DNA of 54,932 nucleotides from an uncultured Spartobacteria bacterium (GTDB lineage Bacteria; Verrucomicrobiota; Verrucomicrobiia; Chthoniobacterales; Chthoniobacteraceae). The stretch spans positions 1 to 54,932 of the forward strand of contig CAIRYQ010000035.1 in NCBI GenBank assembly GCA_903882875.1. Reading direction: 5' to 3'. Positions 1 to 54,932 of the stretch are shown here, piece after piece; positions within the stretch are counted from its first letter, which is position 1, and each line of letters opens with the position of its first letter. The position numbers and the translations under genes are program-made. The notes beneath the pieces are model-generated. The model made no database searches. It was not told where the DNA came from and saw nothing but the letters and a program-made list of their open reading frames with translations.

Positions 1-107
1 CCAAAGCCGACCTCGCCCGCAAGATCACCAAATACATCAAAGGCCACAACAAGACGGCAAAACCTTTCAAATGGACTTATCGCAATACCGACCGGCGCAT
101 CCGTTGA
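1..107 (+). mobile_element. C-terminal end of an IS630-type transposase (cut by window edge)
   Basis: The frame starting at base 3 encodes the last 34 residues of a protein and stops with TGA at 105-107. The peptide contains 'NKTAKPFKWTYRN', which resembles the C-terminal tail of IS630-family DDE transposases, where an 'xNRTAKPFxWTY' motif follows the catalytic core. The catalytic residues would lie outside the window, so I cannot tell whether the element is intact. The convergent GYF_2 gene begins its 3' end 18 bases downstream, and no clear terminal inverted repeat is visible in that gap. Family assignment is from motif recognition only. Confidence 0.6.
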
Positions 108-125
108 ACCCATCAGTTCCTTCCG

Positions 126-494
126 TTACACTGCACTAGTGGCTGCTTCTTGCACCGCGGCAGTCTGGTCGTTCTGCAAAGTTTTTCCCGCTTGTGTCTT
201 TTCAGTGGCCAAACACTTCCCGGCGACGGCTCGCTCGGAAATGCCTTGGATATCAGAATTCGCAGCCTCGGAGGTTACGCAAGGAATGTCAGCATTCCCT
301 TTCTGCTCAATCGATGGCACGCCGGAGGGAGAATTGCCACCACCCACTATGCTCTCTACAGGCACCCAATCGTCTGCGTTCTCCGGCCATGCCCAATCGT
401 AATTTTTGATTTTCCCTGTCAGAAGAAGGTCTTTGATTTCCTCAACGGTGTAAGGGCCAAGATATTCCCCGTTCTTTGCGACGGTGATTTTCAT
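126..494 (-). CDS. GYF_2 (DUF4339) domain protein
   Basis: This is a 122-residue protein. Its first ~50 residues match the GYF_2 pattern 'YLGPYTVEEIKDLLLTGKI' followed by 'WAWPENADDWVPVESI', that is G-P-[FY] plus a helix and a tryptophan-rich strand. GYF_2 domains are short adaptor domains often found at the N-terminus of bacterial membrane proteins. Here the remaining ~70 residues are low in complexity and rich in Ala, Thr and Gln, with no membrane segment, so the protein may be cytoplasmic or a truncated relative. The ATG gives a full domain from residue 1. It converges with the transposase tail at the window edge. Partner unknown. Confidence 0.75.
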   Translation of the reverse strand: MKITVAKNGEYLGPYTVEEIKDLLLTGKIKNYDWAWPENADDWVPVESIVGGGNSPSGVPSIEQKGNADIPCVTSEAANSDIQGISERAVAGKCLATEKTQAGKTLQNDQTAAVQEAATSAV

Positions 495-633
495 GGGGTG
501 TCTGTGGGGCTTTCCGTATCAGCATTTGCGCCCTTGTCACAAGCTCTATTCTCTTGGCAAAGCTAAAAACCGCCAGGGGATCAGGAACCAGGAATGAGGG
601 GACTGATTATTGCATTAGGCACGCCACGCAGCC

Positions 634-775
634 TCAGAACGGCAGCGGGAATTTGCGGCTGAAGGCGTGGACTTCTCCGCGGATTTTGGCGACGGCGGCG
701 GCGTCTTCGCAGGCTTCGAGGACGCGGTGGAGGTAGTCGGCGATGTCCATCATTTCCTCCTCCTTCATGCCGCGC
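634..775 (-). pseudogene. Second copy of the glyA 3' end (fragment)
   Basis: These 142 bases align without gaps to the last 142 bases of the glyA reading frame (1268-1409). I count 12 mismatches, about 91% identity, including the same stop codon context. The fragment encodes the last ~45 residues of serine hydroxymethyltransferase, ending '[11 protein letters not shown]'. Similarity stops abruptly near 775, where the preceding codons no longer resemble GlyA. An ATG within the fragment (768-766) overlaps the stop of the small gene upstream, but a 44-residue SHMT tail cannot be an enzyme. Two tiny genes lie between this copy and the intact glyA, so the fragment looks like a scar of insertion or of recombination with a related glyA. 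Confidence 0.85.
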
Positions 776-959
776 TCGCGGTCGCTTCGCTTGCGAGCAG
801 GTTGCGGAAGACTTGGAGCTAGTGCTGCTTTTGCCGGAGCACGGAGGCGGACGGATCGAGCCGTTTCTCAAGGCACAGGCGCGACGCCGCGTCGGAGAGC
901 CGCAGGAGGCGGGAGCCGTCGGCGAATTTCACGAGGTCAATCTGGATTTCGGGGTTCAT
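765..959 (-). pseudogene. Small conserved-type protein with an in-frame TAG
   Basis: The ATG at 959-957 opens a frame of 65 codons ending with TGA at 767-765, interrupted by one TAG at 821-819 (codon 47). The first part reads 'MNPEIQIDLVKFADGSRLLR' and continues with 'LEKRLDP' and 'QKQ'. After the TAG the frame resumes with 'LQVFRNLLASEA'. This fits my recollection of a short family with an 'LEKxLDP...VxxQKxxLxxxFxxxL' pattern, so the TAG seems to cut a once continuous gene. It may still make a 46-residue product. It lies 29 bases after the gene at 989-1222 on the same strand. Function unknown. Confidence 0.5.
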
Positions 960-988
960 GGTCGTGCGTCACGATGGCCGTCATTTTT

Positions 989-1222
989 TCAGCTGGCCTG
1001 CGAAGCTTCCTGCGCTTCGACACGGGTGATCATGGCTACATCAAGCAGGTTCACTCCGCCGCCATCCGAGGCAGCGACGACGAGCGTCCGGCCTTTTGGG
1101 TTCAGCCAGGCGAAGTCCTGATGGGGAACGTGGAAGCTCTTTTCATTCGGAAGGAAGAGCGTGAAAGGGTGGAATGGTGTGGCGTGCAAGAGCAGTTTCA
1201 ATTCGTCGGCATGCATGGGCAT
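989..1222 (-). CDS. Small hypothetical protein ('ATPFHPFTLFL' family)
   Basis: This is a 77-residue protein starting 'MPMHADELKLLLHATPFHPF' and containing 'VPHQDFAWLNPKGRTLVV' and 'LLDVAMITRVE'. I recognise the general form (short, 'L..ATPFRPFTV.L.DG', 'V.HPDF...', 'DV..IT.LE') as a widespread small hypothetical family in Planctomycetes and Verrucomicrobia. No catalytic motif, signal peptide or membrane segment is visible. It begins 45 bases after the glyA stop on the same strand and is followed 29 bases later by another tiny gene, so the two probably form a module. That module is flanked by the intact glyA 3' end and a second copy of it. Function unknown. Confidence 0.65.
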   Translation of the reverse strand: MPMHADELKLLLHATPFHPFTLFLPNEKSFHVPHQDFAWLNPKGRTLVVAASDGGGVNLLDVAMITRVEAQEASQAS

Positions 1223-1267
1223 CGTATGGCACGGCAGGCGTGGAGAATCAACTCGGCAGAGTCACGC

Positions 1268-3463
1268 TCAGAACGGCAGCGGGAATTTGCGGCTGAAGGC
1301 GTGGACTTCCTCGCGGATTTTCGCGACCGCGGCGGCGTCTTCGCGGGCGGTGAGGGTGCGGTGGATGAAGTCGGCGATGTCCATCATTTCCTCCTCCTTC
1401 ATGCCGCGCGTGGTGACGGCGGGCGTGCCGACGCGGATGCCGCCGCCTTTCGTGATCGGCTCGGTGTCGAAGGGGATGCCGTTTTTGTTCACGGTGATGC
1501 CGGCTTCGTCGAGGACGGCGCTGGCGACGGCGCCGTTGAGGCCCTTGGGGCGGAGGTCCACGAGCATGAGGTGGTTGTCCGTGCCGCCGCTGACGATGCG
1601 GTAGCCGTGGTGCGAGAGGCGCGCGGCGAGGGCCTTCGCGTTGCTCACGATTTGCGCGGCGTATTGCTTGAACGACGGCTGAAGCGCCTCGTGGAAGCAG
1701 ACGGCTTTCGCAGCGATGACGTGTTCGAGCGGGCCACCCTGGATGCCGGGGAAGACCTGGCTCTGGATTTTTTTGAAAAGCTCCTCGCTGTTGGTGAGGA
1801 TCATGCCGCCGCGCGGGCCGCGCAGGCTCTTGTGCGTGGTGGTGGTGACGAAGTCGGCCACCGGGACGGGATTCGGATGGACGCCCGCGGCGACGAGACC
1901 GGCGATGTGCGCCATGTCCACGAAGAGGTATGCGCCGACGCTCTTCGCGATTTCGCTCATGCGCTGGAAGTCAATGATGCGCGGATAGGCCGAGGCGCCG
2001 GCGGTGATCATCTTCGGCTGCTCGCGCTTGGCGACTTCGGCGAGTTCGTCGTAGTCAATGCGCTCGTCCTTCTGGCTCACGCCGTATTGGCAGAACTTGT
2101 AGAAGCGGCCGGAGAAGTTCGCGGTGTGGCCGTGGGTGAGGTGGCCGCCGTGGGCGAGGTTCATGCCGAGCACTTTGTCGCCGGGCTGGAGGACCGAGAA
2201 ATAGACCGCGGCGTTTGCCTGCGAGCCGGAGTGCGGCTGGACGTTGGCGAATTTCGCGCCGAACAACTTGCAGGCGCGGTCAATGGCGAGCTGCTCGACC
2301 GTGTCCACATTTTCGCAACCGCCATACCAGCGTTTGCCGGGGTAGCCCTCGGCGTATTTGTTCGTGAGGCAGGAGCCCTGCGCTTCCATGACGGCGGCGC
2401 TGGTGAAGTTCTCGCTCGCGATGAGCTCGATGTTCTCGAACTGCCGCTTGTGTTCGTGCTCGATGGCGGTGAAGACCGCGCTGTCCACTTCTGCGAGCGA
2501 CTTGCCGCCCATGTCAGCATCGGTCTCGATTTTTTCCACGCGCCGAGCGTGGCGTCCGCCCTCGAACTCCGCGCTGAGAAACGCCTCGACGATCGCGCCA
2601 GCAGCGTTCGGCGCGACGTTCACCGCGCCGAGGCAGAGGACGTTCGCGTTGTTGTGCTGGCGTGTCGTGCGCGCGTCGGCGGCATTCGTGACGACCGCTG
2701 CGCGGATGCCCTTGTGGCGATTCGCGGCGATGCTCATGCCGATGCCGGTCTTGCAGATGAGTACGCCGAGGTCGGCTTCGCCCGAGAGGATCTGATTGCT
2801 CACGAGCGCCGCGAAATCCGGGTAGTCCACGGAGTCCGTGCTCTGCGTGCCGACATCATGCACGGTGAGGCCTTTGCTTTTCAGGAAAGTGCGGAGCGCG
2901 GCCTTTACCTCGACGCCGCCGTGGTCCGCGCCGATGGCGATGCGGAGTGCGGACTTGGTGTTCGATGTGGTGTGGGTCGTGTCGGTGGCTGTGGTCATGG
3001 TGGTGGAGTCAATAAATTTGAGGAGGTCGGGCATCGCCTTGTGCAGGACTTCGCGCGTCTTCAAATACGCGTGCAGCCCCTGGCCGATGGGGTCGGGGAC
3101 TTCGGGGTAATCGGTGAACTCCGGCGTGAATTCGCACGCGAGCCACACCTTTTCATCCGCCTCGGGGAAGAAGGTGAGGATGGCGTCGAGATGCGAGCGC
3201 GTCATGCCGAAGATGTGTGTGGCCCACTCGACGAGTTCGTCGGTGAGGGGCTGCGAGCGGATGCCGGCGATGTCAATGCCCCACTGGCGCAGTGCGATGA
3301 CGCTGTTCTCGCTGGCAGGCTGGCCGTGGCCCGTCGCGACGCCGGCGGACGCGACGGAAATGTCGCCGCGGTGCTGCGCGGCGTGGCGGAGGAGACCTTC
3401 TGCCATGGGGCTGCGGCAGATGTTTCCAGTGCAGACGAAGAGGATGCGCTTTTGGTTGGCCAC
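1268..3463 (-). CDS. glyA: Three-domain fusion: LMW protein tyrosine phosphatase - RpiB - serine hydroxymethyltransferase
   Basis: One uninterrupted frame encodes three proteins in line. Residues ~1-155 are a low-molecular-weight phosphatase with the P-loop 'CTGNICRS' and the Asp-Pro acid motif ('VPDPIG'). The next ~162 codons are ribose-5-phosphate isomerase B ('GADHGG', '[15 protein letters not shown]', 'NNANVLCLG'). The last 414 residues are SHMT, PLP-dependent conversion of serine to glycine and methylene-THF, with the lysine in '[14 protein letters not shown]'. Each junction holds an in-frame ATG (2998 and 2512), which gives each part its usual length. In Bacillus and others ywlE-rpiB-glyA are neighbouring genes, so this looks like an operon fused into one frame. 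The frame is open to an ATG at 3595, but that abuts the divergent gene. I prefer the GTG at 3463, just before the phosphatase fold. Internal starts are possible. Confidence 0.9.
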
Positions 3464-3595
3464 GGTGAAGGGCTGGAACTTTACAGGCTGCGAATGCGCC
3501 CGCAATACCGAACGTCCGGTTTGCAGCGCGCCCGGTGCGCGGCGCCCGATTTTTCCGGCTAGCGAGCGCGGCGTGCGAAGGTCATCGTCCTTCAA

Positions 3596-4102
3596 ATGAA
3601 GAATCTCCTCCGCGCCGCATTCTGCCTGTCCCTCGCGTTCGTCGCCGGGTGCTCGAGCTACAACCGGAAATTTGCCGCCGCATCGCGTGGCGATGTGAAG
3701 CGTGTGTCGCCCTACGAAGGCGCGTATTCAGGCAGATGGTCGAGCTCGAAAAACTCCGCGTGGGGCGGCGAACTGCGCTGCATTCTGACGCCGCTCGACG
3801 TTCCGTGGAACGGCCCAGCCTTGCAACCGGGCGAAGACGTCTATCGCGCGGAATTTCACGCGACGTGGCATGGGCTGTCGTCCACGCACAGCGTCCTGCT
3901 TCACACAAGGCCCGTGGCACAGAAGAAGGCGGGCTTCGCGCGCAGCTTTGAAGGAACGAGCAAGCTGCACACGATCATCGGCGCAGGGACTTATCGGTGC
4001 GAGGGGAAGCTGGACAGCAAGACGATGAGCGCCTGCTACGATGCGACCTACGACAAGGGGACATTTCAAATGACGCGCGTTTCGGTGCAGGCGCCGCGCT
4101 GA
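3596..4102 (+). CDS. Small lipoprotein
   Basis: This is a 168-residue protein with a typical lipoprotein signal: charged start 'MKNLLRAAF', hydrophobic core, and lipobox 'FVAGCSS' with Cys at residue 19. The mature part has no family I recognise. It contains '[11 protein letters not shown]' and '[20 protein letters not shown]', repeating a 'G.Y.G.W' / 'G.Y.C.G' style suggestive of a small beta-rich domain that binds or modifies a surface component. It diverges from the phosphatase-RpiB-GlyA gene and is followed on the same strand by a second lipoprotein and an FHA kinase. Function unknown. Confidence 0.8.
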
Positions 4103-4171
4103 ATCATGTTGATCCTGTGAGGATGCGAGTCTCCGGTTGACTCGATTCCGCCCCGCGCGTAGAGACGGCGG

Positions 4172-4522
4172 ATGCCTTCCCGTTCCACCCTTGCGATCCT
4201 CGTCGGTGCATCCGCAGTCCTCGGATTCAGCGCATGCAAGTCAGTCTATTCGGACACCTTCTCGTACAAGAAAAACTCGTTCAAGGCACCGGTGGTGAAA
4301 CAGCCGGAAGTCAAGGTGCCGACGCTGCCGCTCATTCCTGATTCAGGTGCCCCGGCAGGCGGAATCCCTGCCGCGCCTGGTGGAATTCCGGGTGCAATCC
4401 CAGGTGGAGGAGGTGCAATGCCTGATGGTGGTGCGATTCCCGGAATCCCCGGCGTGCCGCCAGCGGCACCAGGAGTCCCGCCTGCCGTGCCGGGAGTTCC
4501 GCCCGCTGTGCCGGGGCTGTGA
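4172..4522 (+). CDS. Pro/Gly-rich lipoprotein
   Basis: This is a 116-residue protein. The lipobox 'GFSAC' places the lipidated Cys near residue 22, and the mature start is 'KSVYSDTFSYKKNSF'. From residue ~60 the sequence becomes a low-complexity run of Gly, Ile, Pro, Ala and Val built on 'GIP', 'GAIPG' and 'PGVPPAVPG' units, ending at the stop. The tail resembles an unstructured spacer crossing the periplasm or projecting from the outer membrane. The tail repeats are imperfect at DNA level and could vary in number. The FHA kinase begins about 60 bases downstream on the same strand. No enzyme motif is visible. Confidence 0.75.
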   Translation: MPSRSTLAILVGASAVLGFSACKSVYSDTFSYKKNSFKAPVVKQPEVKVPTLPLIPDSGAPAGGIPAAPGGIPGAIPGGGGAMPDGGAIPGIPGVPPAAPGVPPAVPGVPPAVPGL

Positions 4523-4580
4523 TGAAAGCGGCGGAACCCGTGAGAAAATTCCGCCCCGAACCCAAATCCACGACGACGCT

Positions 4581-7307
4581 GTGAGGAGCGACTCGAAGCC
4601 ACCGCAACCGCCCCCGGCGCAGAGCCCGCAGGCACAAATTGAAGCGGAGATGATGGTGTTCATCGGCGATGAAAACGTCGCCAAGTTTTCGCTCCGCCAC
4701 GGCGAATACATCATCGGACGCGATCACGGCTGCCAGATCTGCATTGATGCCGAGGGCATCTCGCGGCACCACGCGCGGCTCACTTTCCAGGGCTACGAAC
4801 TGACGGTCGAGGATCTCGGTTCGGCAAACGGCGTCTTCATCGAAGGAGTGCAGATCCAGCTCCCGACGCGCGTGCGGCCGGACCAGCAGGTCGAGGTCGG
4901 GAGTGCGCGGTTTTTTGTCCGCCTGAAGACGGAATCCTCCGAGATGCTCGCCGCGGCGCTGTGGGATCCCGACCTCGGCCTCGCGCCGGTGCGCGCCATT
5001 CTCGAGGGGAAAAAATACAAGGTGCTCGGCACGATCGGCCGCGGCGGCATGGGCGTGGTGCATCAGGCGCGCGACCTCCGCATCGTGCGCAACGTCGCGA
5101 TGAAGGTCATCAAGACATCGAGCCAGTTTTCGCGAGAGAACGTGCTGCGCTTTGTGGATGAGGCGCAGCTCACCGGGCAGCTCCAGCACCCGAACATCAT
5201 CCCCGTGTACGAACTCGGCCTCGATGAATACGGCGAGGTCTTCTACACGATGAAGTACGTGAAGGGCACCACGCTCGATCAGGTGCTCCGCCGCATTCGC
5301 GAGCGCGAGGAGGATGCGATCAAAAAATTCCCGCTCGCGACGCTGCTCACCGTCTTCCAGAAAATCTGCGACGGTGTGGCCTACGCGCACTCGATGGGTG
5401 TGGTGCATCGCGACCTGAAGCCGGACAACGTGATGATCGGCGAATACGGCGAGGTGCTCGTGATGGACTGGGGCCTCGCGAAAAAAATGGCGAGCGGCAT
5501 GCACGACGAGCACCTCGGCGACACGAAGCCGCAGATGCCCGCCTCGGACCTGCGCGGGTTCGAGACGTTGAACGGCCTCATCGTCGGCACGCCGCCCTAC
5601 ATTTCGCCCGAGGCTGCGCGCGGCGAACTCGACCAGATCGATCCGCGCAGCGACATCCATGTGCTCGGTGCGATCCTCTACGCGATCCTCACGCTGCGAC
5701 CGCCGTATCCCGGCAAGGAATTTGGCGAGCTGATCGAGCAGATCGTCAGCGGGCAGTTCGCGCATCCCACGAGTTTCAGCCAGCCGATCAGTCCGCTCAG
5801 GCAGAGTGAAGCTCCGCCGCCGGGGCCTGACGGCGTGAACTGCGTGCTCTCCCATCTGCCAGGGCGCCGCGTTCCGGAAGGTCTCGCTGCGATCGTGGTG
5901 AAGGCGATGGCCACGGATTCCGCCGCCCGGTATCAGACCGTCGAGGAACTTCAGGCGGACATCCTCTCGTGGCAGGGCGGCTTCGCGCCCAAGGCCGAGC
6001 GCGCCGGCATCGGCCGCCAGATGATCCTCTGGGCCGCGAGGCACAAGGGCAACGTCGTCCTTTTCGGAATCTTTTTCATCCTCCTGAACGCCGCGCTCGC
6101 CGTCTTTGTGCTCCGGCTCAAGCACGAGCGCGACCACGCGCGAGAAAGCGAAATGGCTGCGAAAAACAGCGAAGCGGTGGCAAAGGAAAGCGAGGCGAAG
6201 CTCTCTCAGGCGCTCACGGATCTGCGCGGCGTCGCACCGCTCTTTTTCGAGGAGGCGCGGGAATTGGTGAAGCAAAAGGATCTCGACACCGCGCTCGCCC
6301 GCGTGGATTCCGCGATCCGCCAGCTTCCGAACGAGGCGGAATATTACAATCTGCGCGGAAACATCCTCCAGACGATGCTCCGGTGGGACGATGCTGTGGA
6401 CTCCTACGAGGAAGCAATGGATCGGAATCCAAACTTGGCCTCTGCAAAAGAGAATCTCGCGCTGACCAAAAAACTTCTGGAGCCTGACGGCCCTGACAAG
6501 GACGGTCGCGAACCGACCGCGGCCGATCTGAAGGCGCTCGAAGAGGCGCTTATCAAGCAGGGGCGTGTCGCAGAGGCGAATGTGCTCACGGATCGTTTCG
6601 GTCCCGGCAAGCCGATGGCGATCAAACTCCTGCGCGATGCCGCGGAGCAGGATTCCTCCCTGCGGCCGTTACTTGAGCTTTTTGAGGCCCCGGCATTCCG
6701 CGGGCGTTTCCAACGGCTTTCGGACGGTACTTACAGCGTGAATTTTCGCGCCCTCCCGCCGCAGCTCTCGGTGCTGAAAAGCCTGCCGCTGCTGCGCACC
6801 GGAGTGATGAGCGTGAGCGTGATCTTTCTTGATGATCCGAATCTATCCGACCTGGAGATTTTCAGCGGGATGAACCTGCGCGAGCTGTGGCTCACCGGCT
6901 GCACGCGTGTGACCGACCTTTCGCCCCTGCGCGACGTGCCGTTGAAGGTGCTCAATCTCAACCGCACCGGCGTCAGCAATCTCTCGCCGCTCGCCGGGAT
7001 GCCCCTCGTGGATTTGAGCCTCGATGGTTGCACGAAAATCACCGACTTCAGGCCGCTGCTGGAGTGCCGATCCTTGGAAAAGCTGATCCTTCCGCGCAAT
7101 GTGAAGAACATCGAATTTCTGCGCAAGCACCCCTCTCTGAAATTTCTGAGTGCCAAGGGGCTCAGCGAGCCGGTCAAGGACTTCTGGGTCGATTTCGACA
7201 AACGGCGTGCCGATAAGGGCAAGCCGGTGCCTGCCGGAGAAAAAGGCAAGCCTCCCGGATCACCGCCGCCGCCAGCACCTCAGGCTGTGGAGGCGCCGAA
7301 AAAATAG
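4581..7307 (+). CDS. FHA - Ser/Thr protein kinase - transmembrane - TPR - LRR protein
   Basis: This is a ~908-residue protein. The N-terminus is a short Pro-rich stretch, then an FHA domain ('YIIGRDHGCQI', 'ISRHHARL', 'LGSANGVFIEG') at ~25-115, which binds phosphothreonine. A Hanks kinase follows at ~150-460 with 'GRGGMGVVHQARD', catalytic Lys in 'VAMKVIK', 'HRDLKPDN', and DWG in place of DFG ('VMDWGLAKK'), a common variant. A single membrane helix ('VVLFGIFFILLNAALAVFVL') lies at ~490-512, so the kinase is cytoplasmic and the rest extracytoplasmic. TPR-like helices (~570-635) and leucine-rich repeats ('LSPLRDVPLKVLNLNRTGVS') follow at ~755-860. The frame is open further upstream. GTG 4581 and ATG 4650 are both plausible, and neither has a strong RBS. 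Confidence 0.9.
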   Translation: MRSDSKPPQPPPAQSPQAQIEAEMMVFIGDENVAKFSLRHGEYIIGRDHGCQICIDAEGISRHHARLTFQGYELTVEDLGSANGVFIEGVQIQLPTRVRPDQQVEVGSARFFVRLKTESSEMLAAALWDPDLGLAPVRAILEGKKYKVLGTIGRGGMGVVHQARDLRIVRNVAMKVIKTSSQFSRENVLRFVDEAQLTGQLQHPNIIPVYELGLDEYGEVFYTMKYVKGTTLDQVLRRIREREEDAIKKFPLATLLTVFQKICDGVAYAHSMGVVHRDLKPDNVMIGEYGEVLVMDWGLAKKMASGMHDEHLGDTKPQMPASDLRGFETLNGLIVGTPPYISPEAARGELDQIDPRSDIHVLGAILYAILTLRPPYPGKEFGELIEQIVSGQFAHPTSFSQPISPLRQSEAPPPGPDGVNCVLSHLPGRRVPEGLAAIVVKAMATDSAARYQTVEELQADILSWQGGFAPKAERAGIGRQMILWAARHKGNVVLFGIFFILLNAALAVFVLRLKHERDHARESEMAAKNSEAVAKESEAKLSQALTDLRGVAPLFFEEARELVKQKDLDTALARVDSAIRQLPNEAEYYNLRGNILQTMLRWDDAVDSYEEAMDRNPNLASAKENLALTKKLLEPDGPDKDGREPTAADLKALEEALIKQGRVAEANVLTDRFGPGKPMAIKLLRDAAEQDSSLRPLLELFEAPAFRGRFQRLSDGTYSVNFRALPPQLSVLKSLPLLRTGVMSVSVIFLDDPNLSDLEIFSGMNLRELWLTGCTRVTDLSPLRDVPLKVLNLNRTGVSNLSPLAGMPLVDLSLDGCTKITDFRPLLECRSLEKLILPRNVKNIEFLRKHPSLKFLSAKGLSEPVKDFWVDFDKRRADKGKPVPAGEKGKPPGSPPPPAPQAVEAPKK

Positions 7308-7520
7308 GCGAGGTTGAAAAGCCGCCGCGCATTTTTTGACACCGCGTGATCTTGCGATAGCTTTCTGTGCATCGCATCCCATATGCGCAACCCGATCCCC
7401 AGATTCGGAATTCAGAAACCCGAGATTTGCCTCCAGCGCAACGACGTTCCCGAGCGGTGTGGATGTGTGTGCTTGCAGAGCCGCGGCGCGGTCTTTCATT
7501 TCCCGCGCTGGCTCGATTTG

Positions 7521-7703
7521 ATGTCCAGCGTCATCATCTCCGTCGAATGGCGCTGCCCCGGTTGCGGATGGCGCACCGTGCGGATCGAGGCCATCGTGAT
7601 CGGCTGCCGCGAGACGTGCGGAGGAATGTACGAGACCACAGTGATCTTCATTCCGGGCGACGGTTCGTGTGCGTCGGCGGAGTTCAGGCATCTGCCGAAT
7701 TAG
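7521..7703 (+). CDS. Possible 60-residue Cys-rich protein
   Basis: An ATG at 7521 opens 60 codons with 'WRCPGCGWRT' and, 19 residues later, 'CRETCGG'. The C-x2-C ... C-x3-C spacing could bind one zinc ion, although the second knuckle is unusual. It lies alone between the FHA kinase and the convergent ABC gene. The same frame is open upstream to 7383, but that part looks random. I see no strong RBS. It may simply be a chance open frame in GC-rich DNA. The remaining ~200 bases after 7307 hold nothing else that I can recognise. Confidence 0.35.
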   Translation: MSSVIISVEWRCPGCGWRTVRIEAIVIGCRETCGGMYETTVIFIPGDGSCASAEFRHLPN

Positions 7704-7727
7704 AGCGTCCAAAATAAACTTTGGCCG

Positions 7728-10700
7728 CTACACGCCGGTCTTGCGAAGCTGTACGCGCAGCACTTTCCAGAGGATGACGAGCAGCACCGCTGACGAACCG
7801 AGCAGGATCGCACCGTTGCGGAAATAGATGCTCATTGCGATTCCGTTGCCGAACCAGCCGAAGGAAAAGTGGTATTTTTCCGGGCTGAAGAAGACGTTGA
7901 TCTTGTAGGTGCGCCGGTAGTCGTTCTGCTCGGTCTCCGCCTTTGCGACCATGTCGGCGATCTTCTGGTTCGAGTAGAGCTGGTCCGCCGTCACGCCCGG
8001 CGGGCGCGCGCGGAAGTCGGCCATCACGGGCTTGCGGCCGCCGATGATTTTGTCCACGCGGCCGAGGCGCTTGTCCACCTCGCGTGCGGTGTCGGATTCG
8101 AGGCCGCTGAGCTGCGCGAGCGTGTCCTTCAGATCGTCGAGCCGCTCGTCCTCGGCCTCGGTGCGATCCGGCTTTGCGGCGAGCTGCTCGATCACCTTTT
8201 GCAGCCGTGCCTGCCGGCCCGCGAGCGGGTTCATCTTTGCCTGGGCCACGACCAGCGCCTCGTAGCTGTAATGTGTCGCGATGAGCTTGCTGATGAGTGG
8301 CACGCTCAACTTTTTGTCGCCCTCCATGTCCGTCGTCTGTTTCTTCGAGGCGAACCACCGCTGGAAAGTGTAGAGGATGTTCGGGTCGCGGTTCATCTCC
8401 TCGTATTTGATCAGTGCGCCGCCGAAGATGAGCTGCGGGATCAGGATGAGCGGCACGAGCATCGCGCCGGTCTTTGAGTTCGGCACGAGCGCGGAGACGA
8501 GCAGCCCCAGCGAGATGCCGCTGATGGCGGTGAGAAAAGTCCACACGAAGTAGTGCAGGAACATGCCGCGGATTTCGAGGATCGCGTTCCCCACGAGGAT
8601 GAACAGCGTGCATTGCAGCGCGGAGAAAACGCAGAGTGTGAGAAATTTCGCCGTGACGTAGTAGCCGATCCGCACGTCGAGATTCCGCTCGCGGTGGAGG
8701 ATCGTGCGGTCGCGGATAATGTCCTCGACGCTGTTCATCAGCGCGAGGAAGAGCGCGACGAGCAGGCTGATGAAAATGTAAGTCGGTATGTGAAACGCCG
8801 ACGCGAAGACGTAGGGCCGGTCGTTCTCCTCGGTGAAATACAGCGCCCATCCGACGATGAGCGCGAGCAGCGGCGGCGCGAGCAGCGTGACGAGCATGCT
8901 GGCGACATTGCGCAGCTTCGAGAGGAACGCGCGCCGCAGCAGCACGTGAAATTGCAGCCATTCCTCGCGCCAGCGGATCTGCCGGGGAGCGGGCTGTCGC
9001 CGGACCTCAGTAATCTGCGTCGCGCCGATGCTTGGCGGGGCGGGCGACTGCTTGCGCAACGAAACCTGCTTCATCTCCTGCGTGAGCCGGTACGTTTCGT
9101 AACGGTCGCGCCAGAAGTCCGGCGAGAAGCGTCGCGCGGGGAGCATCTGCCCGTTGCTCCGTTCCTCCAGGATCACTTCGCCGCTCAGGTCGTGCAGCGG
9201 CGTCTCGAGGATGTCGAAGCAGAACTCCGGGCTGCCGCCCTCGCTCTTCACGCCATGCACGGTCACGTTTTCCTCAGTCGCGGCCTCCGTGAAGTAGCGC
9301 ATCATCTCGTCGGGTGTGCCGCTGAAGACGAGCTTGCCGCCGCGGTCGAGGAGGAGCGCCTTGTTGAAAATGTGGAACAGCCGCGCGCTCGGCTGGTGGA
9401 TGACGACGAGGATGATCTTGTTGTGTGAGAGGCCGCGGATGATCTCGATGACGTGTTCGCTGTCCTTTGAACTGAGCCCGCTCGTTGGCTCGTCGAACAA
9501 GAAAATGTCCGCCGAGCTGATCATGTCGAGGCCGATGTTTAGCCGCTTGCGCTCGCCGCCGGAGAGCGTCTTGTCCTCCACCGAACCGACGGTGACATCG
9601 CGGCGTTCGCTCAGGCCGAGTTCGACGAGGCGGCTGTCCACGCGCCGGCGGCGATCACTTTTCCCGAGGTGCGGTGAGCGGATCGCGGCGGCGTAGCTGA
9701 GGTTTTCCTCGACGGTGAGGTGGTCGTCGAATGCGTCGTCCTGCGGGATGTATGCGATGAAGCGTTTGAACTTCTCAAGGTTCTCGTAGAGATCCTGGCC
9801 GTTCAGCAGCACCCGCCCGCGCGAGGGCGGGAGGCGGCCTGCGATGGCACGGAGCAGTGTGCTTTTCCCTGAGCCGCTGCCGCCCATCACGCACACGATG
9901 TCGCCGCGCGTGAGCCGGAAGTTGATGCCGTCGAGCCCGATCGCATTGTCGTCGAAAATGCACGTGAGATCCGTCAGTTCGAGCGATGACACAATGTTGC
10001 GTTCCTCCTCGATGATGCGCTCGCCGAAGTCGCAGCGCAGCCCCTGGCCGGCATCAATGCGGATGAAGTCGCCGTCCTTCAGCTCGCAGCTCGCACCCGT
10101 CGGCACCACGCGGTCGCCCACGCTCACGGGCCGCGCGGCCGCGATCACGTCGAGCTTGCCGATCTTGTTGTCGTAATCGCACTCGACCTTCAGCAGCACA
10201 TCGCCCGCGGCGCCGGGCGAGAGCAGGATGTCGTCCACGTCGAGCAGGCTCGGGTTGCTGGAGACGAGGTAGGTGTTCTTGTAGCTCTTGAGCTGGAAGC
10301 GCACGCCGAGCGCGCGGGCGCGGCGGCGCAGCTCGGCGAGCGGCAGCTCGGCTTCCTTGCGGAAGATGATGCGATCCTCCGGCGTCGCATTCAGCATCGT
10401 GCCCGCGCGCAGCGTCACGCCGTTGAGCTGCGCGTTCACACTGCGCAGCGCGCGCACCTGGACTTTCAGCCCGAAGCGGACTTCGAGCGCGCTGTCGCGC
10501 GTGCGCATGCGGGAGAGCTCCACTTCGTCGTCGTTGCCGATTTCCACATAGACGTGCGTGATGAGCACGCCCTTCTTCGCGTTGAAAAAGGAGACGATGT
10601 CCTCGTACGTGAGCACCTGCTCGTCGAGTAGCACGCGCTGCCCGGAAAAAATACGCGAGAACGTCCCCGGCGCGAGCGGACGCCCGCGGACGTACACCGG

Positions 10701-11369
10701 GCGCTGGCTCGCATTCTTCAGCAGCAGCAGCGTCTGGTAGCGGAACGCGATCAGCAGTTCGCCGGGACGCAGACTTTTCAGCCACACGTCCGCCTGCGCA
10801 TCGCGGCCAAACGTGAGCACTTCGAGCGGAAGCTCACCATTCGGCGAGATTCCCTGGTCCGCCTTTTCGCCAGCCTGAAGCTGATAAACGATCTCGACGG
10901 CCTGCGCCGCCATCCCGAGGTGCTGCATGAAGCCGTAGAAAGCGGCCATCTGCTGTGAGCTTTTGTCCGAGCGCGCGATGATGTCGTAGAGCTGCACGCC
11001 GAGGATGATTTTCTGCTCCGGCGAGAGCAGCTTCGCGAGGCGGTCGCCCATCGCATTCAGATCCTGCTGCTGCCCGAGCGCCTCGCGGAACTGCCGCCGC
11101 ATGTCCTCGTAGATGCCGCCGGGAAATCCGTGGCGCAGCAGCCCGAGCACCGTGTCCACCTCCTCCTCCACGACCTCGCCCTCGTTTTTTGAAAAGCCCG
11201 CGAGCACCTGGATCACGAGAGGGAAAAGGCTCTGATCCTCCGCCGGCCGCGCACGCCCCGCGATCTTGCGCCAGCCGCGGGAGAAAAGCCGGATCGTCGC
11301 GCGGAATGGCGTCAGGATGCTTTTTCGGGTTGGGATGGCGGTGCGTGTCCCTTCGGCGTTGCTGCTCAT
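7728..11369 (-). CDS. Very large ABC-2 (ABCG-like) transporter with N-terminal TerB-like and accessory regions
   Basis: This is a ~1213-residue half-transporter fusion. Residues ~30-170 are helical and TerB-like in style ('FPLVIQVLAGFSKNEGEVVE', 'QKIILGVQLYDIIARSD'). Residues ~170-440 are beta-rich and may include an FHA-like fold ('PVYVRGRPLAPG', 'CELKDGDFIRID'). The ATPase follows with Walker A 'GGSGSGKSTLL', signature 'LSGGERKR' and Walker B 'IFLFDEPTSGL', then an H-loop ('VVIHQPSA'). The last ~400 residues hold about six membrane helices interrupted by a long coiled-coil-like loop ('LQKVIEQLAAKPDRTEAEDE'). The order ATPase then membrane domain is that of ABCG/ABC-2 exporters. Substrate unknown. 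I prefer ATG 11369 ('MSSNAEG') over the upstream GTG at 11396. Convergent with the small ORF at 7521. Confidence 0.85.
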   Translation of the reverse strand: MSSNAEGTRTAIPTRKSILTPFRATIRLFSRGWRKIAGRARPAEDQSLFPLVIQVLAGFSKNEGEVVEEEVDTVLGLLRHGFPGGIYEDMRRQFREALGQQQDLNAMGDRLAKLLSPEQKIILGVQLYDIIARSDKSSQQMAAFYGFMQHLGMAAQAVEIVYQLQAGEKADQGISPNGELPLEVLTFGRDAQADVWLKSLRPGELLIAFRYQTLLLLKNASQRPVYVRGRPLAPGTFSRIFSGQRVLLDEQVLTYEDIVSFFNAKKGVLITHVYVEIGNDDEVELSRMRTRDSALEVRFGLKVQVRALRSVNAQLNGVTLRAGTMLNATPEDRIIFRKEAELPLAELRRRARALGVRFQLKSYKNTYLVSSNPSLLDVDDILLSPGAAGDVLLKVECDYDNKIGKLDVIAAARPVSVGDRVVPTGASCELKDGDFIRIDAGQGLRCDFGERIIEEERNIVSSLELTDLTCIFDDNAIGLDGINFRLTRGDIVCVMGGSGSGKSTLLRAIAGRLPPSRGRVLLNGQDLYENLEKFKRFIAYIPQDDAFDDHLTVEENLSYAAAIRSPHLGKSDRRRRVDSRLVELGLSERRDVTVGSVEDKTLSGGERKRLNIGLDMISSADIFLFDEPTSGLSSKDSEHVIEIIRGLSHNKIILVVIHQPSARLFHIFNKALLLDRGGKLVFSGTPDEMMRYFTEAATEENVTVHGVKSEGGSPEFCFDILETPLHDLSGEVILEERSNGQMLPARRFSPDFWRDRYETYRLTQEMKQVSLRKQSPAPPSIGATQITEVRRQPAPRQIRWREEWLQFHVLLRRAFLSKLRNVASMLVTLLAPPLLALIVGWALYFTEENDRPYVFASAFHIPTYIFISLLVALFLALMNSVEDIIRDRTILHRERNLDVRIGYYVTAKFLTLCVFSALQCTLFILVGNAILEIRGMFLHYFVWTFLTAISGISLGLLVSALVPNSKTGAMLVPLILIPQLIFGGALIKYEEMNRDPNILYTFQRWFASKKQTTDMEGDKKLSVPLISKLIATHYSYEALVVAQAKMNPLAGRQARLQKVIEQLAAKPDRTEAEDERLDDLKDTLAQLSGLESDTAREVDKRLGRVDKIIGGRKPVMADFRARPPGVTADQLYSNQKIADMVAKAETEQNDYRRTYKINVFFSPEKYHFSFGWFGNGIAMSIYFRNGAILLGSSAVLLVILWKVLRVQLRKTGV

Positions 11370-11532
11370 GTGTGGTGCGCCCGGCGCGACGGGCACGGTG
11401 ATGCAGTATCACCCGCGCCGCCGCAGTGTCCATCACGTCGCGAGGAAATCGCGGCCTGCGCACGAACCTGTCCTCCCGTGTTCCTGCATTTCCTCCGTGT
11501 CATCCACCGCGCGTTCCGCTACGTGACGCCTG

Positions 11533-11892
11533 ATGTCCAACCTCGGCCCCATCCACACCTACCGCTCCGAGGTGGACCAGATCATCCGCTTCGGCGGCAG
11601 CACGCGCGAGACCACCGTCCGCCGCGCCTTCCACTCGCTCATCAATGCCTACGCCCGTCCGCGCGACCTGTTGCTCGTGGAGGAGCTGCCTTACTACAAT
11701 CCGCGCCGCAAGAAAAGCGTCACACCCGACGGCACGCTGAAGAACATCCTCCGCCTCGACTACGGCTTCTGGGAGAGCAAGGACACCGACGACGATCTCC
11801 ACGAGGAGATCGCAAAGAAATTCGACAAGGGCTACCCGGACTCGAACATCCTCTTCGAGGACTCGCAGACCGCCGAAGCTACGACATTTTAA
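11533..11892 (+). pseudogene. N-terminal fragment of a type ISP-like adenine DNA methyltransferase
   Basis: The 119-residue frame has 'YRSEVDQIIRFGGSTRETTV', 'ARPRDLLLVEELPYY', 'PDGTLKNILRLDYGFWESKD' and 'GYPDSNILFEDSQTA'. This is the start of the long N6-adenine methyltransferase / restriction proteins of the type ISP or Eco57I-like kind, normally around 1000 residues. Similarity ends at 'EDSQTA', and the frame stops five codons later, at the edge of an inserted type II restriction-modification pair. The matching C-terminal part lies at 14084-14789. Without the SAM-binding and catalytic motifs this piece cannot methylate DNA. It diverges from the ABC transporter, with ~160 bases between the starts. 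Confidence 0.8.
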
Positions 11893-11911
11893 GCATTCAA
11901 ATCCACAAGTT

Positions 11912-12574
11912 ATGCCAGCACCGCTTCCGCCGCTCACCATTACCGATCTTCAGAAGGAAGCTCGGGCCTTCGCCATCGCTGAATCGGCGCACGCGGAACC
12001 GAGCTTGTTCGGAGTAACCGATGGAAAGGCCGTTGGCACGTATCTCGAACATAAATTCCAAACGGACCTGCTAAACCGTTACGCTTACCCGAGAGGCAGC
12101 TCTGCCAAGGGGATTGATTTTCCGGGCTTGGACGTGGACATCAAAGTTACGAGCATTCGGCAGCCGCAGTCGTCCTGCCCGTTCAAGAGTGCGCGGCAAA
12201 AGATCTATGGGCTTGGGTATTCGCTGCTCATTTTCGTTTATGAAAAGACGGACGACGCGAAGGCACAGGCAGCGCGCTTGAACATCCTTCACACCATCTT
12301 CATCGAGAAGGATCGCACCGCTGATTTTCAGACGACTTCGGGATTGATTCGCCTTTTGGAAAACCATGCGAATCGCGACGATCTCCTCGCATTTTTCGCA
12401 GAGCGAATGCTACCGCTCGATGAAATCGCAGCGGGCATTCTCGCGGATGAAGTTCTCCGCACTCCGCCGCAACTCGGGTATCTTACTATCTCGAATGCGC
12501 TTCAGTGGCGGCTCCAATACAGTAGGGCCATTGAGCAGGCCGGTGCCGTCCACGGTCTGCTCCGTTTGAAATGA
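11912..12574 (+). CDS. Probable type II restriction endonuclease
   Basis: This is a 220-residue protein directly upstream of, and overlapping by 4 bases (ATGA), a DNA methyltransferase. The core 'GTYLEHKFQTDL' followed by 'GIDFPGLDVDIKVTSIRQ' gives a PD-(D/E)xK-type layout: E in the helix, D before the strand, then D-x-K in 'DIKVTS'. After it comes 'SARQKIYGLGYSLLIFVYEK'. This fits an REase with recognition specificity unknown. The start 'MPAPLPPLTITDL' follows the disrupted methyltransferase frame by 19 bases. The coding style is less GC-biased than the surroundings, consistent with acquisition. The alternative, a nuclease of another defence system, is less likely given the partner. Confidence 0.7.
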   Translation: MPAPLPPLTITDLQKEARAFAIAESAHAEPSLFGVTDGKAVGTYLEHKFQTDLLNRYAYPRGSSAKGIDFPGLDVDIKVTSIRQPQSSCPFKSARQKIYGLGYSLLIFVYEKTDDAKAQAARLNILHTIFIEKDRTADFQTTSGLIRLLENHANRDDLLAFFAERMLPLDEIAAGILADEVLRTPPQLGYLTISNALQWRLQYSRAIEQAGAVHGLLRLK

Positions 12575-14100
12575 AAACATCCAATAAAGTTGAGTTCGGC
12601 GACTTCCAGACGCCACTCGCGCTCGCGCATGAAGTTTGCGAATTGATCCGGCGGCTAGGCGAAGATCCGAATGTCGTAGTGGAGCCGACCGCCGGTCGAG
12701 GAGCGTTCCTCGTCGCCGCCGCTGACAAGTTTCCTAGTGCGACGTTACGGGGTTGGGAAATCAACTGCGACTACGTGACCGATGCCACGGTGGCGCTCGA
12801 CACTGCAAATGTCTCCTCGCGATCTTCGATGACATGCCAGGACTTCTTCACCTGCGATTGGGAAGCAGTACTGGCGGCGCAGGACGGGCGTGTGCTCATC
12901 CTCGGCAACCCGCCGTGGGTGACGAACTCGGGCGTCGCAGCCATTGATGGCACCAATCTGCCGGTGAAAGAAAACTTCATGGGGCTGCGCGGCATCGCGG
13001 CGCGCACCGGAAAATCCAACTTCGACATTTCCGAGTGGATGCTCATCCGTCTGCTCCGAGGACTCCGCGGGCGACCCGCGACGCTCGCCATGCTTTGCAA
13101 GACGGCGACGGCCCGGAAGTTTCTCCGCTATGCGTGGCAGAACGATGGCCGGATCGCTGCTGCCACCCTCTATCGGATTGATGCAGCCGAGCATTTTGAT
13201 GCTTCCGTGGATGCCTGTCTGCTCTATTTGCGGACTGGTTCCGCTGGTCCGCAGGAGGCCGACATTTATCCATCCCTTTCAGCCCGCGAACCAGTCAGCC
13301 GTATCGGTCTCGCCGGTGAGGAACTTGTGGCGGACATCCGCGCATATCGCGCATTGCGTCATCTTGAAGGGCTGTCTCCCTTCCGTTGGCGTTCGGGTGT
13401 GAAACACGACTGTGCCGCCATCATGGAACTCGTGAGAACACCAGATGGAGGTGTTGAGAATGCCGACGGACAAGGCCTTGATCTGGAAGCTGATTACCTC
13501 TTTCCGATGCTTAAGTGCAGCGACCTTGCGAATGGACGCACCATCGCGAAGCGACTGGTAATCGTGACACAGCGCTTTGTCGGTGATGACACTGCGGCCA
13601 TCGCCCGCCATGCTCCGCGCACGTGGACTTACCTGCAAACCCATCGCGACCGCTTTCAAGCCCGCAAAAGCTCGATTTACAAAGGGCGCGTCCCCTTCGC
13701 CTTATTCGGCATTGGGGAATACGCATTCGCACCTTGGAAGGTTGCGGTGTCGGGCCTGCATCGCTCGGGCCGCTTTCAAGTCGTTGGCCCGATGAATGGC
13801 CAGCCCGTGTTTTTCGACGATGCCTCCTACTATCTTCCCTTCGAGCGCGAAGAAGATGCACAACTGGTGGCCGACATATTGAACTCGCCCCTCTGCCAGC
13901 GGTTCCTAGCGTCGCTGGTTTTCACCGACTCCAAACGTCCCTTCACCGTCGAGCTCTTACAGCGACTGAACCTCGCTGTCATTGCCAACGACGCTGGGTT
14001 CGGTCTTCGCTGGCAGCAGCTTCAACGATCCAATTTCGCGATTTCGGCTAATCTGCCGCAAATCGAATTTGTGATGGAAGAGCCTGGGCGTTCCACTTGA
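12571..14100 (+). CDS. N6-adenine DNA methyltransferase (type II R-M partner)
   Basis: This is a 509-residue protein that transfers methyl from SAM to adenine in DNA, protecting sites cut by the adjacent endonuclease. Motif I is visible in 'VVVEPTAGRGAFLVAA' and catalytic motif IV is 'NPPW' in 'LILGNPPWVTNSGV', as in gamma/TaqI-type enzymes. The region after residue ~200 would hold target recognition ('FFDDASYYLPFE', 'ILNSPLCQRFLASL'). It starts with ATG overlapping the REase stop, giving translational coupling. Its own 3' end overlaps the re-emerging frame of the disrupted type ISP-like gene at 14084, so the module sits precisely inside that gene. No regulator (C protein) is seen. Confidence 0.85.
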   Translation: MKTSNKVEFGDFQTPLALAHEVCELIRRLGEDPNVVVEPTAGRGAFLVAAADKFPSATLRGWEINCDYVTDATVALDTANVSSRSSMTCQDFFTCDWEAVLAAQDGRVLILGNPPWVTNSGVAAIDGTNLPVKENFMGLRGIAARTGKSNFDISEWMLIRLLRGLRGRPATLAMLCKTATARKFLRYAWQNDGRIAAATLYRIDAAEHFDASVDACLLYLRTGSAGPQEADIYPSLSAREPVSRIGLAGEELVADIRAYRALRHLEGLSPFRWRSGVKHDCAAIMELVRTPDGGVENADGQGLDLEADYLFPMLKCSDLANGRTIAKRLVIVTQRFVGDDTAAIARHAPRTWTYLQTHRDRFQARKSSIYKGRVPFALFGIGEYAFAPWKVAVSGLHRSGRFQVVGPMNGQPVFFDDASYYLPFEREEDAQLVADILNSPLCQRFLASLVFTDSKRPFTVELLQRLNLAVIANDAGFGLRWQQLQRSNFAISANLPQIEFVMEEPGRST

Positions 14101-14789
14101 GCGATTCATCGCTCACTGTGGCGACCCGAAGATCACCAAGCGCGACCTTTTCCACTACACCTACGCCGTGCTGCACCACCCGGCCTACCGCGCGAAATAC
14201 GAGGTGAACCTCAAGCGCGAGTTCCCGCGGCTGCCGTTTTACGGGGACTTCCGCCAATGGGCGAAGTTGGAGCCGGGCGCTCATGGAACTGCACCTCGGC
14301 TACGAGCAGGCCGCGCCCTTCGCCCTCGCCCGCGAGGACCGCAAGGAACCCGTGAGCAAGCAGCCCGACCTGCTGGCTGGCGCGAACGCGCCGGTGGAGC
14401 GTGACCTCCGGGCACGCTTCGATCTGAGTGCGCCGACCGGGAACGCGCCCGGAGGTCGCGTTCCACCGAACGACAAGCCCGCGCTGAAGCCGAAGCTCAA
14501 GGCGCTCAAGGACACGGGCAAGATCGAGATCGACGCCACGACCACGCTGCGCGGCATCCCGCCCGAGGCGTGGGACTACAAGCTCGGCAACCGCAGCGCG
14601 CTGGAATGGGTGCTCGACCAGTGGAAGGAGCACAAAATCAGCGACCCGACCGTGGCGGAGAAGTTCAACACCTACCGCTTCGCCGACTACAAGGAGCCGG
14701 TGATCGCCCTGCTCCACCGCGTCTGCACGGTGAGCGTGGAGACGATGAGGATCGTGCGGGCGATGCCGGGGCTGAATGAGCCGAAGTAG
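14084..14789 (+). pseudogene. C-terminal fragment of the type ISP-like methyltransferase, frameshifted
   Basis: From 14084 a frame reads 'DPKITKRDLFHYTYAVLHHP' then 'NLKREFPRLPFYGDFRQWA'. Near 14275-14281 it shifts to another frame that continues 'LMELHLGYEQAAPF', 'IPPEAWDYKLGNRSALEWVL', 'AEKFNTYRFADYKEPVI' and 'VCTVSVETMRIV' to a TAG at 14787-14789. Together these form the conserved C-terminal region of long type ISP-like adenine methyltransferases. The N-terminal piece is at 11533. The middle several hundred residues, including the SAM and NPPF motifs, are missing and replaced by the type II R-M pair. The frameshift shows the relic is no longer under selection. Confidence 0.85.
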
Positions 14790-15200
14790 GGCGGGTGCTA
14801 TTACTGCGGGAGGCTGCGAGGAAGCATCCCGAGGCATTGAAAAATCTTTGAAAACGGGATTGACACAAACGGTGAGCCCGCACAGCGTTTCGGCGTTCCA
14901 AACAACAATACGTTGACCATGAACACCCCCGCTGCCCCTCGGACGCCGGTTCGGAATGACCGGTGTGAGTCCGGGCTTTTCCCTGTGTGGCGGGTGTTGG
15001 CCGGACGGTTTCCCGAGGGCGGGAAATCGGGATCGGCCTTGCGGGCTGGGGCGGTCCGGCTGTTTGCAGGCGGATTGTTCCCGGTTTCTGTCGGTTCCGG
15101 TGGTGGCCGGGGGCTTCGGGCTTCCGGGCGGATGGGTTTTGGCTGGGTTCGGAGGGCTTCGGCCCGCCGCTGGAAGGTCACAGGTGACGGGCATGGTGAA
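14790..15200 (+). other. Gene-free stretch before the first 21-bp array
   Basis: About 410 bases follow the relic's stop. I see no convincing gene. Frames that stay open here have no recognisable protein pattern and run on into the repeat array simply because its unit is a multiple of three. 'TTGACA' occurs at about 14860 without a matching -10 box. The stretch is rich in GGC/GTT words such as 'GCGGGTGTTGGCCGG'. Confidence 0.4.
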
Positions 15201-15220
15201 TCTCCCCGCGGGGAGATTCG
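15201..15220. repeat. Perfect 20-bp palindrome at the head of the array
   Basis: AATCTCCCCG is followed immediately by its exact reverse complement, with no spacer. The right arm's last bases, AGATT, are also the beginning of the first 21-bp repeat unit. It could be a protein-binding site or a cruciform-forming end of the array. No T-run follows, so a transcription terminator is unlikely. Confidence 0.8.
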
Positions 15221-15467
15221 ATCCGGTCGCGGTCGGATTCGATCGGACTGTCGTCCGGTTTGATCCGGTCGAAGGCAGATTCGATCTCGCCAGCATCAGA
15301 TTTGATCTCCCCGTCATCAGATTCGATCCAATGGTCGTCCAATTCGATCCGGTCATGGTCTATTTCGATCTCCTTGTCGTCCTGTCGAATCCGACCCTGG
15401 GGAGATTCGATCTTCCCGGAGTCCGTTTTGCCTCTGTGGTGGCTGGATTCGATTGCCCTTTGACCTG
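15216..15467 (+). repeat. Array of 12 degenerate 21-bp repeats (GATTCGATC type)
   Basis: Twelve units, each exactly 21 bp, run head to tail. The most constant part is AGATTCGATC at the unit start, followed by variable bases and often GTC at the end. Units 4, 5, 6 and 10 are closest to consensus, and units 9 and 11 are the most decayed. GAT-TCG-ATC is itself an inverted repeat with a 3-base centre. A 21-bp step places every site on the same DNA face. The unit length is divisible by three, so frames stay open and spell 'RFDxxxx' heptads, but I regard this as a by-product. A second array of identical geometry is at 54544-54795. The 'MARKKRTSP' gene lies 323 bases downstream. Confidence 0.85.
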
Positions 15468-15559
15468 AGCGCCTATGCCAACGCTGCTTCCGAACAGCCC
15501 GGTGGAACGTGCGCTCCGCCGCGCGTTTCCTTCCGCCTTCGGGCGGTGTTCTGTTGTGA

Positions 15560-15662
15560 ATTTGGAAGCCATGAATCCAGGAGACGGGGGCATTTCAGAG
15601 CAGGGGCTTGGGCCTCACTTCCGCGCCTATTTCTTCCTTTCGTGGCTTCATGGCTTCCAAAT
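15560..15662. repeat. 16-bp perfect inverted repeat enclosing 71 bases (MITE-like or hairpin)
   Basis: ATTTGGAAGCCATGAA at 15560-15575 is exactly reverse-complemented at 15647-15662. The enclosed 71 bases have no gene. The size and arms would suit a small non-autonomous element or a long-looped RNA hairpin in the leader of the gene at 15791. No target-site duplication is obvious. Confidence 0.6.
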
Positions 15663-15790
15663 GAGGTTTCTGCCCGCCTTTGTGCAGTCCCACTCCGAAG
15701 CGTGCGCGGAGCGCCCGCTCCACCTTTTCCAGGCCGTCCGCCCGGCCAGGTTCCTCCCCGGAACATCCAACACCAAACCCAGTACATCAC

Positions 15791-16156
15791 ATGGCTAGAA
15801 AGAAACGCACATCACCCACAGTGGATGCCGCGAAGATTCGCGCGGCTTCCCTCAAGTCCATTGACGCGGCACTCGACCTCGGCAACGGGCTCACACTGGC
15901 CTCCTACAATGCCGCCATCGCGGCGACGGAGGGGCAACTGGACACCTACAACACGAACCTCTCCGATCTGGACGAGCAGTTGAACGGCCTCGAAGCCGGC
16001 GAGAAGACGCTGGCGGACCTGAGCGAGAGGATGCTCTCCGGGGTGGGGTCGAAATTCGGCAAGGACAGTTCGCAATACGAGCAGGCCGGCGGCACGCGCA
16101 AGAGTGAGATCAAGCGCGGGCCGAAGAAGGGGGCGAAGGGAGGCGCGCAGAAATAG
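15791..16156 (+). CDS. Small 'MARKKRTSP' helical protein of unknown function
   Basis: This is a 121-residue protein beginning with the basic segment 'MARKKRTSPTVDAAKIRAAS', then a helical middle ('LTLASYNAAIAATEGQLDTY', 'LDEQLNGLEAGEKTLADLSE') that looks like a helical hairpin or coiled coil. It continues with 'VGSKFGKDSSQYEQAGGTRK' and ends in a Lys/Gly-rich tail. No signal peptide or membrane segment is visible. Similar proteins seem frequent in Verrucomicrobia, from memory and not checked. Both termini being basic could suit DNA or RNA contact. It lies downstream of a 21-bp x 12 array, as does the FN3 gene at 53717. I chose the ATG at 15791 because the upstream open frame is unstructured. 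Confidence 0.75.
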   Translation: MARKKRTSPTVDAAKIRAASLKSIDAALDLGNGLTLASYNAAIAATEGQLDTYNTNLSDLDEQLNGLEAGEKTLADLSERMLSGVGSKFGKDSSQYEQAGGTRKSEIKRGPKKGAKGGAQK

Positions 16157-16276
16157 CAACGAGCGATGTCTTCCGCGCAGCGGTCCCATCCCGCTGCGCG
16201 GGAGATGGCAGATCCGAAAATGGCAAATGGCAAATGGCAGAATTGAAGGCGTAATTTCCAAAAAACACGATTCCCT

Positions 16277-16921
16277 ATGGCAAAGTATGAACGCTTTGAG
16301 GATCTGCCGGTGTGGCAGGAGGCGGCGCGGCTTTATGATGTGACGCTGGATCTGCTGGAATCGCAGGGGGTGGCGCTGTCGGCGGGGTTTCGCAATCAGC
16401 TCGATCGGGCGGCGCTCTCGGTGTCGAACAACATCGCGGAGGGCTTTGAGCGTTCGACGTAGGCGGAGCTGCTGGCCTTCATCGCCATCGCGCGCGGCTC
16501 GGCGGGGGAGGTGCGCTCGATGATGGCGGTGGTGAAGGATCGGGCAAAGCTGAAGCCGCACGCGGCGGAGCTGTCGCGGATCCGCTCGCTGGCGGAGTCG
16601 TGCTGTCGCCAGCTCACGGGCTGGGAGGGCGCGCTGCAGAAGCTGCCCTTTGACGGGCCGCGGCATCTGCCGGAGAAGGAACGGCGTGGGCGCGAGCAGC
16701 AAAGGAAGGCGGATGATTTCCGGCAGGATTTCCTGCGGATGCTGAAGCCGGGGCATCCGCTCTACGACACGCCCGAGGCGCGGGCGGCCAGGGGGGATGG
16801 CAAAGGGCAGATGGCAGATGGTAAAGGGCAGGGAGAGGATGGCGAAGGGCAGAGGAAGGATGGCAAAAGACAGAGGGAAGATGGTGAAGGGCAGCAGGGG
16901 AATGGAGGAGGCCCGAAGTGA
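16277..16921 (+). pseudogene. Four-helix-bundle (S23 / IVS-encoded type) protein with in-frame TAG
   Basis: The frame starts 'MAKYERFEDLPVWQEAARLY' and continues 'FRNQLDRAALSVSNNIAEGF', the hallmark of the four-helix-bundle family found in 23S rRNA intervening sequences and elsewhere in genomes. At 16460-16462 a TAG interrupts 'FERST-stop-AELLAF'. Beyond it the same frame carries the rest of the family ('AIARGSAGEVRSMMAVV', 'ESCCRQLTGWEGAL', 'GPRHLPEKER') and stays open to TGA at 16919-16921. One nonsense codon therefore splits an otherwise full gene. The C-terminus has an extra tail of 'DGKGQ'-type heptads made by a 21-bp tandem repeat. Function of the family is unknown. Confidence 0.8.
16797..16894 (+). 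repeat. 21-bp tandem repeat encoding a Gly/Asp/Gln heptad tail
   Basis: After a 14-base partial unit (ATGGCAAAGGGCAG), four 21-bp units follow, each ending with a version of GATGGYRAAGGGCAG. In the frame of the four-helix-bundle gene each unit gives a heptad such as 'GEDGEGQ' or 'RKDGKRQ'. The word ATGGCAA is shared with the inverted-repeat arms at 16218 and 17036, so the tail was probably built from the same heptamer. Confidence 0.75.
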
Positions 16922-17067
16922 TGCGGCGCGGCATTCCCTGCCGGTCATCCGCGAGCCACCGGCCATCTACCCCGCTGGCCGCACTTTCATCTGCCGTGCT
17001 GTGCGGTCTGCCGTGCTGTCGTCTGCCATGAGGTATGCCATTTGCCATCTGCCATTTCTCCCCTGAC

Positions 17068-17310
17068 ATGGGATTCCACATCGTGAGCATTGATGCGCCG
17101 CAGTGTTCGCTCTCGTGCAGGGACGGGCAGCTCACTTGCCGGGGGGATGAGAAGCCGCGGACGATGCCCGTCGAGGATGTGGCGAGCATCATCATCACGA
17201 GCTTTTCCGCATCGCTGCACAGCCATCTGCCGCTGGAGGCGGCGCGGCATGGCGTGACGCTGATCCACGGCGAGAAATTCAAGCCCGCGAGCATCCTGCT
17301 CCCTGCAAAG
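17068..17310 (+). pseudogene. cas1: Truncated cas1 (N-terminal ~80 residues)
   Basis: The ATG at 17068 opens 'MGFHIVSIDAPQCSLSCRDG', then 'VEDVASIIITSFSASLHSHL' and 'LEAARHGVTLIHGEKFKPAS'. This is the N-terminal beta-rich domain of the CRISPR adaptation nuclease Cas1, normally around 300 residues. Similarity ends at 'ILLPA', a few bases before the 3' end of the convergent ferredoxin gene at 17321. The metal-binding Glu/His/Asp residues of the C-terminal helical domain are absent, so it is inactive. I found no cas2, effector gene, leader or repeat-spacer array in the window. It abuts the inverted-repeat segment at 17057, and a local rearrangement probably brought the ferredoxin operon against the stump. 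Confidence 0.8.
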
Positions 17311-17320
17311 CCAAGGGGGG

Positions 17321-18166
17321 CTACTTCTGCTGTGCGGCGAGCGCGGCGGCGGCCTTCGCCTTTGCCTCCTCGGCACGGCGCGCGATTTCCTCGGGCGACG
17401 GCAGCGACATCAGCACCTCGGCGGGAATGTCCCCGGCGGCGGCGAGTTTCGTGAGGCACTTCTGGCGCTCGGTCAGCGCCTTGTCGGAGTCGCGCTCTTT
17501 GCTGAAGCGGCTCTGCGCCTTCAGCGTCCGCTCGCGCAGCATCGAATATACGTCGCCGCCTAGGAGCGCCGAGATGTCTATCTTCATCTTCTCGCGATTG
17601 AGGTCGGTCGCACTCACCGCGTCGCCATTGATCGGCCCGGCCTTGTATTTCGGAAACATGATCGCCGCCTCGGGACACACGCGAGAGCACGCCGGGCAGT
17701 TCGTTTTGCAGTTGTCGTTGTTCTGCACCTGGATGTGGCTCGCACCGTCCACGCCGTATACGCCGAAGAGGCAGAATGAGAGGCACTGCATGCAATTCGT
17801 GCAGCGGTCGTAGTCAATGACCGGGAACCACGGCTTCCATGCGCCGTGCTGTGCCGCGCCGGTCGCAGTGCGTGCCTCCTCGACGAGCGCCGTCACACCC
17901 GCGATGTCGCGGTTCGTGATGTCGTGCATCCGCACCTTCACCGCGCCGTCCGCGTCATCCGCGTTCGGTGTGCCGCCGGAAAATTTCCCCAGCACGACCA
18001 GCGAACCTTTTTCCTGCGGCGCAACCTTTCCACCCGCCGTTGTGCGAGTGACCGCGTAGCCCTTCTCCAGCAGAGCGGCCATCGTCGCGAAAGTATCGTC
18101 GAGCGGTGCGGCACCGTCGCCTTCATAGAGCACGACGCGGAGGGTGGATTCGTTTTTCAGTGACAT
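17321..18166 (-). CDS. Two-cluster 4Fe-4S ferredoxin-type protein
   Basis: This is a 281-residue protein. The N-terminal ~110 residues form an unrecognised alpha/beta segment ('VLYEGDGAAPLDDTFATMAA', 'KGSLVVLGKFSGG'). At ~120 comes 'CTNCMQCLSFC' (C-x2-C-x2-C-x3-C) and about 25 residues on 'CKTNCPACSRVCPEAA' (C-x3-C-x2-C-x3-C), together holding two 4Fe-4S clusters. The C-terminal part is helical and Ala/Lys/Glu rich. It is the last gene of a four-gene operon (GcvH-like, CobW-like, Cys-rich, ferredoxin), six bases after the Cys-rich gene, and probably passes electrons to or from that protein. No membrane segment. Exact redox partner unknown. Confidence 0.85.
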   Translation of the reverse strand: MSLKNESTLRVVLYEGDGAAPLDDTFATMAALLEKGYAVTRTTAGGKVAPQEKGSLVVLGKFSGGTPNADDADGAVKVRMHDITNRDIAGVTALVEEARTATGAAQHGAWKPWFPVIDYDRCTNCMQCLSFCLFGVYGVDGASHIQVQNNDNCKTNCPACSRVCPEAAIMFPKYKAGPINGDAVSATDLNREKMKIDISALLGGDVYSMLRERTLKAQSRFSKERDSDKALTERQKCLTKLAAAGDIPAEVLMSLPSPEEIARRAEEAKAKAAAALAAQQK

Positions 18167-18172
18167 GGCGGT

Positions 18173-18568
18173 TCAGGCTTCGGGTTTTGGAGTCGCAGGC
18201 TGCGCGGCTTTCGTTTCGCGCACAGGCAGATTCGGCAAAAGGTCATCGCTCGCAAGCCGCGCGCAGATTTCGTCGGCGGTGAGCGCCCGCATGTTCAGCA
18301 CCTCGGTCTTGTCCGGCACGAGGTCGGCGTCGCACTGGTGAAAGAGCCCCTTCACCGCACGCGGGAAGCACGCTGCGATTTTTACGGTGCCGCTCGCCGC
18401 GAGCTGTTTCAGTGCCGGGTCGCGTCGCGCGGACATCTCGCAGAGATCGGCGACTGCATCGAACGCCACGCCGCTTTCGCACAATCTGCGCAGCACGGCG
18501 TCCTTCACTTCCTTCGGCACGACTTGCGCGTACTGGCAGTGGCAATAGAGGATGGCGGGCTTGTCCAT
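18173..18568 (-). CDS. Cys-containing protein, HdrA/MvhD-like in style
   Basis: This is a 131-residue protein beginning 'MDKPAILYCHCQYAQVVPKE', with further Cys in 'LRRLCES', 'ADLCEMSARRDP', 'KIAACFPRAVKGLFHQCDAD'. The segment 'ACFPRAVKGLF' is reminiscent of the 'A.C.PR.HE..F' signature of heterodisulfide reductase A-type proteins, where Cys ligate an Fe-S cluster, but the match is short. It ends in a Pro/Ala/Lys tail. It is tightly packed, starting 2 bases from the CobW-like gene's stop and ending 6 bases before the ferredoxin. I infer a redox or cluster-carrying role with the ferredoxin. Identity uncertain. Confidence 0.7.
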   Translation of the reverse strand: MDKPAILYCHCQYAQVVPKEVKDAVLRRLCESGVAFDAVADLCEMSARRDPALKQLAASGTVKIAACFPRAVKGLFHQCDADLVPDKTEVLNMRALTADEICARLASDDLLPNLPVRETKAAQPATPKPEA

Positions 18569-18569
18569 G

Positions 18570-19712
18570 TCAGGCAGTCACTACGTCGCGGTGGGTTGGC
18601 TCGGGTTTGCCGGGGCGGAAAAATTCGAGGTGCTCGATCTGCGCGGACATCGCGGCGGAGTTCAGCGCGGAGATCGTCTCGCGTACCGCGTCGCGGATTG
18701 CCTCGGACGCGGCTTCGGCGCGGCAGTTGATGATGAGCTGTCCGCTCTCCACCGGTTCTTCGAGCGTGAGTGAAAGCTCCGGGACAAAATCGCTGCGCAC
18801 GAGATTGATCACGGCGATGTCGCCGAGGCCGCTGTCCGGGCTGAACGTCATCTTGAGATGCGCGATTTCCGATCCCGCGAGCCGCTGCTGGATTCCGTCG
18901 GCGATCGCTTTCAGCGTCGCATCCGCATCGAAGCCCGCAGGCGCGGCGAGCTGCACGGTCGCATTCAGCCAGCCGAGCAGCGCCTCGCCTTCGGCGTAAA
19001 GTTCGTAGTCCACCTCCATCGTCGCGCGCGGGCTCTGCTCGCCGGTCGCGAGATGTTCCAGCCAAGGCGCGAGGCCGTCGCCCTTGCGCACGCTGAGCGA
19101 GAGGATCTCCGCGTGCGGAAACTCCTCCGCGAGTCGCGCACCAATCGCCACGAGGCGTGCTGCGTCGAGCAGGTCGGTCTTCGTGATGACGATGATGTCC
19201 GCCTCCTCGAGCTGCTTGCGGTAGATGTAGGTGACCTTATCGGAAAACTTCCCGCCCTCGGCGAGCCCGAGCAGCCGCTCGGCGCGGATCGGATCCACGA
19301 GCACGCTCAGTGGCGCGATGGTGAATGCGTCGCCATAGATGCGTCGCAGCGGATACGAGACAGTCGCGACGAGGTCCGTGCAGCTTCCGACCGGCTCGGC
19401 GATGAAGACATCGGGCCGCGACGTGTCCGTCAGCTTCTTCGCGGCGTCGGTGAGCGTGTTGAAGCGGCAGCAGAAACAGCCGCCCGTGATTTCCTCCGTG
19501 GCAAAGCCCTTCGCGCGCAGCATCGTCGTGTCCACGAGTTCGCTGCCCTGGTCATTCGTGATGAGCCCCACGCGCAATCCCTGAGCGGCGAAATGCTGCG
19601 CGACTGCGGCGACCGCGGTCGTCTTTCCCGCGCCGAGGAAGCCGCCGATCATCACGTAGCGGGACTTGGCGGATTGCGGATTGCGGATTGTGGATTGCGG
19701 ATTTGGCATCAC
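18570..19712 (-). CDS. CobW/COG0523-like P-loop GTPase
   Basis: This is a ~380-residue protein. The P-loop 'GGFLGAGKTT' lies near residue 23, the family motif 'GGCFCC' near 78, a switch/Walker B region 'DVFIAEPVGS', and the base-recognition motif 'TKTD'. COG0523 GTPases insert or deliver metals and cofactors. The C-terminal part after ~230 differs from classic CobW and has no His-rich metal store. The first 16 codons after the ATG ('NPQSTIRNPQSAKSRY') are encoded by a tandem heptanucleotide repeat (19671-19704), so the true start may be the GTG or ATG just before 'IGGFLG'. It overlaps the upstream GcvH-like gene by 4 bases and is coupled to two Fe-S-type genes downstream. It probably matures a metal or Fe-S centre there (inference). 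Confidence 0.85.
   Translation of the reverse strand: MMPNPQSTIRNPQSAKSRYVMIGGFLGAGKTTAVAAVAQHFAAQGLRVGLITNDQGSELVDTTMLRAKGFATEEITGGCFCCRFNTLTDAAKKLTDTSRPDVFIAEPVGSCTDLVATVSYPLRRIYGDAFTIAPLSVLVDPIRAERLLGLAEGGKFSDKVTYIYRKQLEEADIIVITKTDLLDAARLVAIGARLAEEFPHAEILSLSVRKGDGLAPWLEHLATGEQSPRATMEVDYELYAEGEALLGWLNATVQLAAPAGFDADATLKAIADGIQQRLAGSEIAHLKMTFSPDSGLGDIAVINLVRSDFVPELSLTLEEPVESGQLIINCRAEAASEAIRDAVRETISALNSAAMSAQIEHLEFFRPGKPEPTHRDVVTA
19671..19704. repeat. Heptanucleotide tandem repeat (GGATTGC) at the start of the GTPase gene
   Basis: Four successive 7-bp units (GGATTGC, GGATTGC, GGATTGT, GGATTGC) and a partial fifth (GGATTT). On the coding strand they fall within the first codons of the CobW-like gene. 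Gain or loss of one unit would shift the reading frame for any start upstream of the repeat. Confidence 0.85.
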
Positions 19713-20173
19713 TCAGAGTCGGATTTTTGCTTTTCGAGAATCTTATCAATCGTGGTGTCGAGCAGCGCGCGGTATTGCTCCAGCGGGACGCACTTATCAT
19801 CCGGCTCGCCGTCCACTTCGTAGAGCCAACCTTCGGCGTAAGGATTTTTCCCCACGCATTCCACGTTGCTTGCGAGCGCAGGGTTGCCGCCCACAAATGT
19901 ACCGCTCACGCACGCGTAGATGTCGCTGATGGCCTTGAATCCCTCGATACTCCCGACGATGTCGCCGCCCGCGAGCGCCGCGCCGGGCTGCTTTTCAAAC
20001 CGCACCTCGACGATGTCGCCGAGCATCCGTGTGGCGAATTTCGTGAAGCCGATGCGCAGTCGGGCGGCGCCCATTTTCGTGATCCAGAAATGCGACGGGC
20101 TATAGAGGCAGTCCACCGGCAGGTGGGTGACGAAGTTGCTGCGTTTGTAAAATGAAGTCGCGGGTGCGCTCAT
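19709..20173 (-). CDS. GcvH-like lipoyl-carrier protein
   Basis: This is a ~154-residue protein. 'CLYSPSHFWI' and 'IGFTKFATRMLGDIVEVRFE' match the N-terminal barrel of glycine-cleavage H protein. 'GSIEGFKAISDIYACVSG' corresponds to the lipoylation hairpin, with Lys near residue 80 in 'GFKA' (usually 'VKA'). The C-terminal 'NPYAEGWLYEV' fits the family's 'GWL' end. GcvH carries aminomethyl on lipoamide, but no gcvT or gcvP is nearby. Instead it heads an operon with a COG0523-type GTPase and two Fe-S-type proteins, which recalls lipoate-binding proteins (LbpA) of sulfur-oxidising sHdr systems. The start is uncertain (ATG 20173 or 20188). Confidence 0.8.
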   Translation of the reverse strand: MSAPATSFYKRSNFVTHLPVDCLYSPSHFWITKMGAARLRIGFTKFATRMLGDIVEVRFEKQPGAALAGGDIVGSIEGFKAISDIYACVSGTFVGGNPALASNVECVGKNPYAEGWLYEVDGEPDDKCVPLEQYRALLDTTIDKILEKQKSDSE

Positions 20174-20362
20174 CGGGCCGCGGAACATCGGGCATCGGCG
20201 CGCGCGGGGCTAGCGCAATGTGGCATCTGCAATTCCCCGGCGCGGTTCATCTGAGCAGGCGGTGCGCGCATCGGGGATGCACAAGGCCGGCCGCATGTGT
20301 TCCCGAGGACGTTTTGCTCTTCCATTGCCTTCGCTGTGCCGCTCGCGCTAAGTCGCAGCGCC

Positions 20363-21457
20363 GTGCTTTACTTTGATCACAACGCCACCCATCCGCTCTC
20401 CGAGACGGCGAAGCGCGCGTGGCTCGATGCGGTGGAAAAATTTCCGGCGAATCCGTCATCTCCGCACAGGCTGGGGCAGCGCGCGGAGGCGGCTTTGCAA
20501 AATGCGCGCGAGCGGCTTGCGGCAATCCTCGGGTGCGGCGCGGACGAGATTGTGTTCACGGGCGGCGCGACGGAATCGGCGAACACGGTGCTCGCGCAGT
20601 TCGACGATGTGTCGGTGTCGGCGATTGAGCATCCGTGCGTGATGGAATCGTCGCGGGGAAAGTCGGTCTGCCTCCTGCCGTCGGCGGCTGCGGGAGTCGT
20701 CGCGGTTCCGTCTTTCGATGCGGACAGACCGCAGCTTGTCGCCTTGATGGCGGCAAACAATGAGACGGGTGTGTTGCAGCCGTGGCGCGATGCGCTCGCA
20801 TTGTGCCGCGAGCATGGCGTGAAGTTTTTCTGCGACGCTGCGCAGTGGATTGGCCGAATGCCCGCAGAGGGCCTTGGCGCGTGCGATCTTGTGAGCGGGT
20901 GCGCGCACAAATTCGGCGGGCCGCAGGGCGTCGGCTTTTTGAAATGCCCCGCGAATTTTCCGCCATTGCTGCGCGGCGGGCCGCAGGAGGAGGGCCGCCG
21001 CGCTGGGACGGAAAATGTCGCAGGCATCCTCGCGATGGTTGCCGCGCTGGAGGAGCGCGAGGTGGCGATTCGCGACGGTGCCGTGAGCGAGCGGATCGAA
21101 TGGCGCGTGCATTTTGAAAACGATCTGCTGGCTGCGCTGCCGCGCGCGCGCGTGCTCGGCGCGGGTGCCGAGCGGCTTTGGAATACCGTCTCGGTTATCA
21201 TGCCTGAGCAGCCCGATTGCCGCCGCCGCTGGGTCGTGGTGATGGACAAACTCGGCTTCGCTGTCTCGACCGGATCGGCGTGTGCGAGTGGCAAAGAAAA
21301 GCCTTCGCATGTGCTGACCGCGATGTGTGTGCCGCCGGAAGACGCGGGACGCGCGCTGCGATTCAGCGCGGGATGGACGACGACGCGCGACGACTGGCGT
21401 GCATTGCTCGAAGGCGTGAAGAACGCGGCGCGCGAAATGGGCGTGTCCTCGGCGTAA
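20363..21457 (+). CDS. Cysteine desulfurase (NifS/IscS-like)
   Basis: This is a ~364-residue PLP enzyme that takes sulfur from cysteine for Fe-S clusters or thio-cofactors. 'YFDHNATHPLS' opens the fold, the PLP lysine is in 'GCAHKFGGPQGVGF', and the persulfide Cys is in 'STGSACASG' (usually SACSSG). 'RAGTENVAGI' is also typical. The GTG at 20363 directly precedes the fold. The frame is open to a GTG at 20297, but those residues do not look like the family. It diverges from the GcvH-like/GTPase/ferredoxin operon, so it may supply sulfur to those proteins. It converges with the PBP1C gene 60 bases downstream. Confidence 0.88.
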   Translation: MLYFDHNATHPLSETAKRAWLDAVEKFPANPSSPHRLGQRAEAALQNARERLAAILGCGADEIVFTGGATESANTVLAQFDDVSVSAIEHPCVMESSRGKSVCLLPSAAAGVVAVPSFDADRPQLVALMAANNETGVLQPWRDALALCREHGVKFFCDAAQWIGRMPAEGLGACDLVSGCAHKFGGPQGVGFLKCPANFPPLLRGGPQEEGRRAGTENVAGILAMVAALEEREVAIRDGAVSERIEWRVHFENDLLAALPRARVLGAGAERLWNTVSVIMPEQPDCRRRWVVVMDKLGFAVSTGSACASGKEKPSHVLTAMCVPPEDAGRALRFSAGWTTTRDDWRALLEGVKNAAREMGVSSA

Positions 21458-21516
21458 GTCGGACAATTTTGTCTGCCGTTCTTCGACACACGCACCGGCG
21501 GACACCGGAGGCATGC

Positions 21517-23709
21517 TCACCGTGCAGCCACGACGGTAACGGATGTTTTCGCCACGCGTCCCGCGTCATCCACCGCCTGAATCTGCCAGTGGCCCGGTGC
21601 GGCTTTCCACATCAGCGGATGTGATGGCGCGCTTGCGCCGAGGTAGTGCGTGCCGGCGAACCAGTGAATCTGGCGCGCCTCCGCCGTGGCGTCGGCTTCG
21701 AGTGGGATTCCGCTTTTCGCGGCGTCGCCGATGTGGAGGACGTAAGTGAGCTTCGGCTGCGGCGAGATGATCCGCGGCGGCGGGCCGGCGACGGCCCTGG
21801 CGGCAGGAGGTTCCACGCGCGGCAGTCCTGCGCGGCGGAATTGTTCAAGGCGGTGGGCGGGCCAATACTCATGCACCTCGCGCCGCCCTTCGACGATGAC
21901 TTCGCGGTGTACGCCGCACGCCGTGATCGGCGACACGCCGGCGATGAATTTCCCCATCGTGCAATGTGCGCAGTGCGGCCCGGCAAGCTCGCCCGTGACT
22001 GCGCAGAGCCGCACGTCCACGACTTCCGCCGGGCGTGGCGATGATCTCGCGCGCAGGCCGAGGCGTGTGACGGTCTGGAAAAGCAGCGGTGCCGCAGTGT
22101 CGCGCGCGAAAAGGCCGGGCATCGGCTTGCCATCAAAATTGCCGACCCACATGCACAGCACCCATTCGCCTATCACGCCGCATGCCCATGTGTCACGGAA
22201 ACCGTGCGAGGTGCCCGTCTTCCACGCAAGGCCGTGCGGTGCGCCGGGTTCATTTCCGCGCAGCGCATCGAGCGTGAGCCAGCGCGCGGCGGGGGAGAGA
22301 AGCTGTGCGTTGCCACGGGCGGAGACACCGGAATTGAGAGCGCGAGGAACGCCGTCGTCAGCCAGCATCGCGTAGAGCATAGCGAGTTCTTCGAGCGAGA
22401 CCTCCGCGCCGCCGAGCGCGAGCGAGAGGCCGTATTCGCCCGGCTCGCGCGAGAGCTTCACGCCTGCATCGCGGAGAAAAGTGTCGAGTCCTCCGCCATG
22501 CAGTCGCGCGAGCAATTCGACAGCAGGCACGTTGCGGCTGCGGCGCAGCGCCTCCGCCGCGGGAATCGGCCCGAGGAAACCCCGGTCGCTGTTCTCGGGA
22601 TTGTAGTCGGAGAACCGGCGCGGCTCGTCGTCAAGCAGCGTGTGCGGCTGGATGAGTCCCTCGTCAAACGCGAGCGCGTAGATGAAGGGCTTCAGCGCCG
22701 ATCCGGGCGACCGCCGTGCAGTCACGCCGTCCACCTGGCCCGCGATGCGGCTGTTCAAAAATCCCGCCGAGCCGATGTAGGCGCGCACTTCGCGGGTCGG
22801 CGCGTGGACGAGGATCGCCGCCGCATTGTGCAATCCGCGCGAGTGTTCGCGTGCGAGGAAATCCGCGATGCTCCGCTCGACCGTCTGCTGTTGCGCGAGA
22901 TCGATCGTCGTGGCTCCCGTCGCGATCCGGCGCGCGTAGTGCGGCGCGAGGCGGGGCGGGGCGATGGGACGCAGCGTGAACTCCGCATCCATTTTGTCCG
23001 GCTCTTCACCACGCGCCACGCGCAGCCGCGCCATGAGCCGTGCCTGCGCATTTTTTGCGGACAGCGAGATTGTCCCGTCCGCACGCGGGCGGCGTTTCGT
23101 CGGGCTCTGCGGCAGCACGCTCAGTGCGGCGGCTTCGCGCAGCGAGAGTTCGCGTACGGGCTTGCCGCACCACAGCAGGCTCGCCGCCGCCGCACCCTCG
23201 ACGTTGCCGCCGTAGGGCGCGAACGTGAAATATGCCGAGGCGATTTCGCTTTTGCCGTAGTGCCGTTCAAGCTGCGCCGCGCGAAAGAGCTGCACGCATT
23301 TCCCCCACAGCGTGCGCGTCTGGAGTCCCCAGCGCAGCCGTGCGTATTGCATCGTCAGCGTCGAGCCGCCGCCGAGGTGCTGGCCCGTCACCGCGCCCCA
23401 CGCCGCGCGGAGCATCGATCGCGGATCCACGCCGAGGTGTGAAAAGAAACGGCGGTCCTCCATCTCGAGCGTCGCGTTGAGCAGTTCAGGCGAGAGGTCT
23501 TCGAGTTTCACGGGCAGGCGGTATTTTCCGTCGCGCGTGAGCGAGAGGAAAAGCACGCGCCCGTCGCGGTCGAATACGATGCGCGAGAACTCCGTGCCCG
23601 GAGGCAGCAGCTCTGGTTTCGGCAGCAGCAGCCATGCGATCCACAGAGCGGTGGCGAGGATCGCAAGCGCGACGGCGGAACGTTTCAGCCAGCGGCGCAG
23701 CGTCTTCAT
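21517..23709 (-). CDS. pbpC: Penicillin-binding protein 1C
   Basis: This is a 730-residue bifunctional-type PBP. An N-terminal membrane anchor ('SAVALAILATALWIAWLLL') is followed by a glycosyltransferase domain with 'LEMEDRRFFSHLGVD' (catalytic Glu ~84) and 'GGSTLTMQYARL'. The transpeptidase domain has SxxK in 'SPGSALKP' (Ser ~337), SxN in 'RRSRNVPA' and 'WKTGTSHG'. The C-terminal region ('LCAVTGELAGPHC', then a beta-sandwich) is the PBP1C-specific domain. It acts in the periplasm. Its ATG overlaps the stop of the alpha-2-macroglobulin gene by 4 bases, the classic yfhM-pbpC pairing, in which the macroglobulin is thought to trap proteases when the wall is breached. Confidence 0.95.
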   Translation of the reverse strand: MKTLRRWLKRSAVALAILATALWIAWLLLPKPELLPPGTEFSRIVFDRDGRVLFLSLTRDGKYRLPVKLEDLSPELLNATLEMEDRRFFSHLGVDPRSMLRAAWGAVTGQHLGGGSTLTMQYARLRWGLQTRTLWGKCVQLFRAAQLERHYGKSEIASAYFTFAPYGGNVEGAAAASLLWCGKPVRELSLREAAALSVLPQSPTKRRPRADGTISLSAKNAQARLMARLRVARGEEPDKMDAEFTLRPIAPPRLAPHYARRIATGATTIDLAQQQTVERSIADFLAREHSRGLHNAAAILVHAPTREVRAYIGSAGFLNSRIAGQVDGVTARRSPGSALKPFIYALAFDEGLIQPHTLLDDEPRRFSDYNPENSDRGFLGPIPAAEALRRSRNVPAVELLARLHGGGLDTFLRDAGVKLSREPGEYGLSLALGGAEVSLEELAMLYAMLADDGVPRALNSGVSARGNAQLLSPAARWLTLDALRGNEPGAPHGLAWKTGTSHGFRDTWACGVIGEWVLCMWVGNFDGKPMPGLFARDTAAPLLFQTVTRLGLRARSSPRPAEVVDVRLCAVTGELAGPHCAHCTMGKFIAGVSPITACGVHREVIVEGRREVHEYWPAHRLEQFRRAGLPRVEPPAARAVAGPPPRIISPQPKLTYVLHIGDAAKSGIPLEADATAEARQIHWFAGTHYLGASAPSHPLMWKAAPGHWQIQAVDDAGRVAKTSVTVVAAR

Positions 23710-26700
23710 TCGCGGGGAACCACGGTGAATTTTCCCGATACGCCGCGGCCGTGGACGGTGCGGTCATACATGCTCTCCACGAGCGACGGCGGCACGCTGA
23801 ACGAACCGGCGCATGTCGGGCGCACCGAATACTCGAAGGTTCGTGTCTCGTTTTCGCCGAGATCGCAGAAGAGCAGCGCGCGGTCTTCGCGGACGTCCAC
23901 GTATTCCGTGCCGTCCAGCGTGCCGAGACCGGGCCGCAGCGCGTGTTCCTCGCCTGCGGGTGCGAAGTCGAACGCGCCGGGGAGCAACTCGCTCACCGCG
24001 AGGTGCGCCTGCGCGCTCTTGCTCACGTTACGGATGCTCACACGGATGCGCAGCGGCTCGCCGACTTTCGCCACATCGGTGACGTGATCCTTCTCATCAA
24101 GAATCTCGCGGACAACCTCCAGCCCTCGCGAATCCGGCTCTGTGGACGCCACTCGTTCAAAGCCTGTCTCGATGGTCTGATACCATGCGCCGAGCGCGGG
24201 TGCGCTGTCGTCTTGTGCGAGAAAAAAGCGCACGCCTCCTGCGGCTGAAGCGATCTTCGCCGAGAGCATCCCGGCGCGCGGGCCGACGATCTGTTTCGCA
24301 TCGCCGTTCACGATTTCCGAGATGCCCGCGCGCACGCCGCCGGTCTTTGCGAGCCCGGAGTAGGACTTCAGCGCCATCACCGTCCACGCTGCGGAGAGCG
24401 TGTGGAAATCGCCGCGCTCGACGGCCTCCGTGATGGGACGCAGTTCGTCGTAGCCGAGCGTGCCCGCGATTTCCGGGAAGTGGCGGCACAGCACGGTGAA
24501 CGTCATCGCTTCTCGTGTGAGCTGCGACTCGTAGTAGTAGGACGAGCGCCAGCGCAACTCGTCATTGTCCGGTGCTGCGATGCGCGCTTTCAGATGAAGC
24601 ACGATCAGCCTTTTTGCCTCGTCGTCTTTTTTCAGCAGCCGCCAAGTCGCGGCGAGCCACGCGGCGGAGGGATCTCGCTGCCACAGTTCCTTCGGCACTT
24701 TCGCGTCGAGGAAATCGCGCATCTTGAGCGCGTAGTTCGTCGTTACTTCCTCGTTGCGTGTGAGCAGGTAGATCGCGGCGGCCTGGATGTCGGCGTCGTG
24801 TCGCGTCTGCTCGTAGTGCAGCCGGTTTCCGTCTCGGTGCGGCTCCGGCAGTTTCGCATCTGCCATGAAGCGTAGCCTGCGCAGCGCGGCGTCGAACATC
24901 GGCCCCGGCACGCTGAATCCGCCCGCCTTTGCCTCGGTGAGAAAATGCGCGACATAGACGCTCACATAATCGAGGGCCTCATCGTCCGCGGCGTGGCTCC
25001 AGTAGCCGAAGCCGCCGTTGTTCTGCTGCCTCGTGCGCAGCATCGCGATCGTGTCGCGGATGTTTTTTTCCGCCTCGGATTTTTCAAGGCCGAAGTCCGC
25101 GTCATCGCGCAGCACGAGCCACGGAAATGCGCGGCTGGTGATCTGCTCGCTGCATCCGTGCGGGTACTCGCGCAGGTAAGCGGCGAGCCCGCGAGCCAGG
25201 CCGAGCGGCGTCGTGGAGACGACTGCCTCGCGCTTTGAAAACTCCGCGTGAAAGTCGCCGATCAGTTTCACGTCCTGCGTGTCCTTACGGAACCATCCGC
25301 TCTGCACCACAGCCACGCGCGGCGACGCAGGCCGCACGGACATGGTGGCGCGCTGCTCTGTGCGTTCGTTTCCGGCGCTCGCGGAAAATTTCAGCTCCAC
25401 GTTGCCGAGCGAATCCTTCGTTCGCACTCGGAAGCGCACGGTCACCTCCTTGCCCGTTGGAATGACGACGGGATTCTTCGGCGCCTCGACGATCTCGATC
25501 CCGCCGACAGTCTCCGCGGAGACGGTGACTTGATCCGTGACTGACGCGCCTTCGAGCTGGTTCGCCACAGTGAGCGACGCGGTGAACTCGTCGCCGGGTG
25601 CCGTGAAGAGCGGCGCGTTCGGCGTGAGCACGAACGGGCCTTTCACAATCGTCTGCTTTTCCGCGACGCCCACCGCGTCGGGCGCGACGGCTGCGGCCAT
25701 GATGTTCAGTCGTCCGGAAAAATAATCCGGCACATCGTAGAACACCTCACGGCGCTGCGGGCCGCTTTCGACGATGCCGCTCCAAAACACGACCGGCGCG
25801 GCGCGGTGGCGCTTGAACGGATTCAGCCCGAGCTTCAGTTCCGGCGGCTCGTCGCCGTCGCCGCCGAACGCCTTCGCATTTTTCATCAGTGAAAATTCCG
25901 GCAGCAGCAAGTCGAGCAACTGCCAGGTGCCGACTTCGAGCGACGGCTTGCGGATGAGCGACGCAAGCGGCTGCGGCGCTTTGTAGCTCGTGACGCGGTG
26001 GATTCCATCGTCCACCGCCCACACGACGACGCGCGCCGGGCGCGGCGTGGAAAAGCCGATGCTCACACGTTCGCCGGGCCGCGCACGTTCCGGTGCATCG
26101 AGCGTCACCGCGAGCTGGCGGCGATCCTGTGCGACCTTGAACGGCAGGACGCCGGTGCTGAGCGGGCTGGTGAAAATTTCAGCCGAATCGAGAGCGCGCA
26201 CGAATGCCACGTTCACATACGCGCCGCCTTCGATGCCTTCCGGCACGGTGATGTGTTGCACGCTCGAAGCGGTGTCGCTCCTGAACCACTGCGCCGCGAG
26301 CACGCGGTCGCGCTCGATGGTGATGAGGCCCGCTCCGGCGTAGGGGGCGCGCAGCGAGACTTCGAGCTGCTCGCCGGGCTTCCACACTTTGTCGGGAAGC
26401 GTCATCTCAAGTTCCGTGTCGCGCTCGAGATTGCGCGCGGATTCGCCAGCACCCACGACGTTGAATGGCACCGTACACAGCACCGTTCCCGTGGCATCGC
26501 GCCACTCGTAGCGGAAACGGCCCGCGCGATTCACGGGCAGCGGCACTTTCATCGTCCCGGCGGGCAGCGAGCCGTCGTCGGTCGTGATTTCCTTGTCCAC
26601 TTCGCGCGAGACGTAGGCGAGCGTGCCGTTGTCCTGCTTCGTGAGCACGGAGGTGTGACGTGTCTCGATGAGCACGCGTTTCAGCGCGGTTGCGGCGACG

Positions 26701-29700
26701 GGCTTTGCATCGGCACCGATCACGACAAGCTGGAAAGTGCGCGGCACATCGCGCGGGATGAAATCGAGATCCCCTTCGGCCTTGAAGCCGAGGAGGTAGG
26801 GCTGGCGCGAGACGAGCGTACCGAGCGCACCGCGGACTCCGCGTCCGCCGTCCGTCTCGAATGCCTCCAGATCCACGGCGACGCGGAGCAGCGGTGCGGC
26901 GTACGCATCGAGTGAAAGTGCAAACTGTGCGAGGCCCTCGGCGTCGGTCTTCACTTCTCCGAGTTCGATTTCGCGCTGCTCGAATCGCTCGTGCTTCGGC
27001 AGCCCGAACGTCCAGCCGGGCCATTGCTCGAAGTGCGGTACGCCGGGTGCGACGCGCAGTTTCGCCGTCACGCAACGGTCTGCGGCGGCGATGCCGAAAA
27101 GTGTCTGCACCTCGGCATTCGCGGTGAGTTTTTCCGGCGAGAGCCACGCAGCCTGCGCGGCGGGTTCGAGTTTTGCGGTGAGCTTGAGCCGGTCGGGCTG
27201 GAACTCCTCGACGCGCACGAGCGTGTGGCCGATGTGCAGCGCATCGGAGTCGCTCTCCTCGTCGTCGTGTCGCTTTTTCCTTTTGCCGTCGTCTGGCCGG
27301 CGCAGCTCGATGCGCCACACGCCGGTCGGCGAAGTCTCGGTCGTCGGCAACTTCATTTCGAGGAAGCCGTCAGCGGGCAGTTTCGCAGGGAAGCGTCCGG
27401 CTTCCTCCTCCTTTGCGTGTGTGAGCACGATCTCGACCGGGAGGCCGGCGAGCGAACCGGCCCAGTCACGCTGGCGCACGATGGCGGCGAACTGGATCGG
27501 GTCGCCGGGACGGTAGATGCCGCGTTCGGTGAAAAGTGCGGCGTCGAGTGTAGTGGCGTCGCTCGTCTTCACGCCGCCGACATCGAAGCGCGAGAACTCG
27601 ACTTCACGGTCATTGCGCGACCAGGGGATGAACGCGAGATCCGCGCCTTTGCGGGCGATGAGCGCGACGGGTGTCTTTTCGCGCAGCAGCCCGTCGAGCG
27701 CGGGCAGCGAGGCACGGCCCTGCGGATTCGTGTCGGCCTCGGCCAGCGTGTCGCCATTTTTCGCGAGCGCGGCGATGCGCACGCCGGCGACGGGCGAGCG
27801 ATCCTTGAACGACTGCACGAAGACCTCGCGCGTGCCATCGGAGTTCCGTTTCACGATGAGGCCGAGGTCGGTGATGAGCACGAAGCGCGAATCCCCGCTG
27901 ACGCCACCGCCGTTTTCCGAGGATTTGTCTTCATCATCCCCGTGGTGACGGCGGTGGCGCTGTTCGCTCCGGAGAGCGATCCATTCGGGATCGGGATCGT
28001 TGTCGCGCGGCTCCGCGTCGTCCGCCGTGCGGCGGCGGACACCCTCGACTTCGAGGTAGAAAAGTCCGCGCTGCGAGTCTTCGCCGCCCGGTTCCGCACG
28101 CGCCAGCGCGGGTGCGAAATCGAACGCAGAGTAGTTCGACTCGTGGTCGTTCTTCTTCGCGATGTCCTGCACGGACGAGTGGAAGTGCGCGAGGTTTTCA
28201 AACGAGATGTCGCCGGGAAAGCCGGGCGACTCGAAGCGGCCGTTCGTCTGCGTGACGAGGTGGTTGATCTGCGCGCCGGGGACGCGCGCCAGCGTGTAGC
28301 GCAGGTGGGCCAGGCCGCGCGACTGGATGCTCAGCTTGCGTTCGCCGTTCAACGCGAGGATGCCGCCGCGACCGAGGATGGCCGCACTTTTTTCGAATGC
28401 GGGCACGTCCACGATGACATCGAAATTTTCGCGTGTGACGAAGCCGCCGGGTGCGGGTGTTTCCTTCGGCACGCGGACGAAGAGGCGTGCGGGATCCTGC
28501 GGGACGAGGCGGAAGCCGAAGAGATTCGAGACCGTCGCGGTTCCATCGGCAGCGACGGATTCGAGTGCGATGCGTTTGGATTTCGCGAGCACGGCGTCAG
28601 TCACGTCCGCGGCCTTCCACGGCTGAGTCTTGCCGTCCTTGTCCTTCGGCGGCTGCGGGAGTTGCCACGACTGCGCGGCTTTCGCGACGATGCCCGTGTT
28701 TGCAGCGATGCTGCTTTCGAGGAAGACATACTGCCGCGGCTCGCCCTCGTCGTTCGTCACGAGCTGTGTGCGCGCGCTTTTGAAAAAGAACGCCGAGTAG
28801 CGCGAAGGGCAGGTGATCTTCACCGTGAAAATCCCCTCCGACGGATCGCCTCCCGCGAGTGCGTTCACGCCGGCCGCGAGATCGAAGCGGACGAGGTCCT
28901 CCTTTTCGCCGGGTTTGATCGGTGGCGCGCGGAGGAAGAAACGCAGCGGATTTTTTTCATCGGCGATCACGTGCGGCTTCGCGCCCGGAGCGAAGAGCGG
29001 AGTGGCGCCCATGTTTGAAATGGTGAGGCTCCGCAGGACTTCATCGCGCGAGACGGGCTGGCTGAACGTGACCGTGGCGACGGCCTGCTGCATCGCGGGC
29101 GTTGCGGGATCGATGTAAAAGGAGTCGTCGCTGAATGATGCGGTGAGCCGCGGTGCGCGCCAGTCGTCGGGATGATTCTTTTTCAAGGTGACGGTGCAGT
29201 CCGTCGCAAAAGTGCCGTTGCCGAGTGTGAAGCCGTAGCCCCGCGGTGGCATCCATCCGCCCTGCGGCTCGAAGGTGAGCGTCTTGGAACTTGTCCATTT
29301 CCAAACGCCGGGGACTTCCGGTGAAATGGTGACGGTGCCGGGTGCGGCGTCTTTGCCGATGAGCTGCAAAGGTGCGGCGGGGGCGTCGAAGTGAATGGTC
29401 AGCGGACTGCCCGCGGGCCTTTTCCGCTGCTCGTCCCAGCCGACGGAAGACCAAGCGACCCGCGCCTTCACGTCGCGAATGCGGGACTTCGAAGTGTCGC
29501 TCGCATTCGGATCGGCGGGAGTCGGCGATTTTGCGGCGACGGGCACGGCTTGCGGCTGCTGCGAGCCGAGATGATGACCGATGCGCAACGCGGCAGCGGC
29601 GATGGTCGCGGATACGGCGAGCAGCACGAGCGCCGCGATCACGCGTGAGGTAATCATTTTTGTGATGGCCCGCATCCAGGGCGGGGGAGACCACGCAAGC

Positions 29701-29783
29701 CGGATCGAACCAAATAGGAATGATGGCAGGCGCGTGAACGCGCGTGCAGCAGAGGCGAAAGGACGGAGGATGGTGTGCAGCAT
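23706..29783 (-). CDS. Bacterial alpha-2-macroglobulin (YfhM-like)
   Basis: This is a ~2025-residue exported protein, likely anchored by an N-terminal hydrophobic segment ('VIAALVLLAVSATIAAAALR'). It contains serial MG-type beta domains, including 'TERGIYRPGDPIQFAAIVRQ' and 'DAPERARPGERVSIGF'. The thioester motif occurs in 'YPHGCSEQITSRAFPWLV' near residue 1540, a C-x-E-Q variant (usually CLEQ), followed by the alpha-alpha toroid ('RQQNNGGFGYW') and a receptor-like end. The intact Cys and Gln suggest a functional covalent protease trap. An Asp/Glu/Arg/His-rich insert ('DKSSENGGGVSGDS') interrupts one domain. The frame starts at 29783, but ATGs at 'MRAITKMITSRV' are also possible. Cotranscribed with pbpC. 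Confidence 0.92.
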   Translation of the reverse strand: MLHTILRPFASAARAFTRLPSFLFGSIRLAWSPPPWMRAITKMITSRVIAALVLLAVSATIAAAALRIGHHLGSQQPQAVPVAAKSPTPADPNASDTSKSRIRDVKARVAWSSVGWDEQRKRPAGSPLTIHFDAPAAPLQLIGKDAAPGTVTISPEVPGVWKWTSSKTLTFEPQGGWMPPRGYGFTLGNGTFATDCTVTLKKNHPDDWRAPRLTASFSDDSFYIDPATPAMQQAVATVTFSQPVSRDEVLRSLTISNMGATPLFAPGAKPHVIADEKNPLRFFLRAPPIKPGEKEDLVRFDLAAGVNALAGGDPSEGIFTVKITCPSRYSAFFFKSARTQLVTNDEGEPRQYVFLESSIAANTGIVAKAAQSWQLPQPPKDKDGKTQPWKAADVTDAVLAKSKRIALESVAADGTATVSNLFGFRLVPQDPARLFVRVPKETPAPGGFVTRENFDVIVDVPAFEKSAAILGRGGILALNGERKLSIQSRGLAHLRYTLARVPGAQINHLVTQTNGRFESPGFPGDISFENLAHFHSSVQDIAKKNDHESNYSAFDFAPALARAEPGGEDSQRGLFYLEVEGVRRRTADDAEPRDNDPDPEWIALRSEQRHRRHHGDDEDKSSENGGGVSGDSRFVLITDLGLIVKRNSDGTREVFVQSFKDRSPVAGVRIAALAKNGDTLAEADTNPQGRASLPALDGLLREKTPVALIARKGADLAFIPWSRNDREVEFSRFDVGGVKTSDATTLDAALFTERGIYRPGDPIQFAAIVRQRDWAGSLAGLPVEIVLTHAKEEEAGRFPAKLPADGFLEMKLPTTETSPTGVWRIELRRPDDGKRKKRHDDEESDSDALHIGHTLVRVEEFQPDRLKLTAKLEPAAQAAWLSPEKLTANAEVQTLFGIAAADRCVTAKLRVAPGVPHFEQWPGWTFGLPKHERFEQREIELGEVKTDAEGLAQFALSLDAYAAPLLRVAVDLEAFETDGGRGVRGALGTLVSRQPYLLGFKAEGDLDFIPRDVPRTFQLVVIGADAKPVAATALKRVLIETRHTSVLTKQDNGTLAYVSREVDKEITTDDGSLPAGTMKVPLPVNRAGRFRYEWRDATGTVLCTVPFNVVGAGESARNLERDTELEMTLPDKVWKPGEQLEVSLRAPYAGAGLITIERDRVLAAQWFRSDTASSVQHITVPEGIEGGAYVNVAFVRALDSAEIFTSPLSTGVLPFKVAQDRRQLAVTLDAPERARPGERVSIGFSTPRPARVVVWAVDDGIHRVTSYKAPQPLASLIRKPSLEVGTWQLLDLLLPEFSLMKNAKAFGGDGDEPPELKLGLNPFKRHRAAPVVFWSGIVESGPQRREVFYDVPDYFSGRLNIMAAAVAPDAVGVAEKQTIVKGPFVLTPNAPLFTAPGDEFTASLTVANQLEGASVTDQVTVSAETVGGIEIVEAPKNPVVIPTGKEVTVRFRVRTKDSLGNVELKFSASAGNERTEQRATMSVRPASPRVAVVQSGWFRKDTQDVKLIGDFHAEFSKREAVVSTTPLGLARGLAAYLREYPHGCSEQITSRAFPWLVLRDDADFGLEKSEAEKNIRDTIAMLRTRQQNNGGFGYWSHAADDEALDYVSVYVAHFLTEAKAGGFSVPGPMFDAALRRLRFMADAKLPEPHRDGNRLHYEQTRHDADIQAAAIYLLTRNEEVTTNYALKMRDFLDAKVPKELWQRDPSAAWLAATWRLLKKDDEAKRLIVLHLKARIAAPDNDELRWRSSYYYESQLTREAMTFTVLCRHFPEIAGTLGYDELRPITEAVERGDFHTLSAAWTVMALKSYSGLAKTGGVRAGISEIVNGDAKQIVGPRAGMLSAKIASAAGGVRFFLAQDDSAPALGAWYQTIETGFERVASTEPDSRGLEVVREILDEKDHVTDVAKVGEPLRIRVSIRNVSKSAQAHLAVSELLPGAFDFAPAGEEHALRPGLGTLDGTEYVDVREDRALLFCDLGENETRTFEYSVRPTCAGSFSVPPSLVESMYDRTVHGRGVSGKFTVVPRE

Positions 29784-29960
29784 AGTCCCGGATAGAACGA
29801 ACGCTGCGTGGGCGATCTTTCAGCGATTGCGAAAAATTTCCTGCATGGGCTGCGGCGTGGGTGCGGGTGCGATGGATGGACGGCGTGCCGGGAAAAACGC
29901 GAGTGTCCTCGGATGTGAGTTTTCTCGCCGTGCGCGCCGTGCGCTCGTTACCGTGGACGC

Positions 29961-30599
29961 ATGAATTCCTCGCAAAATGGACGCTGCCGCATCGTGCTCA
30001 CCGGCGGGCCCGGTGGTGGCAAGACGACGGCCGGCGATCTGTTCCGCCGCGAGTTCGGCGAGCGCGTGGTGCTCGTGCCGGAGGCGGCGACGCTGCTTTT
30101 CACGGGCGGCTTTCCGCGCGTGCGGGAGCCATCGGCGGTGCGCGCGCCGCAGCGGGCGATCTTCCATTTGCAGCGAAGCCTGGAGGATGTGCAGAGCGCG
30201 CGCTTTCCGCACCGCATCCTGCTGTGCGACCGCGGCACGGTGGATGGTGCGGCGTACTGGCCTGGCCTGCCGCAGGATTATTTTGAAGCCGTGGGCACAT
30301 CGCTGGATGCGGAGCTGAATCGCTACGATGCGGTGATTTTTTTCGAGAGCGCGGCGGTGGGCGGGAAAAACATCGAGGGCGGAAATCCGATCCGCAATGA
30401 GACGATTGAGCAGGCCGTCGAGCTGGATCGGAAGCTGCGTTCGCTGTGGTCGCAGCACCCGCGTTTCGTGCTCGTGCCGCACAATGATTCCTTTTTCAAA
30501 AAGATCAGCTTCGGGCTCGCGTCGCTCGAAGGAATCGTCACACAGCTCGCGGAGGGGCTGCATCTGGCGGGCAAAAGGACGCCGCGGAAAAAGCGCTGA
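29961..30599 (+). CDS. AAA_28-type P-loop ATPase/kinase
   Basis: This is a 212-residue cytoplasmic protein with Walker A 'GGPGGGKTT' at ~15, 'VVLVPEAATLLFTGGFPR', and the Walker-B-like 'RILLCDRGTVDGAAYWPG'. This layout is that of the AAA_28 / NadR-like nucleoside-kinase-type family. 'EAATLL' and 'DRGxxD' are characteristic. The substrate is unknown. Possibilities include nucleotides or tetraprenyl-like cofactors, and I do not choose. It diverges from the macroglobulin gene, leaving ~180 bases for promoters, and is followed after ~70 bases by a cobalamin riboswitch, so it is not obviously part of that regulated unit. Confidence 0.75.
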   Translation: MNSSQNGRCRIVLTGGPGGGKTTAGDLFRREFGERVVLVPEAATLLFTGGFPRVREPSAVRAPQRAIFHLQRSLEDVQSARFPHRILLCDRGTVDGAAYWPGLPQDYFEAVGTSLDAELNRYDAVIFFESAAVGGKNIEGGNPIRNETIEQAVELDRKLRSLWSQHPRFVLVPHNDSFFKKISFGLASLEGIVTQLAEGLHLAGKRTPRKKR

Positions 30600-30671
30600 C
30601 CGAAAATTTTCTTGCCGCCCCGCTCCGCGCACTGTTGATCGGGCGGCTCAGTTCTTTGCGAGTTCAAACGA

Positions 30672-30842
30672 TAGCTGCCGGTGCGAAGGAACCCCGTGAA
30701 ATCCGGGGGCAGTTGCGCTGCTGTAACTGGATACGACTTCCCAAAGCCAGTCCCGCGAAAGCGGGATGAAGGCGGGAAGGAGGATGGCAAAGCCGAAAGG
30801 CGGAGCCGCAAGCCAGGAGCCAGAATATTTCCCCGGCCGCTC
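30672..30842 (+). promoter_or_regulatory. Cobalamin (B12) riboswitch
   Basis: The leader has the sequence landmarks of the Cobalamin class. GCCGG near 30677 pairs with CCGGC at 30833-30837 as the closing stem. It is followed by GGTGCGAAGGAACCCCGTG (P3 start), a CCCCG/CGGGG hairpin, GCAGTTGCGCTGCTGTAACTGG, a variable GC hairpin, GCCGAAAGGCGGAGCCGC, and a B12 box AGCCAGGAGCCAG (30811-30823). The B12 box departs from the usual GCCAGGAGACC only slightly. Downstream, CTCATTC (30843-30849) can pair with GAATGAG (30900-30906), a possible expression platform upstream of the RBS. It points to the PEP-CTERM gene at 30967. Adenosyl- or methyl-cobalamin binding would be expected to lower expression. Confidence 0.9.
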
Positions 30843-30966
30843 TCATTCGTGGCCTCGTGTGTGCGGGTGTCCTCGACAAAACTTCTTCGCAAAAAAGAAG
30901 AATGAGGGGTCAAAGCTGGCGTGCTGCTCGCACTCCGTTTCGGTCTCTCGAAACCAGGAGTAGAAA

Positions 30967-31899
30967 ATGAAAAAATACATCTTGGCAGGAGTCGGCGTCG
31001 TCACGCTGGCTCTCGCCTCCAGTACCGAAGCCGTCAATGTGTCCTCGGACTTCTCGACAAACCCGCTGACCGGCGGCGGTTGGTCGTTCGGAGTGGGCAG
31101 CAATGCAAACAACCAGCTTACATGGAATCCGGCGGGCAGTTTGCAAGTGCATGTGAACTCCTCGCTGCCGACGGTGCGGCTGGATCTGCCGATCGGCACG
31201 ACGCTCACAACCAGCACGGATTTCACGCTTACAAGCAGGTTCAGCTTCTCCGTCACCAGCGCACCGAACAACGAGGGGATGCAGTTTGCATTTGGCCTTG
31301 TGAACCACGCGCTCACGGGCGGGGATCGCACGGGGACTCCCGCGAATTATGGTTCGGACAACGTGTTCAACACGGTGGAATTCAATTATTTTCCGAACGT
31401 ATCTCCAGCGTATGGCCTGGGGAGAACGCTGACGCCAGCGGTGTTCGGTGCGCAGAGCGGAGGTGGCGATGCGTTCAGCAACTTCGCGTCTGTTTTTGCT
31501 CCCGATTCCGATCTCGGCAAGAATGTCTCGCCCGCTATCAATCAGTTGCCGCAGTCCACGCTCCTGCTGGCGACGCTGAATTATTCTGCGAGCACAAAAA
31601 TGCTGGCGCTCACCATGCAGCAGGTGAACGCAGACTCGTCGCTGACCACGCTGGTCACGGGTGTTCCAGCGCTGGATCTCTCCGGGCTCAGCCCGAGTTT
31701 CGCCGTGGATTCGCTCGCGATCATGGCTTACGCGGACGGCTTTAACGGCGATCCCTCTTCATCACCGCAAACGGCGCTCGTCGGCGACATGAGCATCCAG
31801 CAAATTGCCGTGTCGTCGCCTGTCCCAGAGCCTGCGGCTGGCCTGCTGATCTTCTGCTCCGGCGGTGTGCTGGCACTGTTTCGGAGGCGGCGTGCGTAG
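30967..31899 (+). CDS. PEP-CTERM exported protein
   Basis: This is a 310-residue protein with a signal peptide ('MKKYILAGVGVVTLALASST', cleavage after 'STEA') and a C-terminal sorting signal, 'VPEPAAGLLIFCSGG' then a hydrophobic stretch and 'RRRR'. This is the PEP-CTERM signal recognised by an exosortase (not in the window). The middle is Ser/Thr/Asn/Gly rich and resembles a beta-sandwich, lectin-like surface protein ('GMQFAFGLVNHALTGG', 'LDLSGLSPSFAVDSLAIM'). A good RBS (AGGAG, 7 bases upstream) precedes the ATG. It is the first gene after the cobalamin riboswitch and is followed 18 bases later by a prepilin-like gene. A role in B12 capture is inferred only from the riboswitch. Confidence 0.9.
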   Translation: MKKYILAGVGVVTLALASSTEAVNVSSDFSTNPLTGGGWSFGVGSNANNQLTWNPAGSLQVHVNSSLPTVRLDLPIGTTLTTSTDFTLTSRFSFSVTSAPNNEGMQFAFGLVNHALTGGDRTGTPANYGSDNVFNTVEFNYFPNVSPAYGLGRTLTPAVFGAQSGGGDAFSNFASVFAPDSDLGKNVSPAINQLPQSTLLLATLNYSASTKMLALTMQQVNADSSLTTLVTGVPALDLSGLSPSFAVDSLAIMAYADGFNGDPSSSPQTALVGDMSIQQIAVSSPVPEPAAGLLIFCSGGVLALFRRRRA

Positions 31900-31917
31900 C
31901 GCGTCAATCTTACCGTT

Positions 31918-32670
31918 GTGAAAAAGGCGTTCACCCTGCTCGAACTGCTCGTGGTGATCGCGATCATCGCCATTGTCAGCAGCCTGCTCATTTCCTCGGT
32001 GTCGAGGGCGAAGGTGGCGAGCGCGCGGGCCATCAGCGCGCATTCGCTGAGCGAGATGATCGCGGCGGGAAATTTCTATCGCGCGGAACACGACAACAGT
32101 TTTTGGCCCTATCGGGAAAGCGTGGCGGGCGGCGTGCAGTGGTGGTTTGGATTCGAGACGACGGCCTCGTCGAAGTTGCCGGAAGGCAAGCGCACCTGCG
32201 ATTATTCCAAAGGACCGCTGGGCGGGTATGCGAGCGCGTCGGGCGGAGTGAAGGCCGATCCTGCGTTCGTTCAATTCAGCCCGCAGCTGAAGCCGAAGTA
32301 TCAGAACGGAAATTTCGGCTACGGCTACAACAACCTGCTGGCGGCCGATTCCGCCGGTGTGCCGCGCAATGCTGCGCAGATCGCCGAGCCGTCGCAGATG
32401 ATCGTGTTTGCGACTTGCGCGCAGGTTAACACATTTCAGGCTCCCGCATCATCGAAGCGCCCGATGATCGAGGAATTCTACATGATTGATAACATGCAAA
32501 GGACGGCACATTTCCGCCACGGCAGCGATGCGCTCGCGGCATTTCTCGACGGGAGCGTGCGCCCGCTGAGCATGGATTCGGACATGCTTCCGGGCAGCCT
32601 GGATTCGCGGATGCCGTCGGCGAACATCGGGGTTTTCAAGACGAACTACGTGAAGCAGGCCGATTGGTGA
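31918..32670 (+). CDS. Type II secretion / type IV prepilin-like protein with H-X-DG-type end
   Basis: This is a 250-residue protein with a GTG start. The N-terminus 'MKKAFTLLELLVVIAIIAIV' is a prepilin leader, cleaved before Phe, with Glu at position +5 and a hydrophobic helix. The C-terminal 'FRHGSDALAAFLDGSVRPLS' is the H-x-G...DG signature common to Planctomycetes/Verrucomicrobia prepilin-like proteins (DUF1559-like). The central region has 'YGYNNLLAADSAGVPRNAAQ' and 'PSQMIVFATCAQV', also typical. It would be processed by PilD and assembled or retained in the envelope. It lies 18 bases after the PEP-CTERM gene and so is probably under the same riboswitch. Confidence 0.9.
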   Translation: MKKAFTLLELLVVIAIIAIVSSLLISSVSRAKVASARAISAHSLSEMIAAGNFYRAEHDNSFWPYRESVAGGVQWWFGFETTASSKLPEGKRTCDYSKGPLGGYASASGGVKADPAFVQFSPQLKPKYQNGNFGYGYNNLLAADSAGVPRNAAQIAEPSQMIVFATCAQVNTFQAPASSKRPMIEEFYMIDNMQRTAHFRHGSDALAAFLDGSVRPLSMDSDMLPGSLDSRMPSANIGVFKTNYVKQADW

Positions 32671-32826
32671 ATGCCGCGCTCGCGTGCTCGAACAGTTTGA
32701 AGTCTTCTGTCTTTGTCTTGCTTCTGGCTCGCGCTCGTCGCCCCGTTTTTTCGAGAGTAAGTGGAGTCGCGCGCCAAAGCAAAAAAGTTCCACTGCTACG
32801 AAACTGATACCTCATCGCCTCCCATC

Positions 32827-33339
32827 ATGCGCTCCGCGTGTTTCTCCATCTGCAATTCACCGATCGCCAGCCTCGCCGCCGCTGCTGCTCCGCATGCGGA
32901 CGGCTGGCGGCACTGGGTGTCGGACAGGGTGCTCTGGTGTGGCATCGCCGCGGTCGCGCTGCTCGTGCTCTCGCTCCTGCTGCGCGGGATGCTGAAGGTG
33001 ATCACGCTCGCGCTTTTTGTTGTGCTCGCGTGCGGCGCGATTTATTTTCTCCGCGACACTTGGGAACATCGCTCGGAGCTGTTGCCACGCGAATGGGCCG
33101 CGCTCGCCGAGCGGACGCTGGAATCGCCCAAGGCGCGTGAGGCGTGGCAGGCCGTGCAGGCAGAACTCGGGCATCTTTCCGCGACTGCACGCGAGCGTCT
33201 TGCCGCCGGCACGGACAGCGCGCGGCGCACGGTGCAGACGAAGCTCGAGGCAAAGGCGCGCGAACTTCGCAAGGACGGCAGCAACGCGGAGGCGGAGCAG
33301 ATCGCGCGGCTCGCGGAAATGATGGGGAAGCAGAAGTAG
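32827..33339 (+). CDS. Small membrane protein with helical cytoplasmic/periplasmic tail
   Basis: This is a ~170-residue protein with two closely spaced hydrophobic segments ('VLWCGIAAVALLVLSLLLRG', then 'VITLALFVVLACGAIYFL') at ~36-77, followed by a charged helical region ('EWAALAERTLESPKAREAWQ', 'LEAKARELRKDG') likely to form a coiled coil. No family is recognised. It precedes the giant three-gene operon by ~140 bases that include a strong hairpin, so it may be a separate unit. The frame is open to a GTG at 32761. I prefer the ATG at 32827, since the extra residues look random. About 155 bases before it hold no gene. Confidence 0.65.
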   Translation: MRSACFSICNSPIASLAAAAAPHADGWRHWVSDRVLWCGIAAVALLVLSLLLRGMLKVITLALFVVLACGAIYFLRDTWEHRSELLPREWAALAERTLESPKAREAWQAVQAELGHLSATARERLAAGTDSARRTVQTKLEAKARELRKDGSNAEAEQIARLAEMMGKQK

Positions 33340-33382
33340 CCGCGTAGCCGGTGACTTCGGCGGCGAAATGGCGGATTCACGG

Positions 33383-33408
33383 GCGAGGCGAGGAATCCCT
33401 CGCCTCGC
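33383..33408. terminator. Strong 11-bp hairpin, possible terminator
   Basis: GCGAGGCGAGG, a 4-base loop AATC, and the exact complement CCTCGCCTCGC form a very stable hairpin 44 bases after the stop of the small membrane protein. Only a weak T-rich tract (ATTCTTTTAC) follows a few bases later, so termination is plausible but not certain. It separates that gene from the giant-protein operon. Confidence 0.5.
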
Positions 33409-33481
33409 GCTCACAATTCTTTTACAACCCCGGCTCGAAAATCTGACAACCCGCCGGAGACATCCGGCCAAAATTCCCACC

Positions 33482-36400
33482 ATGAAACTGCCCCGCCTTC
33501 TCGCGCTGGTTCTGCCCGCGTTTGCCCTCACCGCCTTTGCGCAAGAGCCGCCGACGGCTCCGACGACAGCACCGCAGCCGCCGAAGATCATCACGCAGGA
33601 GCGCTCGATTTTTGTGCCGTTTGAAAAGCTGGAAGAGGTTTTCGCCGGGCAGGAGCAGGGAGTGTTTTTACCGTATCGCGAATTCCTCGAAATGTGGAAC
33701 AAGGTGAACCTGCCGGAGAAACTGAAGAAGACCGAGCCGCCCGTGGACGGCGTGGTCGGCGGTGCGAGCTACGTGGGAAAAGTGGACGGCGATCTTGCGG
33801 AGATCAAAGCGAAGGTAAGCTTCGAGGCGCTGAAGGACGGCTGGTCGCAGATTCCGCTCGGCACCGGGCTCGCGCTCGCGGAAGCAAAGACGACGGCGAT
33901 CCTGAATGCGACCGATGTGGGGCAGATGATCATTTTTCCGAAGAAGGGCAGCTACACGCTCGATGCGACGGTGTTTGGAAAAATCACGCGCGACAAGGGC
34001 CGCGCAGTCCTGCCGCTGAAGCTGCCGCGCACGGCAGTGTCGCAGTTTGAGATGATGATCCCGGAGAAGGGATTGGAGTTCACGATCACGCCGGCGTCGG
34101 CGTTCACTGCGACGGAGCAGGAGGGCGGGACGAAGCTCGCGGTGTACTTCGGCGCGTCGCAGGACGTCACGATCGCGTGGTCGAAAAAGGGCGGTGAGAC
34201 AGCGCTGCCGGCGCTGCTTTTTGCCGATGCGCAGACGGACGTGCGCGTGACCGCGGGCGCGCTGCGGACGGATGTGAACGTGAACTACCGCATCTTGCGC
34301 GCGGGCGTGAGCACGTTCCAATTTGAAGTGCCGCAGGGCGCGCAGGTGCTCGCGGTCGAGGGGCAGGGGATCAAGGAGTGGAGCCCGCTGCCCGCGAACG
34401 GGCCGGTCGGTGCGGACGGCCAGAAAAAGCAATACATCGAGGTCACGCTGCACACCGCGGCGAAGGACAATTACCAGCTCCACCTCTCGCTCGAATCCGC
34501 ACTCGGCGCACTGCCGCAAAAGCCCGCGCTGCCGCTCGTCTCCGCGGTGAAAGTCGAGCGCCAGACGGGAAGTGTGACGGTGAATGCGGATGCGGAACTC
34601 GTCGTGGAGCCGTCCGATTTACAGGGCCTCACGCAGCAGGGCGTCGCGCTGATGAAGGATGGGAAATCGCAGCCCGGCCTCGTCGGGAGCTACCGTTACT
34701 TGCGGCTGCCGTACGCGGGCTTGCTGAATGTCACCGAGGCAAAACCGCAGGTCGAAGTTGCAGGCGAGACGCTGCTGCGCATCACGCCCGAGACGCAGGA
34801 GCTCACGGCGCGCTTCGACTACACGGTGAAAAAGGCGGGCATCTTTGCCACGCAGATCGAGCTACCCGCGGGCTTCGCGACGGCCGAGGCGACGGGCGAT
34901 CAGATCGAGCGCGCGACGGTGCTGGATGCTGCGGGGAAAAAAGTGCTGAATGTGAAGTTCGCCGCGCGGCGCACGGGGAAGTTTTCGTTCACCGTCACCG
35001 CCGAGATTCCGCGTGCGAAGGTGGACGCGCCGGTGAGCGTGCCGGTCTTTGTAGCGCAGAATGTCGAGCGCATTGACATGGGCGTGAGCCTCGCGATCCA
35101 CGTGAGCCTGAAGGCGAACACGACCGACAAGGGCGACATGCGCGAGGAGGACATCCGCAACCTCGGCGGCATTCCGATCAAGGACGCGGGCGCGACGCCG
35201 CTCACGGTCGGATTCCGCTATCGCACGCAGGCGGGTGCGGCCGCAGTGAAGCCTGCGCAGTTGCAGTTTGAGCTGCGCAAATCGCGCGTGTCGGCCGAGG
35301 TGTTCACGCTCGTGGAAGTGCGCGAGACGCTCACGCGGCATTCGTGGATCGTGAACCACGAGGTCGAGTTTGCGGGCGTGAACGAGTTCAGCATCGAGGT
35401 GCCGAAGGCGATCGCGGACGATCTGCAAATCGAGGGCGCGAACATCAAGGAGCGCATCAAGACCGAGGCGAAGGACGCCGCGGGTCAGCCGACCGGCGCG
35501 ATCGTGTGGCGCGTTGTGCTGCAGGACAAGGTGCTCGGCACGCACACGCTCACTTTTTCCCATGATGAAGCACGCGCCGAGCAGAAGCCCGGCGCGGTGC
35601 TGCCTGTGGCGCTGCATGAGGTGAAGGCGGTGAATGTGTTCCGCGAGACAGGGCAGGTCGCGGTGCTGAAGGACGGCAACCTCGAATTTGCGAAGACCGA
35701 CGCGACGGGGCTTGAGACGATCGATCCGAAGGAGCTGAACGCCGTGCTCCAGCGCGACGGCATTTTCCTCGCCTACAAATACAGCCAGCATCCCGTGGCG
35801 CTGAGTCTTGGTGTCTCGAAAAATATCTACCTCGAAGTGCCGCAGGCCATCGTGACCTACGCGGTGCTCACAAGCGTGATCGCCGAGGACGGCGCGGAGA
35901 CGACCGAGGTGATCTACTGGGTGAAAAATAATTCGCAGCAGTTCTTCGGCATCCAGCTTCCGTCGCGTGGCGGGAAGCAGGCGCGGCTGCTGAGCGATGC
36001 GTTCGTGAACGGCGAGCCGCAGCAGCCGAGCAAGAGGCCGGATAAAAACGAGGTGCTCATCCGCCTGCCCGCGCGGCAGGCGAACAACACGGAGTTCCCC
36101 GTGCGCTTCGTGTACGAGGTGCCGAGTGCGAAGCCGGGCGAAAAGTTTGGCTGGCGCGGGAGTTTTGATCTGGAGCCGCCGCAGCTCGCGGGCGTGAAGG
36201 TGCTGCAAACTCGCTGGACGCTGTGGCTGCCCGCGTCGCAGCGGTATGTGGATTTCGGCGGTGCGATGCGCGAGGACGTGACGGCATTCGGATGGGAAAA
36301 TTACACGCGCAAGTTCCGCCTTTTCCTGCCGCAAATCGGGCCGGACTCTCCTGCGACGCACGGCAAGCAGCACACCGAGCCGCCGCCGCTGCCGGCGCCG

Positions 36401-36913
36401 AAGAGCGCTGGCTTCGACACGCAGCTCCGCATCGAAGGCGTGAAGGTCGAGCTTCGCCGGATGGACGCGCCTGCGGTGGTGAATGTGGCGCACCGCGGCA
36501 AGACGTATTCGTTCGTGGTGGATGCGCTGTCGGGGCTGCTCGCGTTCGCCGGAGCAATCTCGATGCTGCGCCGCGACCGTTCGGCGAAGTGGGCGTATTT
36601 CATTTTCATCGGCCTCGGCGCGCTCGTGATTTCCGGCGCGGTGAATCCGCGCGGCGCATCGAAGTGGCAGCACATCTACATCGGCACGCTCCTCGGTGTG
36701 GCCGTGTGGCTCGTGTGCGGATTCCGCGGCTGGCTGGCCGCATGCGCCGAGCGACGAAGCGAGCGCGCGGAGAAGGCTGCGAAGCTCGCCCACGAGGAAG
36801 CGGAAAAGCGCGCGGAGAAATTTGCCGCGGCACATGCGGCGGCGCAGGCATCCGCAGCGAAGCCCTCCGAATCGCAACCGCCCACCGAGCCGCCGACACA
36901 ACCTGGAGCCTGA
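33482..36913 (+). CDS. Giant exported membrane protein, paralogue A
   Basis: This is an ~1143-residue protein with a Sec signal ('LLALVLPAFALTAFAQ') and a long beta-rich ectodomain. It has a C-terminal membrane part with three helices ('VDALSGLLAFAGAISML', 'WAYFIFIGLGALVISGAV', 'IYIGTLLGVAVWLVCGF') and an Ala/Glu/Lys-rich tail. Its N-terminal module 'IFVPFEKLEEVF...VFLPYREFLEMW' and 'YVGKVDGDLAEIKAKVSFE...W-x-x-IPL' recur in the next two genes, so the three are paralogues. No enzyme motif is visible. Two bases separate its stop from the next ATG. It may form a trans-envelope assembly with the paralogues and the downstream kinase. Family unknown to me. Confidence 0.8.
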   Translation: MKLPRLLALVLPAFALTAFAQEPPTAPTTAPQPPKIITQERSIFVPFEKLEEVFAGQEQGVFLPYREFLEMWNKVNLPEKLKKTEPPVDGVVGGASYVGKVDGDLAEIKAKVSFEALKDGWSQIPLGTGLALAEAKTTAILNATDVGQMIIFPKKGSYTLDATVFGKITRDKGRAVLPLKLPRTAVSQFEMMIPEKGLEFTITPASAFTATEQEGGTKLAVYFGASQDVTIAWSKKGGETALPALLFADAQTDVRVTAGALRTDVNVNYRILRAGVSTFQFEVPQGAQVLAVEGQGIKEWSPLPANGPVGADGQKKQYIEVTLHTAAKDNYQLHLSLESALGALPQKPALPLVSAVKVERQTGSVTVNADAELVVEPSDLQGLTQQGVALMKDGKSQPGLVGSYRYLRLPYAGLLNVTEAKPQVEVAGETLLRITPETQELTARFDYTVKKAGIFATQIELPAGFATAEATGDQIERATVLDAAGKKVLNVKFAARRTGKFSFTVTAEIPRAKVDAPVSVPVFVAQNVERIDMGVSLAIHVSLKANTTDKGDMREEDIRNLGGIPIKDAGATPLTVGFRYRTQAGAAAVKPAQLQFELRKSRVSAEVFTLVEVRETLTRHSWIVNHEVEFAGVNEFSIEVPKAIADDLQIEGANIKERIKTEAKDAAGQPTGAIVWRVVLQDKVLGTHTLTFSHDEARAEQKPGAVLPVALHEVKAVNVFRETGQVAVLKDGNLEFAKTDATGLETIDPKELNAVLQRDGIFLAYKYSQHPVALSLGVSKNIYLEVPQAIVTYAVLTSVIAEDGAETTEVIYWVKNNSQQFFGIQLPSRGGKQARLLSDAFVNGEPQQPSKRPDKNEVLIRLPARQANNTEFPVRFVYEVPSAKPGEKFGWRGSFDLEPPQLAGVKVLQTRWTLWLPASQRYVDFGGAMREDVTAFGWENYTRKFRLFLPQIGPDSPATHGKQHTEPPPLPAPKSAGFDTQLRIEGVKVELRRMDAPAVVNVAHRGKTYSFVVDALSGLLAFAGAISMLRRDRSAKWAYFIFIGLGALVISGAVNPRGASKWQHIYIGTLLGVAVWLVCGFRGWLAACAERRSERAEKAAKLAHEEAEKRAEKFAAAHAAAQASAAKPSESQPPTEPPTQPGA

Positions 36914-36915
36914 CG

Positions 36916-39900
36916 ATGAACGCGTTTCGCTTCCTGCATTTCATCCGTGCGGCGGTGCTGTGCGCGTGCGCCGCTACCGCGTCTGCCGGCGAACCCGCTG
37001 CGCCGAAGCCGCCGGATCGCCGTGAGCTTTGGGTGCCGATGGATCAGCTCGGCGCGGTGCTCGGCAAGAACGCCGTGCTCCTCACTCGCGATCAATACGA
37101 CGCGCTACTGCGCGACGGTTGGCGCGAGCAGGGGCCGAAGAATGAGGCTCCCGCAGGCGCGGTGATTTCGAGCGCGGTGTATCGCGCGGTGCCGCAGGAC
37201 AAGACGGCGGTCATCCACGCGGAGCTGACCGTGAATGTGCTGCGTGACGGCTGGTGCGAGGTGCCGCTGGAATTTTCTGGAGCTGCGATCGGCGAGGTGA
37301 AGCTAGACGGTGAGGGGATCATCACGCCGCGCAATCCGATCCTGCGTGACGCGGCGCCCGCCCCGCAGCAGGGAAAGATGGCCCTGCCGGAGCATCCTGC
37401 ATTGCTGATTTTGCGCGGCAAGGGGGCGCATCGCGTGACTTTGGAAATGAGCACGCTCATCCACGCGGTGAATGGCGTGAACGGCATCAGCGGCATGAAG
37501 AACATCGCGGTGGGGCTTCCGGGCGTGGCCGCGGGATCGTTTGAGCTCACGCTGCCCGCGGGGACGACGATGGAGAAGTCCGACACTGCGATGCGCGTGA
37601 GCAAGACGGCGGATTCCACGGTCGCGACGGTCGCGCTCACGGTGGTGAACCGCAACGTGCTCTTTGCGTGGAAGACGGCGCAGGACGGCGACGCGGGCAA
37701 GGTGCCGGTGCGCGCGCAGGCGCGGGTACGCTACGACATTGACGTGGAAAAAATTACGGGCACGTCGCGAATTTTCTTCGATTCGCAACTCGGCGATTTG
37801 CCGCTGAAGTTTGAAGTCGCGCTGCCTGCGGGAGTGAAGGTGCTCGCGGTGAATGCGGCGGAATTGCGCGGATGGGAGGCGGCGGGAGGCAAGGTCACTG
37901 CGACGCTCCAGGACGGCGCGCGGAAGACGGCGGACATCGAGATTCTCACCGAGCTGCCGCCCAAAGTTGCGAATGACGGCAAGGTCGCCAATGTCGGAAA
38001 TGCCGCGGCGGAGACCGTGCTGCCGCTGCCCGCGGTGCAGGGCGTGCCGCGCATCGAGGGGCTGCTGTTCATCTCGGGTGCGGACAATGTGATCATCAGG
38101 GACGTGATCGGCGGCGCGCGGCTGCGGCGCATCCCGACGGCGGAGGATCGCGGCGAGCGCGGCTTCTTTGGCTCGTATGAATTTTCCGGCGCGGGCGCCG
38201 CGCCGCGCGTGGTGATCCAGCGCACGGAGCCGACGGTGGAGAGCGACCTCGACACGCTCGTGGAATTTCGTCCGGATGCGATTTATCTCACGCGCACGCT
38301 CACGCTGCGGGAGCAGCAGGGGCGTCGTTTTTCCACGGCGATCACGCTGCCTGCGGGAGAGGAATTTCTCGACGTGCGGCGTGTCGAGGAAATGAAGGCG
38401 ATGCCGAACCAGCCGCAGGCTCAGGGTGCGCAGGCTGTGCAGGAGACGTGTCATGAATCCGAGCCCGAGTGGACGCGCGACGGCGCGGTGATCTCGATCA
38501 AGTGGAGCGACGAGGCTGCGAAGCCGCGCGTGTTCCGTGTGCGGACGCGTGTGGAGCCGGAGAAATGGACGCAGCTTCCGGCCGAGGGTGTGTCGTTCAC
38601 CCTCGGTGATGCGAAGGTCGCGGGCACGGCGAAGGTCGCGGGCTACATCGCGCTCACGGCGGATGCGGCGTTTCGCCTCGAGGCGCAGGCGGGCGAGACT
38701 TTGGAGCGGCGCGACGGGCGCAGCACGCCGGTGCATGGCGAGTATGCGTGGTTCCGGCGCGAGGCGTTCGATCTCACGATCAAGATCGCGCGGCGTCCGT
38801 CCGAGGTGCTCGCGGCGCTCACGGGCTACGCGCTGCCGCTGGAGGGCGTGCTCGATCTGCACGCGGTGATGAACTACCAGTTCAATGGAGGCGGGACTCG
38901 CACCGTGAAGCTCCGCGTGCCGAAGGACATCGCGCACAACTTCCAGTTTGAAGGCCCGCAGATCGCCGAGCGTTTGCTCGCGGATGACGTGTGGACGGTC
39001 GCTTTCCAAAAGGAACTCACGGGCGCGTATGCTCTGGGCATCACGGCTCAGGTGCCGATCGCAAAGCAGGGCGCGCAGGACGGCGGCAAGGGCTATTCGT
39101 TCGCGGCGACGGTGCCGGTGATCGCCCCGCTCGACGTGGTGCGCTCCAGCGGGCTGTGGGCCGTGGAGGCGAACACGGAGACGGAGATCCGATTCGATGC
39201 GCGCGGCATGAACGAACTCGATTCGCTGCTTGCGCCGCAGCTCGCGGACTACTTGCCGCGGCACCGCGTCATCGGCGTCTTCGGCTGGCTCGGCGCGGAC
39301 TACGCGCTGAAGCTCAACGGCGTGCGGCACGCGCCCGCGGGGATGCTCACGGCGGTCGTGGACACGCTGGAGCTGAACACCGTGATCTCGACCAGCGGCA
39401 CGCACCGGCACGAGGCCGCCTACCGCCTGCGCTCGACGGGCGTGGAGTATCTCGATGTCACGCTGCCGCCCGGCGCGAAGCTGCTGTCCGTGGCGATTGA
39501 CGGCACCGCCGTGAAGCCCGTGGCCGACCGCCCCGGCAACGTGCGCCTGCCGCTCCCCGCGCGCCGCGATGCGGATGCGCCGGTGCTCGCGTCGCTCGTG
39601 TATGAGACCGTCGGCGGTGTGTGGAAAAATCGCGGCCAACTCGCGCTTGCCGCGCCATCCATCGCCGCGGAAATCCCGGTGCTGAAGAGCAGTTGGCGCG
39701 TATGGGTGCCGGATGGGTTTTCATTCTCGGAGATCGAGAGCAACCTGCCGGTGCCGGAAGTGCTGCCGGAAAAATTGCTCGCGCTCGTGCTGCCCGAAAA
39801 AATCGGCGACTTCGCCCTCGGCGGATTTCTCAAAGCGTGCAAGCGCTCGCAGGCAACGCAGGTGCTGGAAGATATGAGGCTTCTGGATTCAGATGTGGAT

Positions 39901-40395
39901 CAATTTGCGATCGAGGCGCCGCAAAAAAAATCGAAGCCGGTGTTGGAAGCACCTGCGATCCCGCAGACGAAGGCACCGCCGAAACCGCAGGGTGAGAAAA
40001 GTGATTTGTATTTTGACGATTCTGCACGTCCGCAGAAGACCGCCGGTCTCCTTCCCGTGACGCTCGATCTGCCGAAGGGCGGGCGCGTGCTGGTGTTTGA
40101 GGGGCTGTTCGCGCCGGAGCGCGTGGCGTTGCGCTATGACGACTGGTGGAGCCGCGCGCGGGCGCTGTGGATGTGGTTCGTCTCGGGCGGCTTTGTCTTT
40201 TATCTTATCGCGGAACGACGACCGTGGTGGCGGACGCTGTGGGCGGTGCTCGTGCTGTCGGCGCTGCCGCTGTGCGTGAGCGCGGCGTGGATGCCGGTGT
40301 GCATTGCGCTGCTCGGCGGCTGGCTCGCGGGGCTGGTGCTCAATCGGGTCGGGGTCTGGTGCGTGTTTCGGGTGAAGAAGGAGGTGCTCGCGTGA
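36916..40395 (+). CDS. Giant exported membrane protein, paralogue B
   Basis: This is a 1159-residue protein with a signal peptide ('FIRAAVLCACAATASAG'), the paralogue module 'ELWVPMDQLGAVLGKNAVLL' with 'YDALLRDGW', then 'YRAVPQDKTAVIHAELTVNV' and 'DGWCEVPLEF'. A very long beta-rich ectodomain follows. The C-terminus has helices 'LWMWFVSGGFVFYLIAE', 'TLWAVLVLSALPLCVSAAW' and 'IALLGGWLAGLVLNRV'. A linker around residue 1000 is Lys/Pro rich ('KSKPVLEAPAIPQTKAPPKP'). The frame is open far upstream inside gene A, but the ATG at 36916 gives the signal peptide. It overlaps gene C by GTGA. Function unknown. Confidence 0.8.
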   Translation: MNAFRFLHFIRAAVLCACAATASAGEPAAPKPPDRRELWVPMDQLGAVLGKNAVLLTRDQYDALLRDGWREQGPKNEAPAGAVISSAVYRAVPQDKTAVIHAELTVNVLRDGWCEVPLEFSGAAIGEVKLDGEGIITPRNPILRDAAPAPQQGKMALPEHPALLILRGKGAHRVTLEMSTLIHAVNGVNGISGMKNIAVGLPGVAAGSFELTLPAGTTMEKSDTAMRVSKTADSTVATVALTVVNRNVLFAWKTAQDGDAGKVPVRAQARVRYDIDVEKITGTSRIFFDSQLGDLPLKFEVALPAGVKVLAVNAAELRGWEAAGGKVTATLQDGARKTADIEILTELPPKVANDGKVANVGNAAAETVLPLPAVQGVPRIEGLLFISGADNVIIRDVIGGARLRRIPTAEDRGERGFFGSYEFSGAGAAPRVVIQRTEPTVESDLDTLVEFRPDAIYLTRTLTLREQQGRRFSTAITLPAGEEFLDVRRVEEMKAMPNQPQAQGAQAVQETCHESEPEWTRDGAVISIKWSDEAAKPRVFRVRTRVEPEKWTQLPAEGVSFTLGDAKVAGTAKVAGYIALTADAAFRLEAQAGETLERRDGRSTPVHGEYAWFRREAFDLTIKIARRPSEVLAALTGYALPLEGVLDLHAVMNYQFNGGGTRTVKLRVPKDIAHNFQFEGPQIAERLLADDVWTVAFQKELTGAYALGITAQVPIAKQGAQDGGKGYSFAATVPVIAPLDVVRSSGLWAVEANTETEIRFDARGMNELDSLLAPQLADYLPRHRVIGVFGWLGADYALKLNGVRHAPAGMLTAVVDTLELNTVISTSGTHRHEAAYRLRSTGVEYLDVTLPPGAKLLSVAIDGTAVKPVADRPGNVRLPLPARRDADAPVLASLVYETVGGVWKNRGQLALAAPSIAAEIPVLKSSWRVWVPDGFSFSEIESNLPVPEVLPEKLLALVLPEKIGDFALGGFLKACKRSQATQVLEDMRLLDSDVDQFAIEAPQKKSKPVLEAPAIPQTKAPPKPQGEKSDLYFDDSARPQKTAGLLPVTLDLPKGGRVLVFEGLFAPERVALRYDDWWSRARALWMWFVSGGFVFYLIAERRPWWRTLWAVLVLSALPLCVSAAWMPVCIALLGGWLAGLVLNRVGVWCVFRVKKEVLA

Positions 40396-43300
40396 AGACG
40401 ACGCTTTCGAGTGCGGGATGCGGAGTGCGGAGTGCGGAGTGGCGCACGGGGCTTGTGCTGTTCGTGGCGATCTTCCTCGTGCAGTTGCATCGTGTTTTTG
40501 CGGCGGCTCCGCAGGCGAATGAACAGCAGAAGGAAATTCCGGAGGCACGGGACACGGTGATCGTTCCTTACGATCCGAAGAAGCCGGTGAAGGATCAGCA
40601 TCCGGATTCGGTGTATTTGAAATACGACCGGTTCCTCCAGCTTTGGGAGGCGGCGAAGAGGAGTCGCACGCCGGAGATGGCGCGGCCGGCGGTGGCGGCG
40701 TTTGCGATTGGGGCGGCGCGGTATGAGGGGCGTGTGGACGAGAAGCGCGCGGCGTTCACGGTCACGATGGAGTTTTCGACGTTCGACGAGAAATGGGTGC
40801 GCGTGCCGGTGCCGTTCGAGCATGTGCAGATCAGCGAACTCGCGGTGGACGGGAAGCCGGCGGCGTTTGCGGACAACACGCTCGTGGTGGCAAATCCGGG
40901 GCGGCACACGCTCACGGCGTCGTTCGAGATTCCGCTGAAGCCGGGCGTGCGGCAATTTGCGTGGGGGGTCCCGCGCTCGGCGGCGACGCGGCTCGTGCTC
41001 ACGCTGCCGGAGACGCGCTGGACGGCGGTCGTCGGGCCGGATGGCGGTGTGATTGAGCGCATCGTGGACGGGAAAAAGACGGTGACGGCGGCGCTTGGGA
41101 CGACGGCGAACATTTCGGTGGCGCTCGTGGAGGCGGAGGGCGCGCTGCGGCTCGTGGAGCCGGCGACGGCGGATGTGGAGACGTCGGTGACGGTGCTGCC
41201 GGGCTACGAGCGGTTCGATGTGGCGGCGAATTTTGCGTTCGCCGGCGCGCAGCAGGATCGCTTCACGATGAGCTTTGAGAAAGGGATCACGCTCGCGGAC
41301 ATCAATGCACCGGGGATGAAGTCGTGGAAGCTCGCGGAGGCGGACGGAAAGCAGACGCTCGAAATTTTGCTCGCGCAGCCTGCGAAGGAAAATTTCCGCA
41401 TGGCGCTCGTGGCGGAGCGCGCGCAGGCGGATGCGCTGCCGGCGGATCCCAGCGTGCCGCAATTTTCTCCCGGCGCGCGGCGCGTGAACCGCACGACGAC
41501 GCTCTACGCGGGCGACGGCATCGCGCTCACGCCTGCGCCGGGTGCGGGGTTGCGGCAGATGGATGTTTCGAAAAATCCGAACGGCAAGACGCTCATCGAG
41601 GCGCATCCTGTCGGCGCGTGGGCGGGCGATGCGGTGCTCGGCTACCGCACTTCGCTCGCGGAGGCGAAGCATGAGGCGCGCGTGGATTACGTGTATCAGG
41701 TGAACCGGCGGAAGATCGAACTCATCGCGTCGCTGCAACTGCACGCGAAGGAAGCGCCGCTTTTCGATGTGACGCTCACGGTGCCTGCAAATTTCGAGGT
41801 GCAGGCGGTGGACAGCGTACGGCTCCAGGACTGGTGGCGCGACGGGACGAAGCTGCATGTGCGGTTCAAGGGCGGCACGCCGGAGATGACGCCGCTCGTG
41901 GTGTATCTCGTGCGCGAATACGCCGCCGCGCCGCAGCAACTCGACGTGCAGCCGCTCGCGCTCGATGGATTTTCCAAGGTGACGGGCGAAGCGGTGATCG
42001 CCGCGCACAAGGGCGTGAATGTGGTGCTGCAACTCGCGGGCGACGCGGCATTCGACGCGGCGAAGGAAGTGGATCCCGCGAAGGCGGCGACGGATTTTCA
42101 GATTCTGCCGCCGCTGGAGCGGAAGCGCGGATTTGCTTTTCCGAACCAGAAATTCTCGGGTCAGGTGACGCTCACGCCGCTGCCGGTGAAGCAGAATGCG
42201 ACGTGGATGATGCACGCGGAGGCGCACGAGGCGTGGCTTTCGCTGAGCATGAAGGCGCAGATCACGCTTCGCCAGGGGAGCGTGGATCGCACGAGCTTTT
42301 CGCTGCCTGCGGCGTTGCCCGAGGCGCATGTGACGGGCGCGGAGGTGCGCGAGACGCGCAGCCGTGTCGAGGGCGCGCGGCGCATCTACGAGGTGGCTTT
42401 TCAAAATGATGTGTACGACACGGTGGACTTCACGGTGGATGTGGATCTGATGATGGCCGAGGGGAAGAAGCCCGACGGTTGCAAGGTGAACAAGATCACG
42501 CTGCCTGCGCCGGAATTTCCCGAGGCGCTGATCACGACGGGCTACGTGATTGCGGACAATGCGAGCGAGTACGAGCTGAAGCTGGAGACCGAGGGCACGG
42601 AGGTGGCGCAGCCTTCGGTGATTCCGTGGCTGCCGTCGGTGACGAAGAGCGCGGGCATCTTCCGTGTGCAGCCGCAGTGGAAGGTCGCGCTCGTGCTGGA
42701 ACGGCTGGAGAAGGCGGAGTCGCGCACGGCGTTCTGCGCGTGGGCGGAGATGACGACGGCGCTGCGCGAGGACGGCACCGAATGGCACAAGGCGGTGTGG
42801 CATCTGCAAAACCGATCGTTGCAATTCTTGCCGGTGAAATTGCCGGATGGTGCGGCGCTGATGAGCGCGAAGGTCGCAGGGCAGAATGTGCGTGCGGACG
42901 CGGGCAAGGTGAACGGGCGCGATGCGATTTTGATCCCGCTGATCAAGACGCGGCCGGGTGACATCAGCTTCGACGTGGAGGTGGTGTGGCGGCAGGCGGG
43001 CGCGAAGCTCGCGGCGCGCGACAAGCGGAATTTTCACGACGCGGAACTGATCGGGATCACGGTCGAGCAGACGTTCTGGAGCGTGTGGCTGCCGGACGAT
43101 CGGACTTTGACGAAGAGCGACGGGAATATGGCGGAAGTGATCGCGGTGGCGCGCGAGGTGGAAAAGGCGCGGAGCACGGTGGAGGAGCTGATGACGCTGA
43201 ACAGCATCATCGCGGATTCAAACGTGAGCGAGGAGACGCGCGCGAACGCGAAACGGAACTGGGCGGGGAAATTTTCCGAGGTGCAGCAGCAGGTGACGAT

Positions 43301-44651
43301 GAACGGGGGTACGCTGAAGTCGGTGCAGGGGCAGTTGGCGCTGAGTGGAGCTAATACGTTCACGGGCGGGACGACGATCAAAGGCAACGAGGCGCTCGTG
43401 CAGCGGTTGACAGCGTCGAACACATACGTTGGCGACCAGCTCGCTAAGGTGGCGGCGGAGAACCGGGACATCGAGCAGCGGCGCGCCGGGCAGCAGCAGG
43501 GCACTGTCGGGAATGCACAGCAGGCGGCGGTGCTGGACATGAACGGACTCACACAGAACGCCAGCAGTGCAAACGCGGCGCAGGCGCTGCTCTTCGGAAA
43601 CAACACGTACTCGGGCGCGACGAACATCAGCGCGGGCACGCTGAATGTCGGCAGTACGGCGAATATCGTCGGTGGCAATTTGGCCTTTCAGAACACTGCG
43701 GGTGTCGCGAGTCAGGGCAATGTGACTTCGGGCACCACGATCATCAGCAACGGCACGATGCAACAGGGCACGCTGAATTTGAACAACACCGGCCAGACGC
43801 TCACCGGGCAGAACCTGCGGTGGAATGTGAATCCGACCGTGAATAACACGATGCAGACTGCCGCGAACAATGCCACGCCGGATGCGAAGCCGTCGGACAC
43901 GAGCAATTTTTACGTGAACGACAACGTGGTGCTCCAGCAGACGAAGACGGGGAAGGGGACGTTGGCGCTCACCAAGAATGGCGCTGGCACGCTGACGCTG
44001 AACGGCAAGAACACGTACGGCGGCGGCGGCGGCGCGAAGGGCGATGCGCCGGGCAAGGCATTGCAGTTGAATGATGATCTCTCGCTGCGCGACCGCGGGG
44101 ACATGGCGAAGGTTCCCGCGATGAAGAAGGACACGGCGGCTGCGGCGAAGGACGGGAAGGACATGGACGTGCAGCAGGAGGAGCCGCGCTCATCGCGTTA
44201 CGCGCGCGGGAACCGGCAGCAGCAGTTCGATCAGGCGCAAACACTGTCGAATGCCGATGTGCAGCAGGCACAGAAACAGATGACCCAGCCACCGGCAGCG
44301 CAGCCGATTCCGCAGGAAAAGCCGGCCCCGATGCCACCTCCTCCGGCGACGAATGCGCCGGACGGTGCGGCGCAACAGGTGGTGCCGCCTGCGGGTGGAC
44401 TGCCGGGAGCAGGGGCTGCGAATGCCGAGCAGAAGGCGGTGCAGAGTCTCGGGCGTCTCTCGCTGTCGGTGGATTTTCCGACGCAGGGGCATGTGCATCA
44501 TTTCCAAAAGGCGAAGGCGAACGCAGTGCTGGAGTTGTCATTCCGCGATCCGAAAATCGGGAAGCGATGGGTGCGCATCGCGATTTTCGCGGGCTTCGCG
44601 CTGCTGCTTGCGTTCGCGGGGAGATTCGTTTCGGCGCGGCGTGCGGTGTGA
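40392..44651 (+). CDS. Giant exported membrane protein, paralogue C, with autotransporter-type repeats
   Basis: This is a 1419-residue protein with a GTG start overlapping the stop of gene B. The signal sequence 'TGLVLFVAIFLVQLHRVFA' follows codons made by a heptanucleotide repeat. The paralogue module is 'VIVPYDPKKPV...SVYLKYDRFLQLWE' and 'YEGRVDEKRAAFTVTMEFS'. After ~950 residues of beta-rich ectodomain and a helical stretch, residues ~983-1216 hold strands typical of autotransporter-associated repeats ('LALSGANTFTGGTTI', 'NNTYSGATNISAGTLNVG', 'LTKNGAGTLTLNGKNTY'). Then comes a Gln/Pro-rich linker and a single C-terminal helix ('IAIFAGFALLLAFAGRFV'). A kinase gene follows 116 bases downstream. 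Function unknown. Confidence 0.8.
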   Translation: MKTTLSSAGCGVRSAEWRTGLVLFVAIFLVQLHRVFAAAPQANEQQKEIPEARDTVIVPYDPKKPVKDQHPDSVYLKYDRFLQLWEAAKRSRTPEMARPAVAAFAIGAARYEGRVDEKRAAFTVTMEFSTFDEKWVRVPVPFEHVQISELAVDGKPAAFADNTLVVANPGRHTLTASFEIPLKPGVRQFAWGVPRSAATRLVLTLPETRWTAVVGPDGGVIERIVDGKKTVTAALGTTANISVALVEAEGALRLVEPATADVETSVTVLPGYERFDVAANFAFAGAQQDRFTMSFEKGITLADINAPGMKSWKLAEADGKQTLEILLAQPAKENFRMALVAERAQADALPADPSVPQFSPGARRVNRTTTLYAGDGIALTPAPGAGLRQMDVSKNPNGKTLIEAHPVGAWAGDAVLGYRTSLAEAKHEARVDYVYQVNRRKIELIASLQLHAKEAPLFDVTLTVPANFEVQAVDSVRLQDWWRDGTKLHVRFKGGTPEMTPLVVYLVREYAAAPQQLDVQPLALDGFSKVTGEAVIAAHKGVNVVLQLAGDAAFDAAKEVDPAKAATDFQILPPLERKRGFAFPNQKFSGQVTLTPLPVKQNATWMMHAEAHEAWLSLSMKAQITLRQGSVDRTSFSLPAALPEAHVTGAEVRETRSRVEGARRIYEVAFQNDVYDTVDFTVDVDLMMAEGKKPDGCKVNKITLPAPEFPEALITTGYVIADNASEYELKLETEGTEVAQPSVIPWLPSVTKSAGIFRVQPQWKVALVLERLEKAESRTAFCAWAEMTTALREDGTEWHKAVWHLQNRSLQFLPVKLPDGAALMSAKVAGQNVRADAGKVNGRDAILIPLIKTRPGDISFDVEVVWRQAGAKLAARDKRNFHDAELIGITVEQTFWSVWLPDDRTLTKSDGNMAEVIAVAREVEKARSTVEELMTLNSIIADSNVSEETRANAKRNWAGKFSEVQQQVTMNGGTLKSVQGQLALSGANTFTGGTTIKGNEALVQRLTASNTYVGDQLAKVAAENRDIEQRRAGQQQGTVGNAQQAAVLDMNGLTQNASSANAAQALLFGNNTYSGATNISAGTLNVGSTANIVGGNLAFQNTAGVASQGNVTSGTTIISNGTMQQGTLNLNNTGQTLTGQNLRWNVNPTVNNTMQTAANNATPDAKPSDTSNFYVNDNVVLQQTKTGKGTLALTKNGAGTLTLNGKNTYGGGGGAKGDAPGKALQLNDDLSLRDRGDMAKVPAMKKDTAAAAKDGKDMDVQQEEPRSSRYARGNRQQQFDQAQTLSNADVQQAQKQMTQPPAAQPIPQEKPAPMPPPPATNAPDGAAQQVVPPAGGLPGAGAANAEQKAVQSLGRLSLSVDFPTQGHVHHFQKAKANAVLELSFRDPKIGKRWVRIAIFAGFALLLAFAGRFVSARRAV
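40411..40438 (+). repeat. Heptanucleotide tandem repeat (GTGCGGA) at the start of paralogue C
   Basis: Four 7-bp units, GTGCGGG, ATGCGGA, GTGCGGA and GTGCGGA, lie 19 bases after the GTG start and before the signal-peptide hydrophobic core. Losing or gaining one unit would frameshift the protein before export. Confidence 0.8.
43330..44040 (+). other. Autotransporter-associated beta-strand (PATR-like) insert within paralogue C
   Basis: Encoded strands 'ANTFTGGTTIKG', 'NNTYSGATNISAGTLNVG', 'GTTIISNGTMQQGTLNLNN' and 'GAGTLTLNGKNTYGGGG' follow the N-T-[YF]-[TS]-G-[GA]-T-x-[I]-x-x-G-T-L pattern. Codon choice here uses more A and T (for example AATACG, AACACG) than the flanks. The other two paralogues lack this segment, so it is probably an acquired domain. 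Confidence 0.75.
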
Positions 44652-44767
44652 AGCGGATGCGGCATCCGTGAACTCGGAGCGCGAGAGCACCGGCACGCCT
44701 CACGGCTTGCCTTTCACGCGACGCATCCGTAATTTTCCCCGCGAGCATTCCCAGAACTCCCAGTACC

Positions 44768-46696
44768 GTGGAACCCGACGACCAAAGCAATATCCCGACG
44801 AAGCCGGCGATGCCGCACCCGCTGGATGGGGCTTCGCCGGAGCAGCCGATTTCGGATTCGCAGGTGGGCGGGATGTTCGAAGCTGCAAAGACAAAGGCGG
44901 GTACGGGACGCTGGCGGCCGCCGTGCCCGGAGGATTTGCAGAGGGATTTTTCGCAATACGAAATCCGCTCGATTCTCGGACGCGGCGGGATGGGCGCGGT
45001 TTACAAGGCATGGCACAAGAGCCTGGACCGGTTTGTCGCGATCAAGATACTGCCTCCGGGATTTGACGACGGCGTTTCGGATTTTACGGGGCGCTTCAAG
45101 CGCGAGGCAAAGGCGATGGCGCATCTCAAGCACCCCGGCATCGTCGCGGTGTACGATGCGGGCGAGACTCCTGGCGGGCTGCTGTATTTTGTGATGGAGT
45201 GCATCGAAGGGACGGATGTCCACAGGCTGCTCGCCGAGCGCGGACGGGTCGAGCCGGGCGAGGCGCTGCGCATCACCGCGGCGGTTTGCGATGCGCTCGC
45301 GTACGCGCACAATCACGGGGTGATTCACCGCGACATCAAGCCGTCGAACATCATGATCGAGGCGGACGGCACGGTGAAGGTCGCGGATTTCGGCCTCGCA
45401 AAATCCACATCGGCGGAGACGACGAGCCTCACGGTGAGCAACGCGATGATGGGTACGCTGGAATACATGGCGCCCGAGGCGCACAAGGGCGCGGCCCACG
45501 TGGATCTCCGTGCGGACATTTACGCCGTGGGCGTGATGCTCTACCAGATGCTCACCGGACGGTTGCCCCGCGGGCGTTTCGTGCCGCCGTCGCTCGCCGT
45601 GCCGGGGCTGGATCGGCGGCTCGACCGGATCGTGGATCGCGCACTGCAAAACGATCCAGCGGCGCGCTACACTTGCGCGTCGGATTTCGCCGCGGCGATC
45701 GATCCCGTCACGCGTCGTATCGCGATGCGCGTGCCGGTGAGCCAAGACGAGAAGGCTTCGCGGAAAAATACGGCGCTCGTTTGGATTGCCCTGGTGGTGA
45801 CGCTCGGCGTGGCAGCGGCGCTGGCGTATTTTCATCCGTGGAAAAATGGCGGCAGCGGTGGCGGGACGCCGCCGATTTTGTCCGGGGCGAACGCGCAAAA
45901 GGCGAACGCTGCGGACATGCCGATCCTCACGGCGAACAAGGCCGCGCCGTTTTTCAACACGCTCGGCCAGCCGTTCGTACCGGTGCCGGGGACGAACGTG
46001 CTTTTCTGCAAGTGGGAGACGCGTGTGCAGGATTACGCGGCCTTTGCGGAAGCCGCGGAGGTGGACGGCTCGTGGAAAAAGCAGAAGACGCAGAAGGGAA
46101 ACGTGCCCGTGAGCTTCGCGCCAGAGCATCCGGTGACGGCGGTGAACTGGGAGGAGGCGGGTGCGTTCTGCACATGGCTCACCGAAAAGGAGCACGCGTC
46201 GGGAAAGCTGCCGCAGGCGATGCGCTACCGGCTGCCGACCGACGAGGAGTGGAGCCGCGCGGTGGGACTGGCGACAGAGGAGGGCGAGACACCGAAGGCG
46301 CGCAGCGGCGGCAACAAGACGGCGTTCCCCTGGGGTAGCGATTTTCCGCCGCGGGCGATGAAGGTGGGGAACTACTCGGATTCCGCGTACCACGAAAAAC
46401 TTCCGGCGGACACGGAGGGAAAATGGCTCGAGGGCTATACGGATGGCTTCCCCACGACCGCGCCGGTGGGCAGCTTCGATGCGAACGAATTTGGCATTCA
46501 CGATCTCGGAGGCAACGTATGGGAGTGGTGCGAGGACATTATCGCGACGGACAGCACTGACCGCGTGGTGCGGGGAGCCAGTTGGGTGAATTACCAGCGT
46601 GCGATGCTGCTTTCCTCCGCGCGCTACGGCTACTCGCAGAACCAGCGCATCCGCGACACGGGCTTCCGGGTGGTGCTGGATCTGGGCGCGAAATAA
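44768..46696 (+). CDS. Ser/Thr protein kinase with transmembrane helix and FGE-sulfatase-like domain
   Basis: This is a ~642-residue protein with a GTG start (an ATG at 44810 is an alternative). The Hanks kinase at ~64-330 has 'GRGGMGAVYKAWH', Lys in 'VAIKIL', 'HRDIKPSN', and DFG in 'VADFGLAK'. A membrane helix ('LVWIALVVTLGVAAALAYF') lies at ~338-357. The extracytoplasmic part is a sulfatase-modifying-factor-type domain: 'MRYRLPTDEEWSRAVG', 'FGIHDLGGNVWEWCED', 'RVVRGASWVNY' and 'DTGFRVV'. The paired catalytic cysteines of true formylglycine-generating enzymes are not visible, so it is likely a binding or sensor fold. It lies 116 bases after the giant paralogues and may phosphorylate or sense them (inference). 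Confidence 0.88.
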   Translation: MEPDDQSNIPTKPAMPHPLDGASPEQPISDSQVGGMFEAAKTKAGTGRWRPPCPEDLQRDFSQYEIRSILGRGGMGAVYKAWHKSLDRFVAIKILPPGFDDGVSDFTGRFKREAKAMAHLKHPGIVAVYDAGETPGGLLYFVMECIEGTDVHRLLAERGRVEPGEALRITAAVCDALAYAHNHGVIHRDIKPSNIMIEADGTVKVADFGLAKSTSAETTSLTVSNAMMGTLEYMAPEAHKGAAHVDLRADIYAVGVMLYQMLTGRLPRGRFVPPSLAVPGLDRRLDRIVDRALQNDPAARYTCASDFAAAIDPVTRRIAMRVPVSQDEKASRKNTALVWIALVVTLGVAAALAYFHPWKNGGSGGGTPPILSGANAQKANAADMPILTANKAAPFFNTLGQPFVPVPGTNVLFCKWETRVQDYAAFAEAAEVDGSWKKQKTQKGNVPVSFAPEHPVTAVNWEEAGAFCTWLTEKEHASGKLPQAMRYRLPTDEEWSRAVGLATEEGETPKARSGGNKTAFPWGSDFPPRAMKVGNYSDSAYHEKLPADTEGKWLEGYTDGFPTTAPVGSFDANEFGIHDLGGNVWEWCEDIIATDSTDRVVRGASWVNYQRAMLLSSARYGYSQNQRIRDTGFRVVLDLGAK

Positions 46697-46710
46697 ATCC
46701 GCGCTCTGCG

Positions 46711-48834
46711 CTACTTCCAGCTTTCGTCGAAGAACCCGGCGTCGAAGACGAGGCCGGGCCATTTTGAGTTGGCGGGAACGCTGATGTCCACGAGCGCCCA
46801 GTCGGGCAGCTTTGGCGTCTGGTCGCTGTTGTTCAGCAGCGCGAATTCGCGGAAGGTGTGGCCGCTGTTGAGCACGACGTAGCGCGCAGGGTTGAGCGGG
46901 TTCGGGTAGATCAAAATCGGTGCGTAGCGCGCGGGGTCGAGGCGGTAGGTCTTGAAGTTGAGTTCGTTTTTTCCCCACAGGATCGGGAGCAGCGGGCCGG
47001 CGGTCTTCACGGTGGGCGCGTTCGCGGGGAGCGGGTCGGCGGCGATGCGCTTCAGCACGGCATTTGAGGAATTGTCGCCCCAGAGGATGAGATTGCTGTC
47101 CGCGATGTCGTCGTCGGTGACTGCGGTGTCGTCCTTGATGGGTGCGTCGCCGCGGAAGACTGCGCGCCAAGATTTGATCGCGTGTTCCATCTCGGACTGC
47201 GTCCATTTTCCGATGGTTTCATTGAGCGGCTTGCCGGTCGGGCGGACGAAGAGGAACTTCGACATGAAGGCGTGATCCACGGGGCCGCAGAGGCCGGGGC
47301 GTTTTTTTGGAGTGGCACGATCATACAAATAGCTGCCGTCTGTCTGAGTCCACTGTCTTCCGACTTTGCGAAGATTGATCTGGAAATCTGCTGTTTTTGC
47401 CCGCGATCCGAAACCAGAGATTACGCTAGTACCAGGAGAGACGGTGAACGTGGCTCCATCAATGACCAGCTTTGGGTCTTTCACGTCCATTTCTTTCGAA
47501 AACAAATCAATGGGAGGTGCAAGCTGGAGATCGGAGATGTTCTTCGTCATCACTGTGATCACGTCCTTTTCCACCGTCGCATCCACATCGGCACGCTCCC
47601 AAGATTTTTCCATGCCATTGATTGTGACCCATGCGCGCGTCGGGTAGATGAGCGAGTAGGTGGTATAGCTCACGGATTTTGGGACTGGCCCCACGGTTTG
47701 AACCGCGTGTTTGAACAAGCTCGCCGCGTTATCGCCACTTCTGGCGAGCGCAACCTCGATGAACTTCTCGATCACCGGCTTCGCGTCGGGGTGATATTTG
47801 TGGGGCACGTTCGGCCCGATGATGTGCGTGAAGCTGTGTTTCTCCTGGAGCGCGTAGCGCAGCATGATGTCGGCGGATTGTTTCTGTCCGTCGTTTTCGC
47901 CGGAGTAGGCGACGAGCGGGAGGCCGGCGACGTTGCGCGCGCAGATGGTCACATCGTACCAGCGCCACAGTTGGCGTTCCCACCAGGGCGGCGGTGTCGC
48001 GCCTTCCGCGTAGAGCGTGCGGCCGAAGAATTCCTCCGTCTCCGCGAAACCTGCGCCCGGCGCGGCAGCGGCCCACGTTCCGGGGAAGTGAAATGCGAAC
48101 TGCCATGTCGCTGCGCCGCCCATCGAGAAGCCGCGGATGACGAGGCGCTGTTCGTCAATCGGGTAGTGCGCGGCGATGTCGTCCTTTGCCTCGAAGAGAT
48201 CGCTTTCGCCGGCAAATTTGTTTGCGCAACAGTAGCGGCCGAAGAGGTAGCAGACGATCGCCCCTTCGGGAGTGAACTCGCCTTTGTTCGCCTGCACTCC
48301 GGCGATGAATGGCAGTTCGGTGTTTTTTTCGCCGCGTCCGTGGCACCAGAAGTGGAGCGGAAAAGGCGCGCGCTTTTGGTCGATCGGCTGTCCCCACAAT
48401 TCGGGACTGAGCACGCCGTAGGGCTGCACGGAGCCGTCAATTTTCGAGCGGTAGCCGCGCGCGACGAGGCCGGTCGCGGTGTTCCAAGGCGTCTCGCCTT
48501 TCGCGAGCGCGGCGGCGCGTTCGAGGCCCTGGGCGATGTGCGACTTCGCGATGGCGATTTGTTTCGCGTCGAAAATTTCGCCGTAGCGCACGGCCCAGTC
48601 GGCGGACTTGTGGAAAATTTCCACGTTCGGCAATTCGCGCACGATGAGCGGATTCGACTTTCCGATTTCGTTCAGCTTCGCGATTTCGTCGCCGAGCCTT
48701 TTCACGCCCGCCTCGATCTCCGCGCGATCCGCGGCGGGAATCTCGATGCCGGGCGGCGGAACGGGGCGTACGTCTTCGGCGGCAGCGGTGACGGCGAATG
48801 CGACGGGAAGCAGGAGGGCGGCGAGGAATTTCAT
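46711..48834 (-). CDS. Exported alpha/beta-hydrolase, prolyl-oligopeptidase/esterase type
   Basis: This is a 707-residue protein with a signal peptide ('FLAALLLPVAFAVTAAAE'). The nucleophile elbow 'RGFSMGGAATWQFA' has Ser at ~237. A likely acid lies in 'YSGENDGQKQSAD' and His in 'GPNVPHKYHPDAK', giving a Ser-Asp-His triad. 'LHFWCHGRGEKN' holds the oxyanion region. The C-terminal half (~430-707) is beta-rich with 'VDHAFMSKFLFVRPTG', seen in large planctomycete/verrucomicrobial peptidase-esterases. It probably acts in the periplasm on peptides or acylated carbohydrates. The frame is open to 49041, but the ATG at 48834 gives the signal peptide. Convergent with the kinase gene, with a 14-base gap. 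Confidence 0.82.
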   Translation of the reverse strand: MKFLAALLLPVAFAVTAAAEDVRPVPPPGIEIPAADRAEIEAGVKRLGDEIAKLNEIGKSNPLIVRELPNVEIFHKSADWAVRYGEIFDAKQIAIAKSHIAQGLERAAALAKGETPWNTATGLVARGYRSKIDGSVQPYGVLSPELWGQPIDQKRAPFPLHFWCHGRGEKNTELPFIAGVQANKGEFTPEGAIVCYLFGRYCCANKFAGESDLFEAKDDIAAHYPIDEQRLVIRGFSMGGAATWQFAFHFPGTWAAAAPGAGFAETEEFFGRTLYAEGATPPPWWERQLWRWYDVTICARNVAGLPLVAYSGENDGQKQSADIMLRYALQEKHSFTHIIGPNVPHKYHPDAKPVIEKFIEVALARSGDNAASLFKHAVQTVGPVPKSVSYTTYSLIYPTRAWVTINGMEKSWERADVDATVEKDVITVMTKNISDLQLAPPIDLFSKEMDVKDPKLVIDGATFTVSPGTSVISGFGSRAKTADFQINLRKVGRQWTQTDGSYLYDRATPKKRPGLCGPVDHAFMSKFLFVRPTGKPLNETIGKWTQSEMEHAIKSWRAVFRGDAPIKDDTAVTDDDIADSNLILWGDNSSNAVLKRIAADPLPANAPTVKTAGPLLPILWGKNELNFKTYRLDPARYAPILIYPNPLNPARYVVLNSGHTFREFALLNNSDQTPKLPDWALVDISVPANSKWPGLVFDAGFFDESWK

Positions 48835-48952
48835 GGGCGGTGTGTGGCTGTTTGTGTGATGGGCGGCAAGCGCGGGCACTTCATCAATCGGCGCGTGTGC
48901 GGGAAATTTGATTGGTTCGCGGCGCGGCGTTCGCTTTAGCAGGGCGCACGCG

Positions 48953-49762
48953 ATGAGAATCCACGCCATCTGCCTGACCCGGAACGAGGCCGACGTGATC
49001 GAGCCCTGCCTGCGCGAGGCCGCGCAGTGGGCGGATCGCATCTACGTGTACGATGGCGCGAGCACGGACGGCACATGGGAGCGCGTGCAGGCGATGAGAA
49101 GCGAGCGCATCGTCCCGTGGCGGAGCGATGACGCAGTTTTTCGCGAGGGATTGCGCGCCGAGGTCTTTGCGGACAGGCGCGGCGATTCGCGCGAGGGCGA
49201 CTGGTGGTGCCAGCTCAATGCCGATGAATTCTACGTCGAGAAGCCGGGCGAATTTCTCGCCGGCGTGCCGCGGAGCGATCACGTCGTGTGGTCGGTGAAC
49301 CTGCAATTTTACATCACGCACGAGGATGTGGCGGAGAGCGATTTCACGGGTGATTTTGAAAAGGATCGCGCACGGCTGAAAAGCTATGCCGCCGCATGCG
49401 CCGAGCCGCGATTCTTCCGCTTCCGCGGGCGGCTGAAGTGGGATCTGAACGCCGCTTGGCCGGAGCACATGGGCGTGATCCATCCGCGTGCGATGCACTT
49501 CCTCCACTACTGCTACCGCAGCCCGCAGCAGATCCAGATGCGTCTCGACGTGCGGCGTGCGAACCGCGCCCGCGGCTTCGAGGGCTGGGATCACGCAAAG
49601 GAGGAAAACTGGCGGTCCATGCTCGTGCCGCGTGCGGAGCTGCACCGTGACGAAGGCGACGGACGTTACATCGTGGAGGAGAAAGTGCGCGCGCAGTTTT
49701 CCGAGCCGAAGTCGCGGCGGCTGGTGAAGCGGTTCATGCACACGCTGGGGCTGTGGCCGTGA
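48953..49762 (+). CDS. Glycosyltransferase family 2-like protein
   Basis: This is a 269-residue protein with 'MRIHAICLTRNEADVIEPCL' (nucleotide-sugar-binding start), 'IYVYDGASTDGTWERV' and 'WWCQLNADEFYVEKPGEFLA', in which Asp residues would hold the metal and UDP-sugar. This variant, with 'LTRNEAD' and 'DGASTDGT', is common in GT2-like enzymes acting on cell-surface glycans. No membrane helices. The ATG at 48953 begins the fold, and the longer frame from 48908 adds a random-looking stretch. It overlaps the next GT2 gene by ~10 bases, so the two are cotranscribed. It diverges from the hydrolase gene. Confidence 0.82.
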   Translation: MRIHAICLTRNEADVIEPCLREAAQWADRIYVYDGASTDGTWERVQAMRSERIVPWRSDDAVFREGLRAEVFADRRGDSREGDWWCQLNADEFYVEKPGEFLAGVPRSDHVVWSVNLQFYITHEDVAESDFTGDFEKDRARLKSYAAACAEPRFFRFRGRLKWDLNAAWPEHMGVIHPRAMHFLHYCYRSPQQIQMRLDVRRANRARGFEGWDHAKEENWRSMLVPRAELHRDEGDGRYIVEEKVRAQFSEPKSRRLVKRFMHTLGLWP

Positions 49763-50685
49763 TCCGTTTCTCCGTCGTCATTCCGGCGTATAACCGCTCC
49801 GTGTGGCTCGTCGAGGCGCTGGAATCGGTCTTTGCGCAGACGGTGCTGCCGTTTGAAATCATCGTCGCCGACGACGGCTCGACGGACGACACGCTCGCCG
49901 TGCTGGAAAAATATGCGGGCCGCGTGAAGGCGCTCACGCAGCGCAACGCCGGTCCCGCCGCCGCGCGCAACCTCGGCATCAATGCCGCGACCGGCGACTA
50001 CATCGCGTTTCTCGACAGCGACGACCTGTGGTTCCCGCACACGCTCGCGCTTTACCGTGACGTGATCGAGCGGCACGCGCGGCCCGCGATGATCGAGGGG
50101 ACGCATGTCGAGTTCGACACCGAGCAAGGCCCGCCGAAGGCCGACGCGCTTCGACATTCATCCACCGTCCTTCAGCCCGCCCCCGACTACCTCGCTTCGC
50201 CACGCGTGACGCTCTGGCCCAGCGGCACGGCAATTCGGACCGATGTGCTGAAGGCCGCGGGCGGTTTCACACCGCACGCGTTCAACGCCGAGGATTGCGA
50301 TCTGTGGATGCGGCTCGGCGTGGAGCGCGGCTTCGTCCACATCGCGCAGCCGCCGGTCTTCGCGTACCGCAGGCATCCGGCGAGCGCGGTGTCGTCGCTG
50401 GCGAAAAGTGTGAAAGGGATCATGGCGATGATCGAATGTGAGCGTCGCGGCGGCTATCCCGGCGGCAGTGCGAGAAAGCGAGAGCGGCTGCGCGTGCTCA
50501 CCACGCACACGCGCCCGCTCAGTGTGGCGTGCGCGAGGCGCGGACTGCTGCGCGAGGCCTGGGGGATTTATGCCGCGACATTTGCATGGAATCTCCGGCT
50601 GCTGCGGTTGCGCTATCTTGTCGCGCTGCCGTGTCTCGTGTTGTTGGGATTGGTGGGAGGAGCACGGGAAACGCGCGTCCTCTGA
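49753..50685 (+). CDS. Glycosyltransferase family 2
   Basis: This is a ~310-residue protein with a classic GT2 N-terminus: 'FSVVIPAYNRSVWLVEALES', 'IIVADDGSTDDTLAVL', 'QRNAGPAAARNLGINAATGD', 'YIAFLDSDDLW' (DxD), and 'AEDCDLWMRLG' as the acceptor-side ED motif. The C-terminus has a hydrophobic region ('YLVALPCLVLLGLVGGA') that could anchor it in the membrane. The GTG at 49753 or 49759 starts it inside the end of the previous gene. It likely adds a sugar to a surface polysaccharide or glycolipid. The acceptor is unknown. Confidence 0.88.
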   Translation: MAVIRFSVVIPAYNRSVWLVEALESVFAQTVLPFEIIVADDGSTDDTLAVLEKYAGRVKALTQRNAGPAAARNLGINAATGDYIAFLDSDDLWFPHTLALYRDVIERHARPAMIEGTHVEFDTEQGPPKADALRHSSTVLQPAPDYLASPRVTLWPSGTAIRTDVLKAAGGFTPHAFNAEDCDLWMRLGVERGFVHIAQPPVFAYRRHPASAVSSLAKSVKGIMAMIECERRGGYPGGSARKRERLRVLTTHTRPLSVACARRGLLREAWGIYAATFAWNLRLLRLRYLVALPCLVLLGLVGGARETRVL

Positions 50686-50732
50686 GCACCTGCGGTTTGA
50701 CATGCGGCCCGCGCGCGGGACAGAAACGCCCC

Positions 50733-51794
<1,062 letters not shown>

Positions 51795-51886
51795 GCAGGC
51801 GCAATCGCGCAGATGTTTCATTTTTGGGGAAGGGGACGCCGAAATAGCCGTTTGACGGGCTCCGGCGGCGAAAGCACAATCCGCCC

Positions 51887-52153
51887 ATGACTGTGACTCT
51901 CAGCAAACGCACGGAGGAGATCGTCAAAGCGCAGTTGAAGACTGGCCGCTATGCGACCCCCGATGATGTGGTCAATCGTTTGATCGAAGAACAAATCTCT
52001 GCCGAGGTATCGCCGGAGTTGCCACCCGGCCCAAGCGAGACGGATATCAAGTCCTCGCTGCTCGCCGCTGTGGGCAAACCCACGCGTCCGTATCAGAAAG
52101 GGGAGTTCGTCGAGTTGGCCCGACGAGTCATCGCGGAAGATCGCAGTGCATGA
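51887..52153 (+). CDS. ParD-like antitoxin
   Basis: This is an 88-residue protein. 'MTVTLSKRTEEIVKAQLKTG' followed by 'YATPDDVVNRLIEEQI' is the ribbon-helix-helix N-terminus of ParD/CC2985-type antitoxins, which bind the promoter as dimers. The C-terminal half ('KGEFVELARRVIAE') would wrap the toxin. It overlaps the toxin gene by ATGA. The 92 bases upstream, after the SMP-30 stop, must contain the autoregulated promoter, but I see no obvious palindrome. Inserted between two copies of the SMP-30 gene end. Confidence 0.85.
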   Translation: MTVTLSKRTEEIVKAQLKTGRYATPDDVVNRLIEEQISAEVSPELPPGPSETDIKSSLLAAVGKPTRPYQKGEFVELARRVIAEDRSA

Positions 52154-52485
52154 GCCTTCGCGTCGTCTATACCGACGACTTCCCGGACGATGTGGCAGCG
52201 CAGGCCCGATGGTATGCCCGGCAGCGCGATGAGTCGCTTGCCCTCGACTACGCGGAAGCAGTGGAAGCGACGCTGGAATTTCTCGCACAACATCCGGAAC
52301 TCGGAACGCCTTGCAATTACACGGAGCCGCAACTCGCCGGCTTGCGATTCTATCTCGTGAAAAAGCCGTTCGACCGGCACCTCATCTACTATCGCATTTC
52401 AGGCAGCGAACTGGCCGCGTTCCGCGTGGTGCCCGGAGTGCGCGACCTCCCGCGACGGCTGCTCGATCCGCCAGGGGCCGAATAA
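52150..52485 (+). CDS. RelE/ParE-family toxin
   Basis: This is a 111-residue protein with the ParE layout: 'VVYTDDFPDDVAAQARWYAR' as the helical hairpin, 'ALDYAEAVEATLEFLAQHPE', 'LRFYLVKKPFDRHLIYYRI', then 'LAAFRVVPGVRDLPRRLLDP'. The 'P-F-D-R-H-L-I-Y-Y' strand and the C-terminal Arg-rich strand are typical of ParE gyrase inhibitors or RelE-like mRNA interferases, and sequence alone does not decide which. Translationally coupled to the antitoxin (4-base overlap). Confidence 0.87.
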   Translation: MSLRVVYTDDFPDDVAAQARWYARQRDESLALDYAEAVEATLEFLAQHPELGTPCNYTEPQLAGLRFYLVKKPFDRHLIYYRISGSELAAFRVVPGVRDLPRRLLDPPGAE

Positions 52486-52500
52486 TCTGCGGCTGAACGC

Positions 52501-52599
52501 CAGCGCGTCGGCGCCTCATCCGCACCGAGCAGGACAAAGGCATCGTCGTCATCCTCGGCCCGCGCATCCTCACCAAGAACTAAGGCAACGCCTTCCTCC
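52501..52599 (+). pseudogene. dinG: Remnant of a DinG-type helicase C-terminus
   Basis: After a frameshift near 52510, the frame from 52512 reads 'RLIRTEQDKGIVVILGPRIL' then 'TKN-stop-GNAFL'. DinG/XPD-type helicases end with 'GRLIRTExDxGxVVxLDxRxxTKxYGxxFL', so this is the motif VI region, with TAA replacing the Tyr codon. It runs directly into the second copy of the SMP-30 gene end. Too short and broken to function. It marks an insertion or rearrangement point. Confidence 0.65.
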
Positions 52600-52659
52600 G
52601 CGGCCAGCCAGTCGCTCTACGCGGTGTACGTCGAGGCGACGGGAGCGCATTTCTGCTGA
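52600..52659 (+). repeat. Direct repeat, copy 2: 3' end of the SMP-30 gene
   Basis: Identical at 59 of 60 positions to 51735-51794, with the same TGA. It is joined to a dinG remnant upstream. Downstream (52660-52756) no gene is seen. Confidence 0.92.
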
Positions 52660-52756
52660 ACGACCCCAAGCTCACCGACTCGCCGAGTTGGCGCGCTGGG
52701 GAAAGGAGGTGGATGGAAGCAGCCAGCGTGACAGCGGAGCGATGTCGTTACAGCAA

Positions 52757-53086
52757 TTAGGCGCTTGGTTGTTGGTTCTCGTTTTTTCGTGGCAGCTCGA
52801 ACGACCGTTTGACGAGCAGCGCCTCGAACTCGTCGGGAGTGCAGCGACGAAGATATGTGAGAGGCTGTGAGACAATCTCTCGGCTGTCTGACCGCCTCAC
52901 GAGTCGTACGTAAATGGCGTCCGCCACCGCGGGGTCGCGTTCCCATCGATAACTCGATATGCTGTTGAATAGCGCGACGGCACGTTGGACGATTGTTGGC
53001 TCAAGACCGCGCAAAGCTGTTATGTCTGCTTCGGTAAAGCCTGTTCCATCGACTTTTGGGTAGAATACTTTGATTGTGACTGGCAT
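52757..53086 (-). CDS. Hypothetical small protein
   Basis: This is a ~109-residue protein starting 'MPVTIKVFYPKVDGTGFTEA' with 'RWERDPAVADAIYVRLVRRS' and 'LRRCTPDEFEALLVKRSFE'. No family recognised, and no signal peptide or membrane segment. The frame is open to 53125, and the ATG at 53086 matches the start of the ordered sequence. The DNA is visibly less GC-rich than the neighbours, suggesting transfer. It follows another small unknown gene on the same strand after 79 bases, so they may form a two-gene unit. Function unknown. Confidence 0.6.
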   Translation of the reverse strand: MPVTIKVFYPKVDGTGFTEADITALRGLEPTIVQRAVALFNSISSYRWERDPAVADAIYVRLVRRSDSREIVSQPLTYLRRCTPDEFEALLVKRSFELPRKNENQQPSA

Positions 53087-53165
53087 ACTTGGTTTGGTTG
53101 ATTTACGAAGAAACGCGGAAAGCACCGGCTCCCAAGTTCAGCGCATGTTTAGCCATGTTGTCATC

Positions 53166-53516
53166 TTAAGAAAAGCGTTCGAGCCAGTCTGCAATAGTCA
53201 ATCGAGGCGTTGGTAGCTCAAGAGCTTGTGCGAAAGACTGTGAAACTTCGATCTCTGTAGGAGGGCAGTAATCGGGAAATTGCGACGTGACGTTATGTAG
53301 CTCTCTCGCGATATGCTGAGCGTGTTCGATCGCCAATCTGCCGTATGCCTTATACTCGCCGTTCTCGGCGAGTCCTAAAGGTTGTTCAAGCCGTGCCGTG
53401 TCGCTCTTTGCTATGTCCGTACCGCGCTTCGGGCTGAATGGCGTTAAGCCGGACTTGGGATCGTCGATCCACACAATGTTTCTGTTTTGGTCGGTGAACT
53501 TGATTAGGATTTTCAT
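53166..53516 (-). CDS. Hypothetical small protein
   Basis: This is a ~116-residue protein starting 'MKILIKFTDQNRNIVWIDDP' and continuing 'GLAENGEYKAYGRLAIEHAQ', 'HNVTSQFPDYCPPTEIEVSQ' and 'LTIADWLERFS'. The N-terminal beta strands and a helical middle suggest a compact soluble protein, but I do not recognise it. The ATG at 53516 starts the ordered part, and the frame is open to 53582. AT content is higher than in the surrounding genes. The first gene of a possible pair with 52757-53086. About 200 bases upstream, to the FN3 gene's stop at 53717, hold nothing recognisable. Confidence 0.6.
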   Translation of the reverse strand: MKILIKFTDQNRNIVWIDDPKSGLTPFSPKRGTDIAKSDTARLEQPLGLAENGEYKAYGRLAIEHAQHIARELHNVTSQFPDYCPPTEIEVSQSFAQALELPTPRLTIADWLERFS

Positions 53517-53716
53517 TTGTGATGAGGCGTCTGAGTATCTTACAAAAAGTAGCCGAAAATCGGTTTCGCCTAAAGCGGCCACTGGCAGGGATTGAATCTT
53601 GGCAGAGGGAAGCCATGCCGCGGACCGTCGCAGGAAATGACCGAACGGGCAAACTGGAATCGCCGGAGGAAGTCCCGCGCATTTCGGAGGCGGGGCCGCG
53701 CCTTGTCACTCCACCC

Positions 53717-54352
53717 TCACACCGCCATCCCTGTCGCCGGGTCGCTCAGGGGGCCCTGGTGGTTGCCGGTGCTGACGGCGCAGACTTGGAACCAGTAGGT
53801 GTGCCCCGGCAGAAGCCCCGTCGCGGTGAAGCTGCTCGCGCTCGGCGTCCCGATCTGCAGCATCTTCGTCGGGTCATAGGTGCCCTCGCACATGAAGACG
53901 AGGTAGAGGCGCGGCTTGGGGCGCACGGCGTTCCACGAGAGGTCGAGGGTGTGCAGGGTGTCGCCGATGGTCACGCTGAGGGCCTGCACCTGTGCGATGG
54001 CGGCCGCGGGGCCGGAGACGCCGGGGTCGTAGGTGGGCACGGTGGTGGTGGACATGAGCGCCTTGTCGCCCTTTGTGTTGCCTTCCACCCTCTGGAGATA
54101 AAGCTCGAATGCCGAGTTCCATGCGGCTTCGGCGGTGGTCTGGTCGGTCACGAGTTTCGTCACCGCGGCCTGTGCGACGGCGAGATCGCTGGCGGCCTGC
54201 GCGAGCGTGCCATTGGCGGTGGTGAATGTGGCGAGTTCCGCCGTCACATTGCCGATGCCCGCGTTGCCCGCGGAGGCATCGGCGATTTCTTTCCCGCGCG
54301 TGGTCTTGTTCGGGATGGTGTCGTTCTTGAGGTCACGTTTGAACTTGCTCAT
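53717..54352 (-). CDS. Small fibronectin type III protein
   Basis: This is a 211-residue protein with no signal peptide. The basic start 'MSKFKRDLKNDTIPNKTTRG' is followed by an Ala/Thr-rich helical hairpin ('AELATFTTANGTLAQAASDL', 'AAVTKLVTDQTTAEAAWNSA') and a C-terminal FN3-like domain ('LDLSWNAVRPKPRLYLVFMC', 'SFTATGLLPGHTYWFQVCAV'). It resembles, from memory, a multi-copy verrucomicrobial family. It is preceded at 54544-54795 by a 21-bp x 12 array, the same arrangement as the 'MARKKRTSP' gene at 15791, which also has a basic start and helical middle but no FN3. The long open frame through the array is not counted. ATG 54352. Role unknown. Confidence 0.8.
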   Translation of the reverse strand: MSKFKRDLKNDTIPNKTTRGKEIADASAGNAGIGNVTAELATFTTANGTLAQAASDLAVAQAAVTKLVTDQTTAEAAWNSAFELYLQRVEGNTKGDKALMSTTTVPTYDPGVSGPAAAIAQVQALSVTIGDTLHTLDLSWNAVRPKPRLYLVFMCEGTYDPTKMLQIGTPSASSFTATGLLPGHTYWFQVCAVSTGNHQGPLSDPATGMAV

Positions 54353-54543
54353 TTTTAATGGAGGGTTGGATGCCGATCCCTGTCTGGCTCCGGAGCCGTG
54401 GCGTGTACCGTCACCATAGGGGGGGGCATGGGTTTGGTTGCGGGGTGAGACTGCTGCGCGTAAAATAATACTCAGTGCATCCGTGGCAATTACTTTCTCG
54501 CCACGCCAACCCCCGCCCCAAATCCCGCGCAGCATGGGCTCCA

Positions 54544-54795
54544 CGCCGTCCGTTGTACCTGCAATGCGCCGCGTTTTGCCCTCAACATGGCGCGTTGCAC
54601 CTCCAATCTGCCGCGTGTGACGCACGACGCGGCGCATTGTGGGTGCAACTCGGCGCGTTGCAGGCGCAACGCCGAAAATTGCAGTCACAACGCACCGTGT
54701 TGAACGTGCGATCCGCCGCGTTGGAAGTGTCACACGGCGTGTTGAGGGTACAACTTGGCGCGTTGTGAGTACAATTTGCCAAATTGTACTCCAAC
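54544..54795 (-). repeat. Array of 12 degenerate 21-bp repeats (TTG-N6-CAA type)
   Basis: Twelve units of exactly 21 bp. Read on the plus strand the consensus is about four variable bases, then GCGCGTTG, three to four variable bases, GTRCAA. Eight of the twelve units have an intact inverted pair TTG-N6-CAA and the others keep most of it. Copy number and step equal those of the array at 15216-15467, but the unit sequence is different. On the minus strand the frame spells 'TRRVxxx' heptads because 21 is a multiple of three. The FN3 gene starts 192 bases downstream on the minus strand, and that spacer holds no gene. Confidence 0.85.
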
Positions 54796-54932
54796 CCTGC
54801 AAATTGGAGCGGTTCAGTCAGAGTGTGGCCGTTTTGAGATGAAGGCGCGACAGCGCGGTGGAGCGCGTCGCTCCGCGCGCGCTTCCTCCGGCCGCAAGCA
54901 AGCCTTGCAATCCACGCCGAAACGCGCGCGGA
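54796..54932. other. End of window: no gene seen, GC hairpin
   Basis: No coding pattern is recognised. GGAGCG-CGT-CGCTCC around 54859-54873 forms a short strong hairpin. The words after it (CGCTCCGCGCGCGCTTCCTCCGG) resemble those at about 15509-15535 downstream of the first array, which may be chance in GC-rich DNA. Confidence 0.35.

Follow-up and report, generated by a model that had tools for sequence, protein, structure and literature searches.

What can a tandem array do when its units have drifted apart in sequence and each of them still begins exactly 21 bp after the last? This question is raised by a locus in the window, that is, the whole stretch of 54,932 bp analysed here, which is contig C35 of the genome of an uncultured Spartobacteria bacterium (G000, 5.78 Mb in 129 contigs, referred to below as the own genome). 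Its named close relatives are Chthoniobacteraceae/Spartobacteria MAGs. A previous sequence-only reading had interpreted the array as an ordered protein-binding scaffold, an interpretation that is partly supported by the analysis described here.

Arrays of the analysed window

The window contains the following features:

11460-17319: accessory segment of 5,860 bp, which holds array 1, the MARKKRTSP gene and array 3
15216-15467, forward strand: array 1, 12 units of 21 bp, core ATTCGATC, zero indels
15501-15728: inverted-repeat element, between array 1 and the MARKKRTSP gene
15791-16156, forward strand: MARKKRTSP... gene of family C, 121 aa, mostly helical by prediction
16790-16920: array 3, about 6 units of 21 bp, after a broken 23S_rRNA_IVP gene
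53717-54352, reverse strand: fn3 gene of family B, helical N-terminus and fibronectin type III domain
54544-54795, reverse strand: array 2, located 5' of the fn3 gene; 12 units of 21 bp with a dyad-symmetric core, CAACGCG.CGCGTTG
54840-54932, forward strand: dispersed hairpin (REPIN-like) element at the contig end, past the gene-distal end of array 2

The twelve contiguous units without indels that had been described at array 1 are indeed present, and their lag-21 segment score of 34.3 compares with at most 9.5 among 300 first-order Markov resamples of the 2 kb around the array. Mean pairwise identity between units is 0.54, each unit matches the consensus at 11-19 of 21 bases, and in the core ATTCGATC columns 2, 3 and 5-8 are conserved in 10-12 of the 12 units and column 4 in 8. 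The GAT-N3-ATC half-palindrome previously noticed in these units is visible, but the dyad symmetry of array 1 is not significant (p = 0.255). The array does lie upstream of the MARKKRTSP gene, but does not abut it: the ATG at 15791 stands 323 bp past the array end, with the inverted-repeat element in between. The outer arms of this element resemble a dispersed hairpin repeat of the own genome, GGTGGAgCG..CGCTCCGC.

A second array of the same count and step had also been reported, and array 2 reaches a score of 36.3 (resample maximum 9.2) with a significant dyad (0/200 permutations, as locus L156). Twelve is not a fixed count, however, given that its paralogue at C17:72488-72760 (L067; L036:12488-12760), 81% identical, has one whole unit more; the neighbours of this paralogue are unrelated genes, with no family gene among them. 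Array 3, missing from the earlier reading, scores 29.8 (resample maximum 8.9) and overlaps the read-through end of the broken 23S_rRNA_IVP frame. That gene (16277-16801; four-helix bundle, PF05635, E 1.3e-19) carries an in-frame TAG at codon 62 and is bordered by short repeats of 7 bp and 21 bp.

The accessory segment, which also contains the broken 23S_rRNA_IVP gene and a gene for a type ISP restriction C-terminal specificity domain (14283-14789), is missing as a single block from the close relative G004, where the flanking genes (90.7% and 89.4% identity) are joined. A query containing the hairpin at 54840-54932 gave 62 own-genome matches, corresponding to the window copy and 61 other places. 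This repeat, GGTGGA.CGCGTCGCTCCGCGCGCG, frequently occurs as inverted pairs of about 100 bp, and 5 of 10 copies outside the window have a 21-bp array within 1.5 kb, always on the same side. In an Rfam search of the window the arrays had no match at gathering score, the sole match being a cobalamin riboswitch (RF00174, 30662-30851, 50.4 bits).

A dominant period of 21 bp

An autocorrelation scan of 798,558 own-genome bases gave 18 lag-21 peaks at a match of at least 0.55, compared with 0-2 peaks at each lag not near a multiple of 21. Degenerate arrays in the scanned 0.8 Mb are thus predominantly of period 21 bp. This sample is 84% coding by a coarse gene call; one of the 18 peaks falls inside a coiled-coil-like gene (L004:19327), and the 18 refined arrays are intergenic by called genes, save array 3 and an edge of L036. 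No peak at this match level appeared in congeners (154 kb), other genera of the family (98 kb) or other families of the order (85 kb), and the high array density of the own genome is therefore not general. Among array-bearing family loci, a selected set, 21 is the best lag between 10 and 40 in 46 of 48. Sites stay in register at whole helical turns, with 36 of 603 units agreeing better with their consensus when shifted out of register, by a margin above 0.1. Within units there is no 10.5-bp sub-period, as lags 10-11 show no excess (0.250 and 0.248). One fn3 family member of the own genome (L164, G000:C17:98995-99429) stands behind a homogeneous 22-bp array.

Linkage of arrays to small orphan gene families

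Placement at random with respect to gene starts, set beforehand as the outcome that would speak against a functional scaffold, was not what was found. With an upstream score of at least 15 as array call, an array precedes the gene at 51 of 61 family loci entered, a pool that counts one locus twice (L019 = L076) and includes a fused remnant (L092 = L010) and one locus, L012:15908 (P0009), whose membership in family A, B or C is not established. The corresponding figures for control genes are 15/546 in the own genome, four of these being family genes or the fused remnant, and 0/210 in relatives (genus stretches 0/103, family 0/67, order 0/40). An array lies downstream of the family gene at 1 of 46 array-bearing loci, and upstream arrays are often 12-230 bp from the gene start. 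The ten loci below threshold belong to families A (L094, L084, L130, L133), B (L157, L166) and C (L025, L170, L171, L172). Left out of the pool were L134, L139-L141, L145, L146, L149, L153, L155 and L164, and L158 was not included either; among the loci outside it, L145 has an array (score 43.5) and L153 has none.

The linkage is not restricted to the own genome. When the genus was searched with P0006, one of the small own-genome proteins encoded behind arrays, relatives turned up in 8 of 10 genomes and at 26 loci in total, one with its start placed by hand (L098). Of those with an intact called gene, 15/17 have a 21-bp array upstream, the exceptions being L084, with none, and L094, with only 173 bp. 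Nine loci without an intact called member were set aside (L089, L090, L091, L096, L099, L101, L105-L107), and three of these, L089, L091 and L099, do have a 21-bp array. An independent scan of 84,980 genomes used the closer alignment A2 and hence reaches close relatives only; it returned 19 loci, some of them shared with the genus search and two in a Nitrosomonadales MAG. An array stands upstream at 15 of these, and the remaining four have just 3-173 bp of upstream sequence. In a further set 11 of 20 loci were parsed and 9 had an array, several duplicating loci of that scan. Finally, a profile search of 288 Verrucomicrobiota genomes placed family A in 6, mostly with arrays, family B in 8, some matches being large fn3 proteins taken as unrelated (L159-L163, open frames of 977-3,150 aa), and family C in 6. 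Recurrence of the downstream families, proposed earlier as a check, is thus borne out, and the array-gene pairing is itself repeated across Verrucomicrobiota as well as in a Nitrosomonadales MAG.

The pairing is uneven. In family B, four of the six distinct loci have an array, and one further locus has a 22-bp array; in family C the count is 5 of 9. The MARKKRTSP family is the weakest case of the array-gene link, and array 1, from which the question arose, is a weaker example of the class: its dyad is not significant, its gene lies 323 bp away, and four of the nine family C loci lack an array at threshold. The description of this gene as lineage-specific applies loosely, as family C occurs in 3/57 relatives besides the phylum genomes mentioned. 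Moreover, a recognised family gene follows just 5 of the 18 non-coding arrays sampled in the own genome and the array 2 paralogue lacks one, which counts against a strict pairing. Several own-genome arrays do stand 5' of genes whose small products have a helical N-terminus and an FN3-like C-terminus.

Proteins encoded behind the arrays

Family A proteins, of about 230 aa, combine helices with a fibronectin-III-like domain. In the AlphaFold model (mean pLDDT 87.8), helices at residues 11-28, 36-76, 104-117 and 123-129 are followed by a C-terminal sandwich, and residues 140-233 superpose on an FN3 domain (5e53_A; Z 10.8, rmsd 2.1, 86 aligned). The VIA-align matches cover almost only residues 133-233, so that the fold assignment, by which the C-terminal domain is modelled as FN3-like, is limited to that part. 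The family A members scanned have no Pfam, PHROGs or PADLOC match, save weak PHROGs matches of single proteins; family C has no Pfam match, and family B an fn3 match for one member, the window gene at 53717-54352 (PF00041, E 4.8e-6, 27.1 bits, cut-off 25). The MARKKRTSP protein is modelled at low confidence as two helices (mean pLDDT 66.8). Up to 14 family protein matches occur per genome. Neither tblastn in 72,556 plasmid records nor a pattern scan of viral contigs found a family A relative.

Some loci carry additional features. An in-frame leader of aromatic-rich short repeats (LWSNGTLWTSGALWGP, RWDDPNLRWGEP, LDTGWRLDSGILLD) lies between array and gene at L144, L147, L128, L136, L154 and L188. 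Genome G285 has three blocks in which a second gene of 85 aa (MPFDPSLPQANTEIDAEQMRDQLN...) follows the family gene (L144:2348-2605, a position on the turned strand, as well as L147 and L150), and a conserved inverted repeat separates the two genes. At L010:12181-13392, an array with its leader and the opening ~25 codons of a family A gene continues into another protein, which looks like the outcome of recombination.

Free sequence and whole-unit change

The comparison of units between arrays used 46 of the 51 arrays, five near-duplicates having been dropped, and the same set served for the core/linker and coding tests. At best rotation, consensus units match at 10.01 of 21 positions, compared with 10.03 for shuffled units, and a motif common to all arrays was accordingly rejected, none being found beyond chance in this set. 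Two pairs reach at least 16/21, L103/L095 and the paralogues L147/L150. A start, ATGAACACCCCCGC, is common to two array loci; the genome has two exact and three one-mismatch matches to it, and only the two exact ones adjoin arrays.

The G285 blocks provide one case of different arrays in a similar setting. L144 and L147/L150 are 97-98% identical over the 164 bp upstream of the array and 87-90% identical over 1.27 kb downstream, gene included; despite these similar flanks their arrays match at just 10-11/21, in the same register. Conversely, among the orthologues L088, L093 and L108 of three congeners the array is kept unit for unit and the sole internal gap is exactly 21 bp, and the paralogue pairs compared (array 2 with its C17 paralogue, and L010/L073) differ by whole units. 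Free variation of spacing in related arrays, which would have contradicted the proposed selection on spacing, was therefore not seen. Higher-order structure of 42 bp is also present in arrays. An apparent polarity, with old units distal and young ones proximal, had been perceived by eye in several arrays and was dropped (Wilcoxon p = 0.55; adjacent-unit identity distal/mid/proximal 0.614/0.652/0.631 in 38 arrays).

The expectation that every array would have its own cognate protein fares worse. Proteins 86-90% identical can sit behind unrelated arrays, although at L103/L095 proteins 89% identical go with related units (14-16/21) and the orthologues L088/L093/L108 have their array in common. 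Since units of different arrays are unrelated and near-identical proteins are found with unrelated arrays, a one-array-one-protein match is unlikely, and it was rejected because array identity is not predicted by that of the proteins. Most close pairs show faster divergence in the N-terminal half than in the FN3 half, whether their arrays are the same or different, so there is no evidence for co-change. No DNA-binding protein for the arrays was identified.

These patterns bring in two other explanations. The arrays might be functionless, self-perpetuating minisatellites in a lineage whose slippage and repair favour 21-bp steps, the genes merely having long and tolerant upstream regions. Gain and loss of whole units and the 42-bp structure are what such a process would produce; most own-genome arrays are not beside a family gene, and hairpin repeats share intergenic regions with arrays (5/10 loci outside the window, and the array 2 paralogue). 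Nevertheless, the association with orphan families is found again in distant genomes and is confined to the 5' side, degenerate arrays with about 54% unit identity hold register without indels, and neutral slippage would not be expected to yield the dyad, the covariation and the core/linker contrast presented below. This explanation is a serious rival, with a little less than one chance in four. On the other hand, arrays could be sites of binding or exchange through which a cassette of array and small genes is moved or diversified. This would suit the threefold occurrence in G285 of a block with the 164-bp upstream flank, array, family gene and 85-aa gene, the duplication of array, leader and gene start between L010 and L073 with a different gene after about 25 codons, and the position of array 1 within a 5.86-kb segment missing from G004. 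Against it, no target-site duplication, block-wide terminal repeat or recombinase was identified, and family A had no match in the plasmid and viral searches. A recombination or mobility site is considered quite unlikely.

Dyad symmetry, RNA and coding potential

Column-permutation tests give a dyad (p<=0.05) for 24 of 51 arrays. In the 46-array set, the core at 2-6.6 bp from the dyad is more conserved than in permuted controls (+0.035 vs +0.004) and the linker beyond 8 bp less so (-0.063 vs -0.013). The excess of complementarity over control peaks at separations of 5 and 10-11, the latter being one helical turn. Symmetric positions also covary, with a mean z of 1.86, above 2 in 12/24 and below -2 in 0/24 dyad-selected arrays, in a statistic that ignores the relatedness of units and is applied to sets chosen for dyad p<=0.06.

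Symmetry of this kind could also arise in RNA. If the repeats formed part of a 5' leader, they might fold into a row of 21-nt hairpins that, for example, bind the downstream protein in the manner of a type III antitoxin RNA. The position directly 5' of one small gene, often within 12-230 bp of its start, agrees with this; hairpins would also fit the dyad arms of about 5 bp, set around some 4 central bases that lack excess complementarity, as well as the covariation, subject to the same neglect of unit relatedness. In contrast, the sense strand has no bias of G-U over A-C mismatches (123 vs 104), the protein has an FN3-like domain and, in the members scanned, no match to a ToxN-type nuclease, and unit length and family are unlike type III systems. 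A terminator-like site between array and gene, proximal and on the sense strand, was found at 3 of 45 loci, and intrinsic terminators after the array were rejected as a regular feature. Dyad covariation together with the absence of a G-U bias favours a dyad at the DNA level over a transcribed hairpin, though without settling the matter. The RNA array is also a serious rival, at about one chance in five.

Given that 21 bp equal seven codons, the arrays might instead code for proteins with heptapeptide repeats; one sense frame of array 1 is open and would read VRFDPVV. Sense-frame stops are rarer than expected (221 vs 316.6, ratio 0.70, with 0.73-1.01 in control triplet sets), a deficit that may be overstated because column shuffling breaks linkage within units, and a sense frame is open in 41/46 arrays compared with 29.2 expected. 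However, the synonymous ratio is 1.013 in open sense frames and 1.020 in closed ones, codon-phase conservation is significant in 0/46 arrays, and five arrays of 11-33 units, L069 and L116 included, have no open sense frame at all. With the synonymous and codon-phase tests empty despite open frames and rare stops, a coding array was rejected as the main explanation, and it is regarded as very improbable.

A step-defined DNA element as the favoured explanation

The observations to be explained are a strict period, a place 5' of the gene, unrelated units, dyads in roughly every second array, whole-unit change and a single case in which similar flanks enclose different arrays. The explanation favoured here, at a probability of about 0.42, is that the arrays are a cis-acting non-coding DNA element selected for its geometry, probably a same-face assembly platform that acts on the downstream gene. 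Dyad-like sites would recur every 21 bp, and because this step amounts to two turns of B-DNA, all of them would lie on one face of the helix. A dimeric, laterally cooperative protein may assemble along the array or, alternatively, the assembly may involve a DNA conformation that needs no single fixed sequence; the outcome would be control of the downstream gene or organisation of the local DNA stretch. The lineage would renew its arrays through whole-unit slippage and homogenisation, and by such renewal the sequence is free to change and the step is not. Several points tell against this geometry reading or make it difficult. A significant dyad is absent from about half of the arrays, array 1 among them, no binding protein was found, and a reader of specific sequence is not easily imagined where nothing conserved is recognised. 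The low share of own-genome arrays in front of a recognised family gene, the units that fit better out of register, the 22-bp array of L164 and the ten family loci below threshold count in the same direction.

A bolder version is that the array is written rather than inherited, as a self-renewing module in which machinery with a 21-bp ruler, from the host or among array-associated proteins, would keep making dyad arrays of arbitrary sequence in front of helical/FN3 orphans. This version is given little more than one chance in ten. If true, it would define a class of cis-elements with free sequence, in which the helical step alone is inherited and function is exerted by geometry alone.

Selection for geometry would have practical consequences. 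Regulatory DNA is normally known by its letters, and the dozens of arrays considered here share a two-turn step and, so far as tested, no letters. If the geometry reading is right, such an element would be missed by motif and homology searches and detected by a simple period-21 scan, and altering the step should matter more than altering the sequence. The arrays, tied to particular families across distant bacteria, also constitute a first handle on unnamed small protein families.

Comparison with known systems

A search at the level of titles and abstracts, with subscription journals and preprints outside its scope, found no precedent for such arrays in the literature, and several known systems offer partial parallels. 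Iterons of plasmid origins are direct repeats bound by Rep proteins. Like the present arrays, they are spaced about two helical turns apart on the same face, lie just 5' of a small gene and vary in sequence by replicon. Unlike iterons, the arrays occur in many chromosomal copies with no rep gene or replication function seen, near-identical proteins can have unrelated units, and the gene product is a helical/FN3-like orphan; no replication initiator was found among the family proteins, families A and C having no Pfam match and the family A model consisting of helices and FN3.

Type III toxin-antitoxin loci such as ToxIN also place a tandem repeat array directly 5' of one small gene. They differ from the loci studied here, where every family locus except one has a 21-bp unit, with no G-U bias and no regular terminator. 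The family proteins scanned had no Pfam or PADLOC match to a ToxN/AbiQ-like nuclease, and the structure comparison covered mostly the FN3-like C-terminal part.

Partition centromeres of the ParMRC type consist of tandem repeats bound by a ribbon-helix-helix protein. Regular repeats 5' of the genes that they serve are common to both, and binding side by side, a feature of these centromeres, is what is proposed for the arrays. In contrast, no ParM/ParR-like genes lie beside the arrays examined, and the arrays are chromosomal, multi-copy and unrelated between loci. Bacterial minisatellites or VNTRs share gain and loss by whole units and higher-order repeats; what separates the arrays from them is one period for unrelated sequences, 5' linkage to gene families and dyad symmetry. 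Finally, CRISPR arrays have a fixed step and a sequence renewed over time, whereas the present arrays lack constant repeats with unique spacers, what changes is the unit, and the scanned proteins lack a PADLOC match. A fixed step combined with free sequence and tied to orphan families thus sets the arrays apart from iterons, type III arrays, centromeres, VNTRs and CRISPR alike, none of which has this combination.
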